Shown here: positions 1 to 57,778 of the stretch, piece by piece
Layout of the letters: each line of letters begins with the position of its first letter
Numbering within the stretch: the stretch's first letter is position 1
IMG/VR virus record: IMGVR_UViG_3300020125_000357
Coordinates: 1-57,778 of that record
Strand: one strand, 5' to 3'
Source: a virus
DNA length: 57,778 nucleotides
Program-made: the position numbers and the translations under genes
The notes under the pieces: generated by a model
What the model was told of the DNA's origin: nothing
Databases searched by the model: none
The model's input: the letters and a program-made list of their open reading frames with translations, nothing else

Positions 1-127
1 ATCATTTCCGACATATGCAAGATCGCATTTTTAATCATTATTCTAAGATCCAATACATTACTGTACCATAAACAGTACCGATGCGTGAATTTATTTTAAT
101 ATTTTTATTGTGCATTGCAGAAAAAGA
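1..127. repeat. Terminal direct repeat, left copy (circular contig overlap)
   Basis: These 127 bases are identical to the last 127 bases of the window (57652-57778). An exact overlap of this length is typical of a circular assembly graph, so the genome is probably circular or circularly permuted at about 57651 bp. A real short terminal repeat is less likely but cannot be excluded. The copy contains a small inverted repeat (TACTGT at 59-64 and ACAGTA at 72-77) in the intergenic region between the two divergent early operons. Confidence 0.9.
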
Positions 128-129
128 TA

Positions 130-160
130 CAGGAAAATTTCCTGACAGGAGAAATTCCTG
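130..160. promoter_or_regulatory. Tandem palindromic operators over the early promoter
   Basis: Two 15-bp palindromes lie end to end: CAGGAAAATTTCCTG (130-144, perfect arms around one base) and CAGGAGAAATTCCTG (146-160, imperfect). They share CAGGA...TCCTG ends and are spaced 16 bp centre to centre. The first abuts the -35 hexamer and the second fills the spacer, so a dimeric repressor bound here would block RNA polymerase. The cognate protein was not identified. Confidence 0.65.
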
Positions 161-171
161 TAGTGTATAAT
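142..171 (+). promoter_or_regulatory. Strong rightward sigma70-type promoter
   Basis: CTGACA (142-147) and TATAAT (166-171) are separated by 18 bases. The -10 is a perfect consensus and the -35 has one mismatch. Transcription should start near 178, exactly at the first stem of the structured RNA that follows. The 18-base spacing recurs in three other candidate promoters of this genome. Confidence 0.75.
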
Positions 172-176
172 CTCGC

Positions 177-277
177 CATGTGCATATTTATCGTATGAGA
201 GAGATATGGAAAGCTATGCACATTACTAAACCCCTACTTGCTGATTACTCTCTCTATTCGGCAATAGGGGTTTTTTT
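177..277 (+). ncRNA. Two-hairpin leader RNA with complementary loops
   Basis: The RNA contains hairpin A, ATGTGCATA (178-186) with TATGCACAT (215-223), a perfect 9-bp stem. Hairpin B is the terminator, with 229-236 pairing 265-272 and 238-244 pairing 258-264 around a one-base bulge. The loop of A carries GAGAGAG (197-203) and the loop of B carries CTCTCTC (248-254), so the loops can pair intramolecularly. It lies between a strong promoter and the first gene and has no convincing reading frame. It could be a stable small RNA or an attenuator for the early operon. Confidence 0.65.
229..277 (+). terminator. Rho-independent terminator / attenuator of the early leader
   Basis: The stem AACCCCTA/TAGGGGTT is extended inside by TTGCTGA/TCGGCAA (one G-U pair), has a 13-nt CU-rich loop, and is followed by seven T. 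It sits before the first gene of the operon, so the operon needs read-through, antitermination or another promoter. Confidence 0.85.
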
Positions 278-325
278 ATTGTTATTATTTGGTTTTTATT
301 TTTTGGAGAAAGAGAGAAAAATCAA

Positions 326-631
326 ATGAGAGAATTAAAAGAATGGATAAAACCTGAATTTAAAAAATCATTAACAAAAATTGGTAATATTGAATTCGGT
401 CTACTTGATGAAAAAGAAGATTATTGTTACGTGCACAAATCTAATTATATCAATGAGTTACATAAGTTATTTAGTGGTGAAAAATGGCTCGGTTGCCCCA
501 AATGCAGAGAAGAAATGCAAGATAAAATTGATCAACAAAGGCAGCAAAAGGATCATCAATTAAGACTTGAGCAAATAAAAGAAGCTGAATCTACTCAACA
601 ACCAATAATTAAAAAAGCAAAAGGATTTTAG
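326..631 (+). CDS. Small zinc-ribbon-like early protein
   Basis: The protein has 101 residues. A Cys-x-x-His pair (about residues 34-37) and a Cys-Pro-Lys-Cys pair (about 57-60) suggest a single zinc ribbon, followed by a Gln/Lys-rich helical tail. GGAG lies 17 bases before the ATG, with an AGAGAG tract closer. It is the first gene of the early operon and stops one base before the next gene, a replication-type protein, so a helper role in replication is possible but unproven. Confidence 0.6.
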   Translation: MRELKEWIKPEFKKSLTKIGNIEFGLLDEKEDYCYVHKSNYINELHKLFSGEKWLGCPKCREEMQDKIDQQRQQKDHQLRLEQIKEAESTQQPIIKKAKGF

Positions 632-1390
632 ATGAATGATAAAAAATCATTTATATTGCACATTGATTCATTGAGAATTATAAAAAAAATGAATGATGAA
701 CAAGTGGCAACTTTTTTGCGGGCAATTTTAGAATATCAAGAAACAGGAAAAATTCCTGAACTAGATTTTGGATTACAGATGGCAATAGACCCTTTCATTC
801 GACAATTTGAAAGTGATAATGAAAAATGGAGAAAAATAGTAGAACGTAATGCTGCCAATGGTTCTAAAGGTGGAAGACCTAAAATCCAAGATATCCCAGA
901 AAACCCAGTGGGTTATTTGGGAAGCCAAAAGAACCCAGAAGAACCCAGAAAAGCCGTTACTGTAACTGATACTGTAACTGATACTGTAACTGATATTATA
1001 TCCCCTATATCCCCTTTACCGATAGAAAACCCAAAACTGGATAAATTAGCAGAAGGCGCTTTTCAAACTTGGCAAATGATCGCAAAAGAACAAGAAGTGG
1101 AATTTACTCAAGATGAATGGATGGGGATAAAAGGTTTTACTAAAACTAAGCCAAGCTTGCCACAACATCAAATAAGAGCAAATATTATCCAGCTTAATGA
1201 TTGGGCACAACAAGGATTAGATATTAGAGCTGCAGCATTATCGGCTGCTAAAATGGAGCCAAGGTATGCAATTATTAAACAGCCATTTATGGCAAAACTT
1301 ACAGATGCCAAGGGCAATCCAATTTATGGACAAGCTATTGTAGAACGAAGACAACAAATTATTGAAAAAGAAAAAGGAGGTACAAAATGA
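632..1390 (+). CDS. DUF6291-like replication-associated protein
   Basis: The 252-residue protein starts with a segment reading F-x-L-H-x-D...M-x-D-E-Q-x-A-x-F and ends its first domain in N-G-S-K-G-G-R-P-K, the layout of DUF6291-type proteins found near phage and plasmid replication genes. A linker contains three tandem Val-Thr-Asp units from a 12-bp DNA repeat (about 957-990). The C-terminal half is helical and Trp-rich, resembling the second domain of phage replication initiators. The start follows the preceding stop directly. The function is inferred from layout only. Confidence 0.55.
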   Translation: MNDKKSFILHIDSLRIIKKMNDEQVATFLRAILEYQETGKIPELDFGLQMAIDPFIRQFESDNEKWRKIVERNAANGSKGGRPKIQDIPENPVGYLGSQKNPEEPRKAVTVTDTVTDTVTDIISPISPLPIENPKLDKLAEGAFQTWQMIAKEQEVEFTQDEWMGIKGFTKTKPSLPQHQIRANIIQLNDWAQQGLDIRAAALSAAKMEPRYAIIKQPFMAKLTDAKGNPIYGQAIVERRQQIIEKEKGGTK

Positions 1391-1482
1391 TTAAAGACTG
1401 GCTTGTGGGATTTGCAATCACATTAGGGCTTTTAATAGTCAATTTAGGAATAACCGTTTTGCTTTGTGAGGTGTTGAAGTGA
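1387..1482 (+). CDS. Single-pass membrane peptide, 31 aa
   Basis: ATG overlaps the previous stop as ATGA. The 31 residues contain one hydrophobic segment (about residues 6-28) and little else. Overlap with both neighbours supports translation. No function was recognised. Confidence 0.5.
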   Translation: MIKDWLVGFAITLGLLIVNLGITVLLCEVLK

Positions 1483-1628
1483 ATTTATTGATTAGAATCG
1501 TTACCTTCTTCAGTGTAATTACCGGTTTATTTATTTTAGCGATAGGCGGGATGGCAATAATATGGGCAGTAATGGCAATGGTGTTCAGTAATTTTGCTAA
1601 ATTTTTTGGATTTGATGGAGGATGTTAA
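1479..1628 (+). CDS. Small membrane protein, 49 aa, GTG start
   Basis: GTG at 1479 overlaps the preceding TGA. Residues 9-36 are strongly hydrophobic, giving one or two membrane segments. Its end supplies GGAGG for the next gene. No function was recognised. Confidence 0.5.
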   Translation: MNLLIRIVTFFSVITGLFILAIGGMAIIWAVMAMVFSNFAKFFGFDGGC

Positions 1629-1629
1629 A

Positions 1630-1827
1630 ATGAATAAACATTTTGATGATTATACTCTCAAGAAGATTTTTTCTGAGTTAGTTACAAAGATCGAAGATTT
1701 AGAAAATCGGATTGCAGTCTTAGAATCAAAACCGCAGGAAACCCGCCCAGATCGCACCATAATCGATTTTGAGGGTAGTGATGATACCAAAGTACCAACT
1801 GGGGAAAATGAAAGCAGTATAGAGTGA
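1630..1827 (+). CDS. Coiled-coil protein cut by an in-frame TGA
   Basis: The ATG has an ideal GGAGG upstream. The 65-residue product has a leucine-heptad helix (about residues 18-37) and an acidic tail. After the TGA at 1825-1827 the same frame continues for 25 codons to TAG at 1903-1905 and encodes a second clear heptad coiled coil. The gene is therefore a 91-codon frame interrupted by one stop. It may be a nonsense mutation or a read-through product. TGA is used as a normal stop elsewhere here, so general recoding is not the explanation. Confidence 0.6.
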   Translation: MNKHFDDYTLKKIFSELVTKIEDLENRIAVLESKPQETRPDRTIIDFEGSDDTKVPTGENESSIE

Positions 1828-1917
1828 TTAAAGCGGGAAAATGCAGAATTGAAAAATGAAGTTTTGGAATTGAAGAAACAATTAATTGCTGAAGGGCTTT
1901 TGTAGGAAGGAGAAAAA

Positions 1918-2127
1918 ATGGAATTTAATTTAGAGAATATATTAATTTTCAGCTCACATCAATATCAAAAAAGAAAAAATCATAAAAAAAAGAAAGTTAC
2001 CAATGGGATACAAATATACGAAAGCGGTGCTGAAGCATGCAGAAGTCTGGGATTAGAGCGACATGCAATTGCAAATGCAATTTTTCTCAGATGTAGGTGT
2101 GGTGGTTTTTATTGGAAATATGTATGA
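1918..2127 (+). CDS. Stand-alone NUMOD1-like DNA-binding protein
   Basis: The 69-residue basic protein has a helix-turn-helix-like segment (A-E-A-C-R-S-L-G-L...A-I-A-N-A-I, about 37-55) ending in G-G-F-Y-W-K-Y. This matches the pattern of the NUMOD1 module normally found at the C-terminus of HNH or GIY-YIG homing endonucleases. The HNH gene at 55121-55708 has the same pattern. No nuclease domain is present, so it is either a remnant or an adopted regulator. The ribosome site GGAAGGAG is strong. Confidence 0.5.
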   Translation: MEFNLENILIFSSHQYQKRKNHKKKKVTNGIQIYESGAEACRSLGLERHAIANAIFLRCRCGGFYWKYV

Positions 2128-2303
2128 AAACAGTCAAAACAAATGATTCAATAAATCTTACAGAAATAATTGACAACCGTGGATGGCAACCGTTATTAAT
2201 TCCAATTTATTTAGGAGTTAATACAGTTTATCGTAAATCGATAGTAATAAAAGTCGAGAATAAATTAACAAAAATGGGTATTGAATGGAGGGTGAAAAAA
2301 TGA
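2124..2303 (+). CDS. Hypothetical early protein, 59 aa
   Basis: ATG overlaps the previous TGA (ATGA). An upstream in-frame ATG at 2097 lies inside the neighbour and has no ribosome site. The middle is hydrophobic with Pro and Gly, and the C-terminus is basic. No family was recognised. Confidence 0.5.
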   Translation: MKTVKTNDSINLTEIIDNRGWQPLLIPIYLGVNTVYRKSIVIKVENKLTKMGIEWRVKK

Positions 2304-2530
2304 CGAATAAAGAGCTACAAGAAAAATTAAGAGAATTGCCAGACGAGGCTTATATTATGTTTGCTAGTCCTGATTCTGACGATGAAGTCGAATCAGTTCA
2401 TTATGGCCGAGACTGTGAAGATATGCCATTTGTGTTGTTGGGGCGATTTAAAAATGAAAATCATTCACAGAAGGACACTGATGTCCCTCTGTCAGAAAAA
2501 CCGGAACAAAATAATATGATGGGAGGGTGA
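2300..2530 (+). CDS. Conserved small phage protein (MTNKELQ type)
   Basis: The 76-residue acidic protein begins M-T-N-K-E-L-Q-E-K-L-R-E-L-P-D. Phages commonly carry small proteins of this shape. A paralogue with the same opening is encoded at 19292-19513. GGAGGG lies eight bases before the ATG, which is why this start is preferred to the in-frame one at 2285. Biochemical role unknown. Confidence 0.65.
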   Translation: MTNKELQEKLRELPDEAYIMFASPDSDDEVESVHYGRDCEDMPFVLLGRFKNENHSQKDTDVPLSEKPEQNNMMGG

Positions 2531-2533
2531 AAG

Positions 2534-2647
2534 ATGAAACTCATAATGTGTATGATATTGGAAATGACGTTATTCATAAGTCTGGTTACTATCGGGATTA
2601 TGGCTTGGGCAATATTTATGAAATGGGAATGGAGGGATGAAAAATGA
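2534..2647 (+). CDS. Membrane peptide, 37 aa
   Basis: GGAGGG precedes the ATG. The 37 residues form one hydrophobic helix followed by a charged W-x-W-R-D-E-K tail. The stop overlaps the next ATG. No function was recognised. Confidence 0.5.
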   Translation: MKLIMCMILEMTLFISLVTIGIMAWAIFMKWEWRDEK

Positions 2648-2991
2648 AAAAACAGTGCTGTGAATGTAAACAAGATGTCTATGAATTAACAAAGGATGAA
2701 CTTTTAATATGGATAAATAATAAATTATTGACATGTGAAAATGAATCTTTTCTTAAAAAGCATGGCAAAATTTTTAAAGATGGATTTAAAAAATTGCTAG
2801 AAGAAATCATTGATGAAATTAGTATTTATATCCATACAGATGAAATTAATATCGATTGTAAATATTTATTAAATTATTTAGAAGATGAATATATGGTTAT
2901 TCAATGTAATATGAATGTTGATCATCAATATCAATATGGTGTAATGGCAGCATGTAAAGAGCTTATGTATTTTATTGAGGATGGAAAATGA
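2644..2991 (+). CDS. Hypothetical protein with N-terminal Cys motif, 115 aa
   Basis: The start overlaps the previous stop. The N-terminus has C-C-x-C (residues 5-8), and the rest is an acidic alpha-helical protein with scattered Cys. No family was recognised. It belongs to the overlapping early operon. Confidence 0.55.
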   Translation: MKKQCCECKQDVYELTKDELLIWINNKLLTCENESFLKKHGKIFKDGFKKLLEEIIDEISIYIHTDEINIDCKYLLNYLEDEYMVIQCNMNVDHQYQYGVMAACKELMYFIEDGK

Positions 2992-3242
2992 AAACTATAA
3001 CAATGCTAAAATGTAACTCAACTAGAATTAGTGTTAAGAAACTGCCCTGGGTTAAAGATATTTATGGAGGATTTATTACACCTACTACCAAAAAATTCTA
3101 TATACGTAAATGCTTAAATATGTTTAAAGTTGAAATAGATGGTGCAGTACACGAAGAGATTTTCACTTTACAGGAAGCTCAAGACTATGTACAACAGCTT
3201 TGGGATAGATCCGTATTGAGTTTGATTAAGGTGGAAAAATGA
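2988..3242 (+). CDS. Small protein of the early operon, 84 aa
   Basis: ATG overlaps the preceding TGA. The layout is a beta-rich N-terminus, then a T-L-Q-E-A-Q-D-Y-V-Q-Q-L-W helix, as in the common small phage proteins that pair a strand-rich core with an S/T-x-x-E-A-K/Q helix. The products of 3239-3505 and 56996-57319 look like relatives. Function unknown. Confidence 0.55.
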   Translation: MKTITMLKCNSTRISVKKLPWVKDIYGGFITPTTKKFYIRKCLNMFKVEIDGAVHEEIFTLQEAQDYVQQLWDRSVLSLIKVEK

Positions 3243-3505
3243 GAATAATTAAGCCGTTGGAATGGGAAATATCTTTTTATGATGATAGCATTTTATTGGC
3301 AGAATTTTTAAATTTTCCTCGTGGTTTTACTTCATATTTTACTATTTCACCACTTATAAGTGGTGAAGGGTATAATTTATGTTATTTTGTAAATAGCTTG
3401 TTAGACGCACGTTATGTATTTGATACTATACAAGAATGCAAAGATTCAGCACAAGAATATGTTGAAGAACATGCTAGAAATTTTATGGAAAGGTGTGTTG
3501 AATGA
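3239..3505 (+). CDS. Small protein with L-x-W core and C-terminal helix, 88 aa
   Basis: The protein starts with I-K-P-L-E-W, has a beta-rich core, then a D-S-A-Q-E-Y-V-E-E-H helix. This is the typical layout of short phage proteins beginning with a P/K-L-E-W motif. It overlaps both neighbours by four bases, the norm for this operon. Function unknown. Confidence 0.55.
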   Translation: MRIIKPLEWEISFYDDSILLAEFLNFPRGFTSYFTISPLISGEGYNLCYFVNSLLDARYVFDTIQECKDSAQEYVEEHARNFMERCVE

Positions 3506-3648
3506 GCTACAGAAAAAATTTTCATGATCAGGTCTATAATAAAGGCTGCGACTGGGAAATTGAGGTCCTATTTATTAGGAATTGGGCTGAGATTAAGGAG
3601 TTGCTTTACAAGTATTTGATTGTTAAAGTTGTGAAGGGCAAGAAATAA
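3502..3648 (+). CDS. Hypothetical protein, 48 aa
   Basis: The frame runs from an ATG overlapping the preceding stop to a TAA that overlaps the next ATG (TAATG). The product is basic and aromatic-rich. No family was recognised. The double overlap is the evidence for translation. Confidence 0.5.
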   Translation: MSYRKNFHDQVYNKGCDWEIEVLFIRNWAEIKELLYKYLIVKVVKGKK

Positions 3649-3818
3649 TGTGGTTTTTACCTAAATGTGAGAATGTACAAATTATAAATTCTTTTAATAA
3701 AAAATATACCTTATATTTGCAATCAAGAAAGGAACATGACGAAGAAATGAGAAAACAATATGAATATATAGGTAAAAGTTTACAAAGAAATTTTCAACTT
3801 ATGATGGCTGGGATTTGA
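3648..3818 (+). CDS. Hypothetical protein, 56 aa
   Basis: It is coupled to the previous gene through TAATG. It has a short hydrophobic start and then a charged helix (about 27-48). No family was recognised. Confidence 0.5.
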   Translation: MWFLPKCENVQIINSFNKKYTLYLQSRKEHDEEMRKQYEYIGKSLQRNFQLMMAGI

Positions 3819-3820
3819 TT

Positions 3821-3994
3821 ATGAAAATAAATTGGAATAAGCCCGAGTTACATTTAATAATTAGTTTATTATTATTAATTGGAGCTCTTATATTTCTTAT
3901 TTTAGGTCTGGGATTTAAAAATATTTATCTTTTTTTGATGGCTCCTGGCTTAGTGTTTATCCAGATATTTAGAATGAGGGATTATTTAGAATGA
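3821..3994 (+). CDS. Two-helix membrane protein, 57 aa
   Basis: Two hydrophobic stretches (about residues 11-30 and 33-49) are separated by a short G-F-K-N turn, giving a hairpin in the membrane. The stop overlaps the next start. No function was recognised. Confidence 0.5.
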   Translation: MKINWNKPELHLIISLLLLIGALIFLILGLGFKNIYLFLMAPGLVFIQIFRMRDYLE

Positions 3995-4197
3995 AATTAT
4001 CTGAAATTATTATTCAATCTGAGCAGATATTAAAAACACACGGAGACATGGAGATATTTGCTGATGGATATGGTCATTCTTATTTTTCTGTAGAATCAAT
4101 ATATACCGATCCTTTTAACAATTTTTGTTGGTTGGGAACAAAAATAATAAGGAAACTTAGTAAAACTGAAGAGATAAAACTATTAAAGGAAAAATAA
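3991..4197 (+). CDS. Conserved small phage protein (MKLSEII type)
   Basis: The 68-residue protein begins M-K-L-S-E-I-I, followed by a helix and H-G-D-M-E-I. A second protein of this kind, starting M-K-L-S-Q-F-I and containing Y-G-D-G-E-V, is encoded at 56803-57006. The two are probable paralogues on opposite operons. Function unknown. Confidence 0.6.
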   Translation: MKLSEIIIQSEQILKTHGDMEIFADGYGHSYFSVESIYTDPFNNFCWLGTKIIRKLSKTEEIKLLKEK

Positions 4198-4224
4198 AAA
4201 TGATATTTTATGAGGAATCAGTAG

Positions 4225-4464
4225 ATGAAACGTCGTTATAACCACGAAACAAATCAATGGGACATTGTGCTAAGTGAGCGCGAGTATCAGAATATTCAAC
4301 AGGAATTAAATAAGCTTAATTTAATGAGAATGGAGCGATCACAATTACCAATATCATCACCGCAACCGCAATTTAAATGCAGTTATCCATGTAATTGTAG
4401 CGGAGCTTGTCATAAATACAAATTACAAAGCCTCCCCTTATATAATTTAAGTGGAGTTAATTAA
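4225..4464 (+). CDS. Cys-rich small protein, 79 aa
   Basis: The N-terminal half is a charged helix. The C-terminal half has C-x-x-x-C-x-C-x-x-x-C-H (about 52-62), a possible zinc site. It follows a 27-bp gap and its stop overlaps the next ATG. No family was recognised. Confidence 0.5.
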   Translation: MKRRYNHETNQWDIVLSEREYQNIQQELNKLNLMRMERSQLPISSPQPQFKCSYPCNCSGACHKYKLQSLPLYNLSGVN

Positions 4465-4613
4465 TGGCAACAAATATACCTAATCCTAAGTTTAATCTTG
4501 GTGGTATAGCAATAATCATCAGTCACTTATATTCTGAAATATTAAAACGATATATTTATATGATAGAGTGTCATGGAGAAATTTCTATTTATACCGAAGA
4601 TAGATTTGTTTAA
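4464..4613 (+). CDS. Hypothetical protein, 49 aa
   Basis: The start is coupled to the upstream stop as TAATG. It is mixed hydrophobic and polar, with no clear membrane helix. No family was recognised. Confidence 0.45.
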   Translation: MATNIPNPKFNLGGIAIIISHLYSEILKRYIYMIECHGEISIYTEDRFV

Positions 4614-4629
4614 TTGAAGGAAAGAAATA

Positions 4630-4908
4630 ATGGCAACTAATGAGGAATTATTTAATATTCTTAATAATTTAGATTACTTAGAATATAAATGCTACAAAAA
4701 AATTAAACAGGCTGGATTAAAAATATTAACCGCTAGACTTATTCTTGAAGATCGAGGCCATTCATTTGTTATTTATAGGGAACCAGACAGCTATGTAATA
4801 CAGATAAGCCAGTCTTATACACAAATAGAAATAGCTCCCGGGGTTTATATTACAAATGATAACTTATTGAATAAAACAAAAATGCATATTGTTGATTCTC
4901 CAAGATAG
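4630..4908 (+). CDS. Hypothetical protein, 92 aa
   Basis: GAAGGAAAG gives a good ribosome site. The product has an N-terminal helix and a beta-rich C-terminal half. No family was recognised. It is the first of a short run of genes separated by small gaps rather than overlaps. Confidence 0.55.
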   Translation: MATNEELFNILNNLDYLEYKCYKKIKQAGLKILTARLILEDRGHSFVIYREPDSYVIQISQSYTQIEIAPGVYITNDNLLNKTKMHIVDSPR

Positions 4909-4917
4909 AGGGGTATT

Positions 4918-5145
4918 GTGAAAAAACTATTTAATTCAATTAAAAAAATAATAAATAAGCCTGAGAAACCATATAAAAAGGTTGAGGACTGGACATGTAG
5001 AGAGGTATTGAACTTTTATATAAGTATTGGATATCGTTATAAAACACCTAGAGATTTTAGAAAACCTTTCACATGTGATTGCTGCGATTATGAAACTAAT
5101 ACACGAATTAAAAGACGATCAATTTATACTGGAGGGTTGTTGTGA
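4918..5145 (+). CDS. Basic small protein with C-x-C-C, GTG start, 75 aa
   Basis: GTG at 4918 follows AGAGGGG. The product is Lys-rich at the N-terminus and has C-D-C-C near residue 60. Its end carries GGAGGG for the next gene. An overlapping frame at 5027-5239 was rejected as a shadow. Function unknown. Confidence 0.5.
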   Translation: MKKLFNSIKKIINKPEKPYKKVEDWTCREVLNFYISIGYRYKTPRDFRKPFTCDCCDYETNTRIKRRSIYTGGLL

Positions 5146-5309
5146 TGATAGAGCCTTTTGGAATGCTTGGTATGCTATTTGCATACAATCGTTATCAATT
5201 ACAAAAGTCTATATACAATGCGTATATGATTGCATATAATAGATTAAAGGCAGATGATCAGGCTAAACAGGTTGATTATTATTTGAGAAGATGGAATTTG
5301 AAAATATGA
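5145..5309 (+). CDS. Hypothetical protein, 54 aa
   Basis: The ATG is preceded by GGAGGG and overlaps the upstream stop. The short protein is rich in Tyr, Gln and Arg, with a hydrophobic N-terminal turn followed by an amphipathic helix. The stop overlaps the next start as ATGA. No family was recognised. Confidence 0.5.
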   Translation: MIEPFGMLGMLFAYNRYQLQKSIYNAYMIAYNRLKADDQAKQVDYYLRRWNLKI

Positions 5310-5497
5310 TTACTGACAAAGAAAATAATAATCATAAATCCCTTGATGATATAGCATTTGAAGGTCAATGCCAAAGAATAGAAGCTTTAGAAAAAGAAAA
5401 TAGGCGCTTATCCATGAACTTATCTACTTTACAAGGTAATATGGATGCGGTTATAACAATACTAAAAGATTTATGTAAGAAAGAGTGGGAAAAATGA
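5306..5497 (+). CDS. Coiled-coil protein, 63 aa
   Basis: The leucine-heptad segment (about residues 23-50) predicts a coiled-coil dimer. The ATG at 5306 overlaps the preceding TGA, the usual arrangement here; an in-frame ATG at 5291 is the alternative. Function unknown. Confidence 0.5.
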   Translation: MITDKENNNHKSLDDIAFEGQCQRIEALEKENRRLSMNLSTLQGNMDAVITILKDLCKKEWEK

Positions 5498-5769
5498 TGG
5501 CGTATTGTGTGGGATTTTTATTGGGTCTATTATTTATTATAATTATAGGAAGGTTCGCATCATCTCATATAGAAGAACTTACTGTCGGTGATATTTGTTT
5601 TTGGAAACCAACAAATGTAAAATGTATGATATTTGACGAGTGGTGTAAGTATTTTTATATTAAAGATTTGGATGGTAACCGATTGAATGGGGGTAGGTTG
5701 GTGCATAAAAATATGTTAATAAAAGTTAAAGATGAGCCGCTTGACAAATCACCTCCAACTATGCAATAA
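5494..5769 (+). CDS. Membrane-anchored SH3-like small protein, 91 aa
   Basis: One N-terminal membrane helix (about residues 3-20) is followed by a beta-rich segment of the type V-G-D-x-x...Y-I-K-D-L-D-G...M-L-I-K-V, as in small SH3/KOW-like barrels that recur in this genome. The last codons contain the TTGACA of the following promoter. The family role is unknown. Confidence 0.5.
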   Translation: MMAYCVGFLLGLLFIIIIGRFASSHIEELTVGDICFWKPTNVKCMIFDEWCKYFYIKDLDGNRLNGGRLVHKNMLIKVKDEPLDKSPPTMQ

Positions 5770-5770
5770 T
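5741..5770 (+). promoter_or_regulatory. Candidate promoter inside the end of the preceding gene
   Basis: TTGACA (5741-5746, perfect) and AATAAT (5765-5770, one mismatch) are 18 bases apart. It would transcribe the untranslated stretch 5777-5945 containing the second two-hairpin RNA and, on read-through, the tRNA cluster. The spacing matches the promoter at 142-171. Confidence 0.55.
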
Positions 5771-5852
5771 GCTGAACTTGCAATAGAGAAATTGATTTAT
5801 TCATCTCCAAAGAACTAAATTACTTTTTATCCCTCTCTGTTGCAGGTACTAG

Positions 5853-5945
5853 AATCAACCATTAAATATGACGGTAAATTTAATGGTTGATTTAATTATC
5901 CACCATACTAGCCCCAAACACTTTACCGTCGCTGGGGCTTTTTTA
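5853..5945 (+). ncRNA. Second two-hairpin RNA with complementary loops
   Basis: Hairpin A is a perfect 15-bp stem (5853-5867 with 5878-5892) enclosing a 10-nt loop containing GACGGTAA. Hairpin B is the terminator (5910-5916 with 5933-5939), whose 16-nt loop contains TTTACCGTC (5922-5930). The two loops are perfectly complementary over 8-9 bases. The layout repeats that of the RNA at 177-277 with unrelated sequence. No protein-coding frame was seen from 5770 to 5850. Confidence 0.65.
5910..5945 (+). terminator. Rho-independent terminator of the early operon
   Basis: AGCCCCA/TGGGGCT is a GC-rich 7-bp stem followed by a run of T. It ends the rightward early operon and is hairpin B of the RNA described above. 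Confidence 0.85.
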
Positions 5946-5951
5946 TTTATG

Positions 5952-6043
5952 TACGTCTAGCTTTGATGGTTCATTCCGATATAGGTAGCGAAAGCAGTCG
6001 AATAGATATACTATATAGCTCCGTTCGATTCGGAGAGGCGTGC
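5952..6043 (+). ncRNA. tRNA-like element with enlarged D-loop
   Basis: The acceptor stem TACGTCT (5952-5958) pairs with AGGCGTG (6036-6042), two G-T pairs included. The T-arm is canonical (CTCCG, loop TTCGATT, CGGAG, 6019-6035). The D-stem GCTTT/AAAGC (5960-5964 with 5991-5995) encloses 26 nt instead of 7-11. The anticodon arm pairs only over three bases, with a loop reading AATAGAT at the expected place and no U33. It is a degenerate tRNA, a tRNA with an insertion, or a tRNA mimic. Confidence 0.5.
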
Positions 6044-6093
6044 ATTTATATGAACTCTCTAAGCCTCTTCATGAATGCAAATATTTGAGAGTT
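6041..6093 (+). other. Interleaved inverted repeats between two tRNA elements
   Basis: TGCATT (6041-6046) pairs with AATGCA (6074-6079), and AACTCTC (6053-6059) pairs with GAGAGTT (6087-6093). The order is that of an H-type pseudoknot. It links the tRNA-like element to the tRNA-Glu and may be a processing signal. Confidence 0.35.
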
Positions 6094-6102
6094 TATTTAT
6101 GT

Positions 6103-6174
6103 ATTCCCGTCGTATAGTGGTGAATACATTCGGTTTTCATCCGGATAACAGCAGTTCAATTCTGCTCGGGAATA
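6103..6174 (+). tRNA. tRNA-Glu (TTC)
   Basis: The acceptor ATTCCCG/CGGGAAT, the D-stem GTAT/ATAC, the anticodon stem TTCGG/CCGGA with loop TTTTCAT, and the T-arm AGCAG-TTCAATT-CTGCT all fold. Anticodon TTC reads Glu codons, which suits an AT-rich genome. The following bases read A-CCCA, so a CCA is nearly encoded. Confidence 0.85.
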
Positions 6175-6179
6175 CCCAT

Positions 6180-6359
6180 GCAAGATGTAGCTCAGAAAAT
6201 CATCACCTGAGACGTGAAGAAGGGTCGACTTACTTACTGATAATTATGGAGCTTTATTGTATAAACAGATTATTGGTTAGTGAAGTGAGAGCAATTGGTG
6301 ATGTAGGGAGTCATGACCCGAAACTGATAGGTCGCTGGTTCGAGTCCAGCCATCTTGCA
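6180..6359 (+). ncRNA. Interrupted tRNA-like element
   Basis: The 5' part (6180-6195) is GCAAGATG plus a D-stem start (TAGCTCAG). The 3' part has a canonical T-arm GCTGG-TTCGAGT-CCAGC (6334-6350) and CATCTTGC, which pairs with the 5' end over 8 bp. Between lie about 140 nt. They include D-loop-like TTGGTTAG near 6273-6280 and AGAGC near 6288-6292. After these comes a possible anticodon stem ATTGG/CTGAT holding a 25-nt loop with its own GGG/CCC hairpin. Total length is about 100 nt more than a tRNA. Intron, pseudogene and mimic are all possible. Confidence 0.5.
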
Positions 6360-6374
6360 CTTTTTGGAAATATA

Positions 6375-6554
6375 ATGAGATCATACACTAAAGTTAGAAT
6401 TGTAGCTACAGGTGAAACTGGATATTACCGAGACGAAATACAGAATGGTTTGGTATATCCTTTTAAGTATAAAATCATCGTCAATAATGAAATTAGATGG
6501 CTGGAGCAAAAAGAGTTTAGAGCTTTAAGCGATATCAGGAAAAAGGGTAAATGA
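6375..6554 (+). CDS. SH3-like small protein, 59 aa
   Basis: The ATG at 6375 has GGAA upstream. Longer in-frame starts to the left run through tRNA sequence and were rejected. The product has K-V-R-I-V-A-T-G-E-T-G then Y-K-I-I-V and a W-L-E-Q-K-E-F-R-A-L ending, the strand pattern of a small SH3/KOW-like barrel shared with several proteins here. Function unknown. Confidence 0.5.
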   Translation: MRSYTKVRIVATGETGYYRDEIQNGLVYPFKYKIIVNNEIRWLEQKEFRALSDIRKKGK

Positions 6555-6739
6555 GTAAAATATCCCAGATTATCATGTTGATAATGTTGAGTATGGCTTT
6601 TTTATTGGCTATGGCTGTGACCATTGGATGTATATATTGGGGGGTTACACATGAACCACCTGCAACTTTGGGTGCAATTCCGGCAATAATAGGAATGGTA
6701 GCTGTCATAGGAGTTATGTTAGATTTAAATAGTAAATAG
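6551..6739 (+). CDS. Two-pass membrane protein, 62 aa
   Basis: The ATG overlaps the preceding TGA. Two hydrophobic helices (about 6-30 and 38-57) are joined by H-E-P-P-A-T. It is the last rightward gene before the convergent terminator. A holin-like role cannot be judged from size alone. Confidence 0.5.
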   Translation: MSKISQIIMLIMLSMAFLLAMAVTIGCIYWGVTHEPPATLGAIPAIIGMVAVIGVMLDLNSK

Positions 6740-6742
6740 ATT

Positions 6743-6820
6743 ATTTTGTACACAGCTTATGACATTAGTTAAACTTACATGTTTTCATATCTCCATGTAG
6801 TTATGAGCTGTGTGTAAAAT
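6743..6820. terminator. Bidirectional terminator between convergent operons
   Basis: ATTTTGTACACAGCT (6743-6757) pairs with AGCTGTGTGTAAAAT (6806-6820) with only two mismatches, so the hairpin has a T-run on either strand. An inner ACATG/CATGT stem strengthens it. It sits exactly between the rightward and leftward early operons. Confidence 0.75.
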
Positions 6821-6844
6821 GATGACCTTTCCTCTTTCACCTTT

Positions 6845-7084
6845 TTAATCTAATGGCAATAACTTTAGTGCTGTAAAACTACAATTATTACCCGGTTTCT
6901 TACCCTTTCTTTTAATCAATTCCAATTTCTCTAATGTTGAAATTAATTGACTTCTATAAGATACACTTTGTATATTATATTTTATTTCTAAATAATAATG
7001 CAATTGGCTCGTTGAAATTGGTTGATGTTTCATTATATATTGTACAATTTTATTATATTTTAAGGTGGTAGATTTATAACGCAT
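6845..7084 (-). CDS. Winged-helix-like DNA-binding protein, 79 aa
   Basis: The segment I-V-Q-Y-I-M-K-H-Q-P-I-S-T-S-Q-L...S-V-S-Y-R-S-Q-L-I-S-T-L-E-K-L-E-L-I-K has the helix pattern of a winged helix-turn-helix, followed by a basic wing. It is the last gene of the leftward operon. A regulatory role is inferred, and it is one of the few candidates for binding the operators seen here. Confidence 0.5.
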   Translation of the reverse strand: MRYKSTTLKYNKIVQYIMKHQPISTSQLHYYLEIKYNIQSVSYRSQLISTLEKLELIKRKGKKPGNNCSFTALKLLPLD

Positions 7085-7338
7085 TATATTTTTTCCTTAT
7101 ATTTAATACTTTCTATTTCGTTCCATAAGAATCTAATATTTTTATCCTGAATTTCTACATGTTCTAGTATTTTTAACATAGTACCCACTGCCTGACCCAA
7201 TAAAAATAGAAGACCATTCTGCTGCAATTCCGCAGCTAATTGTATCTGTGATCTAGCTTTGGTCGTATCACTGATTAATTTAGTTAGATCTTCATTCATT
7301 AGATTTAATTCTACATTTTGGACACTCGCATTTTTCAT
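7084..7338 (-). CDS. Hypothetical helical protein, 84 aa
   Basis: It is mostly alpha-helical with a hydrophobic middle (L-L-F-L-L-G-Q-A-V-G). Its stop meets the start of the next gene. It begins M-K-N-A-x-x-Q, much like the product of 8270-8563. The start overlaps the upstream gene by 47 bases, and a later ATG at 7299 is possible. Confidence 0.45.
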   Translation of the reverse strand: MKNASVQNVELNLMNEDLTKLISDTTKARSQIQLAAELQQNGLLFLLGQAVGTMLKILEHVEIQDKNIRFLWNEIESIKYKEKI

Positions 7339-7507
7339 CCATTGACACTAAATCAATTACTAAAATCTCTGGCCTAACATTATCTTTTCCCATAGCTCTG
7401 AGAGATTTAATAAAATAGCTTTTTTCATCTACCGAAGCAAATAAAGGTAAATCAGTTGTTGCATTAATTGCTTCTGTTAATGCTGTAATTAGTTCACTTG
7501 CTAACAT
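7292..7507 (-). CDS. Small protein with C-terminal C-x-C-x-x-C, 71 aa
   Basis: It starts M-L-A-S-E-L-I-T-A-L, a common opening for short phage proteins, after AGAGGAAAAATA. The C-terminus has C-E-C-P-K-C, a possible metal site. Function unknown. Confidence 0.5.
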   Translation of the reverse strand: MLASELITALTEAINATTDLPLFASVDEKSYFIKSLRAMGKDNVRPEILVIDLVSMDEKCECPKCRIKSNE

Positions 7508-7524
7508 TATTTTTCCTCTTAAAA

Positions 7525-7710
7525 TTAATTTATTTTTCGTGGAGAATCGGCATGAATAATAACCCCAATTCCTATTTCAGTATAACGAGTTTCAATCCCA
7601 GTCAACATAAGTAGTTCTGCCCCATGTTTTACATAAACAGGTATATTTTCTTCTTGTAATTGTTTGATATCTTGTAATTGTTTGATAATATTTGTTACAT
7701 TTGGTAGCAT
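7525..7710 (-). CDS. Hypothetical protein, 61 aa
   Basis: An N-terminal helix with two I-K-Q-L-Q repeats is encoded by a near-duplicate of about 17 bp (about 7656-7690). A beta-rich half follows. It has a TAGGA ribosome site. No family was recognised. Confidence 0.5.
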   Translation of the reverse strand: MLPNVTNIIKQLQDIKQLQEENIPVYVKHGAELLMLTGIETRYTEIGIGVIIHADSPRKIN

Positions 7711-7711
7711 T

Positions 7712-7963
7712 TTATTTTCCTATCTCAAAATTACATTCAACAGTTTTACCTTCTTTGGTAAATACTGGGGTTACTGCATGCAGTCCGTCTGTATCTCCAA
7801 TTTCATAATATTGGATATGATTAATACATGCGGGTTCTACTTTATATTGCATCATTTTAAAATCTGTGGATGAAGATTTAAGTGATTTATTAAAATTGAA
7901 TAAAGCAACTCCCACACAAATTCCTGTAATAAAACAACAAATTCCTATATATAAATCTCTCAT
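7712..7963 (-). CDS. Membrane-anchored protein, 83 aa
   Basis: One N-terminal membrane helix (about residues 4-24) precedes a polar domain of about 55 residues with two Cys. The ATG lies one base after the stop of the next small gene upstream. Function unknown. Confidence 0.5.
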   Translation of the reverse strand: MRDLYIGICCFITGICVGVALFNFNKSLKSSSTDFKMMQYKVEPACINHIQYYEIGDTDGLHAVTPVFTKEGKTVECNFEIGK

Positions 7964-8116
7964 TTAGTTATCCTTTCTAAAATACCAAATAAATACACCA
8001 ACTATGATGCCAATTAACCAAATTAATATAAAAATGCCGCCTACAATTCCTATCGTCGAACTCACGATACTTAGAATTATTTCTAAAAACATGGTCATAG
8101 ATTTTAAAAAATTCAT
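7964..8116 (-). CDS. Membrane protein, 50 aa
   Basis: The minus-strand frame from ATG (8114-8116) to TAA directly precedes the next ATG. Two long hydrophobic stretches with S-S-T-I-G-I-V-G-G suggest a membrane hairpin. A ribosome site GAGGTAA lies upstream. No function was recognised. Confidence 0.5.
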   Translation of the reverse strand: MNFLKSMTMFLEIILSIVSSTIGIVGGIFILIWLIGIIVGVFIWYFRKDN

Positions 8117-8120
8117 TTTT

Positions 8121-8273
8121 TTACCTCATAAAATTTAATTTAATTAAATATATTATCAATTCAAGCACGCAAACAAGAATAATCCCATCCCATCGATATT
8201 TCGGTTTGATATTTCTTGATATCCATATACCAATAAGAAAATTTAATACGCCTAAAATAATTATTAATTTCAT
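8121..8273 (-). CDS. Two-helix membrane protein, 50 aa
   Basis: GGAGCAAG precedes the ATG. Hydrophobic helices at about 3-18 and 30-46 flank a basic N-I-K-P-K-Y-R-W turn. The start overlaps the end of the neighbouring gene. No function was recognised. Confidence 0.5.
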   Translation of the reverse strand: MKLIIILGVLNFLIGIWISRNIKPKYRWDGIILVCVLELIIYLIKLNFMR

Positions 8274-8563
8274 CTTGCTCCTTCCAATTTACGCGGAATA
8301 TCCCGTTTCATACGTTTAATTTTGTTTATTTCTTTAAACATAAGCTTCTTACCAATTTCATAGGTAGTATTAGCCCAATTAGCTTTTATGCCATAATTAG
8401 AGGCTAAAGATTTAAGTTTGTCTCTTCCATTAGCCATACCATCAATATAAAAATCTATAAGATTTCGATCTGTAAATTCTTGATAGAGATCTTTTAGCAT
8501 ATCTTTTTCAACTACTGTGAGTTGCATATTTTCTTTTACTGATTGACTTCTAGCGTTTTTCAT
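8270..8563 (-). CDS. Basic helical protein, 97 aa
   Basis: GGAGAGAG gives a strong ribosome site. The N-terminus M-K-N-A-R-S-Q-S-V resembles that of 7084-7338. The middle contains S-L-A-S-N-Y-G-I-K-A-N-W-A-N-T-T-Y, which looks like a helix-turn-helix, and the C-terminus is strongly basic. Nucleic-acid binding is plausible but not shown. Confidence 0.5.
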   Translation of the reverse strand: MKNARSQSVKENMQLTVVEKDMLKDLYQEFTDRNLIDFYIDGMANGRDKLKSLASNYGIKANWANTTYEIGKKLMFKEINKIKRMKRDIPRKLEGAR

Positions 8564-8588
8564 TTTCTCTCTCCTAAAATTAATTAAA

Positions 8589-8777
8589 TTAAGCTGCTTT
8601 TTTGATTGTTTTGAACTGTGCTAAACTTTCTGCGGGTGCTCCATCAATTGATATTAATTTAAAAAGGCGCCTTTGCTTAAACTCAATAAAATCAAGTTTA
8701 GCGTGTAATGACCATTCTTTAACATTATTATATGCAATATTTCCTGTAAGTTTATTTAAAAATCCTAAGGTTTCCAT
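8589..8777 (-). CDS. Hypothetical protein, 62 aa
   Basis: A TGGAG site lies before the ATG. The product is basic with mixed helix and strand. A frame on the other strand (8602-8793) is a shadow. No family was recognised. Confidence 0.45.
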   Translation of the reverse strand: METLGFLNKLTGNIAYNNVKEWSLHAKLDFIEFKQRRLFKLISIDGAPAESLAQFKTIKKAA

Positions 8778-8805
8778 AATTTTATCTCCATAAAATTTAA
8801 GTTAA

Positions 8806-9099
8806 TTATCCAAGTGCATTAGTGCCGTGCTGTACTAAATCATTTATCTTGAATTGAACTAGAGTTCCAGATCGAGTTTTACCTACTCCAGCAATAGTTA
8901 ATTCACACTTATCCCATAAATTTTTTGTTTGTGTCAAATCAATTAATCTAGCTATTATGGCAAACCATTGATCATCAATGTTCTTAGCGGTTAATATGCG
9001 TTCTCCAAAAATATATACTTCAATCATTTTATTTTCTTGTTGACAGATTTCAAAATATAATTCATTGTATTCTTTATTTCTAAATTTAATTTTATTCAC
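8806..9099 (-). CDS. Hypothetical protein, 97 aa
   Basis: The N-terminus is beta-rich (I-E-V-Y-I-F-G-E-R-I-L-T) and the C-terminal half contains G-V-G-K-T-R-S-G-T. The latter is not a convincing Walker A, because no upstream strand or Walker B is visible in so small a protein. It overlaps its neighbour by eight bases. Confidence 0.5.
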   Translation of the reverse strand: MNKIKFRNKEYNELYFEICQQENKMIEVYIFGERILTAKNIDDQWFAIIARLIDLTQTKNLWDKCELTIAGVGKTRSGTLVQFKINDLVQHGTNALG

Positions 9100-9388
9100 T
9101 TACTGTGCTCGCTAAATCTTTAATTATATTGTAGGCTATGCGAAATTCTGATGAAATCACTTCTCCATCATAAATATTATCATCATTGTAAACCATTGAA
9201 TCTAATAGTGTATTTTTTAAACTATATTCTAATGAAATCTCATATTCAGTTTGATAAATATCGTTTGACTGCTTATCAATTTTTAAAAAAGCAAAAATAT
9301 TGCTACCTTCGGCTCTCCAATTCTTAAAGCAATTGCTATATTTATTCAAATATTCTATAGTTTTGTCGAGTATTTGTTGTTCAGTCAT
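9092..9388 (-). CDS. Hypothetical acidic protein, 98 aa
   Basis: The acidic, Tyr-rich protein ends in an F-R-I-A-Y-N-I-I-K-D-L-A helix. Its ending resembles F-K-I-A-Y-N-L-A in the product of 10711-11040, suggesting a small family in this operon. Function unknown. Confidence 0.5.
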   Translation of the reverse strand: MTEQQILDKTIEYLNKYSNCFKNWRAEGSNIFAFLKIDKQSNDIYQTEYEISLEYSLKNTLLDSMVYNDDNIYDGEVISSEFRIAYNIIKDLASTVSE

Positions 9389-9683
9389 TGTGCTTTTCTC
9401 CTGATATTACTTCAACATCAATAACATCTCCGCTTGTAAGCTTAGACCAATTATCAATTATATATTTGTGAGCAATTCCCATAGTTCTACTATCTTCCCA
9501 GCGATATGGGTCATAAGTACTGCCGCCTTGGCTAAGTTGACAAAGTTGAATACATACTATATCTCGTCCATAACCCGCATAGCGCAATATTGCAGATTCT
9601 ATAGGATTATCAGAAATCATTTCAACTCCCATAGCCTTAATTTCTGTCATTCTATCTAAGATCGTAAATAATTTAATTTCCAT
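9381..9683 (-). CDS. Hypothetical protein, 100 aa
   Basis: The 100-residue protein has a V-C-I-Q-L-C strand and a D-P-Y-R-W-E-D segment. It shares eight bases with the next gene. No family was recognised. Confidence 0.5.
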   Translation of the reverse strand: MEIKLFTILDRMTEIKAMGVEMISDNPIESAILRYAGYGRDIVCIQLCQLSQGGSTYDPYRWEDSRTMGIAHKYIIDNWSKLTSGDVIDVEVISGEKHND

Positions 9684-9686
9684 GAT

Positions 9687-9824
9687 TTAATCCTTTACCT
9701 TTATATCTCTATTAAAAATTATAGCCAGTGTATAAATTATTATCTTTGAAACTGTTTCCCCAAGTATTAATAAAAATACTATGCTTATAATCCAATGTTC
9801 ATACATTAATTTTATCAGGTCCAT
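9687..9824 (-). CDS. Membrane peptide, 45 aa
   Basis: The minus-strand frame carries one long hydrophobic helix (about residues 11-37) and a basic tail. GGAGG lies upstream of its ATG, within the preceding frame. It overlaps that frame by 26 bases. No function was recognised. Confidence 0.45.
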   Translation of the reverse strand: MDLIKLMYEHWIISIVFLLILGETVSKIIIYTLAIIFNRDIKVKD

Positions 9825-9969
9825 AATCTAACCTCCGATCTTCTTGAATCGTTTCTATACAATGTATTTTAAGTTCTTCTTTGCGTTCGATAGCTATATC
9901 TTCTTGTGAATTAAAGCAGTGGCTTAACAATTCAGTTAAACTATCGAACAGGTTTGTATTTGTTGCCAT
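9799..9969 (-). CDS. Hypothetical acidic protein, 56 aa
   Basis: AAAGGAG precedes the ATG. The product is acidic and helical with two Cys. It overlaps the next gene by 26 bases. No family was recognised. Confidence 0.45.
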   Translation of the reverse strand: MATNTNLFDSLTELLSHCFNSQEDIAIERKEELKIHCIETIQEDRRLDYGPDKINV

Positions 9970-9981
9970 GATTAATCTCCT

Positions 9982-10182
9982 TTAATTAGCTACTGCATAT
10001 GCCATTTGTTGGTCATGCATTTGCCAACATCCTTGGCATAACATAGTTTTAACCACAATATCGCCACCTTTTTCAAATACAAAGTCTCGGATTTCCTGAG
10101 CGGATATATTTGCTTCTTCTGAATTTTCTTCGCACCATTCGCAAATGTATTTATTTAAGCGTTCTTCTCTAATTTTATTCAT
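9982..10182 (-). CDS. Small protein with two C-x-x-C pairs, 66 aa
   Basis: The ATG at 10182 is chosen because AAGGAG lies upstream; an in-frame start at 10221 lacks one. C-E-W-C (about 14-17) and C-Q-G-C (about 49-52) could bind one zinc ion. Function unknown. Confidence 0.5.
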   Translation of the reverse strand: MNKIREERLNKYICEWCEENSEEANISAQEIRDFVFEKGGDIVVKTMLCQGCWQMHDQQMAYAVAN

Positions 10183-10442
10183 TTTAGGTTTCTCCTTAAT
10201 TCTAATGTACTTCTGATACAAATTTCCAATGTTTTAGCTATACTTAAGGTATCACATGCTATACGGCCATCTATTAGATATTTAAACCCTTCATCATATT
10301 CTTTGCATAGACTTACTTCAAGGTCATACTGATCGTTATATTTATTAATAGTAGCCTGATATAATAATCCAGAAGGATATTGTCTTTTAAACATACGGAT
10401 TCCTTTATCCATATACCATTTATCCCATATTTCTTTTTTCAT
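10179..10442 (-). CDS. Hypothetical protein, 87 aa
   Basis: The N-terminus is basic. The core has strands followed by a D-T-L-S-I-A-K-T-L-E helix, as in short phage proteins with a strand-rich core and S-x-x-x-A-K helix. It overlaps its neighbour by four bases. Function unknown. Confidence 0.5.
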   Translation of the reverse strand: MKKEIWDKWYMDKGIRMFKRQYPSGLLYQATINKYNDQYDLEVSLCKEYDEGFKYLIDGRIACDTLSIAKTLEICIRSTLELRRNLK

Positions 10443-10709
10443 TTAACTAATTCCTTGTAATTTATTAAAGGTTAGGCCATTATGTAGTTTCATATATTGT
10501 CCTGCGATATTCTTAATTATAAAGCCATTATTCACAAAATAGTTAATTAAATCAGAGGCTCTGTTGTATCCTATGCCAAACTTTACCTGTACATTAGATA
10601 CGGTAAATGGTTTAGAGGAATCGATATAGGATTTCATTTGTTCCATTAAATAGGTTTGTTGTTCTATAATCTTATTCGGGTTACATAAGTCTGCAAAAAA
10701 TTTTTCCAT
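10443..10709 (-). CDS. Winged-helix protein resembling the FtsK gamma domain, 88 aa
   Basis: The segment V-Q-V-K-F-G-I-G-Y-N-R-A-S-D-L-I-N-Y (about 43-60), followed by N-N-G-F-I-I, closely follows the FtsK gamma winged helix, which reads KOPS DNA sites and has I-G-Y-N-R-A. Here the domain stands alone after a 35-residue helix. A sequence-specific DNA-binding role is likely; the target is unknown. Confidence 0.6.
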   Translation of the reverse strand: MEKFFADLCNPNKIIEQQTYLMEQMKSYIDSSKPFTVSNVQVKFGIGYNRASDLINYFVNNGFIIKNIAGQYMKLHNGLTFNKLQGIS

Positions 10710-10710
10710 G

Positions 10711-11040
10711 TTATTCCCCTTCAGCTAAGTTATAAGCTATTTTAAATTCGGATATAAATGCTTTGTAATAAAAAATACGTAAATTAAGCAGTTTTTCCTT
10801 TGAATAATAAGAATTAGAGGTATCTGTTCCATCTAGGCAATCTAGCCATTCCATAACTTCTAGTTCTTCCCCTTCATGAAAGAACTTAGCTTTTATCAAC
10901 AAACATTTAAAATAATCAGTTTTATTATTGTTGTCTTCCCATATAAAATGCCATTCATGAAATAGCTTGCTACCAGTTTCCGAGTTTAATATATCCAATG
11001 TGTTTTGTAATTTATTTTCAATTTGTCCTAACATAGTCAT
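10711..11040 (-). CDS. Hypothetical protein, 109 aa
   Basis: The 109-residue protein is rich in Trp, Phe and acidic residues and ends in a helix F-K-I-A-Y-N-L-A. The ATG overlaps the preceding TAA (TAATG). No family was recognised. Confidence 0.5.
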   Translation of the reverse strand: MTMLGQIENKLQNTLDILNSETGSKLFHEWHFIWEDNNNKTDYFKCLLIKAKFFHEGEELEVMEWLDCLDGTDTSNSYYSKEKLLNLRIFYYKAFISEFKIAYNLAEGE

Positions 11041-11201
11041 TATATTGCTCCCTCACCAATATTAATCTCGTCTAATGTTTCCTGCACTCTTTTATTACAT
11101 TCATCCATTTGGGCAAAGAATTCTTTAGCTCCACAATATTCTATTTCATCATCTGGTACAACACGAACATTATTGGTTAGGTTTAATTTAAATTTATTCA
11201 T
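11040..11201 (-). CDS. Hypothetical acidic protein, 53 aa
   Basis: The minus-strand frame runs from ATG (11199-11201) to a TAA shared with the next start. It has a strand-like N-terminus and then an acidic helix. AAGGAG lies upstream. No family was recognised. Confidence 0.5.
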   Translation of the reverse strand: MNKFKLNLTNNVRVVPDDEIEYCGAKEFFAQMDECNKRVQETLDEINIGEGAI

Positions 11202-11213
11202 TTTTTAATCTCC

Positions 11214-11432
11214 TTAAAATATCATTATTATGTCTAATTGTTGGCTAAGTTTATTTTTAATTACTTCTTTAATTTTATTTGGCGTAACAGAAAATTCTTG
11301 TATACATTCATTATTCCAACGAATTGAGGGGATTTCTACTATTAAACTAGAGGCATCTAACATCTTTAGTTTAACGTTATGTAACCAAAATTCAGTTTGT
11401 AGTAACGATTTTATTTTAGATAGTTGTTTCAT
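11214..11432 (-). CDS. First gene of the leftward early operon, 72 aa
   Basis: TGGAG precedes the ATG. The promoter at 11494-11523 lies about 60 bases upstream. The protein is a mixed helix-strand fold without a recognised family. As the promoter-proximal gene it is expected to be expressed earliest. Confidence 0.5.
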   Translation of the reverse strand: MKQLSKIKSLLQTEFWLHNVKLKMLDASSLIVEIPSIRWNNECIQEFSVTPNKIKEVIKNKLSQQLDIIMIF

Positions 11433-11493
11433 TTTTTTATCTCCAATTTAAAATTTGTTTCTGATTAAGGACCTTTCTTAACCTCACACCGAT

Positions 11494-11523
11494 AGTATAA
11501 TTCATTTAGTAACTGCTTGTCAA
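11494..11523 (-). promoter_or_regulatory. Leftward early promoter
   Basis: On the minus strand TTGACA (11518-11523, perfect) and TATACT (11494-11499, one mismatch) are 18 bases apart, just upstream of the leftward operon. Confidence 0.75.
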
Positions 11524-11538
11524 ACTATTTTAGTAACT
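11505..11538. promoter_or_regulatory. Direct-repeat operator at the leftward promoter
   Basis: TTTAGTAACT occurs at 11505-11514, between -10 and -35, and again at 11529-11538, just upstream of -35, 24 bases start to start. The complement of the motif also appears at 13575-13584. The placement suggests repressor or activator binding. Confidence 0.5.
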
Positions 11539-11660
11539 ATTTATTGTGCAACGCATTAACTCTAGCAATACCAATAGAACTAATTGATATTTATTTTTAC
11601 ACAAATGTATAAAATGTACATAAATAGCTTTAGATAGATAATTAATGGCTAATAAATATA

Positions 11661-11690
11661 TTGATTAATATATACTGCGTATAGTATAGT
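11661..11690 (+). promoter_or_regulatory. Rightward promoter of the tRNA-Glu region
   Basis: TTGATT (11661-11666) and TATAGT (11685-11690) are 18 bases apart and lie 29 bases before the tRNA. The -35 has two mismatches and the -10 one. The stretch 11540-11660 is otherwise AT-rich with no gene. Confidence 0.5.
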
Positions 11691-11718
11691 TATGGTTTCA
11701 TATATACATTAATAATTT

Positions 11719-11790
11719 ATTCCTGTCATATAGTGGTTAATATATTCCCCTTTCTAGGGAAGAACAGCAGTTCGAATCTGCTCAGGAATA
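11719..11790 (+). tRNA. tRNA-Glu (TTC), second copy
   Basis: The acceptor ATTCCTG/CAGGAAT, D-stem ATAT/ATAT, anticodon stem TTCCC/GGGAA with loop CTTTCTA, and T-arm AGCAG-TTCGAAT-CTGCT all pair. The anticodon reads TTC. T at position 37 is unusual, since a purine is expected. The body resembles the tRNA-Glu at 6103-6174, so it is a diverged duplicate. No CCA is encoded. Confidence 0.7.
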
Positions 11791-11813
11791 CTATAATAGA
11801 AGGAAAAGAACAG

Positions 11814-12416
11814 ATGGATGCGCAACAACAAGCACAATTGGAACAATCAAATGCAGCTAAACAAGCACAGGCAGCTCCAGCATTAACTGCTGAACAGATG
11901 CAACAAAAGCAGCAGGTAGAAGCTGCATTGAGACAACAGCAAGAGCAATTACAAGCACATATTAATCAACAAGTACAAGCTGGTGTTACTATGTATAACT
12001 TGGATGTACAACGCTTAACCATTGCAGCACAAGGATTGGAGGCGTGTGTTAATGCAGCTAAAGCATTAGGGCTTGACTTGGGTCTTGATACTCAATCAGC
12101 AATTTGTAACGTTGCGCTTAAAATACGTGGTTTATTAGTTGTAGCTGAAGCAGCAGATAGTGTTTCATGTGAAACAGCTCCAAGACAACAAGCTAACACT
12201 CCACATAAATTTAATCAAGACGATATGGTTGTGGTTAAAAAAACACCATATAAGGCATATAAAATTATTAGCGTAGGCGGAGTTTTGAATAGTGAGACTG
12301 GTATTTCTACTAATGAATATAAATTAGAAGGATTAGATGGTGATTTTGATGAATCAGAGCTTGAAATGGCTAATGAATATAAAGAACTTGACGAAGCTCC
12401 GGAAGTTAGTGCATAA
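11814..12416 (+). CDS. Gln/Ala-rich coiled-coil protein with C-terminal SH3-like domain, 200 aa
   Basis: GAAGGAAAAG precedes the ATG; a longer frame to the left crosses the tRNA and was rejected. Residues 1-60 are Gln/Ala-rich and helical, residues 65-120 are helical, and residues 135-190 form a beta-rich unit (D-D-M-V-V-V-K-K-T-P-Y...Y-K-L-E-G-L-D-G) like the small barrels in other proteins here. It ends acidic. Gene function unknown. Confidence 0.6.
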   Translation: MDAQQQAQLEQSNAAKQAQAAPALTAEQMQQKQQVEAALRQQQEQLQAHINQQVQAGVTMYNLDVQRLTIAAQGLEACVNAAKALGLDLGLDTQSAICNVALKIRGLLVVAEAADSVSCETAPRQQANTPHKFNQDDMVVVKKTPYKAYKIISVGGVLNSETGISTNEYKLEGLDGDFDESELEMANEYKELDEAPEVSA

Positions 12417-12428
12417 TAACTAATAATT

Positions 12429-12509
12429 GTCAATGTAGTTTAAGTGGTAAAACCTAAGGGAGTATAAAAGCTCTCTTCGTGATGTAAGGTTCGAGACCTA
12501 CCATTGCCA
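12429..12509 (+). ncRNA. tRNA-like element with aberrant anticodon arm
   Basis: The body resembles tRNA-Gly: GTCAATG (12429-12435) pairs with CATTGCC (12502-12508) with one mismatch, and the D-arm GTTT...AAAC is normal. The T-loop TTCGAGA is flanked by a stem with one bulged A. In place of a 5-bp anticodon stem and 7-nt loop there is a 7-bp stem AAGGGAG/CTCTCTT with loop TATAAAAG. No usable anticodon can be assigned. Confidence 0.5.
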
Positions 12510-12530
12510 ATCTCTTAATCTCCTCCAATA

Positions 12531-12561
12531 GTGTGCTATATAGTTCTGTTGTATAGCACAC
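12531..12561 (+). other. Strong hairpin after the tRNA-like element
   Basis: GTGTGCTATA (12531-12540) pairs perfectly with TATAGCACAC (12552-12561) around an 11-nt loop. There is no T-run, so it is more likely an RNA processing or stability element than a terminator. Confidence 0.5.
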
Positions 12562-12573
12562 ATAGGTATCAAT

Positions 12574-12660
12574 ATGTTAACTAATGATTTTCAATATTTA
12601 ATCCTATATCTTCAAATAGATAATTGTCTTAGAAATAATAAGGTTATTATTATATGCTGA
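12574..12660 (+). CDS. Possible short upstream reading frame, 28 aa
   Basis: The frame ATG to TGA overlaps the start of the next gene (ATGCTGA). This arrangement suggests translational coupling. It has no clear ribosome site and no recognisable feature. Confidence 0.25.
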   Translation: MLTNDFQYLILYLQIDNCLRNNKVIIIC

Positions 12661-12971
12661 ATAATAAACAGATTAAGAATAAACAACTTCCTTTGGTTGT
12701 TAAGTCTATAGCATTACGTAATATTAAAAATATGTACAATATAACAGATCAGTCATTAATAGATCAGATTGTTATTAAACGCAATAAAAAGAAACATAAA
12801 CAACTTGATATGTTTATACCATATGACTTAATTCAACAACCAATCATGCCCTCTATATCACTAAGTGCATTACCAGTTTCAAGATATCCAACCACACCAG
12901 AAATGCTGGAAGATCTAGAACAATTTGGAAAACAACTAGAAGCTAATGGATGGAATAGATTACAATCATGA
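12654..12971 (+). CDS. Basic hypothetical protein, 105 aa
   Basis: The N-terminal two thirds is strongly basic (many Lys/Asn) and contains I-T-D-Q-S-L-I-D-Q-I-V-I-K-R-N-K-K-K, which could bind nucleic acid. The C-terminus is acidic. AAGG lies upstream. No family was recognised. Confidence 0.5.
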   Translation: MLNNKQIKNKQLPLVVKSIALRNIKNMYNITDQSLIDQIVIKRNKKKHKQLDMFIPYDLIQQPIMPSISLSALPVSRYPTTPEMLEDLEQFGKQLEANGWNRLQS

Positions 12972-13162
12972 AATTAACTTGTAAATTAAAGAATAAGTTT
13001 AAACACAGATTTAAACCAATTGCATTTAAAAATCCAGTACTGTATTTTCTTGCCAAACAGGCACAACAAGCACTTATATATAGCATACGCAGACAGAAAC
13101 GCATTCAGCATGATGTTGATAATGCATTAGGCAGACTATATACAGAAGAATATCAGTTTTAA
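12968..13162 (+). CDS. Basic hypothetical protein, 64 aa
   Basis: ATG overlaps the preceding TGA. The protein is Lys/Arg-rich with a hydrophobic patch around F-L-A-K-Q-A-Q-Q-A-L. No family was recognised. Confidence 0.5.
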   Translation: MKLTCKLKNKFKHRFKPIAFKNPVLYFLAKQAQQALIYSIRRQKRIQHDVDNALGRLYTEEYQF

Positions 13163-13173
13163 GGACCATATAA

Positions 13174-13257
13174 ATGGATTTACTTACTATCATTGGTATT
13201 GTTGGCATCTTTGGTGGAATACTTGGTATCATAGCTTTTATTGCATCACTTATGTAA
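13174..13257 (+). CDS. Membrane peptide, 27 aa
   Basis: AAGGA precedes the ATG. The whole peptide is one Ile/Gly-rich hydrophobic helix. Such peptides can act as small membrane regulators or toxins; nothing here distinguishes these. It is the last gene before a 740-bp gap. Confidence 0.45.
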   Translation: MDLLTIIGIVGIFGGILGIIAFIASLM

Positions 13258-13550
13258 GTTATGGTTATGTTTTCATGTATCCTACATGCAATATAGATTA
13301 AACATATTTCTATATTGCATATCTATATTGCATATCTCATCTAATCTATTTGTCACACATTATCTTATTGTAACACATTAGTATATATACATATGTACAT
13401 ATAATGATATGAACATTTGTTTATATATTGTATAACTCATTGATATACTTATTTATTTTATGTGTTCATGTATACTGGAAATTGATACTGTGGATTTTTG
13501 TATTATAATATAGTTATTTATGTGTTATGTATTATGGTATGTGATATTGT
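13258..13550. repeat. AT-rich non-coding region with iteron-like repeats
   Basis: TCTATATTGCA occurs directly at 13309-13319 and 13322-13332 and inverted at 13287-13297. ACACATTA occurs at 13355-13362 and 13373-13380. The rest is very AT-rich with TACATATGTA-type palindromes. No gene was seen. Iterons beside an AT-rich stretch are what a replication origin looks like, but this is inference. Confidence 0.4.
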
Positions 13551-13553
13551 GTT

Positions 13554-13706
13554 CTGAGACAAGGATTTAGTGCTAGTTACTAAACCACTCAATACTTTCT
13601 ATACCAGTAAAGGGAAAGTGCGTTCTCGCACAAACACTTTCCCTATTACTATTCTAATAGTGAACTCGACCTATTTCTAAAAACCTTTGGGGCGCTTGGT
13701 TCTCAG
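13554..13706 (+). ncRNA. Predicted multibranched structured RNA
   Basis: A closing stem joins CTGAGACAAG (13554-13563) with CTTG and TCTCAG (13695-13698, 13701-13706) across a two-base bulge. Inside are hairpins TTTAGT/ACTAAA (13566-13571, 13579-13584), a 10-bp stem AGGGAAAGTG/CACTTTCCCT (13611-13620, 13635-13644), and ACTATT/AATAGT shortly after. No reading frame was found. The strand is assigned by neighbouring genes and not proven. Confidence 0.5.
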
Positions 13707-13738
13707 TCCTCTCCCAATAATATCCCAATTTTCCAGCA

Positions 13739-13811
13739 TATGTACTACTTACGGTACATATATAAAAACAACAATCAAGTGTGAGAATGCTTGACACAAG
13801 TTCTTATTCTC
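13739..13811 (+). other. Two hairpins upstream of the late-early promoter
   Basis: TATGTAC (13739-13745) pairs with GTACATA (13754-13760). GAGAAT/ATTCTC (13783-13788, 13806-13811) encloses CTTG/CAAG (13790-13793, 13797-13800). They follow the multibranched RNA and may belong to the same transcript. Confidence 0.4.
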
Positions 13812-13881
13812 CTTGCAGTACATATTATGATATATAAGTATAGGGGTGCTAAAAATAATGCTTTTATTTCTATACTATCTA

Positions 13882-13890
13882 TGGTATAAT
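13882..13890 (+). promoter_or_regulatory. Extended -10 promoter
   Basis: TGGTATAAT (13882-13890) is a perfect extended -10 (TGnTATAAT) without a good -35. It lies about 100 bases before the first gene of the long rightward operon. The intervening 13891-13994 holds no gene. Confidence 0.5.
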
Positions 13891-13994
13891 CCCTTACTTG
13901 AATTAATGGGAAATTAATTATTTATAACAAGAATAAGCGGGTTAAAGAAGTTTGCGGCATAGTATTAATATATATTGCTAATCGTGAAGGTACG

Positions 13995-14252
13995 ATGACT
14001 ACTATAGAACAGGTTAAGATGTTAATTAGAAATTCATATGCTAATATTGCTGATGTAATGAATTTACTTATAGAGAAAGATGGGATTGGTTTTTGGGATA
14101 ATGGTGGTAAAGTAGTTTCTATGGATGAAGGTAAGTATATATTTTTAAAGGCTGATATAGATCATAGAAATACTTTAATAAGGAGGAAAAGATGGCTTGA
14201 ATCATTCAATTTAGATATTGATATTAAACAAGTTGATATTTTATATAATTAA
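13995..14252 (+). CDS. Hypothetical protein, 85 aa
   Basis: GAAGG lies upstream of the ATG. The protein has an N-terminal helix, an F-W-D-N-G-G-K segment and a basic middle. It is the first gene of the rightward middle operon. No family was recognised. Confidence 0.55.
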   Translation: MTTIEQVKMLIRNSYANIADVMNLLIEKDGIGFWDNGGKVVSMDEGKYIFLKADIDHRNTLIRRKRWLESFNLDIDIKQVDILYN

Positions 14253-14275
14253 TTTATTGAAGGAGAAATTAAATA

Positions 14276-14620
14276 ATGAATCTGATATTAAAAGGTAAAG
14301 ATGTAGAGTTGTTATCTCGTAATTGTGAGATTAAGACTAAAGATATGTATATTGATCCTGAGTTATTATATGTAGATGCAAGGTTTATGTTGCTTCCTGA
14401 TATAAATTATAATTATGATGTAGATAATCAGATACAGCATTTAAAAGATAAATTAGATAAGGTTACTGAGATAGGCTTTGATTCAGGTTTTCAGGGTAGT
14501 TACGTTTGTTATAAAGATAATCTAGCTCTTGATTGTATTACCGATGAAACTATCCTTATTCTGGATGGTGTGCCTTATTTATGTATGGATATTGTGTTTG
14601 CTAGAAAGGATCAACAATGA
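14276..14620 (+). CDS. Hypothetical protein, 114 aa
   Basis: GAAGGAG precedes the ATG. It shares an F-x-D/S-G...G-S-Y/T pattern (I-G-F-D-S-G-F-Q-G-S-Y) with the product of 18696-19040 (I-G-F-S-D-G-T-T-E-G-Y), so the two are probable paralogues. It is acidic and beta-rich. Function unknown. Confidence 0.55.
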   Translation: MNLILKGKDVELLSRNCEIKTKDMYIDPELLYVDARFMLLPDINYNYDVDNQIQHLKDKLDKVTEIGFDSGFQGSYVCYKDNLALDCITDETILILDGVPYLCMDIVFARKDQQ

Positions 14621-14904
14621 CAGTTAAGGGTTATATTGATGGGAGTACGCTCAAGCTCCCGACTAACGATGAATTTATTATAAGAATAGCTAATGAGATA
14701 ATGGTTAGGCTTGGTAAGCGTGAGGAATTGCATTTAAACACTACTTTAGAACAAATGAATGAAGAGATTGAATCTCAAATTGAACGTTTAGTTCCAGAGT
14801 CTATGATTGAGTTAGGTGAAGGACCTGTGATAGAAGAAGTATTAGATTATCTTATTGATAAGGGTATTGAAGTTGTTGAATATGTTAGATCAAGGAGAAT
14901 GTGA
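14617..14904 (+). CDS. Acidic helical protein, 95 aa
   Basis: The start overlaps the previous stop. The protein is rich in Glu with long helices. Its end provides AAGGAG for the next gene. No family was recognised. Confidence 0.55.
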   Translation: MTVKGYIDGSTLKLPTNDEFIIRIANEIMVRLGKREELHLNTTLEQMNEEIESQIERLVPESMIELGEGPVIEEVLDYLIDKGIEVVEYVRSRRM

Positions 14905-14906
14905 TT

Positions 14907-15197
14907 ATGGAAAATCCTCTGGGTAAAGGTTTTGAAATAGTTGTCGATGATAATGGAAAAGTTGTTTCATCTTCTGAGGTATCTAAGGATGGTAAGAAGG
15001 TAAAGGATGTAGTTATTGTCGATAGGGCTGAATATGATCAATTAGTTGCTGATAGTAAGAGATTACGTGAATTAGAGATTGCTGGATATAATCCTATGGG
15101 ATTTGATAATATTAAATTATTAAATGAAAATGAACTATGTAAATCTAAAGAAGATATTACGATTAACTTAGGGAATATAGAAAATGACATTAGATGA
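14907..15197 (+). CDS. Hypothetical protein, 96 aa
   Basis: The ATG at 14907 is preferred over GTG at 14901 because AAGGAG is then nine bases away. The N-terminal half is beta-rich and charged; the C-terminal half is helical. No family was recognised. Confidence 0.55.
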   Translation: MENPLGKGFEIVVDDNGKVVSSSEVSKDGKKVKDVVIVDRAEYDQLVADSKRLRELEIAGYNPMGFDNIKLLNENELCKSKEDITINLGNIENDIR

Positions 15198-15450
15198 TAT
15201 TATAGTTAAGTTGGTACAGAATACAGCAAAGAGTTATAGTCATAAGTTTACTAAATACCAGAAGGTTAGAGTAATTCAAGATAATTCTATTGGTGTAGTG
15301 GTTGATATTATTCGTAGTGAATTAAATCTAAATACATTTGATTATTCAAAAGTATATCATGTATTGCATATTGTACCAGACCCTATTTGTCATACTAGTG
15401 AATATGTAGTTAAGGTTTATGCTGAACATATGTTGGAAAAGATAGAATGA
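15184..15450 (+). CDS. SH3-like protein, 88 aa
   Basis: K-Y-Q-K-V-R-V-I...S-I-G-V-V-V-D-I-I and later Y-V-V-K-V-Y-A-E-H-M-L form the strand pattern of one small SH3/KOW-like barrel. It is the first of three consecutive genes with this module. It may be an adaptor; no partner is known. Confidence 0.5.
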   Translation: MTLDDIIVKLVQNTAKSYSHKFTKYQKVRVIQDNSIGVVVDIIRSELNLNTFDYSKVYHVLHIVPDPICHTSEYVVKVYAEHMLEKIE

Positions 15451-15944
15451 CAATTGAGGAAGCTTGGAATTATTATAATGGTGGTAAGATAGAGAAGATT
15501 ATAATGAATCCTAATGATTATGAGCGTTTTAAACGAATAGAGAATGAAATGTATGGTGATAATAGTAAAGGTATGAAAGATATACCAGAGATGTGTTTGG
15601 AACCCACAGAGGTAACAATTACTAAAGTTTATGCTAATGAAGAAGAAATGAAAGATATTTCAGATACTGTATGTGGATTTGGACCTTTAGAGCCTGATAA
15701 AAAAGAGGAGTATAGTAAGATTGAATTTGAAATTGACTATGAAGAAGGCGTTCGTGAAGATTATCAATATAGCTTCTTAGATGCCTTTAGATTCTTAATG
15801 AAAGGTCATACAATTAGGTTTGCTAATGGCGATAGGATGTTTAAAATAATTAATGGTAAGTTTTATGAGTTAATAGAGCACACGGCAGGTTTTAGTTCTA
15901 AATCTATGTTATATGATAAGTTTTATGTGGAGGATAAGGAATGA
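15447..15944 (+). CDS. Acidic hypothetical protein, 165 aa
   Basis: A highly acidic middle (Glu/Asp/Lys) precedes a C-terminal domain with Y-S-F-L-D-A-F-R-F-L-M-K-G-H-T-I-R, which has the layout of short phage proteins where an F-x-x-A-x-x-x-L-x-x-G helix starts a DUF2829-like fold. It overlaps both neighbours. Function unknown. Confidence 0.5.
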   Translation: MTIEEAWNYYNGGKIEKIIMNPNDYERFKRIENEMYGDNSKGMKDIPEMCLEPTEVTITKVYANEEEMKDISDTVCGFGPLEPDKKEEYSKIEFEIDYEEGVREDYQYSFLDAFRFLMKGHTIRFANGDRMFKIINGKFYELIEHTAGFSSKSMLYDKFYVEDKE

Positions 15945-16423
15945 TAAAGAATGATGTTTTAGTGCAATTGCCAGATTGTACATTCTGGTTTAGTGAGTTC
16001 AAATGGTTATTACTTCAAGAAGAAACCATTAAAATAATGTTAATTGATAATTCTTGGTTTGAATTAGATGCTAATAATAAATCATTAATTGAAGCCTGTA
16101 CAGAGTATCAACAAATTATTCACGATGCCTGGATTGAATATGAGAAGCGTAATAGAGAATATGTCATTGCTATGAATAATGATGGTGTTTTGCCAGCTAC
16201 TAAACCAATAAGCGCTATATTGGGTAAAACGGTTTATTATCAAGATGGCACTTGTCGAGATCAGTTTAAATTTGAAGATAAAGTAATTGTGATAGATCCA
16301 GAAGATGCTAAATATGAAAAAGAAGGAACCGTTCTTATAATTGAACCAGGAGATGCATATATTGTAAAATTCCCAGATGGAGAAGCACGTAAATACGCAG
16401 GAACTGAATTAAAATTAAAATAG
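15941..16423 (+). CDS. Protein with C-terminal SH3-like domain, 160 aa
   Basis: Residues 1-80 are a mixed domain with several Trp. Residues 105-160 (F-E-D-K-V-I-V-I...E-G-T-V-L-I-I-E-P-G-D-A-Y-I-V-K-F) form a KOW/SH3-like barrel. It lies directly before the multi-barrel protein, suggesting domain duplication in this locus. Function unknown. Confidence 0.5.
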   Translation: MIKNDVLVQLPDCTFWFSEFKWLLLQEETIKIMLIDNSWFELDANNKSLIEACTEYQQIIHDAWIEYEKRNREYVIAMNNDGVLPATKPISAILGKTVYYQDGTCRDQFKFEDKVIVIDPEDAKYEKEGTVLIIEPGDAYIVKFPDGEARKYAGTELKLK

Positions 16424-16433
16424 GAGAATTATA

Positions 16434-17852
16434 ATGGAATTTAGAATAGGTGATAAGGTTAAAGTTAAAGAAACTGGTTATCTTGGTATTATTACTAGTT
16501 TTGTTAATCCTGGACCTCATGCATATATACTTGATAATAGTGATACTAAAAAAATATATGCTGCATGTACATTTGATCAACTTGAATTAGTTTCTGAACC
16601 TAAATTCAAGATTGGTGATAAAGTTAGATGCATTGATAAAGATAGTTTTGCATTTAAAGGAGAATATATAATTAAAAGTTTTATTTTTTGTGATATGAGA
16701 AAAGCTTATTTTTATGAAAGTACTGGTGCAGTGGGAAATATGAAAGAAGAATATTTAGAATTGGTTCTTCCACCAAAAATAGAAGCAGTAGCTAAATGTA
16801 TTAAAGATAGTTATCCCTTGCGTTTATATACCGTAAATAAATTTTATCCTATTCTTAAAGAAATAGATAAAGGTTTTGTGATAGAAGATGACGATGGAGA
16901 TAAAGTAGAGGTATCTAATACAAATAGATTCAAAATCTTCAAAGTTGGTGATAGATTTAAATATGAACGATGTGGATTTTTTAGTAAACCACTACAGGCT
17001 AAAATAATTGGATTATATCCCGGCACAAAAAATATATATGTAGAATACCAATATGATGATAATAGCACAGGATATAATTATATGGAATTCTTTGATAAAC
17101 ATTTTACCAAAATAGAAGATGAACCAGAAAAGAAAGAACCTGAATTACAAGTTGGTGACTATGTTGAAATATTAGAAGAATCCCATTCATCATACGGTAA
17201 GCATGGTTATATTATTGAACTGGTTTCGGAAACACAAGCTCTTGTACATGCATTGGCAGCTATAGGTCAAATATTTTTGGGATGTTTTGAATTTAAATAT
17301 CTCAAAAAAGCAGACAGGCCAAAACTGGAACCTGAATTACTTCCGGTAGGAACTAAGGTTAAGATTATATCTTTACCATGGTATGTATCGGCAAATAAAA
17401 TAAATCAAATTGGTAAAATAGTTAAAATTTGTGAGACAAAATCTCGACAATATTTAGTTGAATTGAGTAATAATGATGTGTATCAGTTTGGTAATGAATG
17501 TCTTGTAAAACTAGAAGATCCTGCTCCACAATGGCAGCCTAAGTTTAAAGTCGGTGATTGGGTTATTTATGAGAGCGGATTTAAAAGTTTATATCATATA
17601 AATTCAATTGATTATCAAAATAAGACGTATGGTGTTAATACTTTTGATGGATTCTTTCCAGCTCTAAAAGTTGAAGAACGAAATGTTAAGTTATGGCAAC
17701 CAATGCAAGACCTTAAATTAACTATTGCTGATCTTGAAGATAAGCTTGCTATGGAAAAGAGTAAAGTTCAAGAATTGAAAGGACAATTAGAGCTTCAATT
17801 AAAGGATGTTGAAAAACTCGTGGAAGCACTTGCTCAATTAAAATCAGGGTGA
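16434..17852 (+). CDS. Multi-barrel protein with about six or seven SH3/KOW-like repeats and coiled-coil tail, 472 aa
   Basis: Units begin with variants of F-K-I-G-D-K-V at about residues 2, 58, 114, 168, 238, 300 and 372. Each has about 50-65 residues and a V-G-D/K-V strand followed by G-x-I-x-x-I. The last 55 residues form a heptad coiled coil. The architecture suggests a scaffold or adaptor that binds proteins or nucleic acid through many weak sites. GGAG precedes the start. No exact family was recognised, and the repeats have diverged beyond simple recent duplication. Confidence 0.6.
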   Translation: MEFRIGDKVKVKETGYLGIITSFVNPGPHAYILDNSDTKKIYAACTFDQLELVSEPKFKIGDKVRCIDKDSFAFKGEYIIKSFIFCDMRKAYFYESTGAVGNMKEEYLELVLPPKIEAVAKCIKDSYPLRLYTVNKFYPILKEIDKGFVIEDDDGDKVEVSNTNRFKIFKVGDRFKYERCGFFSKPLQAKIIGLYPGTKNIYVEYQYDDNSTGYNYMEFFDKHFTKIEDEPEKKEPELQVGDYVEILEESHSSYGKHGYIIELVSETQALVHALAAIGQIFLGCFEFKYLKKADRPKLEPELLPVGTKVKIISLPWYVSANKINQIGKIVKICETKSRQYLVELSNNDVYQFGNECLVKLEDPAPQWQPKFKVGDWVIYESGFKSLYHINSIDYQNKTYGVNTFDGFFPALKVEERNVKLWQPMQDLKLTIADLEDKLAMEKSKVQELKGQLELQLKDVEKLVEALAQLKSG

Positions 17853-17868
17853 TCAATGGTATAAATAA

Positions 17869-17945
17869 GGGAAAGTAGCTCAATAGGTCAGAGCAAAGGA
17901 CTCATAATCCTTGGGTTATAGGTTCAAGTCCTATCTTTCCCACCA
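17869..17945 (+). tRNA. tRNA with CAT anticodon (Met or Ile2)
   Basis: All arms pair: acceptor GGGAAAG/CTTTCCC, anticodon stem AAGGA/TCCTT with loop CTCATAA, T-arm ATAGG-TTCAAGT-CCTAT. CCA is encoded. Loop CTCATAA fits both elongator Met and Ile2, whose C34 is modified to read AUA. Ile2 would help this AUA-rich genome, but identity needs a model search. Confidence 0.9.
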
Positions 17946-17958
17946 TAGGAGAAAATAA

Positions 17959-18147
17959 ATGAAAATTAACAAAAAGAAATTACTTGAATGGCTAAATGAA
18001 AAGAGAGAAGATATTCTTAATGATTTAGCAAGTAACACAACATATACGAATCAGGGTAAGCTTGAAATACTTAATGAAACAATAAAATATATTACCTCTA
18101 TTAATAAAATTAATAAAATATGTGTAGAGTGTAATAATAAATTATAG
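17959..18147 (+). CDS. Hypothetical protein between two tRNAs, 62 aa
   Basis: AGGAG precedes the ATG. It has a basic helical N-terminus and ends with C-V-E-C. No family was recognised. Confidence 0.5.
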   Translation: MKINKKKLLEWLNEKREDILNDLASNTTYTNQGKLEILNETIKYITSINKINKICVECNNKL

Positions 18148-18153
18148 ATTAAT

Positions 18154-18230
18154 TGAGGTGTAGCTCAGTTGGTTAGAGCGACGGACTGTTAATCCGCAGG
18201 TCGCTGGTTCAAATCCAGCCTCCTCAGCCA
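18154..18230 (+). tRNA. tRNA-Asn (GTT)
   Basis: The loop CTGTTAA gives anticodon GTT. The T-arm GCTGG-TTCAAAT-CCAGC is canonical, the discriminator is G and CCA is encoded, as usual for bacterial tRNA-Asn. The acceptor stem has one T-T mismatch at pair 6-67 and the anticodon stem one at its base. Confidence 0.88.
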
Positions 18231-18257
18231 GAAAATAATAATTTTAAAGGAGAAAAA

Positions 18258-18437
18258 ATGAAAACACGAATTGATAAAGTAAAAGATAAATATATTCTTC
18301 AACTTATAATAGATGAGGTTTTTTATCCAGCTTATATTAAAAAAGATAATTTTTATACATTAGGTATATTTAGTACCCAAGAAGAAGCTGAAACTGAAGT
18401 AAAAAGATTTAAGGAATTTAATAATGAAAAAGAATAA
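18258..18437 (+). CDS. Hypothetical protein, 59 aa
   Basis: AAAGGAG precedes the ATG. The strand-rich first half is followed by S-T-Q-E-E-A-E-T-E-V-K-R-F, the S/T-x-E-E-A helix common in small phage proteins. It overlaps the next gene by 14 bases. Function unknown. Confidence 0.55.
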   Translation: MKTRIDKVKDKYILQLIIDEVFYPAYIKKDNFYTLGIFSTQEEAETEVKRFKEFNNEKE

Positions 18438-18699
18438 CGCTATTGCAATAATTGGTTATATTGCCGTCATACTAGCCCCTATAATGGGTCTTACAGGTGT
18501 TATTATGGCAATTGTATTAATATGTAAGGGGTCCCGCTTTAGACAGGCTATAGGAGTCTTAATTACAGGATTAATTTCATGGTTGTTAAGTCTCGCATTT
18601 TATACTCCTGGAGATTTAATATATACCATATTCATGCCAGCATTATTAACTTCTACAGTCAGTGCTATATTTCATGTTCTTACTATGGAGGATAAATGA
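18424..18699 (+). CDS. Three-helix membrane protein, 91 aa
   Basis: Hydrophobic segments lie at about 6-33, 42-60 and 66-86, with a basic C-K-G-S-R-F-R loop. A superinfection or transport role is possible, but no motif supports one. Confidence 0.5.
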   Translation: MKKNNAIAIIGYIAVILAPIMGLTGVIMAIVLICKGSRFRQAIGVLITGLISWLLSLAFYTPGDLIYTIFMPALLTSTVSAIFHVLTMEDK

Positions 18700-19040
18700 A
18701 TAGACCTATAACTAATGTGGTTTTTAAAGGTGCTGATTTTTCTATTCATTTAGATAATTATACAAAAATAATTGAAGAAACCGATTTTATAAAAGTTTAC
18801 ACTGAATGTTTTCTATATATGGGTGGCGTAAATGAAGGTGTAATAGATTATAATAAACAATGTTTTAGAGAGATGCTGAAAGATACTATAGAAATTGGAT
18901 TTTCTGATGGAACTACCGAAGGATATTTCCCATATTTTAAAGATTTAAAACATATTTATACTGATGATTTGGAGATTAATTTAGATAAAGATAAATATTT
19001 GAAATTTAAAGTCATGGCAGTTTTTAGGAATAAAGAATAA
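18696..19040 (+). CDS. Hypothetical protein, 114 aa
   Basis: It overlaps the preceding stop. It resembles 14276-14620 in length and in the G-F-S-D-G-T...G-Y centre and hydrophobic ending, suggesting paralogy. Function unknown. Confidence 0.5.
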   Translation: MNRPITNVVFKGADFSIHLDNYTKIIEETDFIKVYTECFLYMGGVNEGVIDYNKQCFREMLKDTIEIGFSDGTTEGYFPYFKDLKHIYTDDLEINLDKDKYLKFKVMAVFRNKE

Positions 19041-19273
19041 TGGATTTTCCCGAAATTAATGATATTTTATATACACACTGTGAAAAATGTGATATTTCTG
19101 GTACTTTTCGATGTGTAGGATATACGGTAAATCCACTGTATAATAGTCTGCAATATTTAACTAAACCTGAAAAATTTTTAAATAAGGCTGTATATCAATG
19201 TAATAATTGTGCTTTTTTATTAGAAAATCCTATATCTGGATTTGAATTTGCCCAGTTACCTTTTCCAGCTTAA
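19040..19273 (+). CDS. Zinc-ribbon-like protein, 77 aa
   Basis: C-E-K-C (about 14-17) and C-N-N-C (about 53-56) are spaced as in a zinc ribbon. The TAATG junction couples it to the upstream gene. Function unknown. Confidence 0.5.
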   Translation: MDFPEINDILYTHCEKCDISGTFRCVGYTVNPLYNSLQYLTKPEKFLNKAVYQCNNCAFLLENPISGFEFAQLPFPA

Positions 19274-19291
19274 AGCTTTTAAGAATAAAAA

Positions 19292-19513
19292 ATGACTAAT
19301 AAAGAATTACAAGAACGATTAAAAAAATATCCTGATAATATAGAAATTGTATTTTCTCAATGTGGTTATCGATTAGATCAATTTGAACCATTGGAAATTG
19401 AAGATGTGGTAGATGATTTCTTAGATTTAAAATTAGATAATTTACCTAAAAATGTAATTGTTTTAACCCAATATATTTGGGATGATGATTGTAGGAAAGA
19501 GTATGATTTATAA
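19292..19513 (+). CDS. Conserved small phage protein (MTNKELQ type), 73 aa
   Basis: It starts M-T-N-K-E-L-Q-E-R-L-K-K-Y-P-D, matching the paralogue at 2300-2530. The rest is acidic. Function unknown. Confidence 0.6.
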   Translation: MTNKELQERLKKYPDNIEIVFSQCGYRLDQFEPLEIEDVVDDFLDLKLDNLPKNVIVLTQYIWDDDCRKEYDL

Positions 19514-19739
19514 AGTATTTCAAAAACATAAAGATATTTTAGATAAGATGCCATGTGATTTATTTCGCAGAATCTATCTTAGAAATATTTATGAGAAAAA
19601 TGCTAAACACTTTTTAACTGTAATAGATAATAAAGTAGAAAGTTTTCGATTCGAAATGTTGGCATATAAGCTTAATAGGGAAATATGGGCAGGCATTAAT
19701 GGTAATCGTATCCCTTTAGTTATAGAAGTTTATGGATGA
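19503..19739 (+). CDS. Basic hypothetical protein, 78 aa
   Basis: ATG at 19503 has GGAAAG upstream, so it is chosen over the in-frame ATG at 19482. The protein is basic and aromatic. It overlaps its neighbours on both sides. No family was recognised. Confidence 0.5.
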   Translation: MIYKVFQKHKDILDKMPCDLFRRIYLRNIYEKNAKHFLTVIDNKVESFRFEMLAYKLNREIWAGINGNRIPLVIEVYG

Positions 19740-19903
19740 TTAATGAGATAAAAGAATTTATAGAAGAAGAATACCAAAAAGGTACAATTAAGAATTATAA
19801 ATATGATAGAATATCAAATACACTTAGTGTGCAAATGTTTCCAGAGCTAGAAGACTGTGAAATAAATATTAATTTAACTACAAAGGACCTAGAAAATGGC
19901 TAA
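19736..19903 (+). CDS. Acidic hypothetical protein, 55 aa
   Basis: ATG overlaps the previous TGA and the stop overlaps the next gene by eight bases. The product is acidic with no recognised family. Confidence 0.5.
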   Translation: MINEIKEFIEEEYQKGTIKNYKYDRISNTLSVQMFPELEDCEININLTTKDLENG

Positions 19904-20306
19904 AAACAAAGAAATAATAAATGAAGGTAATTCAAGTAATATTGAGGATGATGGCAATACTATTATACAAGGAACTAAAGCTCCAGAACCAAAGACAATA
20001 CAAACTTTTGCAGAAGTTAAAACTCCAAAGATTGAAGAAATTATGTCCGTAACTTCCTTAGATGTAAATAAATCATTACCAACTGATTATAAATTTGCTG
20101 TTGGTGATGATGTTGAGGTGCATGGACTGGAAGAATGTAGACGTGAGCATATAATTGGTAAAGTTAGTAAATTACTTGATAGTTATACTTATGCCTTAGA
20201 AGGTCATTCATATCCATTAAATAAACATTCAATTAATCGTATTGGTAAAGTTGCTAGAACTTATAAAGAAGCTAATTTAAGAAAGATTATACTTAGGCAT
20301 CAATGA
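19896..20306 (+). CDS. SH3-like protein, 136 aa
   Basis: The first 60 residues are polar and probably disordered. Residues 66-120 (F-A-V-G-D-D-V-E-V-H...I-I-G-K-V-S-K-L...Y-A-L-E-G) form a KOW/SH3-like barrel, as in the multi-barrel protein at 16434-17852. AAAGGAC lies upstream. Function unknown. Confidence 0.5.
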   Translation: MAKNKEIINEGNSSNIEDDGNTIIQGTKAPEPKTIQTFAEVKTPKIEEIMSVTSLDVNKSLPTDYKFAVGDDVEVHGLEECRREHIIGKVSKLLDSYTYALEGHSYPLNKHSINRIGKVARTYKEANLRKIILRHQ

Positions 20307-20434
20307 AATCTAAATTTGTTAAAATAATTTGTGCTGCCTGCAAGGGATTAGGGCATTTTAAGAAAAAAGATTGTTCAAAATGCCTTGGAAAAGGTTATTT
20401 ATTTGAAAAAGATAATTCATGGATACAATTATAA
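20303..20434 (+). CDS. DnaJ-type zinc-finger peptide, 43 aa
   Basis: C-A-A-C-K-G-L-G and C-S-K-C-L-G-K-G reproduce the C-x-x-C-x-G-x-G repeat of the DnaJ central zinc finger, here as one two-repeat unit. Such minimal proteins occur in phages without known role. ATG overlaps the previous TGA. Confidence 0.6.
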   Translation: MKSKFVKIICAACKGLGHFKKKDCSKCLGKGYLFEKDNSWIQL

Positions 20435-20722
20435 ATGATTAATAAAAACAATAATTTATATGGAAAAATGAAGATACTTTATAATAAATATCCTCTTACT
20501 ACACATAAATTTAGAAAATTATACTATAAATCCTATTTATATAGGAATCTTATTGATTATCTTTATGCAATTATTCTTAATGAACCATTATATCAAGAAT
20601 ATAGATCAATTATACCAACCTTGGAATTAATGGATAGTAGTGCGTTTGAATTACTCTGTCAGCTAGAAAAGATTGATAAATTAGACTCTTTAGTTAATTT
20701 AATTAAAATGTCGTCAAAATAA
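20435..20722 (+). CDS. Basic helical protein, 95 aa
   Basis: The start follows the preceding stop directly. It is Tyr/Lys/Leu-rich and helical. Its stop overlaps the next start (TAATG). No family was recognised. Confidence 0.5.
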   Translation: MINKNNNLYGKMKILYNKYPLTTHKFRKLYYKSYLYRNLIDYLYAIILNEPLYQEYRSIIPTLELMDSSAFELLCQLEKIDKLDSLVNLIKMSSK

Positions 20723-21084
20723 TGCGTATCGAATTAGCTCAATACAAAGGTTATCTAGATGGAAATTTTTTATTTAGAATTGAAAAATTTAAAACAAATG
20801 TTATTCTTAAACCTTATGAAATAACTGTAGTTGATATACCACTTGTTGATTTAATTAAATATATGCAAAAAGATATTGGTAGATCATATAAATTAGCTTT
20901 ATTTTGGGATAGTCATGGTTATTATGTAAATAAAAATAAAGATAATGGATATGATCTTTATGATGCTTTAACTCATATTAATACAGGTACAAGCTATGAA
21001 ACTTTTGAAGCTATTCCAGATAAATATATGTTTAAATCTGTACAAAAATATCAACGTAAACTTTTATTAGCAAAAATTTCCTAA
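20722..21084 (+). CDS. Hypothetical protein, 120 aa
   Basis: It is mixed alpha-beta and basic, coupled by TAATG on both sides to its neighbours, directly before the helicase. It could be a replication partner; this rests on position only. Confidence 0.5.
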   Translation: MRIELAQYKGYLDGNFLFRIEKFKTNVILKPYEITVVDIPLVDLIKYMQKDIGRSYKLALFWDSHGYYVNKNKDNGYDLYDALTHINTGTSYETFEAIPDKYMFKSVQKYQRKLLLAKIS

Positions 21085-22382
21085 TGTTCGATTTAAAATT
21101 CCCAATCAAAACAAACGACGATGAACTTACTGAATCTGATATAAATAAATTTGATACACTTATTGATTCAATCGTAATTACTGATACTTATATTCAATAT
21201 GAAGGACACGCTAAACGATTAAATCAAAATGATCCTTATTATACCATTATGAATACTCAAACATGGAATAAGAAGAAAAAAGTTAAATATGAAAAATATA
21301 TCAGAATGAAATTTAAAAATCCTGAATCATTTAATGAATTTTGTTATACCAGAAAACCAATACAAGTATATCAAGGACATCCTAAAAAATTATCTTTTTC
21401 TAATAATTCAGAATTTAATATTATATTCATTCGTAACGGTATTCATATAGATGCTTATGGATATGATGATAAACCAAGATCAAGACAAATAAAATATATT
21501 GCGAGTTCTTCTAATAATAAAAAAACTTTTAATGATAGTATAATTGCCTATTTAAGATATTATAGTCATCTTTCTACCATTGTGGGTATTTCGGATAATT
21601 ATATACTAAAAATTCTTAATACAGAATTAAATAAAGGATATTTAATTTATGACGGTAAAATTAAACAAATATCTAATGATCCTGACACTTTTTGTCTTGC
21701 ATATTTCCCCTTAGATCATTTAACTAAAAATAAACAAAAAACTCCTGCATGGGATTTATTCTTATCCCAATTTGATAACGATCACGATCGTAAATTATTT
21801 AGAGCATGGGTATTTGGAATATTTGTCGAAAATGATTTTAATCGCCAAATTCTATGGGTAGAGGGTGAAGGATACACTGGAAAATCTACTGTTGCTAGTA
21901 CAATTGGTGAAATTTTAGCTAATTATAATCATCATTTATTTAATAGTATTAAAATTGATTCAGAAAATAATAAAATTAATTTAGCTAATTTTGATAAATG
22001 CAGATTTGCTGTATTCTCTAATTTATCAATAAAATCCAATTTATTGCATCGTGAAGAAATTCTTTTACTTACTGGGAATGATTACACAACAGTAAAAAAA
22101 CTGTATCATGACCCAGAAAATAAGAAACTTTTTTCTAAAATTATGATAAATAGTAACTTTCCCCCCATATATAATGATAAAATAATCCATGAAGCAACAC
22201 GAATGATACATTTAAAAATGAATCCCAATAATGTAAAATTAGCTAGAACTCAATGGGGAGAACATAAATTATCATTTAATGAACGTTTAAAAAATGAATT
22301 TGAAGATTTTATGGGAAAAGCCTGCACCGACTATAAAAAATTAATGCAATCAAATGGTTTATTAAAAATAAGCCCTACATAG
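21084..22382 (+). CDS. SF3-type helicase, 432 aa
   Basis: Walker A G-E-G-Y-T-G-K-S-T (about residues 261-269) is preceded by the strand I-L-W-V-E. The SF3 continuation is present: a hydrophobic strand R-F-A-V-F-S-N in the B region, then T-T-V-K-K-L-Y, then M-I-N-S-N-F-P-P and a conserved Arg. This is the ring helicase of virus and plasmid replication. No archaeal-eukaryotic primase motif was recognised in the N-terminal 200 residues. It is the main candidate for replication initiation and unwinding. Confidence 0.8.
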   Translation: MFDLKFPIKTNDDELTESDINKFDTLIDSIVITDTYIQYEGHAKRLNQNDPYYTIMNTQTWNKKKKVKYEKYIRMKFKNPESFNEFCYTRKPIQVYQGHPKKLSFSNNSEFNIIFIRNGIHIDAYGYDDKPRSRQIKYIASSSNNKKTFNDSIIAYLRYYSHLSTIVGISDNYILKILNTELNKGYLIYDGKIKQISNDPDTFCLAYFPLDHLTKNKQKTPAWDLFLSQFDNDHDRKLFRAWVFGIFVENDFNRQILWVEGEGYTGKSTVASTIGEILANYNHHLFNSIKIDSENNKINLANFDKCRFAVFSNLSIKSNLLHREEILLLTGNDYTTVKKLYHDPENKKLFSKIMINSNFPPIYNDKIIHEATRMIHLKMNPNNVKLARTQWGEHKLSFNERLKNEFEDFMGKACTDYKKLMQSNGLLKISPT

Positions 22383-22430
22383 GAAGCAAATACATAGAGC
22401 TTACAATCATCAATTATCCGCGTGAACGAA

Positions 22431-22469
22431 CATTGATAACAGTATTATACAATATGGAAGTTATCAATG
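22431..22469 (+). promoter_or_regulatory. Hairpin over the small terminase start
   Basis: CATTGATAAC (22431-22440) and GTTATCAATG (22460-22469) are a perfect 10-bp inverted repeat. The 3' arm includes the ATG (22467-22469) and the loop holds GGAAG. The RNA hairpin would hide the start codon. The site could instead be a DNA-binding site of the packaging protein. The 84-bp gap holds no gene. Confidence 0.6.
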
Positions 22470-22931
22470 GAAACAAATTTAAGTACAACCAATAAACCCA
22501 AAACAAAAATTATTACTGAATATAAGCCAGAGTATTGTGATCTCTATATCGAATACGCTAATACTTATCTTAATCCTAATGGCTTTTGGGGTGAACATAA
22601 TATTGATGAATCTGTAAAAGAAACATGGATTAAGCAATATCCTGAATTTGGTCAAGTCATTAATTTAATTCCAAATATTACTACAAATAAAATAAATCAT
22701 TCCTTAAAAGCATTAATGGAAAATGCCGCAGAAATGCGGGATACTAGATTAATGAGTCAAGTTTTATTAAAAATTGTAGATATGCAATTTAGGAATGATA
22801 AAGAAAGTGGAGAGATAAAAGATCGAGCTAAAACTAATAAAATGGCTAGAGAAAAAGGAGATTTATCTATTGATCCATTTAATGAAGAAATTGTGAGAGA
22901 TGTATTGGCTAAAAAAAATTTATTAGGTTAA
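22467..22931 (+). CDS. Probable terminase small subunit, 154 aa
   Basis: The helical N-terminal domain contains an E-T-W-I-K-Q-Y-P-E-F helix-turn-helix-like segment. A long helical middle and a basic region fit small terminase subunits, which bind the packaging site and hand DNA to the large subunit. It lies about 1.4 kb upstream of the large subunit. No unique motif exists for the family, so the call rests on layout and position. Confidence 0.55.
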   Translation: METNLSTTNKPKTKIITEYKPEYCDLYIEYANTYLNPNGFWGEHNIDESVKETWIKQYPEFGQVINLIPNITTNKINHSLKALMENAAEMRDTRLMSQVLLKIVDMQFRNDKESGEIKDRAKTNKMAREKGDLSIDPFNEEIVRDVLAKKNLLG

Positions 22932-22934
22932 TAA

Positions 22935-23330
22935 ATGATTTTAACTTTTGATTATCCTAGATATAGGAATAATATTGATGATCGGCGCTTGTGGAGCGAG
23001 ATTAATACTAGTCTTATTTTTGAACAAAAAAAATATGATTTAACTAATACCATAGTTGTAATTACAGTTTTTAAAAGAAAAAATTTAATGTATCCGACAA
23101 GAACATTAAAATATAATTTAGAACATAGAATTGATAATAATAAAAGAAGATATTTTAGTATTAATCAATTAGAAAATATTGTGATTATGATATTAAATCG
23201 ATCTAATATTAAATATAAAATTCATAAATTATTTTATAGAGAAAAACATATTTATGATAAATCTAAAATACAACTAGAATTTTTATTAGGAAAAGATAAT
23301 GCCAGTCCCAGTAATAAAAAAAGAAGCTGA
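22935..23330 (+). CDS. Hypothetical protein with faint RusA-like layout, 131 aa
   Basis: It starts M-I-L-T-F-D-Y-P, similar to the RusA protein at 52625-53029 (M-I-L-T-L-P-I-P), and has a strand, a long helix region and a final strand in similar order. The catalytic Asp cluster of RusA is absent. It may be a degenerate paralogue or unrelated. Confidence 0.4.
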   Translation: MILTFDYPRYRNNIDDRRLWSEINTSLIFEQKKYDLTNTIVVITVFKRKNLMYPTRTLKYNLEHRIDNNKRRYFSINQLENIVIMILNRSNIKYKIHKLFYREKHIYDKSKIQLEFLLGKDNASPSNKKRS

Positions 23331-23466
23331 AAAACACGGAGTTTCAAAAGAGCCGGCTGAATCTAAATGGGAAGAAGCTAAAAAACAGGCTGCTAAAGAG
23401 GGTTTTGCAGAAGATTGGGCATATATTATGTCAATATTTAAAAACATGATGAAAGATAAAAAATGA
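23299..23466 (+). CDS. Conserved small virion-region protein, 55 aa
   Basis: The frame overlaps the previous gene by 32 bases and the next by four. It starts M-P-V-P-V-I-K-K-E-A-E-K-H-G-V-S and continues E-S-K-W-E-E-A-K-K-Q-A, a pattern seen in short proteins near phage packaging genes. Role unknown. Confidence 0.6.
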   Translation: MPVPVIKKEAEKHGVSKEPAESKWEEAKKQAAKEGFAEDWAYIMSIFKNMMKDKK

Positions 23467-23624
23467 AATATGCCGTTTTTAAAATTGAAACAAATGAATT
23501 TATGGGATTTTCAGAATTTATTGATGCTCAACGTGCAATTTATCAAAAATGTATCTTTTATGAAATTGATTATAAACCTACTTTTCTACATAGAATAAAA
23601 TTTTTATTTACAGGAAAATTATAA
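23463..23624 (+). CDS. Hypothetical protein, 53 aa
   Basis: The start overlaps the previous TGA and the stop overlaps the next ATG. The product is basic and Phe-rich. No family was recognised. Confidence 0.5.
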   Translation: MKYAVFKIETNEFMGFSEFIDAQRAIYQKCIFYEIDYKPTFLHRIKFLFTGKL

Positions 23625-23899
23625 TGCTACCTCCAATGTATACATTACAAGCAGCCCTTATAGGACTCTCAGATCCAACTCCTACAATAAATTTGGCAAA
23701 TGGAGTAATTGCGCAATTAACAAGATATGAATATTATCTTCCATATATTAATGATGTTAACCCCCAATTAAATGTACCAATTTTATATTTTAATATTATA
23801 ACGCAGGCTATAACAATTGGTGATACTTCAGATATTGGAATTACTAATTCTGATATATTTAGTGCTACTGATTGGATTGTTTTAAATGCAGTTTACTAA
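23624..23899 (+). CDS. Hypothetical protein upstream of the large terminase, 91 aa
   Basis: It is rich in Ile, Thr, Asn and Pro with almost no charge, the composition of virion proteins in this genome and not of the early proteins. TAATG couples it to the large terminase. It may be a minor head or fibre-associated protein. Confidence 0.5.
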   Translation: MLPPMYTLQAALIGLSDPTPTINLANGVIAQLTRYEYYLPYINDVNPQLNVPILYFNIITQAITIGDTSDIGITNSDIFSATDWIVLNAVY

Positions 23900-26658
23900 T
23901 GATTAATTATAATAGATTAGCAGAATTAATTAAAAAAAAAGATAGTGGATCTCCATTAACTCATTTTGAATTACAAGAATTTGCTGATTTAACTCGTGAA
24001 ATAAAAACAAAGGATTATTTATCTTTTTGTAAATCTATGCGGCCTACGTATAAGTGGGCATGGTTTCATGAATATATAATATCTTGTATCGATTCTGCCA
24101 TTGAAAATAAAAGAGGTAGATTCATTGGTAAAATGCCTCAACAGCATGGAAAAGCTCTAAAAAATGGTTCATTGATAAAAGTTATAAATGGCTGGAAAAA
24201 AATTGAAGAATTAGTAATTGGTGATATTGTCGATAATGCGTGCGGTGGTTATACAGAAGTTATTGGCATTTATCCTCAAGGAATTAAACAATTATATAAA
24301 ATTACATTTGAAGATAATAGATCTATTGAATGTTGTAGTGAACATTTATGGCAAATACATAGTAGTAAATGGAGGAGTGAAAAGAAACGGATATTAAATA
24401 CAGAAGAAATTATTAGATTGAGTAAATTAAATAATTATTCAAAAAATTTATATATCCCAAGATATATTCCAGTAAAAGATAAAGATATATCACTTCTCAT
24501 TGAGCCTTATTTATTCGGCGTATTATTGGGTGATGGCAGTTTTAGTAAAAGTATAAAAATAACGTCTGCTGATAAATATATTATTGATAAATGTAATCAA
24601 AGTCTATCTAGTTTAAATATGGATTTAACTCATTATGAAAAATATGATTATGGTGTTAAAAATATCAAACAAAATTTAATTGATTCAAAAGGTCGTCCAA
24701 GAACAAGAATGCATAAAAATATAATTAAAGATAACATAGTTTTAATGGGTTTATTACATAAACAATCCCATGAAAAATTTATTCCAGAAATATATTTTGA
24801 AGGTTCCTATGATCAAAGATTAAAATTAATTCAAGGATTAATGGATACAGATGGAACTATAGGTAAACAAAGTACTATTAATTTTACAACTACAAGTCCA
24901 CAGTTAGCATTAGACATGCAAAAATTAATTAGATCTATTGGGGGATTAGCCCAAATAAAAATCAAACAATCTTTTTTTAAATATAAGGGTGAAAAGAAAA
25001 AGGGAAGACTAGCATACACAGTTAATATAAGAATGGCAGATCAAACATTATTATTTAGTTTACCTAGAAAATTAGAAAGATGTAAAGCTATTCATAGAAG
25101 AAGTAAAGCAAATAAATACATACGTATTAAAAACATAGAACTTAGTGGATTTGATAATGCTACTTGTATTTCTGTAGCTGATCCTAATCATTTATTTGTT
25201 ACGGATGATTATATAGTTACCCATAATACTGAATTGTTTGGCCGTATGCCAGTACCTTATATTTTTGGTAAATACCCTGAATGGAAAATAATATATATTA
25301 CATTTAGTGATGATAGAGCCAAAGAAGTATCTGGAGATATTTTAAATATTATTGCTAGTGATGAATATAATAAATTATTTCCTCAAGTAATATTAAAAGA
25401 TAGAATTGTAGACGATGTTAGAACAGCACAAAAAAGACGTAATAAATTATCAATTAATAATTTTACTAATGTAAATAGTAAACGTGGTGAATTTAAAGCG
25501 GTAGGTATAGAAGGATCAACATCTGGCTATGATGCAAATTTGATTATATTAGATGATTTTTTTAGTGGGCCAGTAGAATATAATAGCCCAACTATTAGAG
25601 AAAAACGTTGGAAAATATTTACAGAAAATATTCTAAAACGTCAACAAAAAGATACCATAATTTTAGTAATGTCTACTCATTGGCATAAAGATGACATTAT
25701 TGGTAGACTTGAGGAATATATAAAAATAAAAGATCCTTTAGCACCAGATTGGCAAGTAATTGAATTTAATGCCCAAAAAGATGAAAGAGATTACCCATAT
25801 GATCCTAGGCAAATAGGTGAATATTTATGGCCAGAAGAAAGATTAGATGTATATCTTGAAGGTAAAATTATTGATCCCATAGGATGGCAAACTACTTATC
25901 AAAATATGCCAATGAGTTCAAGTGGAACTATTTTTGATGCAACATCATTTAGATATTATGATGAGTCTCCTAATGTTGAAAATTTACGCATAATTATTAG
26001 CGTAGATCCTAATTATAAAAAAGCAGCTAAAAAAGGTGATGATTGTGCAATTGTAGTATTAGGATTTGATTCAGATAAAGTTTATTTATTAGATTATTCA
26101 GCAATCAATAAAGTTGATATTATGGATAATATTAATAGGATTAATATTTTTAGACAAAAATATCCTAATTATTATGCCATATTAGTTGAGGATGCAGCAC
26201 AAGGTGAAGATATTGTTACCTTAATGCAATATGAGGGCGTTAGTAAGCTTAATAAGTTTATTCCCCAAGGCTTTAATAAAGGTGAAAATGGTAAATTATT
26301 TCGTGCACAAAATATGATTCCTTATTGCAGAGCAGGACAATTTCATTTACCTTCACCACGAATATATCCATCTATACAACTATATATCAATCAATTTTTG
26401 GAATTTACAGGATTTGATAATGGAAAAGACGATTGTGTGGATGCAACATCACAGGCATTTATTGAATATAAATATTTATTAGAACCTATTAAATTATCAA
26501 GAATTGATTATTCGATTAAAAATGAATTTAATTTAGGTAGAGGATTAACAAAACTTAATAATCCTTTTATAGGAAACAATTATGAGCAAAAAAACACGTT
26601 CCCAACCCAAAGTATCCGTAACACAAAAACCTTTGGTTCAATTAGGCGCATTAGATAA
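23899..26658 (+). CDS. terL: Terminase large subunit with in-frame intein, 919 aa precursor
   Basis: The ATG at 23899 overlaps the upstream TAA. Removing the 358-residue intein (residues 86-443) gives a 561-residue packaging motor. The rejoined Walker A is Q-Q-H-G-K-T, Walker B is L-I-I-L-D-D, and a coupling motif M-S-T-H-W-H-K-D-D follows. The C-terminal nuclease has S-V-D-P-N, L-V-E-D-A and D-D-C-V-D-A acidic sites. The enzyme pumps DNA into proheads and cuts concatemers. The motor is inactive until the intein splices, because K and T of Walker A are separated. Confidence 0.93.
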   Translation: MINYNRLAELIKKKDSGSPLTHFELQEFADLTREIKTKDYLSFCKSMRPTYKWAWFHEYIISCIDSAIENKRGRFIGKMPQQHGKALKNGSLIKVINGWKKIEELVIGDIVDNACGGYTEVIGIYPQGIKQLYKITFEDNRSIECCSEHLWQIHSSKWRSEKKRILNTEEIIRLSKLNNYSKNLYIPRYIPVKDKDISLLIEPYLFGVLLGDGSFSKSIKITSADKYIIDKCNQSLSSLNMDLTHYEKYDYGVKNIKQNLIDSKGRPRTRMHKNIIKDNIVLMGLLHKQSHEKFIPEIYFEGSYDQRLKLIQGLMDTDGTIGKQSTINFTTTSPQLALDMQKLIRSIGGLAQIKIKQSFFKYKGEKKKGRLAYTVNIRMADQTLLFSLPRKLERCKAIHRRSKANKYIRIKNIELSGFDNATCISVADPNHLFVTDDYIVTHNTELFGRMPVPYIFGKYPEWKIIYITFSDDRAKEVSGDILNIIASDEYNKLFPQVILKDRIVDDVRTAQKRRNKLSINNFTNVNSKRGEFKAVGIEGSTSGYDANLIILDDFFSGPVEYNSPTIREKRWKIFTENILKRQQKDTIILVMSTHWHKDDIIGRLEEYIKIKDPLAPDWQVIEFNAQKDERDYPYDPRQIGEYLWPEERLDVYLEGKIIDPIGWQTTYQNMPMSSSGTIFDATSFRYYDESPNVENLRIIISVDPNYKKAAKKGDDCAIVVLGFDSDKVYLLDYSAINKVDIMDNINRINIFRQKYPNYYAILVEDAAQGEDIVTLMQYEGVSKLNKFIPQGFNKGENGKLFRAQNMIPYCRAGQFHLPSPRIYPSIQLYINQFLEFTGFDNGKDDCVDATSQAFIEYKYLLEPIKLSRIDYSIKNEFNLGRGLTKLNNPFIGNNYEQKNTFPTQSIRNTKTFGSIRRIR
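24154..25227 (+). mobile_element. Class 3 (W-C-T) intein with LAGLIDADG endonuclease
   Basis: The 358-residue insert starts with Ala and ends V-T-H-N before Thr+1, so it has no N-terminal nucleophile. Class 3 marks are visible: block B C-S-E-H-L-W with Trp66, block F Cys338 in T-C-I-S-V in place of the usual Asp, and block G Thr356-His357-Asn358. LAGLIDADG motifs occur at about 119-128 (L-F-G-V-L-L-G-D-G) and 225-234 (L-I-Q-G-L-M-D-T-D-G), both with their Asp. Splicing and homing both look intact. Confidence 0.9.
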
Positions 26659-28276
26659 CAAAACACCAAAAATATCTTTGAATGGAACAATAACAATTCC
26701 TGTAAGAAAAAATGTATCTTTTAGGGAACAAATAAAAAATCTAGTTACAGATGGCGAAAAATTATTAGATCAATCAAACAAAGATGTATTTGAAAATTTC
26801 TTAGGAGTTGGTAATTTAGTAAAAGCAAAAAAAGGTACGTCTATCCCTTTTATTTCTACTATTGCAGGTAATTTTTTAGTCAACCCATGTCCAATTAATC
26901 CATCTACATTTAAAAAAATGGTAGATACAGATGATATTATTGCCAGATGTCAAACGTTAATGATTTCCGATATTGTTAATAGAATTGGTGAATATTACCA
27001 TCCTGATAAAAAAATACAAGAATTTGTACGTTATGCCTTTAATTTTTTAAGGGGTGGCAAAGATGAGCTTATACGCAAGATATGTACAGCAATTCATTTT
27101 GGTCATTGGGTAGGAGTCATTGAAGATATAAAAGATAAAAATGGCTATACCTTAATTGAAAATATAAGACATCTTCCTCAAGTATCTATTCAATATACAG
27201 TTGATTTACAAGGTGATATAGAAAATATATGGCAATATGTTTATAATTATCCATATACAGGTACACAAAATGCATTAAGTCTAGGATGGGGATTTGGCGG
27301 ATTTGCTGGTGGTATAGATGGTTGGAATGGTGGAATTGGATTTGGTTTAGATAATGCTGCTTCATTGGGAAGTATGGATTATCCATTTAGAACCAATTTT
27401 ATTAATACTTTTGGATTAGTTCAATTAGAAAGAGAGAAAACTCTACATTTTTCATATGGCGTCACAAATGGAAAGATTAATCCATATGGAGATCCTATTT
27501 TACAAGCTGCTTATCCAATATGGATTAATAAAAATATAGCAAGAATGTTATATCAATCTGCAATGGGTAGATGTGCTAATCCTATGGTTGTAGTATATGC
27601 TGATGCTAGTAAAGCCGTTCATAACTTAGGAAATGGTGATATTAATGCTGTTGATGCAGCTTATGCCTTCATGCAGAATTATACTGAAGATACTGCTGTA
27701 GTATTACCAGGCAGAAAAGGTGAAATGTATGAGATCCAAGTTGTTGCTAATACTGGCAATTTTGATGTATATGAAAAAGCTGGACTTAAATTTGATGCTG
27801 ATTTGGAAAAATTACATTTAGTTCCAGAAGGAATTTTTAGCACTGCTACAACATTTGCGGGAGCAACAGCACAAAATAGTATTTTTACTAAATTGATGGG
27901 TGGAATTGCTGAAGAAATGGTACAACATGTATTATTAAAACAAGTCGTTAAATTTTATATTAAAGAAAATTTTGGTGATCATATCACAGATTTAGGTAAT
28001 TTTGAATCTGAATTACAAAATATCGATGATAAATTAAAATATCAAAAATTATATGAAGGTATGACCAATGATGGATATTTAGATAATACCAATAAAGATG
28101 ATATTCAAAGGGTACGTAAAACTCTTGGTGAACCTACATTAGATGAAGCAGGAGTGAATGCCTTAATCAAACGTAATTTAGAACGAGAAAAAAAAGATAA
28201 AATGAATAATCAAAATAAGACAAATTCAAAAGAAGTAAATGATCATTATACTAAAAGGAGTATTACTGATGTCTAA
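26582..28276 (+). CDS. Portal protein, 564 aa
   Basis: Size, position directly after the large terminase, and layout resemble the Mu gp29/DUF935 portal group. The layout is a helix-rich start, a core with P-M-V-V-V-Y and V-V-L-P-G, then a C-terminal helical crown with G-A-T-A-Q-N-S and a charged tail. The dodecameric ring docks the motor on the capsid. A Gly-rich stretch (about 236-262) is unusual. GGAAA precedes the ATG, which overlaps the terminase by 77 bases. Confidence 0.7.
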   Translation: MSKKTRSQPKVSVTQKPLVQLGALDNKTPKISLNGTITIPVRKNVSFREQIKNLVTDGEKLLDQSNKDVFENFLGVGNLVKAKKGTSIPFISTIAGNFLVNPCPINPSTFKKMVDTDDIIARCQTLMISDIVNRIGEYYHPDKKIQEFVRYAFNFLRGGKDELIRKICTAIHFGHWVGVIEDIKDKNGYTLIENIRHLPQVSIQYTVDLQGDIENIWQYVYNYPYTGTQNALSLGWGFGGFAGGIDGWNGGIGFGLDNAASLGSMDYPFRTNFINTFGLVQLEREKTLHFSYGVTNGKINPYGDPILQAAYPIWINKNIARMLYQSAMGRCANPMVVVYADASKAVHNLGNGDINAVDAAYAFMQNYTEDTAVVLPGRKGEMYEIQVVANTGNFDVYEKAGLKFDADLEKLHLVPEGIFSTATTFAGATAQNSIFTKLMGGIAEEMVQHVLLKQVVKFYIKENFGDHITDLGNFESELQNIDDKLKYQKLYEGMTNDGYLDNTNKDDIQRVRKTLGEPTLDEAGVNALIKRNLEREKKDKMNNQNKTNSKEVNDHYTKRSITDV

Positions 28277-29672
28277 TAATATTAAATTAATGAATTGTGG
28301 GCATACGGTTGCTCTAGGTAAAGGTAAAGATGATAATTCTGAATTAGATGTAAGGATTATGGCATTACGTCCTGGTAATTATACAGATATGAACGGAACC
28401 GAAGTTGAAGTAACTGCCGAAGATATTCATAATTTATGCAATACGTATAATCAAGATACAAAAGAATTATTTGAAAAAGATCAAGAATTAACACCTAAGA
28501 TTACAAAAGACGGATTAGATAATTTTGATAATCGTAATGCTCCCAATCAATTAGATCATGATGATGGTACTGTATTAAAAACTGCAGGTCACGTAATTGG
28601 GTTAATGCAAATCGAAGAAATAAAAGGAGAGCCTTATCTATTTTGTACAGTACGCGTTAAGGGTAAAGAAAATGTTGAGCCTGTGAGAGATGGGAGAAGA
28701 CGTAATGTATCATTAGCTTATCAATTGGGTACATGGAAATTTGGTGAAATATCATGGGTTGTAAAAGGAGCTGCCGTAGAAGCTCGTGCAATTTTTGGTA
28801 AACCACAGGTAAAAAAACAGATTATAAATAATGATTTGTCCACGAGTTTTATAGAAAAATTTGCTACAATTCAACAAACTGAAAAAATTTTGCTTGTAAA
28901 ACAACAAGCATTAGAAAATGAATTGATAATTAAAAAACGTTTAATTGCTTTATGTAGAACTGGAAAAATTAATAGGGCAACTGCTGATTATATTGAACAG
29001 GAAATTAAAGATAAAAAAATTAATAATCCTGATGTAATCAAATTAATGGAAACTATTTTACCTACTAAGAAATTTGAACCTGAATATTTTAATTTATTAA
29101 ATAAAGAGGAAATATCAAAAATGACTAATGAACAAAAAGTAGCTCTAAGCGCAACTGATTTTATAGCTGGTTGCGTTGCTTTAAAAAAAACAAAACTTGA
29201 AGAAGATAAACCAGCAGGTGAAACCAAAGAAGAGGATAAAACTGCCGGAAAACCTGATCAAGATGGAGAAAGAAAATATGGTAAATCTCATGCATTAAAG
29301 CATAAAGAAATATTTTCTAAAATGGCAGAAGCCTATGAAAAAGGCGATATGGAATTAGGTAAAAAATATAAGGATATGGGTTGTAAACTAGCTGAAGATG
29401 CGGCTGAAGATAAATTTAATTTATCAGAATATGACGTAGATGAAAAAAGTGAAAAATCTGATGAAGTAAAAAAACTTTCTCAAGAACTTCAAGATACTAA
29501 AATTAAATTGGCATCTTTGAAAGAAGAACAAACTGTAGCTTTAAATAAATTTAAAGATGAACAAATGGTAATGTTAGGTCAATTTACTGATAAATTGAGT
29601 GAAAATTTTAATAATTCTGATGTTAAAGAATTACTTAATAAAATTAAGGTTCAAGAAGAAGGAGTTAAATAA
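28269..29672 (+). CDS. Prohead protease fused to scaffold, 467 aa
   Basis: The first 180 residues carry L-D-H-D-D-G-T-V and R-R-N-V-S-L-A-Y, the His and Ser regions of phage prohead serine proteases, as in Mu gpI. The C-terminal half is Lys/Glu-rich and helical, with coiled coil at about 395-460, as expected of a scaffold. AAGGAG is eight bases before the ATG at 28269. A second start for scaffold alone is likely at 29121. The protein would assemble the prohead and then degrade itself. Confidence 0.7.
   Translation: MSNNIKLMNCGHTVALGKGKDDNSELDVRIMALRPGNYTDMNGTEVEVTAEDIHNLCNTYNQDTKELFEKDQELTPKITKDGLDNFDNRNAPNQLDHDDGTVLKTAGHVIGLMQIEEIKGEPYLFCTVRVKGKENVEPVRDGRRRNVSLAYQLGTWKFGEISWVVKGAAVEARAIFGKPQVKKQIINNDLSTSFIEKFATIQQTEKILLVKQQALENELIIKKRLIALCRTGKINRATADYIEQEIKDKKINNPDVIKLMETILPTKKFEPEYFNLLNKEEISKMTNEQKVALSATDFIAGCVALKKTKLEEDKPAGETKEEDKTAGKPDQDGERKYGKSHALKHKEIFSKMAEAYEKGDMELGKKYKDMGCKLAEDAAEDKFNLSEYDVDEKSEKSDEVKKLSQELQDTKIKLASLKEEQTVALNKFKDEQMVMLGQFTDKLSENFNNSDVKELLNKIKVQEEGVK
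28835..28872 (+). repeat. 38-bp perfect repeat, copy inside the protease gene
   Basis: The 38 bases starting TTTGTCCACGAG are identical to 46982-47019. Here they encode part of the linker between protease and scaffold, L-S-T-S-F-I-E-K-F-A-T-I. Confidence 0.9.
29109..29672 (+). CDS. Probable internal scaffold protein start (ATG at 29121)
   Basis: An in-frame ATG at 29121-29123 (codon 285) has AGAGGA ten bases upstream. Translation from it would give a 183-residue scaffold alone. Mu gpZ and lambda Nu3 are made the same way from inside their protease genes. The span given includes the ribosome site. Confidence 0.55.
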   Translation, partial: EISKMTNEQKVALSATDFIAGCVALKKTKLEEDKPAGETKEEDKTAGKPDQDGERKYGKSHALKHKEIFSKMAEAYEKGDMELGKKYKDMGCKLAEDAAEDKFNLSEYDVDEKSEKSDEVKKLSQELQDTKIKLASLKEEQTVALNKFKDEQMVMLGQFTDKLSENFNNSDVKELLNKIKVQEEGVK

Positions 29673-30166
29673 TGAAATCATATCCTGTTATAGATAATAA
29701 TTACGGAAATGTAACATTTGGGATTGCAAATTCAATTAAGGGTACTCCTCCACAAAGAATAAATGCATGTAGAATTAATTTGTTAAAACAACCAGATATT
29801 ACTAAATATAATGTTTTAACTTTAATGGCTAAAGCAACAGATTATGATACTACTGGTAATTTACAAATATTTGATCATACTATTTCTGCAACCAATCCGT
29901 TTGCTGGAGTATTTTTTGATGAAGCATTTAGTTCTTCAGCTTTTATTTCTACAATTACTGCAAATATTACTGATGGAACTTTTAGAATAGCACAAGGTGC
30001 AGCACCTGATACTGAATTTTATTATGCAGGATTAACTGGTTTTAATGCTGGTACTGCTGATATTGATGCATTAATTACTGCTGGTATCGCCTCAAAAGTT
30101 GTAATCGTAGAAGGTGACGTGGCTGTGCCGTGGGTTATATTTAATGAAATGGTTGTAGGAGTATAA
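29672..30166 (+). CDS. Probable head decoration protein, 164 aa
   Basis: It lies between the scaffold and the capsid gene, where decoration proteins usually sit, and is Ala/Thr/Ile-rich with low charge. No specific family motif was recognised. TAATG couples it to the scaffold gene. Confidence 0.5.
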   Translation: MKSYPVIDNNYGNVTFGIANSIKGTPPQRINACRINLLKQPDITKYNVLTLMAKATDYDTTGNLQIFDHTISATNPFAGVFFDEAFSSSAFISTITANITDGTFRIAQGAAPDTEFYYAGLTGFNAGTADIDALITAGIASKVVIVEGDVAVPWVIFNEMVVGV

Positions 30167-30167
30167 T

Positions 30168-31604
30168 ATGTTAGATAATAATAAAATTTATAATGATCCA
30201 ATGGTAAAGAGTAAAGTTCATAAAGAAATTAATCCTTTATTCAAAGATATAAAATTTAAATCACAATCAGATAAAGAAGATGCAATTGTGGAATTTTATG
30301 AATCACAAGGTATTAAAAAAATTGGTGATATTATTCCAACTCGTTCTTATGATGAAGAAAAAAATGGTCAAATATCATTAAAATTTGCTGTTAATGAAGA
30401 TAGGATATCAAAAAATTTGGGATCAAAAAAATTAATTGAGCAATTACAATTATCAAAAGCAGCAGCACAACAAAATATTAAATTAGGTGTAACTGGTAGT
30501 GATTACCTTGATGGTACTAGCCTAATTACTGGAGTGATTGAACAAGTTACTCCTGTTGTAGAAAATGAAATGATAGCAAAAATGTTCCCAGAAGGTGAAT
30601 ATTCTGCTAATAAATTATTTATGGATGTTTGGCAACCAATTACAGGTATGACGCATGCTGTTGCTATGGATGCTCCTGTTAATGTTGTTCAAAAACGAGG
30701 ATTCCAAACAGAAGAATGGTTACCACCATTCTATAATGAAATGATTCAAATTGATCAAAATGAAGCTTTAAATCTTCGTGATCCGGGTAATCAAAATCTT
30801 GCAATCCGTGGTTTAGCTGCCGCTATATCCAAATGGACAGCGCAATTAACTCATCGTGGTGGTACGAGACGTTTAAATGATATCTATAATGCTATCTTTA
30901 CTGGTTCTTATGTATGGCAAGGTGAAGCATTAAGTTATGGTATCCCTAGTGGGAATAGATTTACTGCTGGTGCATTAAATGGTGTATGGGGTACGATTAC
31001 TGGTACAAATTATGTACCTAATCCATCATCAAATCCAATTCTTGATATGACAGTAATTCATAACTTACTGTTGATCTTGTATCGTGGTTTACCAATGACT
31101 TGGATTATGAATCCAAATACAATGGCTTTATTCTCACAGAATCCTACTGTAATCAATAGAGTGAATACACAATATTCTGATGCTATTATGCAAAAAGCTA
31201 AACAAAACCCTAATAGTATGGAAAGTATTTCCACATTCTATTTAGGTTCTGATATTAATATTGGTGTATTAGTTGATGGTAGTGCATATATAGCTGATGT
31301 AAATGATCCGAATGGTTATACAGCAGGAACTACTAATTATATTCTTCCTGATTATCAAATCTGGATCAAAATTGATACTGATAAATTTGGTGGACCTTAT
31401 GGTGAATATGCATATTGTTTAGCTGCTCAAAATGGTGGTTTACAAAATGCTAGACCTGGTAAATTTTTCCAAATTATAGATAGTATGGCATCAAGTACAG
31501 TAATCGGTATTACACAACCAAATATTACATTAATGAATGGATGGCGTGGTGGTGTTAGATTACCTAGATATTTTGACGTAATTACATTTGATGTGGGTAC
31601 ATAA
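30168..31604 (+). CDS. Major capsid protein, 478 aa
   Basis: Position after protease, scaffold and decoration genes, length, and an acidic helical N-arm (about 1-110) followed by a globular body with many Gly/Asn loops fit an HK97-fold capsid protein. The N-arm may be trimmed by the protease. The start codon follows the upstream stop by one base with GTAGGAG before it. Confidence 0.75.
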   Translation: MLDNNKIYNDPMVKSKVHKEINPLFKDIKFKSQSDKEDAIVEFYESQGIKKIGDIIPTRSYDEEKNGQISLKFAVNEDRISKNLGSKKLIEQLQLSKAAAQQNIKLGVTGSDYLDGTSLITGVIEQVTPVVENEMIAKMFPEGEYSANKLFMDVWQPITGMTHAVAMDAPVNVVQKRGFQTEEWLPPFYNEMIQIDQNEALNLRDPGNQNLAIRGLAAAISKWTAQLTHRGGTRRLNDIYNAIFTGSYVWQGEALSYGIPSGNRFTAGALNGVWGTITGTNYVPNPSSNPILDMTVIHNLLLILYRGLPMTWIMNPNTMALFSQNPTVINRVNTQYSDAIMQKAKQNPNSMESISTFYLGSDINIGVLVDGSAYIADVNDPNGYTAGTTNYILPDYQIWIKIDTDKFGGPYGEYAYCLAAQNGGLQNARPGKFFQIIDSMASSTVIGITQPNITLMNGWRGGVRLPRYFDVITFDVGT

Positions 31605-31607
31605 AAC

Positions 31608-32087
31608 ATGCAAGAAAAAGTACAAATAAAAAGTAAAAAAGTTATTTTGAAATTTAATCAAATTACTGTAAATAGAAAATATTTAAAAAAAGATGAAAAT
31701 GGTCAATCTCTTTGGGATAAAACTAAAGAGAAATATGTTCAAAGTTTTGCAAAAAAACCTGAATTCAATGGAATCTATAAATATTTACCTAATGAAGATG
31801 CAGTAATTAGAAGTATGTTGGTTGCTGAATATAAAGAACCTTATATCTTTGAAAGAACACTTAAATCTGATAAAACTATTTATTCCATAGATGAAATTAA
31901 TGCAATGTCTGAAAAAGAAAAGGCTGGGCTTCATTTATATGAAATGAACGAAGAAGATGCTGCATTTTATCTTGATAATTCTAATACGAAAATATTAGCA
32001 AGAGATGATGGTGTTCGTAGATATCGGGATAAAAATGATTTTGATCGTGATGTAATTAAAGTTCCTTTAGCAGAAATCGTAGGATGA
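31608..32087 (+). CDS. Head-associated hypothetical protein, 159 aa
   Basis: It is a charged protein between capsid and connector genes. S-I-D-E-I-N-A-M-S-E-K-E-K-A-G resembles helix caps in small head proteins. A role in capsid vertex or head completion is inferred from position only. Confidence 0.5.
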   Translation: MQEKVQIKSKKVILKFNQITVNRKYLKKDENGQSLWDKTKEKYVQSFAKKPEFNGIYKYLPNEDAVIRSMLVAEYKEPYIFERTLKSDKTIYSIDEINAMSEKEKAGLHLYEMNEEDAAFYLDNSNTKILARDDGVRRYRDKNDFDRDVIKVPLAEIVG

Positions 32088-32088
32088 A

Positions 32089-32709
32089 ATGTCATTTTAT
32101 CAACCTAAATATATCACTTTACAATCCGTCAAACGTGATTTAGATGGTAAAGTACAATTTAGTAATGATAATCCTAAATATGTTTCTGATAATGATGTAT
32201 TAAATAATATCCAGAGTGGAGAAGCTTGGGTAGAACGTATATTGAGTCGTCAATATGTTGTTTCTCCTCAATTAACAGGAGTAGATATAAATGGTAATGA
32301 TATACCATTTAATCAAATTACTCCTACTTCTACAATTTATGATATTCAAAAACTTTGTTTACTTAAAACTTGTATTTTTCTTATGGAAACCGAGTTTGGT
32401 AAAGGTGAAGGTGTAAGAGGTCAATCATACCGCGATAATTATATTGAACGACTTAATAATCTTGAACATGAAATTATTGGTATAGATCAAATAAGTGGTC
32501 AATATTTATATCCTCCACTTCCAGGTTTAAAACTTGACCCTCAATCTTCTTTTTATCAAAAAGGCATTCCATTTCCTAGAGTTTCTGTAATGGGATCACG
32601 TCCCGTATCTCAAATAGGTAGATTAAATCAAAGAGCTGTACAAGGGCAAGTTAATCCATTTAGGAATTGGTTTTTTAATAATCTAGGTAGACGTGGCAAC
32701 TGTAGATGA
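32089..32709 (+). CDS. Head-tail connector (adaptor) protein, 206 aa
   Basis: The N-terminal half is helical with N-I-Q-S-G-E-A-W-V-E-R-I-L-S-R-Q-Y, as in gp6/DUF1320-type adaptors that bind under the portal. The C-terminal half is Gly/Pro/Arg-rich. It lies one base after the upstream stop. Family assignment is tentative. Confidence 0.55.
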   Translation: MSFYQPKYITLQSVKRDLDGKVQFSNDNPKYVSDNDVLNNIQSGEAWVERILSRQYVVSPQLTGVDINGNDIPFNQITPTSTIYDIQKLCLLKTCIFLMETEFGKGEGVRGQSYRDNYIERLNNLEHEIIGIDQISGQYLYPPLPGLKLDPQSSFYQKGIPFPRVSVMGSRPVSQIGRLNQRAVQGQVNPFRNWFFNNLGRRGNCR

Positions 32710-33133
32710 GGAATTTAAAAATAGATTAAATAGTGCTATTAATGCCGCTATGCCTATAATAATAGCTGAATTGGTACAAATAAAAAGGTCATATTTTAGT
32801 GAACAAGGTAAGCCTGGATGGAAACCATTAGCAGAAAAAACTATTGCTAAAAAAGCTAGTAACAAACCCAAAAATAAATTAGGTTGGGTGGTTCCTTCTG
32901 AAAATGCCAAAAAATTTAATATTGAATTTGGCTTTTTAAGAAATAGTATAAAAGTAGATTATACCTTACACCAAGATGAATTAAGTATAACAGTTGAAGC
33001 TCATCATAGAGAGGGTGATCAGGCAATAGAACAATTAATAGATGGATATGATAGAGATTTTTTAAGATTTGATACAAATGAAATTGAATTTATAAAAAAA
33101 AGATTAGGTGAATTGCTTGCAGACAGAATCTGA
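32693..33133 (+). CDS. Tail completion / virion morphogenesis protein (Mu G-like), 146 aa
   Basis: The GTG start lies within the upstream gene. The segment G-K-P-G-W-K-P-L-A-E-K-T-I-A-K-K is the W-x-P-L...T...K hallmark of the Phage_tail_S/Mu gpG group, which helps join head and tail. G-F-L-R-N-S-I follows as in that family. Confidence 0.65.
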   Translation: MATVDEEFKNRLNSAINAAMPIIIAELVQIKRSYFSEQGKPGWKPLAEKTIAKKASNKPKNKLGWVVPSENAKKFNIEFGFLRNSIKVDYTLHQDELSITVEAHHREGDQAIEQLIDGYDRDFLRFDTNEIEFIKKRLGELLADRI

Positions 33134-33827
33134 TAACAATAATAATGATAGTAGTCAAGCATTATTAGCGATGGCAGAATATAATTGGATTACCTATTTG
33201 GGTTCCAATAGAATGCCATTAGCAATAAAAACAGCTCTTTTAGCAAATAATTATATACTACAAGCATTTGGTAATGAAAAATCTATTGCAATAGCAAAAC
33301 GTGATGATTTCACTATTACTTCATTACCAGCTCTAAGCATATATGAACCTGAAGAAGATACTCCAAGTAGATTTTATTCAGATAAAGGTACAATAATTTT
33401 TGATATATTTTTACCTGTTAGATTAGAACGTGAAGATAATGCAACTGTTTTAAAAACTTTTACTCAAGCATTTAAAAATATTTTACAGTCTCCTGTAATT
33501 TGGAGAAATTTGAATGATGCATTAATACCGCTTCCACCTACAACAACCTCAAATTATAATGATGTTGTTAGATATAAACAAAGAGATGGAAGCCCATTGG
33601 TAGAATTTGCTAAAAATGTAAAAGCCACTTCTCCTTTAAAATATAATTTAGAATATATTGGGGATTGTTGGAAAATAGAATTAATTACTTATTATTATTA
33701 TGATATGTTAAATCATTATGCAATGCTAGAAGAATTTGGTATTGCGGGTAATATTGATCCAAATTTAATTGTTTATAATATTTTACAAGATTTTAGTGTG
33801 GATGTGAAACCTATTTCAAGTTTTTAG
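33108..33827 (+). CDS. Probable tail terminator or neck protein, 239 aa
   Basis: The GTG start overlaps the upstream gene. The mixed alpha-beta protein sits exactly between the gpG-like protein and the sheath, where contractile phages encode the tail terminator. It is longer than the usual 150 residues. No specific motif was recognised. Confidence 0.5.
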   Translation: MNCLQTESDNNNNDSSQALLAMAEYNWITYLGSNRMPLAIKTALLANNYILQAFGNEKSIAIAKRDDFTITSLPALSIYEPEEDTPSRFYSDKGTIIFDIFLPVRLEREDNATVLKTFTQAFKNILQSPVIWRNLNDALIPLPPTTTSNYNDVVRYKQRDGSPLVEFAKNVKATSPLKYNLEYIGDCWKIELITYYYYDMLNHYAMLEEFGIAGNIDPNLIVYNILQDFSVDVKPISSF

Positions 33828-33838
33828 AAAGATATAAT

Positions 33839-35737
33839 ATGGCTTTTATTAAAAATACTCGTATTCCTAGTGTTCAAGGTACACAAAATTTAATTGGTAC
33901 GCCTCCTGTACCTACACCACAAAATAACATTTTTATTTGGGGAAATAGATTAAGTACTGATTTACTTGATGGATTACCTATATTAGAACCTGATGGTGGT
34001 TTTCCATTTTATGAATATTATAATACTTATCCATTGCCATCACAATTTCTTAATGATCCTTTAGGAATGTTATCTTATTTTGTAGAATGTGGATTTACTG
34101 TTGCTACAGGATATAGTGATACTATCCTACTAAATAATGCATCAGCCGTCGATATAGTGACTTTAGCCGCGCAAAATCAAGTTATAGTTTATTATACTAG
34201 TTCAGCGGCATTAATTCAACCATTAGTAGGAGCTGGTATATCAGGTACTTTTGATGATACAACAGCAGTAGTCACAGGAACATTTGTAAGCGCTGTTGTA
34301 GGAACATTTTTAGGATTGTATGATAGTATGATCATTTTACAATCTGTTAGTTTTGCTTCTGTAGCTGCTGGAGATAATATCTCTATATCATTTGTTGATT
34401 CTGATATATTAGTACCTGATCCAAATGGAACAGAACCTTTTATTATGAATTTATATTCAGCAATAGAGGCTAGTTTAATTCCGACTAATGTAAATTCTAC
34501 TGTATCTACACCACAAGTATATTTTTCTTTTTTACCAGATAGCGACCATAGCGGACTTTTTGGACCTATATCAACTCCATTGACACTAAGTATTCCAACA
34601 GCGCAAACTGCAACTACTGTAAGTTTTGCTATTCCTTCATCAAATGTGGCATATATTCCATTATCTGCACTTGGTGCAACTACAATAACACAAGCAACTA
34701 GTTTAGCATCTGGTACAGTGCAAAGTTCTGTTATTAATGGCGGTCAATTGATTGTTACTTTAACTAATGTAACTGGAACATTTGATTTGACTCATACTTG
34801 TACATTGCATTTAGATGCAACCCAAACAGTAATGAAATTCCAACAAAAATTATTTGCTACACAAGATATTTCACTACAACAGTTTGCATTACCTTATGCT
34901 ATAGATTCAAGTAGTGATATTACAACTACTTATAAACCTGCATTTGATTATGTAGCTGCATTAAATTTACCTGCTACCTCGCAGGATGGTCAAGCTATTT
35001 GTTTAATTACATTTGCTAATTTAACTATTCCACAAAATTCAGCACCATTAAGTTTACCAACAAATGTAAATAATTATCAATATGAGCCTATTTATTATTA
35101 TTATCAACCAATAGTTGGAGAATTGCCATTAAGTGCAGGACAAATGGCATCTGCTTTTGCTATGGTGGTGGGTAGTAATATAGCCCCATTAAATCCGCAA
35201 GGTGGTGTAATTATCAATGGATTACCAGTACCAAAAAATCAAAATAAATATATTGATGTAACTATTAATGGTATTGCTGATCAAGTATTAAAATTAGGTT
35301 GGAATGTAATTGCTGTAAATAATAATCAACAAGCATACATTGTTAATCCAATTACGGGTATGACAACATTACCTAATTTAATGATTCCAGATAATGAATT
35401 TTATCCAATTTATGTTTGGCAGACATTAGATTATTTAAGAAAAGGTGTTACAGCAGAATGTAAAGCTATTGGATTAGGACAGGTTCGTCAAACACCAATT
35501 ATATTGAATAAATTAAAAGCTAATATCATAATATTTATGGAAAACATGCAAGATCAAGGAATGTTATTGAATGTTATACAAAATGAAGCTTTAATAACAA
35601 TAATTCAGGACCCTGATAATCCTTTGGGAATAGATGTAACTATTCCAGCACAAATAGTACCAGAATTACAAAATATCTTCTATACTATAAATGTATTTGG
35701 TAGTCAAATTAATTTAATAACTAATACAAATTCATAA
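33839..35737 (+). CDS. Contractile tail sheath protein, 632 aa
   Basis: Length, Thr/Ala-rich beta domains, a C-terminal region with Y-P-I-Y-V-W-Q-T-L-D-Y-L-R-K-G-V, and the tube gene next door fit a contractile sheath like Mu gpL. The two inserted beta-rich regions (about 70-330) would face outward. This gene is the main reason to call the phage a myovirus. Confidence 0.8.
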   Translation: MAFIKNTRIPSVQGTQNLIGTPPVPTPQNNIFIWGNRLSTDLLDGLPILEPDGGFPFYEYYNTYPLPSQFLNDPLGMLSYFVECGFTVATGYSDTILLNNASAVDIVTLAAQNQVIVYYTSSAALIQPLVGAGISGTFDDTTAVVTGTFVSAVVGTFLGLYDSMIILQSVSFASVAAGDNISISFVDSDILVPDPNGTEPFIMNLYSAIEASLIPTNVNSTVSTPQVYFSFLPDSDHSGLFGPISTPLTLSIPTAQTATTVSFAIPSSNVAYIPLSALGATTITQATSLASGTVQSSVINGGQLIVTLTNVTGTFDLTHTCTLHLDATQTVMKFQQKLFATQDISLQQFALPYAIDSSSDITTTYKPAFDYVAALNLPATSQDGQAICLITFANLTIPQNSAPLSLPTNVNNYQYEPIYYYYQPIVGELPLSAGQMASAFAMVVGSNIAPLNPQGGVIINGLPVPKNQNKYIDVTINGIADQVLKLGWNVIAVNNNQQAYIVNPITGMTTLPNLMIPDNEFYPIYVWQTLDYLRKGVTAECKAIGLGQVRQTPIILNKLKANIIIFMENMQDQGMLLNVIQNEALITIIQDPDNPLGIDVTIPAQIVPELQNIFYTINVFGSQINLITNTNS

Positions 35738-35748
35738 GGAAAAAAATC

Positions 35749-36186
35749 ATGGCAGGACAAGGTATTTATTTTGATAGATTTAGAGTACAGATTAATGGTC
35801 AAGATATTGCTGGTAAACCCGGCAATGTAAAATCTTTATCTGTAAGTAAAGACGGTGGAATTAGTTGGGTTGAAGGATTTAGTCAAGACCATACAGTATC
35901 AGGAACAGTATTAGGTAATAAAAAAGTAATTTTCAGAATTACTATTAATTTGCAATCTAATACTTTACCTACTGATTTTAGTGCTATTGATTATGATAGC
36001 AATCAAGTTAATATTTTATTATTTGCAGCAGCAACCAATTATGGTAATGATGTATACGCAAATGGTAATACTTATATTCTTCCTAATGTAGCATGGGCAA
36101 ATGATGATATGCCAGCTTCATTAGGTATAAATGTTACTAATGATTTAGTATTTTATGTTCGTGGTCAAGATCATTGGATAAGTTAA
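35749..36186 (+). CDS. Tail tube protein, 145 aa
   Basis: It directly follows the sheath and has the beta-sandwich layout and small size of tube proteins (Mu gpM). F-R-V-Q-I-N-G-Q-D near the start is typical. AAGGA precedes the ATG. It polymerises inside the sheath. Confidence 0.75.
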   Translation: MAGQGIYFDRFRVQINGQDIAGKPGNVKSLSVSKDGGISWVEGFSQDHTVSGTVLGNKKVIFRITINLQSNTLPTDFSAIDYDSNQVNILLFAAATNYGNDVYANGNTYILPNVAWANDDMPASLGINVTNDLVFYVRGQDHWIS

Positions 36187-36197
36187 GAAAGATATAA

Positions 36198-36866
36198 ATG
36201 TCTGAAATAAGTATGAATGATGATATTCTTAATGAATATATAGAACAAGATCCAAGATTACAAGATGATTTTGTCAAAAAAGAAATTAGAGCTAATAATT
36301 TAGGTTTAAATTTTGATAGACTTATAAAAATTGGTAAGGGTACTCGTGAAATTCATTATACTAAGATATTTGATAGAGAAATTCCTTTGAGGTTGATATC
36401 ACGTGATGAGGAAGATAAGCTTCTTTATGACTGTGTTCTTGAGATGGCTGAAAAATTTCCTCAATTTAAAGGGAAATTATACGATTTAATTTTTAATAAA
36501 TTATATCTTAAAAAACAAATTAGTTTGGCAACAAGTCCTTGTATTGAAGCTTCTAATTATAAGCGCTACTTATCAGAAGAAGAAGTTGGCTCTTTGCCAT
36601 CTTCAACTCTTGCTGCCGTTATAACTGAATATCAGCGTTTAGAAAAAGAATATAATCCAGAAATTAATCAAATTGATGATAAACAAGTTGATTTTTTACT
36701 TATGGAGCTATTAGATCCTGCAAAAAAGTCCCGTACACTGATTGGATTGACTACCAGTCAGATGTACAGCACATTGAACAAATTATTAGACATCGTGATC
36801 GAACTAGAGGACAATACTTCTATTACAGATTCATTAACAGATACATCATTAGACAATCAGAAATAG
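36198..36866 (+). CDS. Tail assembly chaperone, short form, 222 aa
   Basis: The gene lies between tube and tape measure, the invariant place of tail assembly chaperones, which coat the tape measure during assembly. The protein is acidic and helical. It contains a slippery heptamer near its end from which a second, longer form is predicted. Confidence 0.7.
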   Translation: MSEISMNDDILNEYIEQDPRLQDDFVKKEIRANNLGLNFDRLIKIGKGTREIHYTKIFDREIPLRLISRDEEDKLLYDCVLEMAEKFPQFKGKLYDLIFNKLYLKKQISLATSPCIEASNYKRYLSEEEVGSLPSSTLAAVITEYQRLEKEYNPEINQIDDKQVDFLLMELLDPAKKSRTLIGLTTSQMYSTLNKLLDIVIELEDNTSITDSLTDTSLDNQK

Positions 36867-36910
36867 CACAACGAAATATTTTTTTAGCAAATTTAAATAA
36901 TAAAAGATAA
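36198..36910 (+). CDS. Tail assembly chaperone, -1 frameshift form, 237 aa
   Basis: A slip of -1 at A_AAA_AAG (36722-36728) replaces the last 45 residues with 60 others, ending at TAA 36908-36910. The new tail starts V-P-Y-T-D-W-I-D-Y and is basic and aromatic, unlike the acidic short-form end. This matches the lambda G/GT and Mu 41 arrangement. Confidence 0.7.
36722..36728 (+). other. Programmed -1 frameshift slippery site
   Basis: A_AAA_AAG, an efficient bacterial slippery sequence, is in the correct phase of the chaperone gene (codons AAA 36723-36725, AAG 36726-36728). The -1 frame is open for 60 codons beyond it. Confidence 0.75.
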
Positions 36911-36934
36911 GGTACATTAGTAAAGGTAAAATAA

Positions 36935-38824
36935 GTGAACGATAAAATAACATTTCGTTTAGAAACCGAAACTAATGCTACAGCAGGAACACATGGAGCT
37001 AGTAATATAGATAGTGGATTAGCTTCTGTTATGTCCAATCTTAATGAAAGCGTTAAAGCTTTATCTGGTAACTTAAAATCATTTCAAACTAAATTTAGTA
37101 CGATAAAAGATAATCTTGCAAAAGGTACTGAACCTACCTATGCACAGACTACTTCTCGTATGCGTGCAGAAGCTTATAAGGTTAGATCAGAATACTTAAA
37201 TGATCCTGAAGGCAAACAAATTCAGCAACAACGTGCAGAAGCTAATTTATTAAGAATTCAAACTGAAAAACAGCGTCAAGATTTAAAAAATGATATTTTA
37301 AAAAGAGCAGATCAATATAAACTTGCTGGAGATAATAAATTTGCTCAAAAATTAGAAAGCGATGTATCTGAAAGTTTAAAGAGTGGCGTTAATAAGGGTG
37401 TAACTAATAGTAGATTATCTCAAGTATTTACAGCCATTGGAGGTGCCGGATTAGTTTTAAGTACAGCTAGTAAAGTATTTTCTTCTCAATCTGCTGCTGG
37501 ATTAGCTATGATGCAAAATCCTTATACTAATGGATATGATTATGGCGGACAAGTATCTGGAGTAATGCAGGCAAATACTCAAAAAGAAAATGCTTATGTT
37601 GGATTAGGGGCTGCTGGTGTTGGGGCTATAATTGGTTCTGTAATACCAGTAATTGGAACAGCATTAGGCGGTATTATAGGTGGTCTTGCTGGAGGTGTAT
37701 ATGGCTCTTATGCTTCATCACAAACTAATCTAAAATCTATGGCCGCAAGTTCATTAGTTAATAATACAATGAATGCTCAAGCTCTATCAGCCACTAATCA
37801 AGCTGCTTCAGGTCTTTACAATCAAGGAATGACTGGGAGACGTATTACAGATGTAGAGCAGCCCTTGGTATTAGCAATGTCAAAGGCAGCAGGAGTATAT
37901 AATCGTAATTTCAAGGAAATAGATAAATTAACTGATTATGTCCGCGCGGGAAATATGTCTATTCAACAGGGCGCTGGATTAAGTGGGGCAGTTTCTTTTC
38001 TTACTCAAGGAATGAATCAAAAACAACAAAGTACTTTTATTGACAGTATGAAACAAAGCTTTAGTGCTTATGGTGTTCCTGATCCTGCTGCTGCAACCGC
38101 AAATGCAATGTTATATAAACAAGCAGGTATGTCTCCAACTGATGCTGCTGAATTGGCTGCGCGCGCTACAGGATTAAATCCAGGTGCACAAGGAGCCTTA
38201 TCTAATTATTATACTCAACCTATAACTAGTAGGGGTATGCAGAATTTTATATCTAAAAATATTTATGGTGTAAATCTTCCTAATTTAGTAACAGGAAAGG
38301 GAGATGCTAGAGCTAGTGCATATAGAAAAAATGCACTAAATTTTGAAAAAACTGGTAATTTAGGTGCTTTAGATCCAAGAGCTTTAGGTTTTGAACAATT
38401 ATATAATCTTACTAATCTTCAAACAGTTGATAATCAGAGTGAGTCAAGATCCATTACATCAACTCCTACTCAGAAAAAAATACAGGCTTTGACAAATCAA
38501 ACAATAGCAACTAATGCAGAAGGCATGACTTTGGAAAAAGCTATAGGAACATTAAATGGGGAAATTGATTCTACTTCCAAAGGATTTTCTCAATTAAGTG
38601 ATACAACTAATCAATTAGTTAATGCTTTTAATGGATTAATGACAAAAATAGGTGGCGGTCTTATGGGAGTAACATCTTTTCAAGCTCCTGTAAAAATTCC
38701 AGCAGTAAAACCAATGAGTGGTAATACAGGTGTTCATTATAATCAATTATCTCCTCAACAACAAAAACAAAAAGCAGATGTATTGGGTTCATTATCTGTA
38801 GTTCATCATAGAACGGCTGGATAA
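36935..38824 (+). CDS. Tape measure protein, 629 aa
   Basis: The GTG start has AAGG upstream. It has long helical regions with Ala/Gln/Lys and a Gly/Ala-rich hydrophobic stretch (about 225-260) that could insert in a membrane at ejection. Its position after the chaperone also fits. At roughly 1.5 angstrom per residue the tail would be about 90-95 nm. Sets tail length. Confidence 0.75.
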   Translation: MNDKITFRLETETNATAGTHGASNIDSGLASVMSNLNESVKALSGNLKSFQTKFSTIKDNLAKGTEPTYAQTTSRMRAEAYKVRSEYLNDPEGKQIQQQRAEANLLRIQTEKQRQDLKNDILKRADQYKLAGDNKFAQKLESDVSESLKSGVNKGVTNSRLSQVFTAIGGAGLVLSTASKVFSSQSAAGLAMMQNPYTNGYDYGGQVSGVMQANTQKENAYVGLGAAGVGAIIGSVIPVIGTALGGIIGGLAGGVYGSYASSQTNLKSMAASSLVNNTMNAQALSATNQAASGLYNQGMTGRRITDVEQPLVLAMSKAAGVYNRNFKEIDKLTDYVRAGNMSIQQGAGLSGAVSFLTQGMNQKQQSTFIDSMKQSFSAYGVPDPAAATANAMLYKQAGMSPTDAAELAARATGLNPGAQGALSNYYTQPITSRGMQNFISKNIYGVNLPNLVTGKGDARASAYRKNALNFEKTGNLGALDPRALGFEQLYNLTNLQTVDNQSESRSITSTPTQKKIQALTNQTIATNAEGMTLEKAIGTLNGEIDSTSKGFSQLSDTTNQLVNAFNGLMTKIGGGLMGVTSFQAPVKIPAVKPMSGNTGVHYNQLSPQQQKQKADVLGSLSVVHHRTAG

Positions 38825-38825
38825 A

Positions 38826-40115
38826 ATGGCGGTAGAAGTTCCAATTTTAAGTGCCTTAGCACAAGCAGAAGCAATTGCCAATGAATTAGGATTAAATGGT
38901 TGGCAGATACAAACTGGTTCATATAATGGAGTTGCTTTTCATGTAGTTCCTTCTATTTTAAATAAATTAAATCAAGATTTAAATCCTGCTGCTGGGGCTA
39001 TCGACTCAACACTCAATTTACTTGGGATTACATCTTTATCACAAGATAATACTAATCTTCCTTATGGAACTAATGCAGTAAGTACATTAATTTCAGATGA
39101 GACTCATCGTAAATTAGTAATTCATAGACCACCTAATAATGCTGATATATTTGAAGATATGGGATGGTTTGGCGATACTTTTTCTATCCAAGGTATTTTA
39201 TTTGGAGCAGCATATTCTCAAGCATTAAATAATATTTTAAATGGATTTTTAAATGATCCAAATTCAACCAATCCTAATCGAAATGTTTTAGTTCATCCTA
39301 TTTTAGGAAGAATTGAAAATGTGATGCTAACTAGTATGCGACGTATTCATGAACCAAAAATGTGGCGTTGTTGTTTATATCAATTTAATTTTACCTGTAC
39401 AAAACCCGTAGCTGTTCTTACTCAAAATATATCAAGTACATTAAATGCTATAAATTCTACTATTACAGGAATTTTAACAATCATTACAGGTTTATTAAAT
39501 ACTTGGGGTGATATTCAAGCTCTTAAACATGTATTTGGATCAGCAGGTAATACAACCACTGTAGAACAAGCATTAAAAAATAGTCAAACCTCTGTAATTA
39601 ATACCTGTAATACAAGCGTTAGTATTACACAATTTATGGTAAATAATTTAAAACCTATTGGTTATAATAATGTTCAATTGTCAAAAACACCAACATTTCC
39701 AATTGCCGGATTAACACAATTATATTATTTTACGAGTAATATGACACCTACTGATGTTAATACATTATTAACTTATAGTAATAATTCTATTAATGCATGT
39801 ATAGCTATTTTAGAGGTAATTAATGTAAATCCAATTTATGATAGTATAACTGCATTGATTAATTTACAATCTCAGATGAATGCTTTGGCATTAGCATTAT
39901 TAAGTAGTTATTATGGTTCAACTAAATTATATACTACTCCATATGATACTAATTTATTTGATGTATGTTTTTTAAATAATCTTAATTATAGTAGTCAATC
40001 TAGTACTATTCTTAAATTGAATCATAATATAATCCCAAGTGCAAATTATATTCCTAAAGATGTAATTTTAACATTACCTATTTCAAATAATCCTAATACG
40101 ATTGGGACGTCATGA
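38826..40115 (+). CDS. DNA circularisation N-like baseplate protein (Mu N), 429 aa
   Basis: The segment about 90-195 has I-F-E-D-M-G-W-F-G-D-T-F-S-I-Q-G, then a helix, then L-V-H-P-I-L-G-R-I-E-N-V and F-N-F-T. These match the order E-D-x-G...F-x-x-x-G-x-x-x-G...H-P-x-x-G of the DNA_circ_N domain in Mu gpN. It forms part of the baseplate hub. The rest is Asn/Thr/Ile-rich. Confidence 0.65.
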   Translation: MAVEVPILSALAQAEAIANELGLNGWQIQTGSYNGVAFHVVPSILNKLNQDLNPAAGAIDSTLNLLGITSLSQDNTNLPYGTNAVSTLISDETHRKLVIHRPPNNADIFEDMGWFGDTFSIQGILFGAAYSQALNNILNGFLNDPNSTNPNRNVLVHPILGRIENVMLTSMRRIHEPKMWRCCLYQFNFTCTKPVAVLTQNISSTLNAINSTITGILTIITGLLNTWGDIQALKHVFGSAGNTTTVEQALKNSQTSVINTCNTSVSITQFMVNNLKPIGYNNVQLSKTPTFPIAGLTQLYYFTSNMTPTDVNTLLTYSNNSINACIAILEVINVNPIYDSITALINLQSQMNALALALLSSYYGSTKLYTTPYDTNLFDVCFLNNLNYSSQSSTILKLNHNIIPSANYIPKDVILTLPISNNPNTIGTS

Positions 40116-41740
40116 TCCCAAGTAAAATTATTTATCATATAACGATAGAACCTATTTTAACCAATGGTGATCCAGTCAATGGAAAATATTTAACATTAGG
40201 TGGGACACAACGAGTAGATTCTATAGATTTTGAGATATTTGGAACACAACAAAGAACCTTTTTATATGATAATGGCAATCCTGTATATTATTATCCAAAT
40301 GGTATAAATTCAGATAGTATTATTAATTCTTTAGATAATTATAATCCAATAATATTTACACACTTTCATATATCAGGTAATATATTTAACCCTGTTGGAA
40401 GGGTACAATTTGACCTTATTATAAATTCTGGAAATGGTAAAAATTTATTTGCTAGTCCATTCTGTGATTTATTTAGAGCTGGTGATATAATTAGAGTTTA
40501 TTATTTTACTCCTGAATCTCCAGCACTTCAACCATTATTTGTTGGTGAAATTGAAACCCCTATAATTGATTCTGATGGTAATGGAACAACAATAAGTTTT
40601 ACAGCAGGATATTTAACTAATATACTGCAGCGTAGTCAAATGGTACAAACTCAATCTGATCAAGTAATTAATGGACTATTACTTACAAGTATTGCACCAA
40701 CTAATATACAATTTGGTGATTTATTGGATAAATTATTAAATGAAACTTACATAAGTCAAACTATTACAACAACACAATATTTTGGCGGAATTACAGATGG
40801 AATCTCTGAACAAATAGCATCGGGATTACCAAATGTTCATATTCCACAAACTACTAGAGGTAGTGCAATTAATGCTAATTCTTGGGTATTTGCTATCACT
40901 GTACCTACCGGAACTAAATTAGATTGCATATTACAAGTTCTATATCCTTATCAGCGTGTATTTTATGTTGCTCCAAATGGTGATTTTATAATTACTCCAC
41001 TCACTACATTTTTTGATGAAACAGAAAATTGGACAGTTGATTTATTTGGTAATCCTAATGCGATTCCATTGTTAGGAATAAGAACAGAAAGAAATACTGC
41101 TTTACTACAAAATAGGGCTTACTGTACATTCAATCAGTTATTTACTGAATTCAATACATCAAGTCCTAATTCAACACAATCTAATTCTGCTTTTAGTGTA
41201 GCAACTCCTCCCCAAAATTTATTTCCCCGTGCTTATGATTTTGTGCAAAGTACATTGGGATTACAAACTATATTTGATATTGAAACTATTGACCCTAATG
41301 CAATACTGCAAAATAGTGGTATACTTAATACTGCAATTAATATGACAACTGGTGTAACAGGAATGATTTCTGTATTAAATATCGATAATAAAAACTCGAA
41401 CATTGTTAATCCAAACTCTAATCTTGATTGGATCAAATATCTAATGTCATTATATGCTAGTAGAAAATTAGCGGAAAGTTTATTTGAAGATTTAATAGTT
41501 GATATAAATATGTCAACATTATCAACTTATAATACAGAATTAGGTAGATTTAGACAAATTCCATTGAATCAAATGGTAAAGATGCCATCTGTTAATAATA
41601 ATAATTTTGATGGACAACAAGAATTATTTTGTTATGGATTTAATATTGATTGGGGAAATGCTGGCTCAGTGACAACACTTAATCTTTGTAAACCTTATGT
41701 ATTTACTGCATTATGGTGCGATGAGGTACAATCAATATGA
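40112..41740 (+). CDS. Baseplate hub protein (Mu P / gp27-like), 542 aa
   Basis: Position between the N-like and spike genes, and a beta-rich body with I-I-R-V-Y-Y-F-T and V-G-E-I-E-T-P-I-I-D-S-D-G-N-G, the typical hub barrel pattern, support a gp27/Mu P role. It overlaps its neighbours by four bases. It would hold the spike. Confidence 0.6.
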   Translation: MIPSKIIYHITIEPILTNGDPVNGKYLTLGGTQRVDSIDFEIFGTQQRTFLYDNGNPVYYYPNGINSDSIINSLDNYNPIIFTHFHISGNIFNPVGRVQFDLIINSGNGKNLFASPFCDLFRAGDIIRVYYFTPESPALQPLFVGEIETPIIDSDGNGTTISFTAGYLTNILQRSQMVQTQSDQVINGLLLTSIAPTNIQFGDLLDKLLNETYISQTITTTQYFGGITDGISEQIASGLPNVHIPQTTRGSAINANSWVFAITVPTGTKLDCILQVLYPYQRVFYVAPNGDFIITPLTTFFDETENWTVDLFGNPNAIPLLGIRTERNTALLQNRAYCTFNQLFTEFNTSSPNSTQSNSAFSVATPPQNLFPRAYDFVQSTLGLQTIFDIETIDPNAILQNSGILNTAINMTTGVTGMISVLNIDNKNSNIVNPNSNLDWIKYLMSLYASRKLAESLFEDLIVDINMSTLSTYNTELGRFRQIPLNQMVKMPSVNNNNFDGQQELFCYGFNIDWGNAGSVTTLNLCKPYVFTALWCDEVQSI

Positions 41741-42375
41741 GTGCTATTTATAATGGTAAAACATTTGGAGCAACATTAAATTTTACATCAAATGTTGATA
41801 GTCCATATGGTGCAGTAGTAACAAGTGTGAACTATAATACCATTAATGGTTTTGTAAAACCTAATGTACCAATTTTAACTCCATATGGATTTGTTAGTAT
41901 TCCTCCTGATGATGAAAATTGTGCATATATTGGAACTGGTGCTTTTTTAGCAACTGCTATTGCAGGTTATACAAATGCTTTACCGGGAAATAGCAATATA
42001 TCAGATTTAATAAAAGGTGAGGTTAGTTTAATTAGTGCAGGTAATTTTGCTATTAAAGCTAAATTAACTGCATTACAAAGTACATTTACTAATAATGCTG
42101 ATACAACTATAACTACTACATTAGCAATTAGTGAAAATATAGTTTTAATTTTAATAGACATGATGAATGAAATAATTGCTTTAGAAACAGCGGTAAATGC
42201 TATGGTAACTACTTATAATTTACATACTCATCCTGTTACTGGAAGTACTACTACGCCACCAAATCAACCACAAAGTTCATATACTGCAACTAGTAGATTT
42301 ACAAGTGATTATGCTTTTATTAATACTACTCCATCAAAAATGTATATAAATTCTAATGGAGTAGTATTGACATGA
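41737..42375 (+). CDS. Baseplate spike protein (Mu gp45-like), 212 aa
   Basis: The first 60 residues form an OB-like start. A coiled-coil-like region and then L-H-T-H-P-V-T-G-S-T-T-T-P-P (about 172-186) follow. The H-x-H-P...P-P signature is frequent in central spike proteins of contractile tails. The trimer would puncture the outer membrane. Confidence 0.6.
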   Translation: MSAIYNGKTFGATLNFTSNVDSPYGAVVTSVNYNTINGFVKPNVPILTPYGFVSIPPDDENCAYIGTGAFLATAIAGYTNALPGNSNISDLIKGEVSLISAGNFAIKAKLTALQSTFTNNADTTITTTLAISENIVLILIDMMNEIIALETAVNAMVTTYNLHTHPVTGSTTTPPNQPQSSYTATSRFTSDYAFINTTPSKMYINSNGVVLT

Positions 42376-42758
42376 CATTATTAACTACTTTTATTAATGC
42401 AGAAACACAAGATTATGTTGCTCAAGATGGAATATTAATACAAAAGAATGCATTATTAACAGAAGGATATACAAGATCAAATACGCCATTACGTAGTTAT
42501 CAATTTGATCCATTATTTGGTAGTGAATTAATTTTGAAATTAAATACTAGGGTTAAATTAACATCAACACAAATTACAATTATGCAAAATAATGCATTAC
42601 AACCAATAAAAGATCAAGGCAGAGCATTGGCTATATATACACAAGTTCCTACTATTACAAATAATATGATTTTTTTAGAATCATTTATTACTGATACAAA
42701 TGGGGTCACATATAGATTACCATTAAATTTTATAAGGGGAGGATTAAATGCCACCTAA
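42372..42758 (+). CDS. Baseplate wedge protein (Mu gp46 / gp25-like), 128 aa
   Basis: The 128-residue protein has L-F-G-S-E-L...L-N-T-R-V and a final strand pattern as in the gp46/gp25 lysozyme-like wedge family. It is directly upstream of the baseplate J-like protein, its usual partner. Confidence 0.65.
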   Translation: MTLLTTFINAETQDYVAQDGILIQKNALLTEGYTRSNTPLRSYQFDPLFGSELILKLNTRVKLTSTQITIMQNNALQPIKDQGRALAIYTQVPTITNNMIFLESFITDTNGVTYRLPLNFIRGGLNAT

Positions 42759-44181
42759 CATAATACCTCAAAGTCAAACGCAGTTAGCATCTTTATTTTA
42801 TAATTCAATAACTTCATTGAATCCAAATTTAGTGCCTTCTATACCTGGAGGAGATTTTTATTTTACTGCTAATGCTACTACTCAAGTGAATGCGGCTGTA
42901 ATTCAAGATATTCAATTAGTTTATAATGATATATTTCCCGCAAGTTCTAGTGGAGTTTCATTAGATAAACATGCCGCTGCATTGGGAATGACACCTAGAA
43001 TGGGAGCTTTACCATCATTAGGAACTGTTACATTAGTTTCATCCGGAAGTTCATCAGCTAGTTATACTATAACAGCAGGTACATTATTACAAAGTAATGT
43101 AACCAATAATCAATATCAAACAACTGAAGATGTGATTATTCCAATATCAACTGTTTTAAATACTGTAACTTTGCCAATAGCTTCAATATTATTGGGCACT
43201 GGCACAGAAAGTCCAGGTGGTGATGTTCTAACATTTGCTACACCATTTACTATACCAACTGCTCATTTAATTAGTGAAGCCACTGTTACAGGTAATATGC
43301 TTGCAGGATCTAATATAGAAGATGATCAACAATTTGCTTTGAGAATATTTAATTTTGCGCAAAATCCTAGAGGAGGCGGTAGTCCGGGTGATTATATTGC
43401 TTGGTGTTTTTTAGGTTCACCTAATGTAACACAGGCTACAATTATTCAAACCAATAGTATTGGTAATAATAATATTTTATTTCCTATAGTACTATCTGGG
43501 AATTCTAATAATAATTATTATGTTGATGGAAATATTAGTAATGGATTTGCACAAACACCTGCACCTATTAATAGAACTACGACAAGTCAAGATATAGCAA
43601 GTGTACAAGCTTACATAGATGGTGTAAAACCAGAAAATGATAATCCCTTTGTACTCACTGTTGCTACATATGAATTTAGTAATAGTATGCCATCAGCTAG
43701 AGTAGTCAATACTACAGTTACTGGAACTTATTTTCATATTAATGTATCATTAAGTCCGGGTTTAACTTTATCTACCCAATTGACTTTACCAGATTTACCG
43801 TCTCCTGGCTATATTACTGTTGAAAATTTAATAAAACGAGAATTTAGACGGGGTATTTTGACTTCTCCACTAGGTGGAACTTCTATTATATTAAATCCTG
43901 ATCCAGCTAACCAATTTTTAGTAATTAGTGATATTGAAGATGTGATGTTGCAAGGATTAGCTAATACACCTAATTTACAGGGTAATTTTGCATCCGTTTT
44001 AATTGCTTTACAAATAACATATTTTCCTGGTGGGTTAACTAATCCAACACCTGGTTATATAGCTGTACCAAGTCTTCAATCATCTACAATATTTAAAATT
44101 GTAAGTAGTACTTGGGAAGCATATTTAGTTTATGATGTAGATTATACAATTTTAACCGTTATAGATAATAGTCAACCATAA
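42748..44181 (+). CDS. Baseplate J-like protein (Mu gp47), 477 aa
   Basis: Layout: a helical start with S-G-V-S-L-D-K-H-A-A-A-L-G-M-T-P-R, then a beta domain with A-G-T-L-L-Q-S-N, a G-S-P-G-D-Y-I-A-W-C helix and repeated beta folds. These are characteristic of baseplate J/gp47 proteins, which form wedge arms. RBS AGGGGAGG lies before the ATG. Confidence 0.75.
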   Translation: MPPNIIPQSQTQLASLFYNSITSLNPNLVPSIPGGDFYFTANATTQVNAAVIQDIQLVYNDIFPASSSGVSLDKHAAALGMTPRMGALPSLGTVTLVSSGSSSASYTITAGTLLQSNVTNNQYQTTEDVIIPISTVLNTVTLPIASILLGTGTESPGGDVLTFATPFTIPTAHLISEATVTGNMLAGSNIEDDQQFALRIFNFAQNPRGGGSPGDYIAWCFLGSPNVTQATIIQTNSIGNNNILFPIVLSGNSNNNYYVDGNISNGFAQTPAPINRTTTSQDIASVQAYIDGVKPENDNPFVLTVATYEFSNSMPSARVVNTTVTGTYFHINVSLSPGLTLSTQLTLPDLPSPGYITVENLIKREFRRGILTSPLGGTSIILNPDPANQFLVISDIEDVMLQGLANTPNLQGNFASVLIALQITYFPGGLTNPTPGYIAVPSLQSSTIFKIVSSTWEAYLVYDVDYTILTVIDNSQP

Positions 44182-45653
44182 TGAACAAATTAGTTTTTTA
44201 TTTATTTCCAAACCCTGCTTATATAGGACAATATTCCATATTTCAAATTGGATGGATTGATGGAGATGGAGTTTTAACAAATGTGACATTAGATTGTACA
44301 ATTGAAATTATCTATCCTAAAAGTGGTGCTACAATTTTTACTCCTGATATACCTACTAAAACAGGAGCTTTAACAGTTACAGGAACGGCTCAGAATATAA
44401 CCTTATATCTAAAAGTTACATATAGTACAAATCCATCTCAATACTTTTCATTTTGTTTTGTACAACCATCACCAATAATTGATTATGCAATTTTATATAG
44501 AAATTATAGAAGTTATTTACCTAAAAATGTATATACTGAAAAACAATTTACCTTATTGACAGATGGTACAAAGGTTTATGATATAAATGTTTATCTTAAA
44601 GTAAATGCTATTGTAACTACAACATTACAATTATATGATAATTCACTCTTAAAAGATTTTTTAGCTAATTCAGAAACTCCAGCATTTATAGATTTAAATA
44701 CTACAGCAGCGTCCATTTACCCGTCAAGTGGTAATCCTGCATGGGAACAATTTTTAACTGGAACTAATCAACTATATCTACAAAAGACTGGTGGTTTTGT
44801 TACAGATTATAATAGTTTATTAACTTTAATTTATCAAACAACTATTAATAATAATACAAATGCTTATTTTCAAGCTTTAAATATTTCTAAGTATATTTAT
44901 TTTAGATTAGGGGTTCAAAAATTTGTATTAATTGGGGAAGATAATGTAAATATTCCAGGAGCTTTTGTATTAAATATTAATTCATTAGGACAATCAATTT
45001 TTAATAATGGTAGTAATTTTCCTGGAGTAAATAGTTTTACCATTTCAGTATTTATTTTAGTAGATTTTGTTACATTATCTCCCGAATTTCAATTAGAATT
45101 AAATGATTTTATTAGACGAATAACTAGAGCTAGTATGTTAGTTAATGTTTATTATACATATAGTGCCGCAGATTTAGGATTAACTTATATAGCTGATACT
45201 TATTGGAAAGATCCTAGACAACAAGGAGTTGCTTGTATAGCTTATAATCCAAATATATTAGCACAAGCTTTAGGCTATGCTGGTCCAACAAAAGATTTTA
45301 ATTTGGTAAGTTATACATTAACTGTAACAGATAATTTTGGTAATACTATGGATTTAGTTGCTTCTACTCCTGGATTACCAGTACCCAATAATTTTTTATT
45401 AGCTAATTCGCCATATACAGTTACAGCAATTACTACTGATCCAGTTATACCACTTATAAATTTAGCTGCTTATATGCAATATTATGCTAATAATTATTCA
45501 TTATTATGGAATCAGTATTATCCATTTTCAGATTTATTGACACCATCATATAATGGAACAAATGAAATATTAACTTTAAACAATACTGGTAATTTAATTT
45601 TAAATACTTATTTGGGTAATATTCCCAATAGTTATCTCATAAATATTTCATAA
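44181..45653 (+). CDS. Baseplate-fibre region protein, 490 aa
   Basis: It lies where Mu encodes gp48 but is much longer and has no recognised family. It is Thr/Asn/Tyr-rich and beta-structured, with a Tyr-rich segment I-L-Y-R-N-Y-R-S-Y-L-P (about 110-120). It may link baseplate and fibres. Confidence 0.5.
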   Translation: MNKLVFYLFPNPAYIGQYSIFQIGWIDGDGVLTNVTLDCTIEIIYPKSGATIFTPDIPTKTGALTVTGTAQNITLYLKVTYSTNPSQYFSFCFVQPSPIIDYAILYRNYRSYLPKNVYTEKQFTLLTDGTKVYDINVYLKVNAIVTTTLQLYDNSLLKDFLANSETPAFIDLNTTAASIYPSSGNPAWEQFLTGTNQLYLQKTGGFVTDYNSLLTLIYQTTINNNTNAYFQALNISKYIYFRLGVQKFVLIGEDNVNIPGAFVLNINSLGQSIFNNGSNFPGVNSFTISVFILVDFVTLSPEFQLELNDFIRRITRASMLVNVYYTYSAADLGLTYIADTYWKDPRQQGVACIAYNPNILAQALGYAGPTKDFNLVSYTLTVTDNFGNTMDLVASTPGLPVPNNFLLANSPYTVTAITTDPVIPLINLAAYMQYYANNYSLLWNQYYPFSDLLTPSYNGTNEILTLNNTGNLILNTYLGNIPNSYLINIS

Positions 45654-45688
45654 TTTATGAAATATATTTTACTAATAGAAGGAATATA

Positions 45689-46942
45689 ATGAGTAATTTT
45701 GTAATTCAAGGTTATGCTAATCTTGAGAATGTAAATGCTAATAATATGGACTTATTTTATGCAACAATGTCTGCACAATTAAGTACATTTTTTCCAATTT
45801 TATCTCCGGCAGCAGGTTCAATATGTAATGGTATAGGTAATATTGTTAATAGATATGGACAAGTTGGTACAAGTAATGTATTTGATTTTACAAATGGTTC
45901 AATTAGATTTTTAGATCAAGTAACAAATTTAACAACTGATATTTCAATTAAACCATGTTATGCAAATTATACTGCTGCTTCCGTAACAGTTACATGCCCA
46001 ATATCTGTGACTCAATATTACGTAGTAGCTGTGCTAAGTTTTAATACACCTACAGACCCATTTACAACTTCGACTAGTGTAACTATTTCACCAACAGCAA
46101 TGACATTGGCACAAATTGCTGCACAAACTACACCATCATTATATAATCCAATATTTGCAATTACAACAACCGATGGAGTAATTTATACAATTCATCTTGA
46201 TAATAATTGTGCATTTAATTATGGCTATATCCTAGGTAATCCATTTCCTGATATCATAGATGCAGGAGGATTAGTTAGTATCATAGGATCAGCAGGCTTA
46301 TTTGTAGAAAATCATGTAGCATGTAATATTACATTAAATGTAGGTTCTGATACGGATATTGGCGGTACATTAACGGTGGGGGGGACTTTTCTTTTTGATA
46401 GTAGTGGGCAATTTTCGGATGGAATAAAAGTTCTTGGATTAGCTAGTACTTTTTATATAGCAGCAGCCAGAGGCGGACTTGCTATTTTTGCTAACTCTAG
46501 CACTGAAGCATATTTAGGATCAAATAATACAAGTACTGGAGGTTATAATGGTCTTATTTTTGATGATACACTTGGTAGACCACGATTAAGTACCCCGGCT
46601 ACTGCGATTACTAATACTGGTGAACTTGCATGTATCGCTGATATTCCTCTCCCCGGAAGTAATGCGGATGGATATTTTGTTCGATATACAGATGGTTTAA
46701 TAGAGCAGCGGGGAACAGCAACAATAGCAGCAGGAAATGCTACTGTAACGGCAACCCTTCCAATAACAGTAACAAATATACCCAGTAATACAGTTTTAGC
46801 TACAGTCGGTGAATTAACAGGAGGAAATGTATTAACACCAATTGGTAATGCATTTTTATCAAGTTCGTCTACAATACAAATAAGCGTCACTGCAAATTTC
46901 ACCAACTCTCAATCAGTTTTTTGGTCTGTTACTGGATATTAA
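45689..46942 (+). CDS. Tail fibre protein 1, 417 aa
   Basis: The N-terminal half is a baseplate-attachment type domain. The middle is Gly/Ser/Thr-rich. The end has G-Y-F-V-R-Y-T-D-G-L-I-E-Q-R-G-T-A, a pattern usual at the tip of short fibres (G...D-G-x-I-x-Q-x-G). GAAGGA precedes the ATG. It is likely receptor-binding. Confidence 0.6.
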   Translation: MSNFVIQGYANLENVNANNMDLFYATMSAQLSTFFPILSPAAGSICNGIGNIVNRYGQVGTSNVFDFTNGSIRFLDQVTNLTTDISIKPCYANYTAASVTVTCPISVTQYYVVAVLSFNTPTDPFTTSTSVTISPTAMTLAQIAAQTTPSLYNPIFAITTTDGVIYTIHLDNNCAFNYGYILGNPFPDIIDAGGLVSIIGSAGLFVENHVACNITLNVGSDTDIGGTLTVGGTFLFDSSGQFSDGIKVLGLASTFYIAAARGGLAIFANSSTEAYLGSNNTSTGGYNGLIFDDTLGRPRLSTPATAITNTGELACIADIPLPGSNADGYFVRYTDGLIEQRGTATIAAGNATVTATLPITVTNIPSNTVLATVGELTGGNVLTPIGNAFLSSSSTIQISVTANFTNSQSVFWSVTGY

Positions 46943-46958
46943 TTTCACATCATAAATT

Positions 46959-46984
46959 AAAGCTCAATTTTATATTGAGCTTTT
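46959..46984 (+). terminator. Terminator between fibre genes
   Basis: AAGCTCAAT (46960-46968) pairs with ATTGAGCTT (46974-46982) around a 5-nt loop and runs into TTTT. The T-run is short, so termination may be partial and lower fibre 2/3 expression. Confidence 0.65.
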
Positions 46985-47019
46985 GTCCACGAGTTTTATA
47001 GAAAAATTTGCTACAATTC
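46982..47019 (+). repeat. 38-bp perfect repeat, copy before fibre 2
   Basis: It is identical to 28835-28872, about 18.1 kb away. Here it is non-coding and starts in the T-run of the terminator. It may be a phage promoter, a recombination scar or a copied fragment. Confidence 0.9.
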
Positions 47020-47046
47020 CTAAAAATAATTTATTAGGAATATATT

Positions 47047-48285
47047 ATGAATTTTTCTTTAATTCCGAATTATCAAAACACATGGGATAATACTCGCCAA
47101 TATGCAGTTCAATTATTATTTGGAACTGAACCATTAACTTATATAACGCCAGCAGTTGTATATAATGGCAATTTATATATTGCAAATTATACTGATGGTG
47201 AAAATCCTCCAGTAGGTGTGAATCCAGATACAAGTCCATTATGGACTTTATTTTCTACACAAAGTGGAGGAGGGGTTGCATTTGAAGCTATTGCTATAGC
47301 AACAGCAAATATAACTATTGCAAGTCCTGGTGATACTGATTGGGATGGAGTAACACCAACTATTGGAGATTCAGTATTTTTATTACCTGTAGCTTCTGGC
47401 GGTAACCAAACTACTGCTTCAGAAGGTGGATTATATACTTATAATGGTCCTGCAGTTCCATTGACTCGTTATGTTGGTATGGATACATGGCCAGAGGTTG
47501 TGGGAAGTAGAGTCTTTATCAATGCAGGAGGTTCGACTTTTGGAAATACAGCATGGTTAAATACTAATAGTTTAGGCGGAACACTTGATGTTACACCTAT
47601 TACTTATATACAAACACAAAATACATATGTAGCTGGTACAAATATGGTATTAGTTGGTAATGTATTTTCTACATCTTTAGTACCTTCATTTACTAGTGAA
47701 GCTTTAACAGATGATACAAATTTTTTATTAACTGGTACAACTAACACGATGACATGGACAATGGCATCATTAACTAGTCCTCGTACTTTTACATTACCAG
47801 ATGCAAATAGTAACCCAATACGACCTATAACTGCTACTCCAGGAAGTGCGGTCCAATTTATTGATAATACTGGTTTACAAAATCTAATGGTAATAATAAA
47901 TCAAGTTTTAACTGGTTTTACACCTACTGTAGGTACTGTAACTGCTGCAGATACAATTTTACAAGCAATAGAAAAATTAGCTGCTACTACTTCTTCTGGA
48001 TATAGTGTTGTTCATGATACCGTTAATCATCAATTTTTGGCTTCCCAAATTACTGTAATTATGGATTCTGATGCCAAAACTGGTACATTACCAGCGGCAG
48101 ATGGAACTGGTGTTATCCCAGGTGTAACTTATACATTAAAATTAGGAACAGGCGCTACTACAGGTACATTAGCTGTACCCCTTGGACAATCATTGAATGG
48201 CGTACTTAATGGTACATTTGCCATTAGTGGTGCTGATAATTCTGCAAGTGCTCAATCTGATGCAACAGGATGGTATACTGTTTAA
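47047..48285 (+). CDS. Tail fibre protein 2, 412 aa
   Basis: The N-terminus has a W-D-N-T-R-Q-Y...V-V-Y-N-G-N-L-Y-I-A-N...W-T-L segment, like small carbohydrate-binding folds found in fibres. One copy of the T-N-T-M-T-W-T-M-A-S-L module and the C-terminal L-N-G-V-L-N-G-T-F-A...G-W-Y-T motif are shared with fibre 3. Confidence 0.6.
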   Translation: MNFSLIPNYQNTWDNTRQYAVQLLFGTEPLTYITPAVVYNGNLYIANYTDGENPPVGVNPDTSPLWTLFSTQSGGGVAFEAIAIATANITIASPGDTDWDGVTPTIGDSVFLLPVASGGNQTTASEGGLYTYNGPAVPLTRYVGMDTWPEVVGSRVFINAGGSTFGNTAWLNTNSLGGTLDVTPITYIQTQNTYVAGTNMVLVGNVFSTSLVPSFTSEALTDDTNFLLTGTTNTMTWTMASLTSPRTFTLPDANSNPIRPITATPGSAVQFIDNTGLQNLMVIINQVLTGFTPTVGTVTAADTILQAIEKLAATTSSGYSVVHDTVNHQFLASQITVIMDSDAKTGTLPAADGTGVIPGVTYTLKLGTGATTGTLAVPLGQSLNGVLNGTFAISGADNSASAQSDATGWYTV

Positions 48286-48304
48286 GAATTTAAAAGGATA
48301 AATC

Positions 48305-50788
48305 ATGGATTACGGAGAAAAATTTGCTCCTGGTGGAGTATTTGGTATTGATAATGATGGTTTTGCTAATCCAATTTATTTAGGACCTGGCACTATTACT
48401 ACAACTGTATTTGGTTACTTAGCTGGTACCACTTCAAATATTCAAGCTCAGATTAATGCGGTTGCATCCGGTAGATCATTTAGAGGTGGATATGATGCAT
48501 CAAGTAATTTATTTCCATCTACTGGGGGCAGTGGAGGAGGAGGTGCAATAAATGCTGGAGATCAATGGATTATTACGGTACAGGGAGTCTTAGGCGGAAT
48601 AACTGCCGTTATAGGTACTACAATTACCGCATTAGTAAATGTTCCTGGTCAAACTGCTGGGAATTGGAATGTCCCTCAAAATCAAGTAACCTCAGTATTT
48701 GGTAGAATGGGGGCTATTATAGCTCAAACAGGAGACTATACTGTATCTCAAGTAACTGGTGCTGCACCAATTGCAAGCCCTACTTTTACAGGAACTGTTA
48801 CCTCTCCAGTATTGAATTTAACTAACAATACAAATCAATTGGTATTAGGTACAACAAATACCATGACCTTTACAATGGCAAGTTTAACAGGTTCTCATAT
48901 CTTTACGTTGCCTAATGCAGACAGTAATTCTATTATTCCTAGTTCGGCCCCAAGTAATCAATTTGCTACGGGGATAAGTTCAGGAGGAGTTGTTAGTTAT
49001 GCACAGCCAGCTTTTAGTAATATAAGCGGAATTGCTGGCATTTCTCAAGGGGGAACTGGACAATCAACGGCTAACACTGCATTTAATGCCCTTGCTCCTT
49101 CCCAAACTGGTAATATTAATTATTTCTTACAAACCGACGGCTCCAATACAAGCTGGCAACCGTTAGGTTCTTTTGGAGTAACGAGTTTTAATACTAGAGT
49201 TGGAGATGTAGTACCACTTACTGATGATTATACAGTTTCACAGGTCACAGGCGCAGCACCTTTAGCTAGTCCAGCTTTTACTGGAACTCCAACAGCCCCA
49301 ACACAAACCCAAGGCGATGGTAGCACTAAATTAGCTACAACTAATTATGTAGATATTGGTTTGGCAACTAAGCAACCAACAATTACAGTATTGCCAATTG
49401 CAAATGGGGGAACAGGACAGAGTACAGCCAATAACGCATTAAATGCATTATTGCCATCTCAAACGGGAAATGCCAATAAAGTGTTTACTACAAATGGTAC
49501 TAACTCTAGCTGGACAAATCTTAGTACTTTAGGAGTAAGTAGTTTTAATACTAGAACAGGCGCAGTAACTTCACAAACGGGAGATTATTCATTTTCACAA
49601 ATTAGTGGTACTGCTTCTGTAACACAGGGTGGAACAGGTATAACTAGTTATAATACGGGTGATTTAATTTATGCGTCTGCAAATACTGTTTTAAGTACAA
49701 TAGCTGCATCTGCGGCAGGGCAAGTATTTGTTTCGAATGGATTAGGAATAGTACCTGGTTTTACTCCTAATCCATCTGTTGGACAAATAACTTTATATAA
49801 CAATACAAGTCAATTAATATTAGGCACAACAAATACAACTACATTTACTATGGCAAGCTTAACGGGCTCTCGTATTGTAACATTACCCGATGCAAATAGT
49901 AATACTGTAGTACCAAGTTCAGGCACAGCAAATCAATTTGCCAAAGGAATAAGTGCAGCGGGGGTTATTACCTATGCGCAACCAGCTTTTAGTAATCTTA
50001 CTGGATTTGCAAGTGTGGCTCAAGGTGGAACTGGTATAACCAGTTATAGTACAGGAGATTTATTAACCGCTTCTAATTCAAGTACTTTAATTGCAATTAG
50101 TTCTACTGCCTCGGGAAAAGTATTAACTTCTAGGGGAGTTGGCGTACCTCCTGCATATTCTTCAAGTCCTACTGTATCATCAATAATCTTAACCAATAAT
50201 ACAAACCAAGTGGTATTAGGTACTACAAATACAACCACTATTACGATGGCATCTTTGGGTGCGTCACGTGTTGTAACACTGCCGGATGCAAATAGTAATA
50301 CTGTACGACCTACAACCTCAAGTGCTGGGCAAGCGGTAGGATATATTGATAGCGATGGTAATCAAAATATGATTACAGTTACTTCTCAAGCATTAACGGG
50401 ATTAAGCCAAGGTGTCGGAACAATAACTGCAAGTGATACTATACTATCTGCAATTGGAAAATTATCAGGTACACAAAATGGTAATTCTACCGCTGTAACA
50501 ACAGCTACTAGTGTGTCTATAACTCAATATCAAAAATTTGTAAGAGTTACCGCTACGGGACAAACTATAACATTACCTAGTGCATCTTCTATATTTTTAA
50601 CACCGGGGGATATTGTTGTGATTATTTTTCCAACAGCCGTAGTCAGTCCTGGAACAATAGCGGTCCATTCTGGTGATTCTTTAAATGGAACCGTTAACGG
50701 TACATTTGCTGTACCTGCTGTTGTAACTGGTAATAGTCCATGTAGAGTTGCATGGCAAGATCCGAGTTCAGGTTGGTTTACGTGCTAA
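48305..50788 (+). CDS. Tail fibre protein 3 with repeated modules, 827 aa
   Basis: The shaft repeats several units. Q-G-G-T-G-x-S/T occurs about five times. The unit L-G-T-T-N-T-x-T-x-T-M-A-S-L...T-L-P occurs three times, and S-Q-V-T-G-A-A-P-x-A-S-P-x-F-T-G-T twice. The C-terminus ends S-L-N-G-T-V-N-G-T-F...G-W-F-T-C as in fibre 2. The long fibre would bind the host surface; repeats favour recombination and length change. Confidence 0.7.
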   Translation: MDYGEKFAPGGVFGIDNDGFANPIYLGPGTITTTVFGYLAGTTSNIQAQINAVASGRSFRGGYDASSNLFPSTGGSGGGGAINAGDQWIITVQGVLGGITAVIGTTITALVNVPGQTAGNWNVPQNQVTSVFGRMGAIIAQTGDYTVSQVTGAAPIASPTFTGTVTSPVLNLTNNTNQLVLGTTNTMTFTMASLTGSHIFTLPNADSNSIIPSSAPSNQFATGISSGGVVSYAQPAFSNISGIAGISQGGTGQSTANTAFNALAPSQTGNINYFLQTDGSNTSWQPLGSFGVTSFNTRVGDVVPLTDDYTVSQVTGAAPLASPAFTGTPTAPTQTQGDGSTKLATTNYVDIGLATKQPTITVLPIANGGTGQSTANNALNALLPSQTGNANKVFTTNGTNSSWTNLSTLGVSSFNTRTGAVTSQTGDYSFSQISGTASVTQGGTGITSYNTGDLIYASANTVLSTIAASAAGQVFVSNGLGIVPGFTPNPSVGQITLYNNTSQLILGTTNTTTFTMASLTGSRIVTLPDANSNTVVPSSGTANQFAKGISAAGVITYAQPAFSNLTGFASVAQGGTGITSYSTGDLLTASNSSTLIAISSTASGKVLTSRGVGVPPAYSSSPTVSSIILTNNTNQVVLGTTNTTTITMASLGASRVVTLPDANSNTVRPTTSSAGQAVGYIDSDGNQNMITVTSQALTGLSQGVGTITASDTILSAIGKLSGTQNGNSTAVTTATSVSITQYQKFVRVTATGQTITLPSASSIFLTPGDIVVIIFPTAVVSPGTIAVHSGDSLNGTVNGTFAVPAVVTGNSPCRVAWQDPSSGWFTC

Positions 50789-51213
50789 AATTTAAATATA
50801 GTAGAGAAGAATTATATAAATTTTTAGGATGGAGTTTATTTATATGGTATGCATGTTTAAGATGGACAATACAGACTAATACATTAGGTTCATTCGTTAC
50901 AGATGAACAAGGTATTACTAGTTTTGTATTGGCCTGGATATTTGCGCCAATAAATTTAGCTACTGCTTTTCTATCGATTTATTTTATTAATAAAGTTCTT
51001 ACTAATTTCAATAAAGCATTTTCTATTCAAATGTTTGGGGTAGCATTATTTTTAAGTTTAAGAAATTGTTATTATACACTTGAAGATTATAGTTATTATA
51101 TAATTGATCCCAGCATGAAACAATTATTTTTTATTGGTATTGATATTGCAATGATAATTTATGTAATGATTTGGGCAATAATTTACTGGAGTAGAAATAA
51201 ATGTCAGAAATAA
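50782..51213 (+). CDS. Four-helix membrane protein of the lysis region, 143 aa
   Basis: The GTG at 50782 overlaps the fibre stop. About four hydrophobic helices (near 14-33, 47-66, 75-94 and 115-137) predict an inner-membrane protein. Position before the other lysis genes suggests a holin or antiholin role. Confidence 0.5.
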   Translation: MLKFKYSREELYKFLGWSLFIWYACLRWTIQTNTLGSFVTDEQGITSFVLAWIFAPINLATAFLSIYFINKVLTNFNKAFSIQMFGVALFLSLRNCYYTLEDYSYYIIDPSMKQLFFIGIDIAMIIYVMIWAIIYWSRNKCQK

Positions 51214-51515
51214 ATCAATTTGATCAATTTTTTATTAATCATTTTAATATTATGGCTACTGTAGTTTTATTAATTGTAGGATATGTGAAATTAGTTTTAT
51301 CAAGTAAATCAAATGGGACTAAATTAGATAAAGTACTTGATGAAAATAAAAATATGTCTAATTTACAACATACCATGCAATTAGATATTAGTAAACAAAG
51401 TATAGAGATGTCTAATTTAAAAAGAGAAGTAACTGAAATTAAAAATGATATGCGAGAGCTAAATTCAATAAATGTAAGGTTAGCTGCTGTTGAAAATCAA
51501 TTAAAGGCTAGTTAA
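51201..51515 (+). CDS. Membrane-anchored coiled-coil protein (i-spanin candidate), 104 aa
   Basis: One membrane helix (about 18-36) is followed by a long heptad helix (about 45-100). That is the layout of inner-membrane spanins and of several small lysis proteins. A lipoprotein gene lies two genes downstream. Confidence 0.5.
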   Translation: MSEINQFDQFFINHFNIMATVVLLIVGYVKLVLSSKSNGTKLDKVLDENKNMSNLQHTMQLDISKQSIEMSNLKREVTEIKNDMRELNSINVRLAAVENQLKAS

Positions 51516-51724
51516 TGAATAAAATAATTGAATGGTTTACATATCATTGGCAGACAAGAATATTCAAATTATCTACTGTTTGTGGATTGATTATATTATA
51601 TTTAGAAATTTTCCATCATAGTGAATTAAATTCATTAATTGATAAAATAATTGATAATCCTAATTTTATTACTGCTTTAGTTGGTGCAATAACTGCTTAT
51701 TTGGTTGGAACTAAGAAATTTTGA
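51515..51724 (+). CDS. Holin candidate, 69 aa
   Basis: Two hydrophobic helices (about 16-33 and 49-64), small size and a basic end (T-K-K-F) are the common holin profile. TAATG couples it to the previous gene, and its stop overlaps the lipoprotein start. Confidence 0.55.
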   Translation: MNKIIEWFTYHWQTRIFKLSTVCGLIILYLEIFHHSELNSLIDKIIDNPNFITALVGAITAYLVGTKKF

Positions 51725-51900
51725 AAAATAAAATATTTATATTAATTTCATTATTTTTAATTTCATGTGGAACTTTGAATTATCCTACTCAAATTAATTC
51801 AGCAATACCAATAATTGCTACAGGGTTATTACAATTCATGAAATATTATCCTTCTGCTGCTTCTTATACAAATTTAATTAATGGATCTTATCAATGGTAA
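51721..51900 (+). CDS. Small lipoprotein (o-spanin candidate), TTG start, 59 aa
   Basis: The TTG start overlaps the preceding TGA. A basic start, a hydrophobic run and L-I-S-C-G give a lipoprotein signal with cleavage before Cys at about residue 16. The remaining 44 residues are short, as in Rz1-like outer-membrane spanins, though not Pro-rich. It points to a Gram-negative host. Confidence 0.6.
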   Translation: MKNKIFILISLFLISCGTLNYPTQINSAIPIIATGLLQFMKYYPSAASYTNLINGSYQW

Positions 51901-52304
51901 ACTCTCGTGAAATTGCGCAACTTCATCCTCAAGTACAAGAATTATGTAATCAATTCATAGCAAAATGTAAAGAGCAGGGCATTAAAGTTATTATAACTTC
52001 AACTTATCGTGATAATGAAGCACAAACAAAATTATATAATCAAGGTCGTACAACTCCCGGTAAAGTTGTTACAGATGCCAAAGCGGGTCAATCTATGCAT
52101 AACTATAGATTGGCTTTTGACTTTTGCCCCATGATTGAGGGTCAATGCGCATGGACGGATACATTATTGTTTATCAAATGCGCTAATATTGGGAGATCTT
52201 TAGGTTTAGAATCTGGCATGGATTTTTCTAAACCTGATAAACCTCATTTACAATATACCAAAGGTTTAACTTGGCAAGAATTACAAGCTGGTAAAACTAT
52301 TTAA
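51894..52304 (+). CDS. Endolysin, M15-type L-alanyl-D-glutamate peptidase, 136 aa
   Basis: T-S-T-Y-R-D-N-E-A-Q, then G-Q-S-M-H-N-Y-R-L-A-F-D-F and P-H-L-Q, are the zinc-binding H...D...H set of VanY/M15 peptidases such as T5 endolysin. It cuts the peptide stems of peptidoglycan. No signal peptide is seen, so a holin is needed for release. Confidence 0.85.
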   Translation: MVNSREIAQLHPQVQELCNQFIAKCKEQGIKVIITSTYRDNEAQTKLYNQGRTTPGKVVTDAKAGQSMHNYRLAFDFCPMIEGQCAWTDTLLFIKCANIGRSLGLESGMDFSKPDKPHLQYTKGLTWQELQAGKTI

Positions 52305-52610
52305 TTACCAATCACTTGACGTTCCCCCTCCACCAAAATCACCACCACCACCAATATCTGAAGATGACGTATCTACAGAACTATAATCAGAACTAATATC
52401 ATTTGCCATATTAGGAGAATCATCAGATGAAAAAACATTGATGGCATAATTTATATTATTTATTTCACCCGCAATATTATCTTGATCATCTTCTGATCGA
52501 ATTGGTTCATTATTCATACAAACATGATTAGGTATTTTATCACTATATCTTGTTACCAATAATTCTCTTTGGAAACATTGTTTACATTCTGGACATTGTA
52601 TTTTTGACAT
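52305..52610 (-). CDS. Zinc-ribbon protein with acidic and Gly-rich tail, 101 aa
   Basis: GGGAAA lies before the ATG at 52610. The N-terminus has C-P-E-C-K-Q-C. The middle is Asp/Ser-rich and disordered, and the end is a Gly-rich run closing with Asp-Trp. The ending resembles Gly-rich tails of TPM-domain proteins, but the fold does not. It is convergent with the endolysin with no terminator between. Confidence 0.5.
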   Translation of the reverse strand: MSKIQCPECKQCFQRELLVTRYSDKIPNHVCMNNEPIRSEDDQDNIAGEINNINYAINVFSSDDSPNMANDISSDYSSVDTSSSDIGGGGDFGGGGTSSDW

Positions 52611-52624
52611 ATTATTTCCCTTTT

Positions 52625-53029
52625 TTAAATTCTTGGTTTTAATTCCCATTCTATTCGTGGATTAAGTTTATCACGTCCAGAAGTATCTAGTATAGTTAAC
52701 GTTATTTGTTTATCATTCATACCAAATCTTGCTTGTAAGAGATCAAAAACTCCATCTCGCACGTTCTTGATTGCAGAAAGTAGGTTGTCGTCATCTAAGT
52801 GTTTATTGTTTCTATGAAATACTTTAATATGTAATTGCCAATTACCTTTTATATTAAAAGGTGTATAAGTAGTTTTATATATTGAAAAATGTTTAGTTTC
52901 ATATTCTAAAGCTAATTTAAATCCATCTATACGAGCCTTCTTGCGCATAGCAGCATGTTTACCATAATGCCATCCTTTAGATTTATTAGTGGCTAATTCA
53001 GAATCGGGTATTGGTAAAGTTAGAATCAT
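52625..53029 (-). CDS. rusA: RusA-type Holliday junction resolvase, 134 aa
   Basis: H-L-D-D-D-N-L-L-S-A-I-K-N-V-R-D-G-V-F-D (about 80-99) and M-N-D-K-Q-I carry the catalytic Asp residues of RusA. The enzyme cleaves four-way DNA junctions during recombination and packaging. It is coupled to its neighbours by ATGA overlap. Confidence 0.85.
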   Translation of the reverse strand: MILTLPIPDSELATNKSKGWHYGKHAAMRKKARIDGFKLALEYETKHFSIYKTTYTPFNIKGNWQLHIKVFHRNNKHLDDDNLLSAIKNVRDGVFDLLQARFGMNDKQITLTILDTSGRDKLNPRIEWELKPRI

Positions 53030-53271
53030 TTTCCAAGTTCCTCAAAAATAAATCCAAGTCCTTGACCTTTGGCGGTAACTATCCATAAATCTTGATTGCA
53101 TCTTTCATCAAATCCATAAAATCTGATAGTAAAATCCTCAATATTATAAGATAATCTATTTTCTTGAGACCATTCTACAAGATAATAAAATAATTCTTTG
53201 ATAGAGTCAAATTCTCTAGTCGTATCTAAACTGTGTCTTAGAGAACCACGATGCTTCCTATATTTAATCAT
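53026..53271 (-). CDS. Hypothetical protein, 81 aa
   Basis: The ATG at 53271 overlaps the upstream TGA and has AAGGA at a good distance, so it is preferred to the one at 53283. The protein is basic with a helical centre. It lies within the recombination module. No family was recognised. Confidence 0.5.
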   Translation of the reverse strand: MIKYRKHRGSLRHSLDTTREFDSIKELFYYLVEWSQENRLSYNIEDFTIRFYGFDERCNQDLWIVTAKGQGLGFIFEELGK

Positions 53272-53714
53272 ATCGAATACCATCCTTCTTTAGTTGGTAT
53301 GAATGAATAAGAATTGTGTTTACCTTCAATTGTAATAATATTTTTTTTATTATTATCAATAATTGAACCTGTTACATTGCCACAAGAAACTTCATTAATT
53401 AATATTACGTCAAAATACTTGCCTAAAATAATAGATTTATTTTTTGGTAATGTTAAAGTTATATTATTAGTGGCTACGAATACTGTAGTTTGAAATGGTA
53501 ATATTTGTCCATCTTCATAGAATGTAGCAGAAATTAGATATTTAAAACTATCTTTATTTTTTAATTTAGATAAATTTTTATCTATTATATAATAAAGTTT
53601 ACCATTGTATGTAATTTTAATATATCTTTTATTTTTATATTCAATTAATGAATTCCAAACTATCATTTCTCCATAATATGTTTGATATTCATAATTACCC
53701 ATTATATGCAGCAT
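53268..53714 (-). CDS. Beta-rich hypothetical protein, 148 aa
   Basis: AAGG precedes the ATG at 53714. The product is strongly beta-structured (Y-I-K-I-T-Y-N-G-K-L-Y-Y-I, N-N-I-T-L-T-L). It is between SSB and RusA. Function unknown. Confidence 0.5.
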   Translation of the reverse strand: MLHIMGNYEYQTYYGEMIVWNSLIEYKNKRYIKITYNGKLYYIIDKNLSKLKNKDSFKYLISATFYEDGQILPFQTTVFVATNNITLTLPKNKSIILGKYFDVILINEVSCGNVTGSIIDNNKKNIITIEGKHNSYSFIPTKEGWYSI

Positions 53715-53724
53715 TTTCAGACCT

Positions 53725-54123
53725 TTAAAATGGTATATCGTCAGAAGTTAAAGAACCATTATCTATAGAATTATCAACTTCTGGTAAATTATAAACTGGA
53801 TCGGTATTAGCATCATTTTCATCTCTTTTACTCAATAGCTCAATATTCCTACTATAAATCTGAAAACTAGCCATAGGTTGATGATCTTTACTTAAATATG
53901 GTCTTACGCTAGGAAATCCTGAAACCAATACCTTTGAACCTTTCTTAACGCAATTAAGAACAATCTCAATTTGTTTGGGATTGCTAACTGATACATCACA
54001 CCAATCTGTTTTATCTTTACTTACATATACACCTACAGAGAATGTCATAAATTGTTTACCATCTTTACTCGTCCTAAGCTGTGGTGTATGTCCTACGAAG
54101 CCTGTTATTGTTACGTCTTTTAT
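53725..54123 (-). CDS. ssb: Single-stranded DNA-binding protein, probable AUA start, 132 aa
   Basis: The OB-fold runs from V-T-I-T-G-F-V-G-H-T-P-Q-L-R-T-S-K-D-G-K through F-S-V-G-V and S-G-F-P-S-V-R, and ends with the D-D-I-P-F protein-interaction tip. The first canonical ATG (54048) would delete 25 residues, including strand 1. The only start that fits, seven bases after AAGGAG and overlapping the upstream stop, is ATA at 54123. One G-to-A change from ATGA would explain it. Confidence 0.75.
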   Translation of the reverse strand: MKDVTITGFVGHTPQLRTSKDGKQFMTFSVGVYVSKDKTDWCDVSVSNPKQIEIVLNCVKKGSKVLVSGFPSVRPYLSKDHQPMASFQIYSRNIELLSKRDENDANTDPVYNLPEVDNSIDNGSLTSDDIPF

Positions 54124-54431
54124 GATAATTCTCCTTCTTTTAAAAATTGAGTATTTTTAACTCTTTCGATCATCCATTTATGTCCAGCTTCAGCTTCTTC
54201 CCAAGTAGTATAACGATCCATTTCTTGATCTAATTCGCCACCAAATACCATTGTTTCAAATAAAATAGGAATTTCACCACCAAAGCTATGATCTATTCCC
54301 AGAAATACCGTTGAAATACTAATATCATTAATATCTGTTTTAGCCACAATTCTATCTGATTGACGAAAGAATCCAAATGGTAATCTATCTACAGCAACAG
54401 GTTTTTTATCAACTAATATATAATAGTTCAT
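54120..54431 (-). CDS. Conserved phage protein of the recombination module, 103 aa
   Basis: AAAGGA precedes the ATG at 54431. The centre reads L-G-I-D-H-S-F-G-G...P-I-L-F-E-T-M-V-F-G-G, followed by Y-T-T-W-E-E-A-E-A-G-H, a pattern common among phage proteins of unknown function. It overlaps the exonuclease. Confidence 0.65.
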   Translation of the reverse strand: MNYYILVDKKPVAVDRLPFGFFRQSDRIVAKTDINDISISTVFLGIDHSFGGEIPILFETMVFGGELDQEMDRYTTWEEAEAGHKWMIERVKNTQFLKEGELS

Positions 54432-55134
54432 TAGATAATCCTTTAATAATAATATTATTTTTGTGTGCTGTTTCAATAATTAATGGTTTTAGTTTATCTA
54501 ATATTTCCCAGTAATAAGTATAGAAGTCTTCAACTTCCTTATCCATTCCAGCATAGCGTTCAAATGTAACTGTTTCAAATTTATTAATTTGTATATGATT
54601 CATTGCTGGCTCTACAGTAGGAGGCAATATTTTACCCTGAAATAGATTATATTTAAAAGTATTTAAATCTGTCATCCAAAGATATATTTTTCCTTGCCAA
54701 GAATTCATGTATTTTTCAAGTCTAATCTGTTTGGTAAATTTATGATCCCAAATAGTTGTAGCATTAATAGCATCCACAACGCCATTGATATTCATATTAC
54801 TAAATTGTGTAGATATTTTTATTTCTCGTAATTTTGGCAGTTTTATTTCTATATCTGAAGATATTTGATAATCAAATTTGTACATTTCTCCATCAATACC
54901 AATCATATTAAGAAATTCTTCATCATATTGACTCAATTCCAATATTTTATGTAATGCTGTACCAGCTTTCATTTCTGGAGTTTTTTCAAATTTTTTCAAT
55001 AACTCATCTACAAATAATTGATCAGTAAATTCAATCAGCTCCCCATCTTCATCTTTACGTCCCCAATATTCATTAGTTAGATACATGGCAAACGTATCCA
55101 TTCTTGATGGTTGCATAAATCTATTTCGCCACAT
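54409..55134 (-). CDS. PD-(D/E)XK exonuclease (Cas4/RecB-like), 241 aa
   Basis: Motifs appear in order: G-T-A-L-H (about 59-63), I-N-G-V-V-D-A (about 112-118), W-D-H-K-F-T-K (about 124-130) and S-W-Q-G-K-I-Y (about 139-145). These are the RecB-nuclease residues H, D, D-x-K and Q-x-x-x-Y. It would make single-stranded tails for annealing. Its start was rebuilt by insertion of the HNH gene. Confidence 0.75.
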   Translation of the reverse strand: MWRNRFMQPSRMDTFAMYLTNEYWGRKDEDGELIEFTDQLFVDELLKKFEKTPEMKAGTALHKILELSQYDEEFLNMIGIDGEMYKFDYQISSDIEIKLPKLREIKISTQFSNMNINGVVDAINATTIWDHKFTKQIRLEKYMNSWQGKIYLWMTDLNTFKYNLFQGKILPPTVEPAMNHIQINKFETVTFERYAGMDKEVEDFYTYYWEILDKLKPLIIETAHKNNIIIKGLSNELLYIS

Positions 55135-55708
55135 TTATTTTTTCCCAAGTATAACCTTTAGCTTTTTTATTACGAGTTTTTTCATTTAAACATTTAGAGA
55201 TAAGATGTATAGAACACTCTATATCTTTAGCTGCCATTGTTAAGGTATCATATATTATACCAGTTTCTATACATTTAACAGATTTTGCTATAGGATTATT
55301 TTTTCCATATCGAATTTTTTGTAAACCAGTCTTGAATGCATGTTGTTGGTTTTCTGAAGATGTACACCATTCTAAATTCTCTACTCTATTATCTATTTTA
55401 TTTCCATTGATATGATTTATTTCTGTTTTATTAGTAGGTTTTTTCATATATGTATACGCCACCAATCTATGAACAAAATATGTTTTGATTTTTCCATTTA
55501 TGGATAGATGAAGTCTATAATATTTATTATGTGAAATAGAGGGCTTTAACCATTTACCATTATGATTAACACCTATAACATTTTTTAATGGATAACTCCA
55601 AATCCTACCATGATTTGTAATAGCATATTTTCCTTCATATCCAGGTATATCTTTTATTATTTCATTAAATGTTAATTCCGGCAATTCATTATTTCGCCAA
55701 TCAGACAT
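55121..55708 (-). CDS. HNH homing endonuclease with NUMOD4 and NUMOD1, 195 aa
   Basis: NUMOD4 (I-P-G-Y-E-G-K-Y-A-I-T-N-H-G-R-I-W-S, about 22-39) is followed by the HNH core (V-H-R-L-V-A, E-I-N-H-I-N-G-N-K-I-D-N-R-V-E-N-L-E-W-C, about 73-115). A C-terminal NUMOD1-like part ends K-G-Y-T-W-E. The start overlaps the Sak4 stop with GAGGA upstream. It is a free-standing selfish gene between ATPase and exonuclease. Confidence 0.9.
   Translation of the reverse strand: MSDWRNNELPELTFNEIIKDIPGYEGKYAITNHGRIWSYPLKNVIGVNHNGKWLKPSISHNKYYRLHLSINGKIKTYFVHRLVAYTYMKKPTNKTEINHINGNKIDNRVENLEWCTSSENQQHAFKTGLQKIRYGKNNPIAKSVKCIETGIIYDTLTMAAKDIECSIHLISKCLNEKTRNKKAKGYTWEKINVAK
55122..55131. repeat. 10-bp duplication at the HNH 3' border
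   Basis: TATTTCGCCA is also present at 55690-55699, at the other border of the HNH gene. It encodes the W-R-N start region of the exonuclease here and of the HNH protein there. Confidence 0.7.
55690..55699. repeat. 10-bp duplication at the HNH 5' border
   Basis: This is the second copy of TATTTCGCCA, in codons 4-7 of the HNH gene. The pair encloses about 560 bp and suggests a target duplication or a rebuilt exonuclease start. Confidence 0.7.
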
Positions 55709-56627
55709 TTGTAGTTTCCTCAGGTGCTTTTTCAATTAATATAAAACATTTGTTTTCAATATTAAATTCAAATCCATTGGCTTTAGCTTCATCAATCAAT
55801 TTAGTTTTTAATATTTTATGTCCTGTTTTACCAGCAATTAATTTATGTGTAAGAAGTTTATTAAAATCTTCTGCAGTTTCAGCTAAACAAATGAGATTTA
55901 AAACTTCATCAAATTCAATCTCATCTTGAACCATCTCCTCACTTTTAGCATTCATTTTATCTTTAGTAAATGCAATTAAATCAGCTAAAAAGGTCTTATG
56001 ATCTTCTTTGACTTCTTGTGATGGAATATTGCCACGATTTTTGCCTATTTTAAAATCAGTGGGATTAAAATCAATTATACGCCTATCTCCATCTGTGCAC
56101 ATATAACCAATCATATCTACATCAGCGCGAATATCGTCTTTGGCACTTCCTTCCATCTTAAATCGTTTAATAATATTATCACCATTTTTTTCTTCTACTA
56201 CATGAGCCAACATAATAATATCTTTGCCAGATTTTAGCAACATATTTTTCCAAGAGGTAATTTGTTGTTTTAGTTCTCCCCATCCTTTTTGATTTGGTGT
56301 TCCATTTTTACCATAAGTTGGATATTTATTTAACACATAAGGTTTTAGAGTATCTGACATTTTACCAATTGTATCTACAATAATAGTATCGTATGGAGCT
56401 AATATATCTAGTGTAAGATCTTCTACATCTTGCCATTTTTTAATTTGTATAATATCATTACCATTTCTCATTGCAATATGTTTTACACCACCATCAAAAT
56501 CCAAAATAAGAGCTTTATTTGAAGTAAAGGCTAATGTTGTTTTACCAACTCCAGATTCACCATAGATTAGCATACTAATATTGGTAACTGGTATAGCCTC
56601 ATCGCTTTTTACTATTTTAATTGCCAT
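55701..56627 (-). CDS. Sak4-like RecA-fold ATPase / annealing protein, 308 aa
   Basis: Walker A G-E-S-G-V-G-K-T-T (about 23-31), Walker B D-T-I-I-V-D-T-I-G (about 79-87) and a D-x-x-x-L-A-H-V strand match phage nucleotide-binding proteins of the Sak4 type, which work with SSB in single-strand annealing. SSB and an exonuclease in the same operon support this. GAGGGAAA precedes the ATG at 56627. Confidence 0.75.
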   Translation of the reverse strand: MAIKIVKSDEAIPVTNISMLIYGESGVGKTTLAFTSNKALILDFDGGVKHIAMRNGNDIIQIKKWQDVEDLTLDILAPYDTIIVDTIGKMSDTLKPYVLNKYPTYGKNGTPNQKGWGELKQQITSWKNMLLKSGKDIIMLAHVVEEKNGDNIIKRFKMEGSAKDDIRADVDMIGYMCTDGDRRIIDFNPTDFKIGKNRGNIPSQEVKEDHKTFLADLIAFTKDKMNAKSEEMVQDEIEFDEVLNLICLAETAEDFNKLLTHKLIAGKTGHKILKTKLIDEAKANGFEFNIENKCFILIEKAPEETTNV

Positions 56628-56782
56628 TATAATTTCCCTCTCAACCATAAACCTAATTTAGCCCAAAAGCCAAGCTCCTGATCTCTATACCATTGGAAAT
56701 CTGGACTATTTTTTTTAAGTATAGCCATACCAATAGCATTGCCCCAATTTGTAGCATTTCTTACATCTTCGTACTGTGTCAT
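56627..56782 (-). CDS. Trp-rich small protein, 51 aa
   Basis: The minus-strand frame from ATG (56780-56782, AAGGAG upstream) ends in TAATG shared with the ATPase. It has five Trp in 51 residues and an amphipathic C-terminus. No family was recognised. Confidence 0.55.
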   Translation of the reverse strand: MTQYEDVRNATNWGNAIGMAILKKNSPDFQWYRDQELGFWAKLGLWLRGKL

Positions 56783-56802
56783 TTTATATCTCCTTTGATA
56801 TA

Positions 56803-57006
56803 TTAATTAATAATTTCTATTTCATAAAAGGGTTTTTTAAATTTACGATCAGGGGATGAAGTTTTTGAATATTTATTCGGCTCTTTAATGTAAAAAATTT
56901 CTCTTACATCCCTGTAGCAATTTTGTCCAAAATAATATCGAACTTCGCCATCTCCATAGGCACCAATTAATTCTTCCGCTCTTTTAATAAATTGGCTAAG
57001 TTTCAT
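56803..57006 (-). CDS. Conserved small phage protein (MKLSQFI type), 67 aa
   Basis: M-K-L-S-Q-F-I-K-R-A-E-E-L-I and Y-G-D-G-E-V-R parallel the product of 3991-4197. The ATG at 57006 is preferred over an upstream TTG. Function unknown. Confidence 0.6.
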   Translation of the reverse strand: MKLSQFIKRAEELIGAYGDGEVRYYFGQNCYRDVREIFYIKEPNKYSKTSSPDRKFKKPFYEIEIIN

Positions 57007-57319
57007 CTTCAAGCTTCCCTAAAATAGTTTCTTCATAATGCTTTTGGCAAGCTTCTTGGGCTTGACTTACATAATCAAATAAACCTAAATAATTTGTTTC
57101 TCCATCATAGCGAGAATAAGCACTTACATAACCATCAATGTCATCCCAATAATATTTTCCACATAAAGAAGTACTGTTAGAAGACGTCCATTCCAATTTT
57201 TTTACTCTTGGCTTAAGGTCTTTGATCATTTGGATCGCTGTTTCTACAGCGATAATTGCATCATCACCACCTGTTAAATTGTCTTCGATATAATCAATAA
57301 TTTCTTGTTTAGTTATCAT
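56996..57319 (-). CDS. Small protein with L-x-W core and C-terminal helix, 107 aa
   Basis: The ATG at 57319 follows AGGA and overlaps the upstream end. The core V-K-K-L-E-W-T...Y-W-D-D is followed by S-Q-A-Q-E-A-C-Q-K-H-Y-E-E-T-I-L. This layout is frequent in phage early genes and is shared with 3239-3505. Function unknown. Confidence 0.6.
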   Translation of the reverse strand: MITKQEIIDYIEDNLTGGDDAIIAVETAIQMIKDLKPRVKKLEWTSSNSTSLCGKYYWDDIDGYVSAYSRYDGETNYLGLFDYVSQAQEACQKHYEETILGKLEDET

Positions 57320-57557
57320 TTTGCATAATCCTGTTAATACAGCGACATAATCTACGCTCAAATGAATTATGATCAATAAGTTTATTATTGACATCAGGAC
57401 AAAAATGTGTACTACGTTCTATTAAATATTCCACTAGGGCATCTTTATTGTATTCATCAAAACCATCTAGATAACCCTTCCATTTATTTGTCATTATTTT
57501 GTAAAAGCGTCCTTTAGCTTGTTGAGTCGCAAATTGTTTTTGAGCCGCACTATACAT
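57309..57557 (-). CDS. First gene of the leftward recombination operon, 82 aa
   Basis: The ATG at 57557 has GGAG seven bases upstream; the longer TTG start was rejected. The basic protein has C-R-C near its end. No family was recognised. Confidence 0.5.
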   Translation of the reverse strand: MYSAAQKQFATQQAKGRFYKIMTNKWKGYLDGFDEYNKDALVEYLIERSTHFCPDVNNKLIDHNSFERRLCRCINRIMQNDN

Positions 57558-57598
57558 ATAAATTCTCCAAAAACTGCATATTTTACTCAAAATGATTA

Positions 57599-57626
57599 TT
57601 TATAAAGTGGAGACCTGCAATGATAA
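57599..57626 (-). promoter_or_regulatory. Candidate promoter of the leftward recombination operon
   Basis: On the minus strand TTATCA (57621-57626) is followed 16 bases later by TATAAA (57599-57604), about 45 bases upstream of the first leftward gene. The -35 match is poor. A CCTG/CAGG inverted repeat covers the spacer and -35 (57614-57630), which could be an operator. The position at the head of a fully leftward operon is the main support. Confidence 0.4.
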
Positions 57627-57651
57627 CAGGTAAAATTAACCCTATTTTTTC

Positions 57652-57778
57652 ATCATTTCCGACATATGCAAGATCGCATTTTTAATCATTATTCTAAGAT
57701 CCAATACATTACTGTACCATAAACAGTACCGATGCGTGAATTTATTTTAATATTTTTATTGTGCATTGCAGAAAAAGA
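57652..57778. repeat. Terminal direct repeat, right copy
   Basis: This is an exact copy of bases 1-127. Removing one copy joins the leftward operon start (57557) to the rightward early promoter (142-171) across a divergent control region of about 240 bp. Confidence 0.9.

Follow-up and report, generated by a model that had tools for sequence, protein, structure and literature searches.

The window analysed here, an IMG/VR record of 57,778 bases taken at its full length, encodes homologues of a tail sheath protein, a major head protein, a primase and Sak4, and its source looks like a contractile-tailed phage. It carries two predicted RNA elements, denoted RNA1 and RNA2, which share the order promoter, RNA, terminator and genes. 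RNA1 precedes the left operon, which begins about 50 bases or less past its terminator, while RNA2 precedes tRNA genes. The promoters, both RNAs with all their parts, and the first gene recognised after each lie on the + strand.

RNA2 is preceded by a putative promoter at 5741–5770 (TTGACA-18-AATAAT, with TG before the −10 element), which matches the consensus at 11 of 12 positions. Placed from this promoter, the transcript would start near 5772–5777 and is predicted to span about 173 nt (5772–5944), folding into three successive hairpins and including a further, long 5′ helix, P1 (5777–5846). The fold that shows the hairpin and terminator described next has an energy of −27.1 kcal/mol (z = −4.45), and none of 200 shuffles folded equally well. 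Hairpin P2 (5853–5892) has a perfect 15-bp stem (5853–5867/5878–5892; 16 bp including an outer G-U) and the loop AUGACGGUAA at 5868–5877. A linker of about 17 nt, including the conserved unpaired stretch AATTATCCAC (5894–5903), leads to the terminator (5910–5944), in which a 7-bp stem (5910–5916/5933–5939) encloses a 16-nt loop containing UUUACCGUC and a T6 tract follows. The two loops are complementary: GACGGTAAA at 5870–5878 matches TTTACCGTC at 5922–5930 over 9 nt, and eight of these positions (GACGGTAA, 5870–5877) fall within the P2 loop, with the closing A of P2 at 5878 as the ninth. GACGGUAAA shows 9 nt of complementarity to UUUACCGUC. The sequence and the fold thus confirm what the sequence-only reading had described, namely a 15-bp hairpin with a 10-nt loop followed by a terminator whose loop is complementary to it over 8–9 bases. 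The first recognised gene downstream is tRNA-Glu(ttc) at 6102–6178.

RNA1 (178–273) is built in the same way, with a promoter, a hairpin, and a terminator whose loop is complementary to the hairpin loop. Its putative promoter (142–171, CTGACA-18-TATAAT) also matches the consensus at 11 of 12 positions, and the unit from promoter to terminator is about 100 nt long. The hairpin at 178–223, identified by the descriptor scan, fold and covariation described below, has a 7-nt inner loop that is exactly GAGAGAG (197–203). The terminator at 228–277, identified by the same three means, carries CTCTCTC (248–254) in a 13-nt loop, and the complementarity is exactly 7 bases. The first gene after the terminator (326–631) encodes 101 aa without a Pfam match. 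An open frame of 49 aa crosses RNA1 (180–329), and the relative introduced below has a frame of 39 aa; the two differ by a 1-nt indel and hardly resemble each other (local score 39). The frame opens a few bases from the predicted 5′ end of the transcript, which leaves no room for a ribosome site. A coding explanation of RNA1 is not favoured by this comparison.

Both promoters are among four sites tied for the best sigma-70 match (11/12) in the first 20 kb, where promoter-like sites as a class show no excess over shuffles. In a simple scan, the + strand showed no promoter-like site in the gap separating each terminator from the gene that follows it. Both terminators consist of a G+C-rich stem followed by a T-tract, the criterion for intrinsic terminators; their loops of 13–16 nt are larger than the 3–8 nt that the simple terminator scan assumes.

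Several other features were observed in the window. The fold of positions 5949–6043, between RNA2 and tRNA-Glu, contains a stem resembling an acceptor stem and a hairpin resembling a T-arm (CTCCG TTCGATT CGGAG); neither ARAGORN nor Rfam calls a tRNA there, and the segment is possibly a degenerate tRNA. A tRNA-like gene at 6179–6360 has ends (GCAAGATGTAGCTCAG ... GGTTCGAGTCCAGCCATCTTGC) that match an intact tRNA of the relative called Asn(att), but close to its D-arm it contains some 100 nt of structured insert; its fold closes the acceptor stem and T-arm, and its tmRNA match is only sub-threshold. The relative has a second interrupted tRNA-like copy, at about 15800–15890 of the retrieved piece. 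At 10443–10709 lies an 88-aa protein with a match to FtsK gamma (winged-helix) just under threshold. An intein-like insert, about 350 aa long and lacking in both relatives, splits a terminase-like protein (23872–26658); the matches of the relatives stop at residues about 95–102 and restart at 453.

Comparison with a related phage

IMGVR_UViG_3300048572_000044 is a largely collinear relative, with 75–77% identity in the capsid and 81% in the portal. It keeps RNA1 in the same position, before the homologue of the gene at 326–631, and carries RNA2 in two versions. Both have tRNA genes behind them, and tRNA-Glu comes after RNA2 there too. The RNA1 promoter of the relative retains TATAAT with a weaker −35 element; that of RNA2 retains TTGACAAAT and TGCAATAAT with a different spacer.

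The RNA1 loops are GAGAGAG/CTCTCTC in the window and AAGTAAG/CTTACTT in the relative, so that three of the seven pairs have changed on both sides and all seven remain paired; this kissing-helix covariation comes from one pair of sequences in two phages. If the loops had changed independently, three random changes in each would leave a perfect match in about 1 of 1000 cases. For the complete RNA1 structure, pairing holds in 92.8% of cells, compared with 33–54% when the partners are slid by 1–3 columns. RNA2 presents the opposite pattern. GACGGTAA, TTTACCGTC and the linker AATTATCCAC are identical in all three versions (that of the window and the two of the relative), while the P2 stem shows four compensatory double changes and two positions that lost pairing. 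The terminator body varies among the three versions, and in one of them about 14–20 additional bases separate the kissing segment from the 3′ arm of the stem. P1 is poorly conserved in sequence, and the helix is predicted in the relative as well.

Since the RNA1 loops changed together and the RNA2 loop segments stayed invariant while the stem compensated, the loop–loop contact is probably under selection, and the comparison makes it very likely that a conserved contact is real. The covariation, which the sequence-only reading could not see, strengthens its confirmed observation. Its further claim that the two RNAs share one architecture, each behind a promoter with an 18-bp spacer, is likewise supported; the relative keeps the loop match, and the RNA1 loops covary.

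The two RNA2 versions of the relative share exactly 127 bases, up to the end of the contig, and this exact repeat connects a single start of RNA2 with two distinct terminators and sets of tRNAs. It lies in the region of position 228 in one retrieved piece and at the end of another. Because 127 bp is a usual assembly k-mer length, the two versions may be strain (allelic) variants rather than tandem copies.

Descriptor scans and chance expectation

The architecture was expressed as a descriptor combining a hairpin, a terminator and complementary loops, with at least 7 complementary bases in its strict form. On both strands of the window, it matched in exactly two places, 178–273 and 5852–5939. 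The strict form gave no match in 30 shuffled genomes, and a permissive form found the same two places in the window against 0.067 per shuffled genome (60 shuffles) and three in the relative against 0.13 expected; the descriptor was written after the finding had been seen, and these figures hold for a shape chosen beforehand by the sequence-only reading rather than for a blind search. That reading had also proposed comparing phage genomes with shuffled controls, and here its expectation failed: 690 kb of other viral DNA, a small and non-random sample retrieved for other reasons, contained 4 matches against about 5.3 in shuffles. Its phrase "two independent cases" was too strong, given that a single genome holds both and that they could be paralogues which have diverged.

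The matches in other viral DNA, as frequent as in shuffles, demonstrate that chance cases exist, and an ordinary hairpin beside an ordinary terminator could have loops that match by coincidence or that hold the paired half-sites of a DNA operator. Such an origin is very improbable for RNA1 and RNA2. By chance, about 0.1 cases would be expected in each genome, compared with the two of the window and the three of its relative. An operator would have needed a new repressor specificity, since the RNA1 half-sites changed together and stayed complementary; the motif of RNA2 does not form a dispersed repeat either, with two extra copies at unrelated places in the window and none in the relative. These observations bring chance and operator origins close to refutation. 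A DnaA box was also considered for TTATCCAC and discarded: the match covers 8 of 9 bases only, and the window lacks TTATCCACA.

Searches for further carriers

With patterns for the RNA1 start, for the loop pair of RNA2 and for its linker together with the terminator, 2.9 million viral contigs were scanned, and no third carrier emerged. The RNA2 same-loop pattern matched 37 stretches in IMG/VR, and inspection found the structure only in the two of the relative. The linker-plus-terminator pattern matched 27 stretches, none of which had the descriptor structure apart from the relative; one contig of this set had an unrelated weak descriptor match elsewhere. The RNA1-start pattern found the relative only. 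The sole match to the RNA2 pattern in GTDB, from Azonexus, folds differently and was taken as chance.

Protein searches with the portal, capsid, primase, Sak4 and a protein of the nuclease region placed only the relative near the source phage, with 3300029985_000054 and remoter contigs beyond. The contig of 3300029985_000054 (capsid about 70% identical), possibly incomplete, carries no such RNA. No portal relatives were found in GTDB species genomes, and capsid, sheath and portal had no match among 50,697 phage records. With Rfam 15, at gathering and permissive thresholds, only tRNAs reached gathering, and the weak matches fell far below the cut-offs. These searches document the element in a single rare lineage of phages. 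Within this lineage, the RNAs behave as the sequence-only reading proposed, as if defined by structure rather than by sequence, whereas a broad family of phage RNAs is not supported. Sequence patterns cannot find loops that drift together, and a broad family, though not shown, may therefore exist.

Comparison with known RNAs

In ColE1 RNAI/RNAII and pT181-type attenuators, short loops pair fully, and loop kissing can decide termination; the partners there are antisense transcripts of the same DNA, whereas here both loops lie on one sense transcript. The phi29 pRNA resembles the present RNAs in having two complementary loops in one phage RNA; these pair between molecules to build the packaging ring, and neither is a terminator loop. 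A partial literature search found no published RNA in which a hairpin loop kisses the loop of its own terminator, and similar arrangements may exist under other names.

Of the pseudoknotted phage sRNAs in Rfam, the closest one considered is skipping-rope RNA (RF02924), which is associated with phages and whose pseudoknot is supported by covariation (PMC7779021, PMC8501573); in these respects it resembles the RNAs described here. Its outer stem encloses three hairpins in a multiloop that bears GAGG and GAGAUG motifs, as in the member used as a positive control; RNA1 and RNA2 lack these and are successive hairpins, folded almost throughout, without a closing stem. The RF02924 model finds members in bacterial genomes; neither the window nor the relatives gave a match to it at E ≤ 10.

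Phage HK022 has two put RNAs of about 70 nt, each with two stem-loops, downstream of its early promoters (PMC9378689). RNA1 and RNA2 likewise have two stem-loops soon after phage promoters, and put acts on transcription in cis, so that an antitermination RNA of this type, modifying the polymerase early in the transcript, could be envisaged here. This is scarcely probable: put, as described, binds RNA polymerase and prevents termination, and its second stem-loop is not a terminator (PMC9378689), whereas the second stem-loop here is itself the terminator, and no Rfam family matched.

The P4 CI RNA and the c4/IsrK prophage RNAs, as described in the available text of PMC4825925, are comparable, being short phage RNAs before an operon with their own terminator, complementary segments on one transcript and a read-through isoform. 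According to that text, P4 CI RNA causes termination and pairs with stretches of the transcript from which it derives, and the target of IsrK in trans is its own read-through product. The pairing it reports involves separate leader or mRNA segments, and kissing with the RNA's own terminator loop is not among the interactions it describes (PMC4825925). The complementary segments of RNA1 and RNA2 lie on the same transcript, but with one partner in the terminator loop. P4 CI RNA and IsrK, so far as the available text goes, also provide precedents for kissing in trans, in which the upstream loop would pair with the terminator loop of another copy and form dimers or mediate dosage or superinfection control. 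We consider this improbable for RNA1 and RNA2, where partners about 60 nt or less apart on one molecule should favour pairing in cis and evidence for processing or a trans target was not found.

A kissing-loop attenuator as the favoured model

The best reading, which we advance tentatively, is a kissing-loop attenuator, that is, a leader transcript with a terminator tuned by loop kissing. Each element would be a short leader that starts at a promoter of its own and stops at an intrinsic terminator just before the genes. Sequence and covariation support pairing of the terminator loop with the loop of the hairpin immediately upstream, over 7 bp in RNA1 and 8–9 bp in RNA2. The pairing would arise within one molecule as the RNA emerges, pre-order the large terminator loop of 13–16 nt, and set how well the terminator closes. 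If the upstream loop were occupied or folded late, the polymerase would read through. The effect could run in either direction, with the contact helping closure as a clamp or holding the hairpin open as an anti-terminator. Pairing in cis appears possible for RNA2, whose stretched linker can span the stacked helices when nearly taut by a rough length estimate, and for RNA1, owing to flexible flanks in its hairpin.

The attenuator is favoured by the excess of descriptor matches in the window and the relative over expectation, by the covarying RNA1 loops, and by the constancy of the RNA2 loop segments beside a compensated stem and a varied terminator body. It is also favoured because both phages place RNA1 before the same gene and RNA2 before tRNA genes, and because the + strand has no promoter-like site between the terminators and the next genes. 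Counting against it, no alternative anti-terminator fold is visible, and the downstream genes could be served by promoters that a simple scan misses or by phage factors.

Nearly as likely, RNA1 and RNA2 are free-standing structured sRNAs, in which the terminator merely ends the RNA, kissing gives a compact, stable fold, and function is exerted in trans, either by protein binding or by base pairing of exposed stretches, for instance the AAUUAUCCAC linker in RNA2. Their lengths from promoter to terminator, the nearly complete folding of both and the invariance of the linker are consistent with such a role. On the other hand, the window does not contain the complement of TTATCCAC, so that the phage offers no perfect target, and both RNAs stand directly before genes with no other promoter-like site between. 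Generalising the attenuator model, we regard as rather unlikely a phage attenuator class in which kissing between terminator loop and upstream loop controls intrinsic termination, the loops drift while remaining complementary, and the device is used twice in a single genome for read-through into an operon and tRNA genes.

Intrinsic terminators are usually treated as a stem and a U-tract with a passive loop. Because the loops can drift without losing complementarity, RNA searches based on sequence would overlook such elements. As far as function can be read from sequence, the loop-to-loop contact may help control how far transcription runs. If the contact is conserved and covarying, the terminator loop would be a regulatory input site, suggesting a terminator whose strength would be set by a programmable loop pair.
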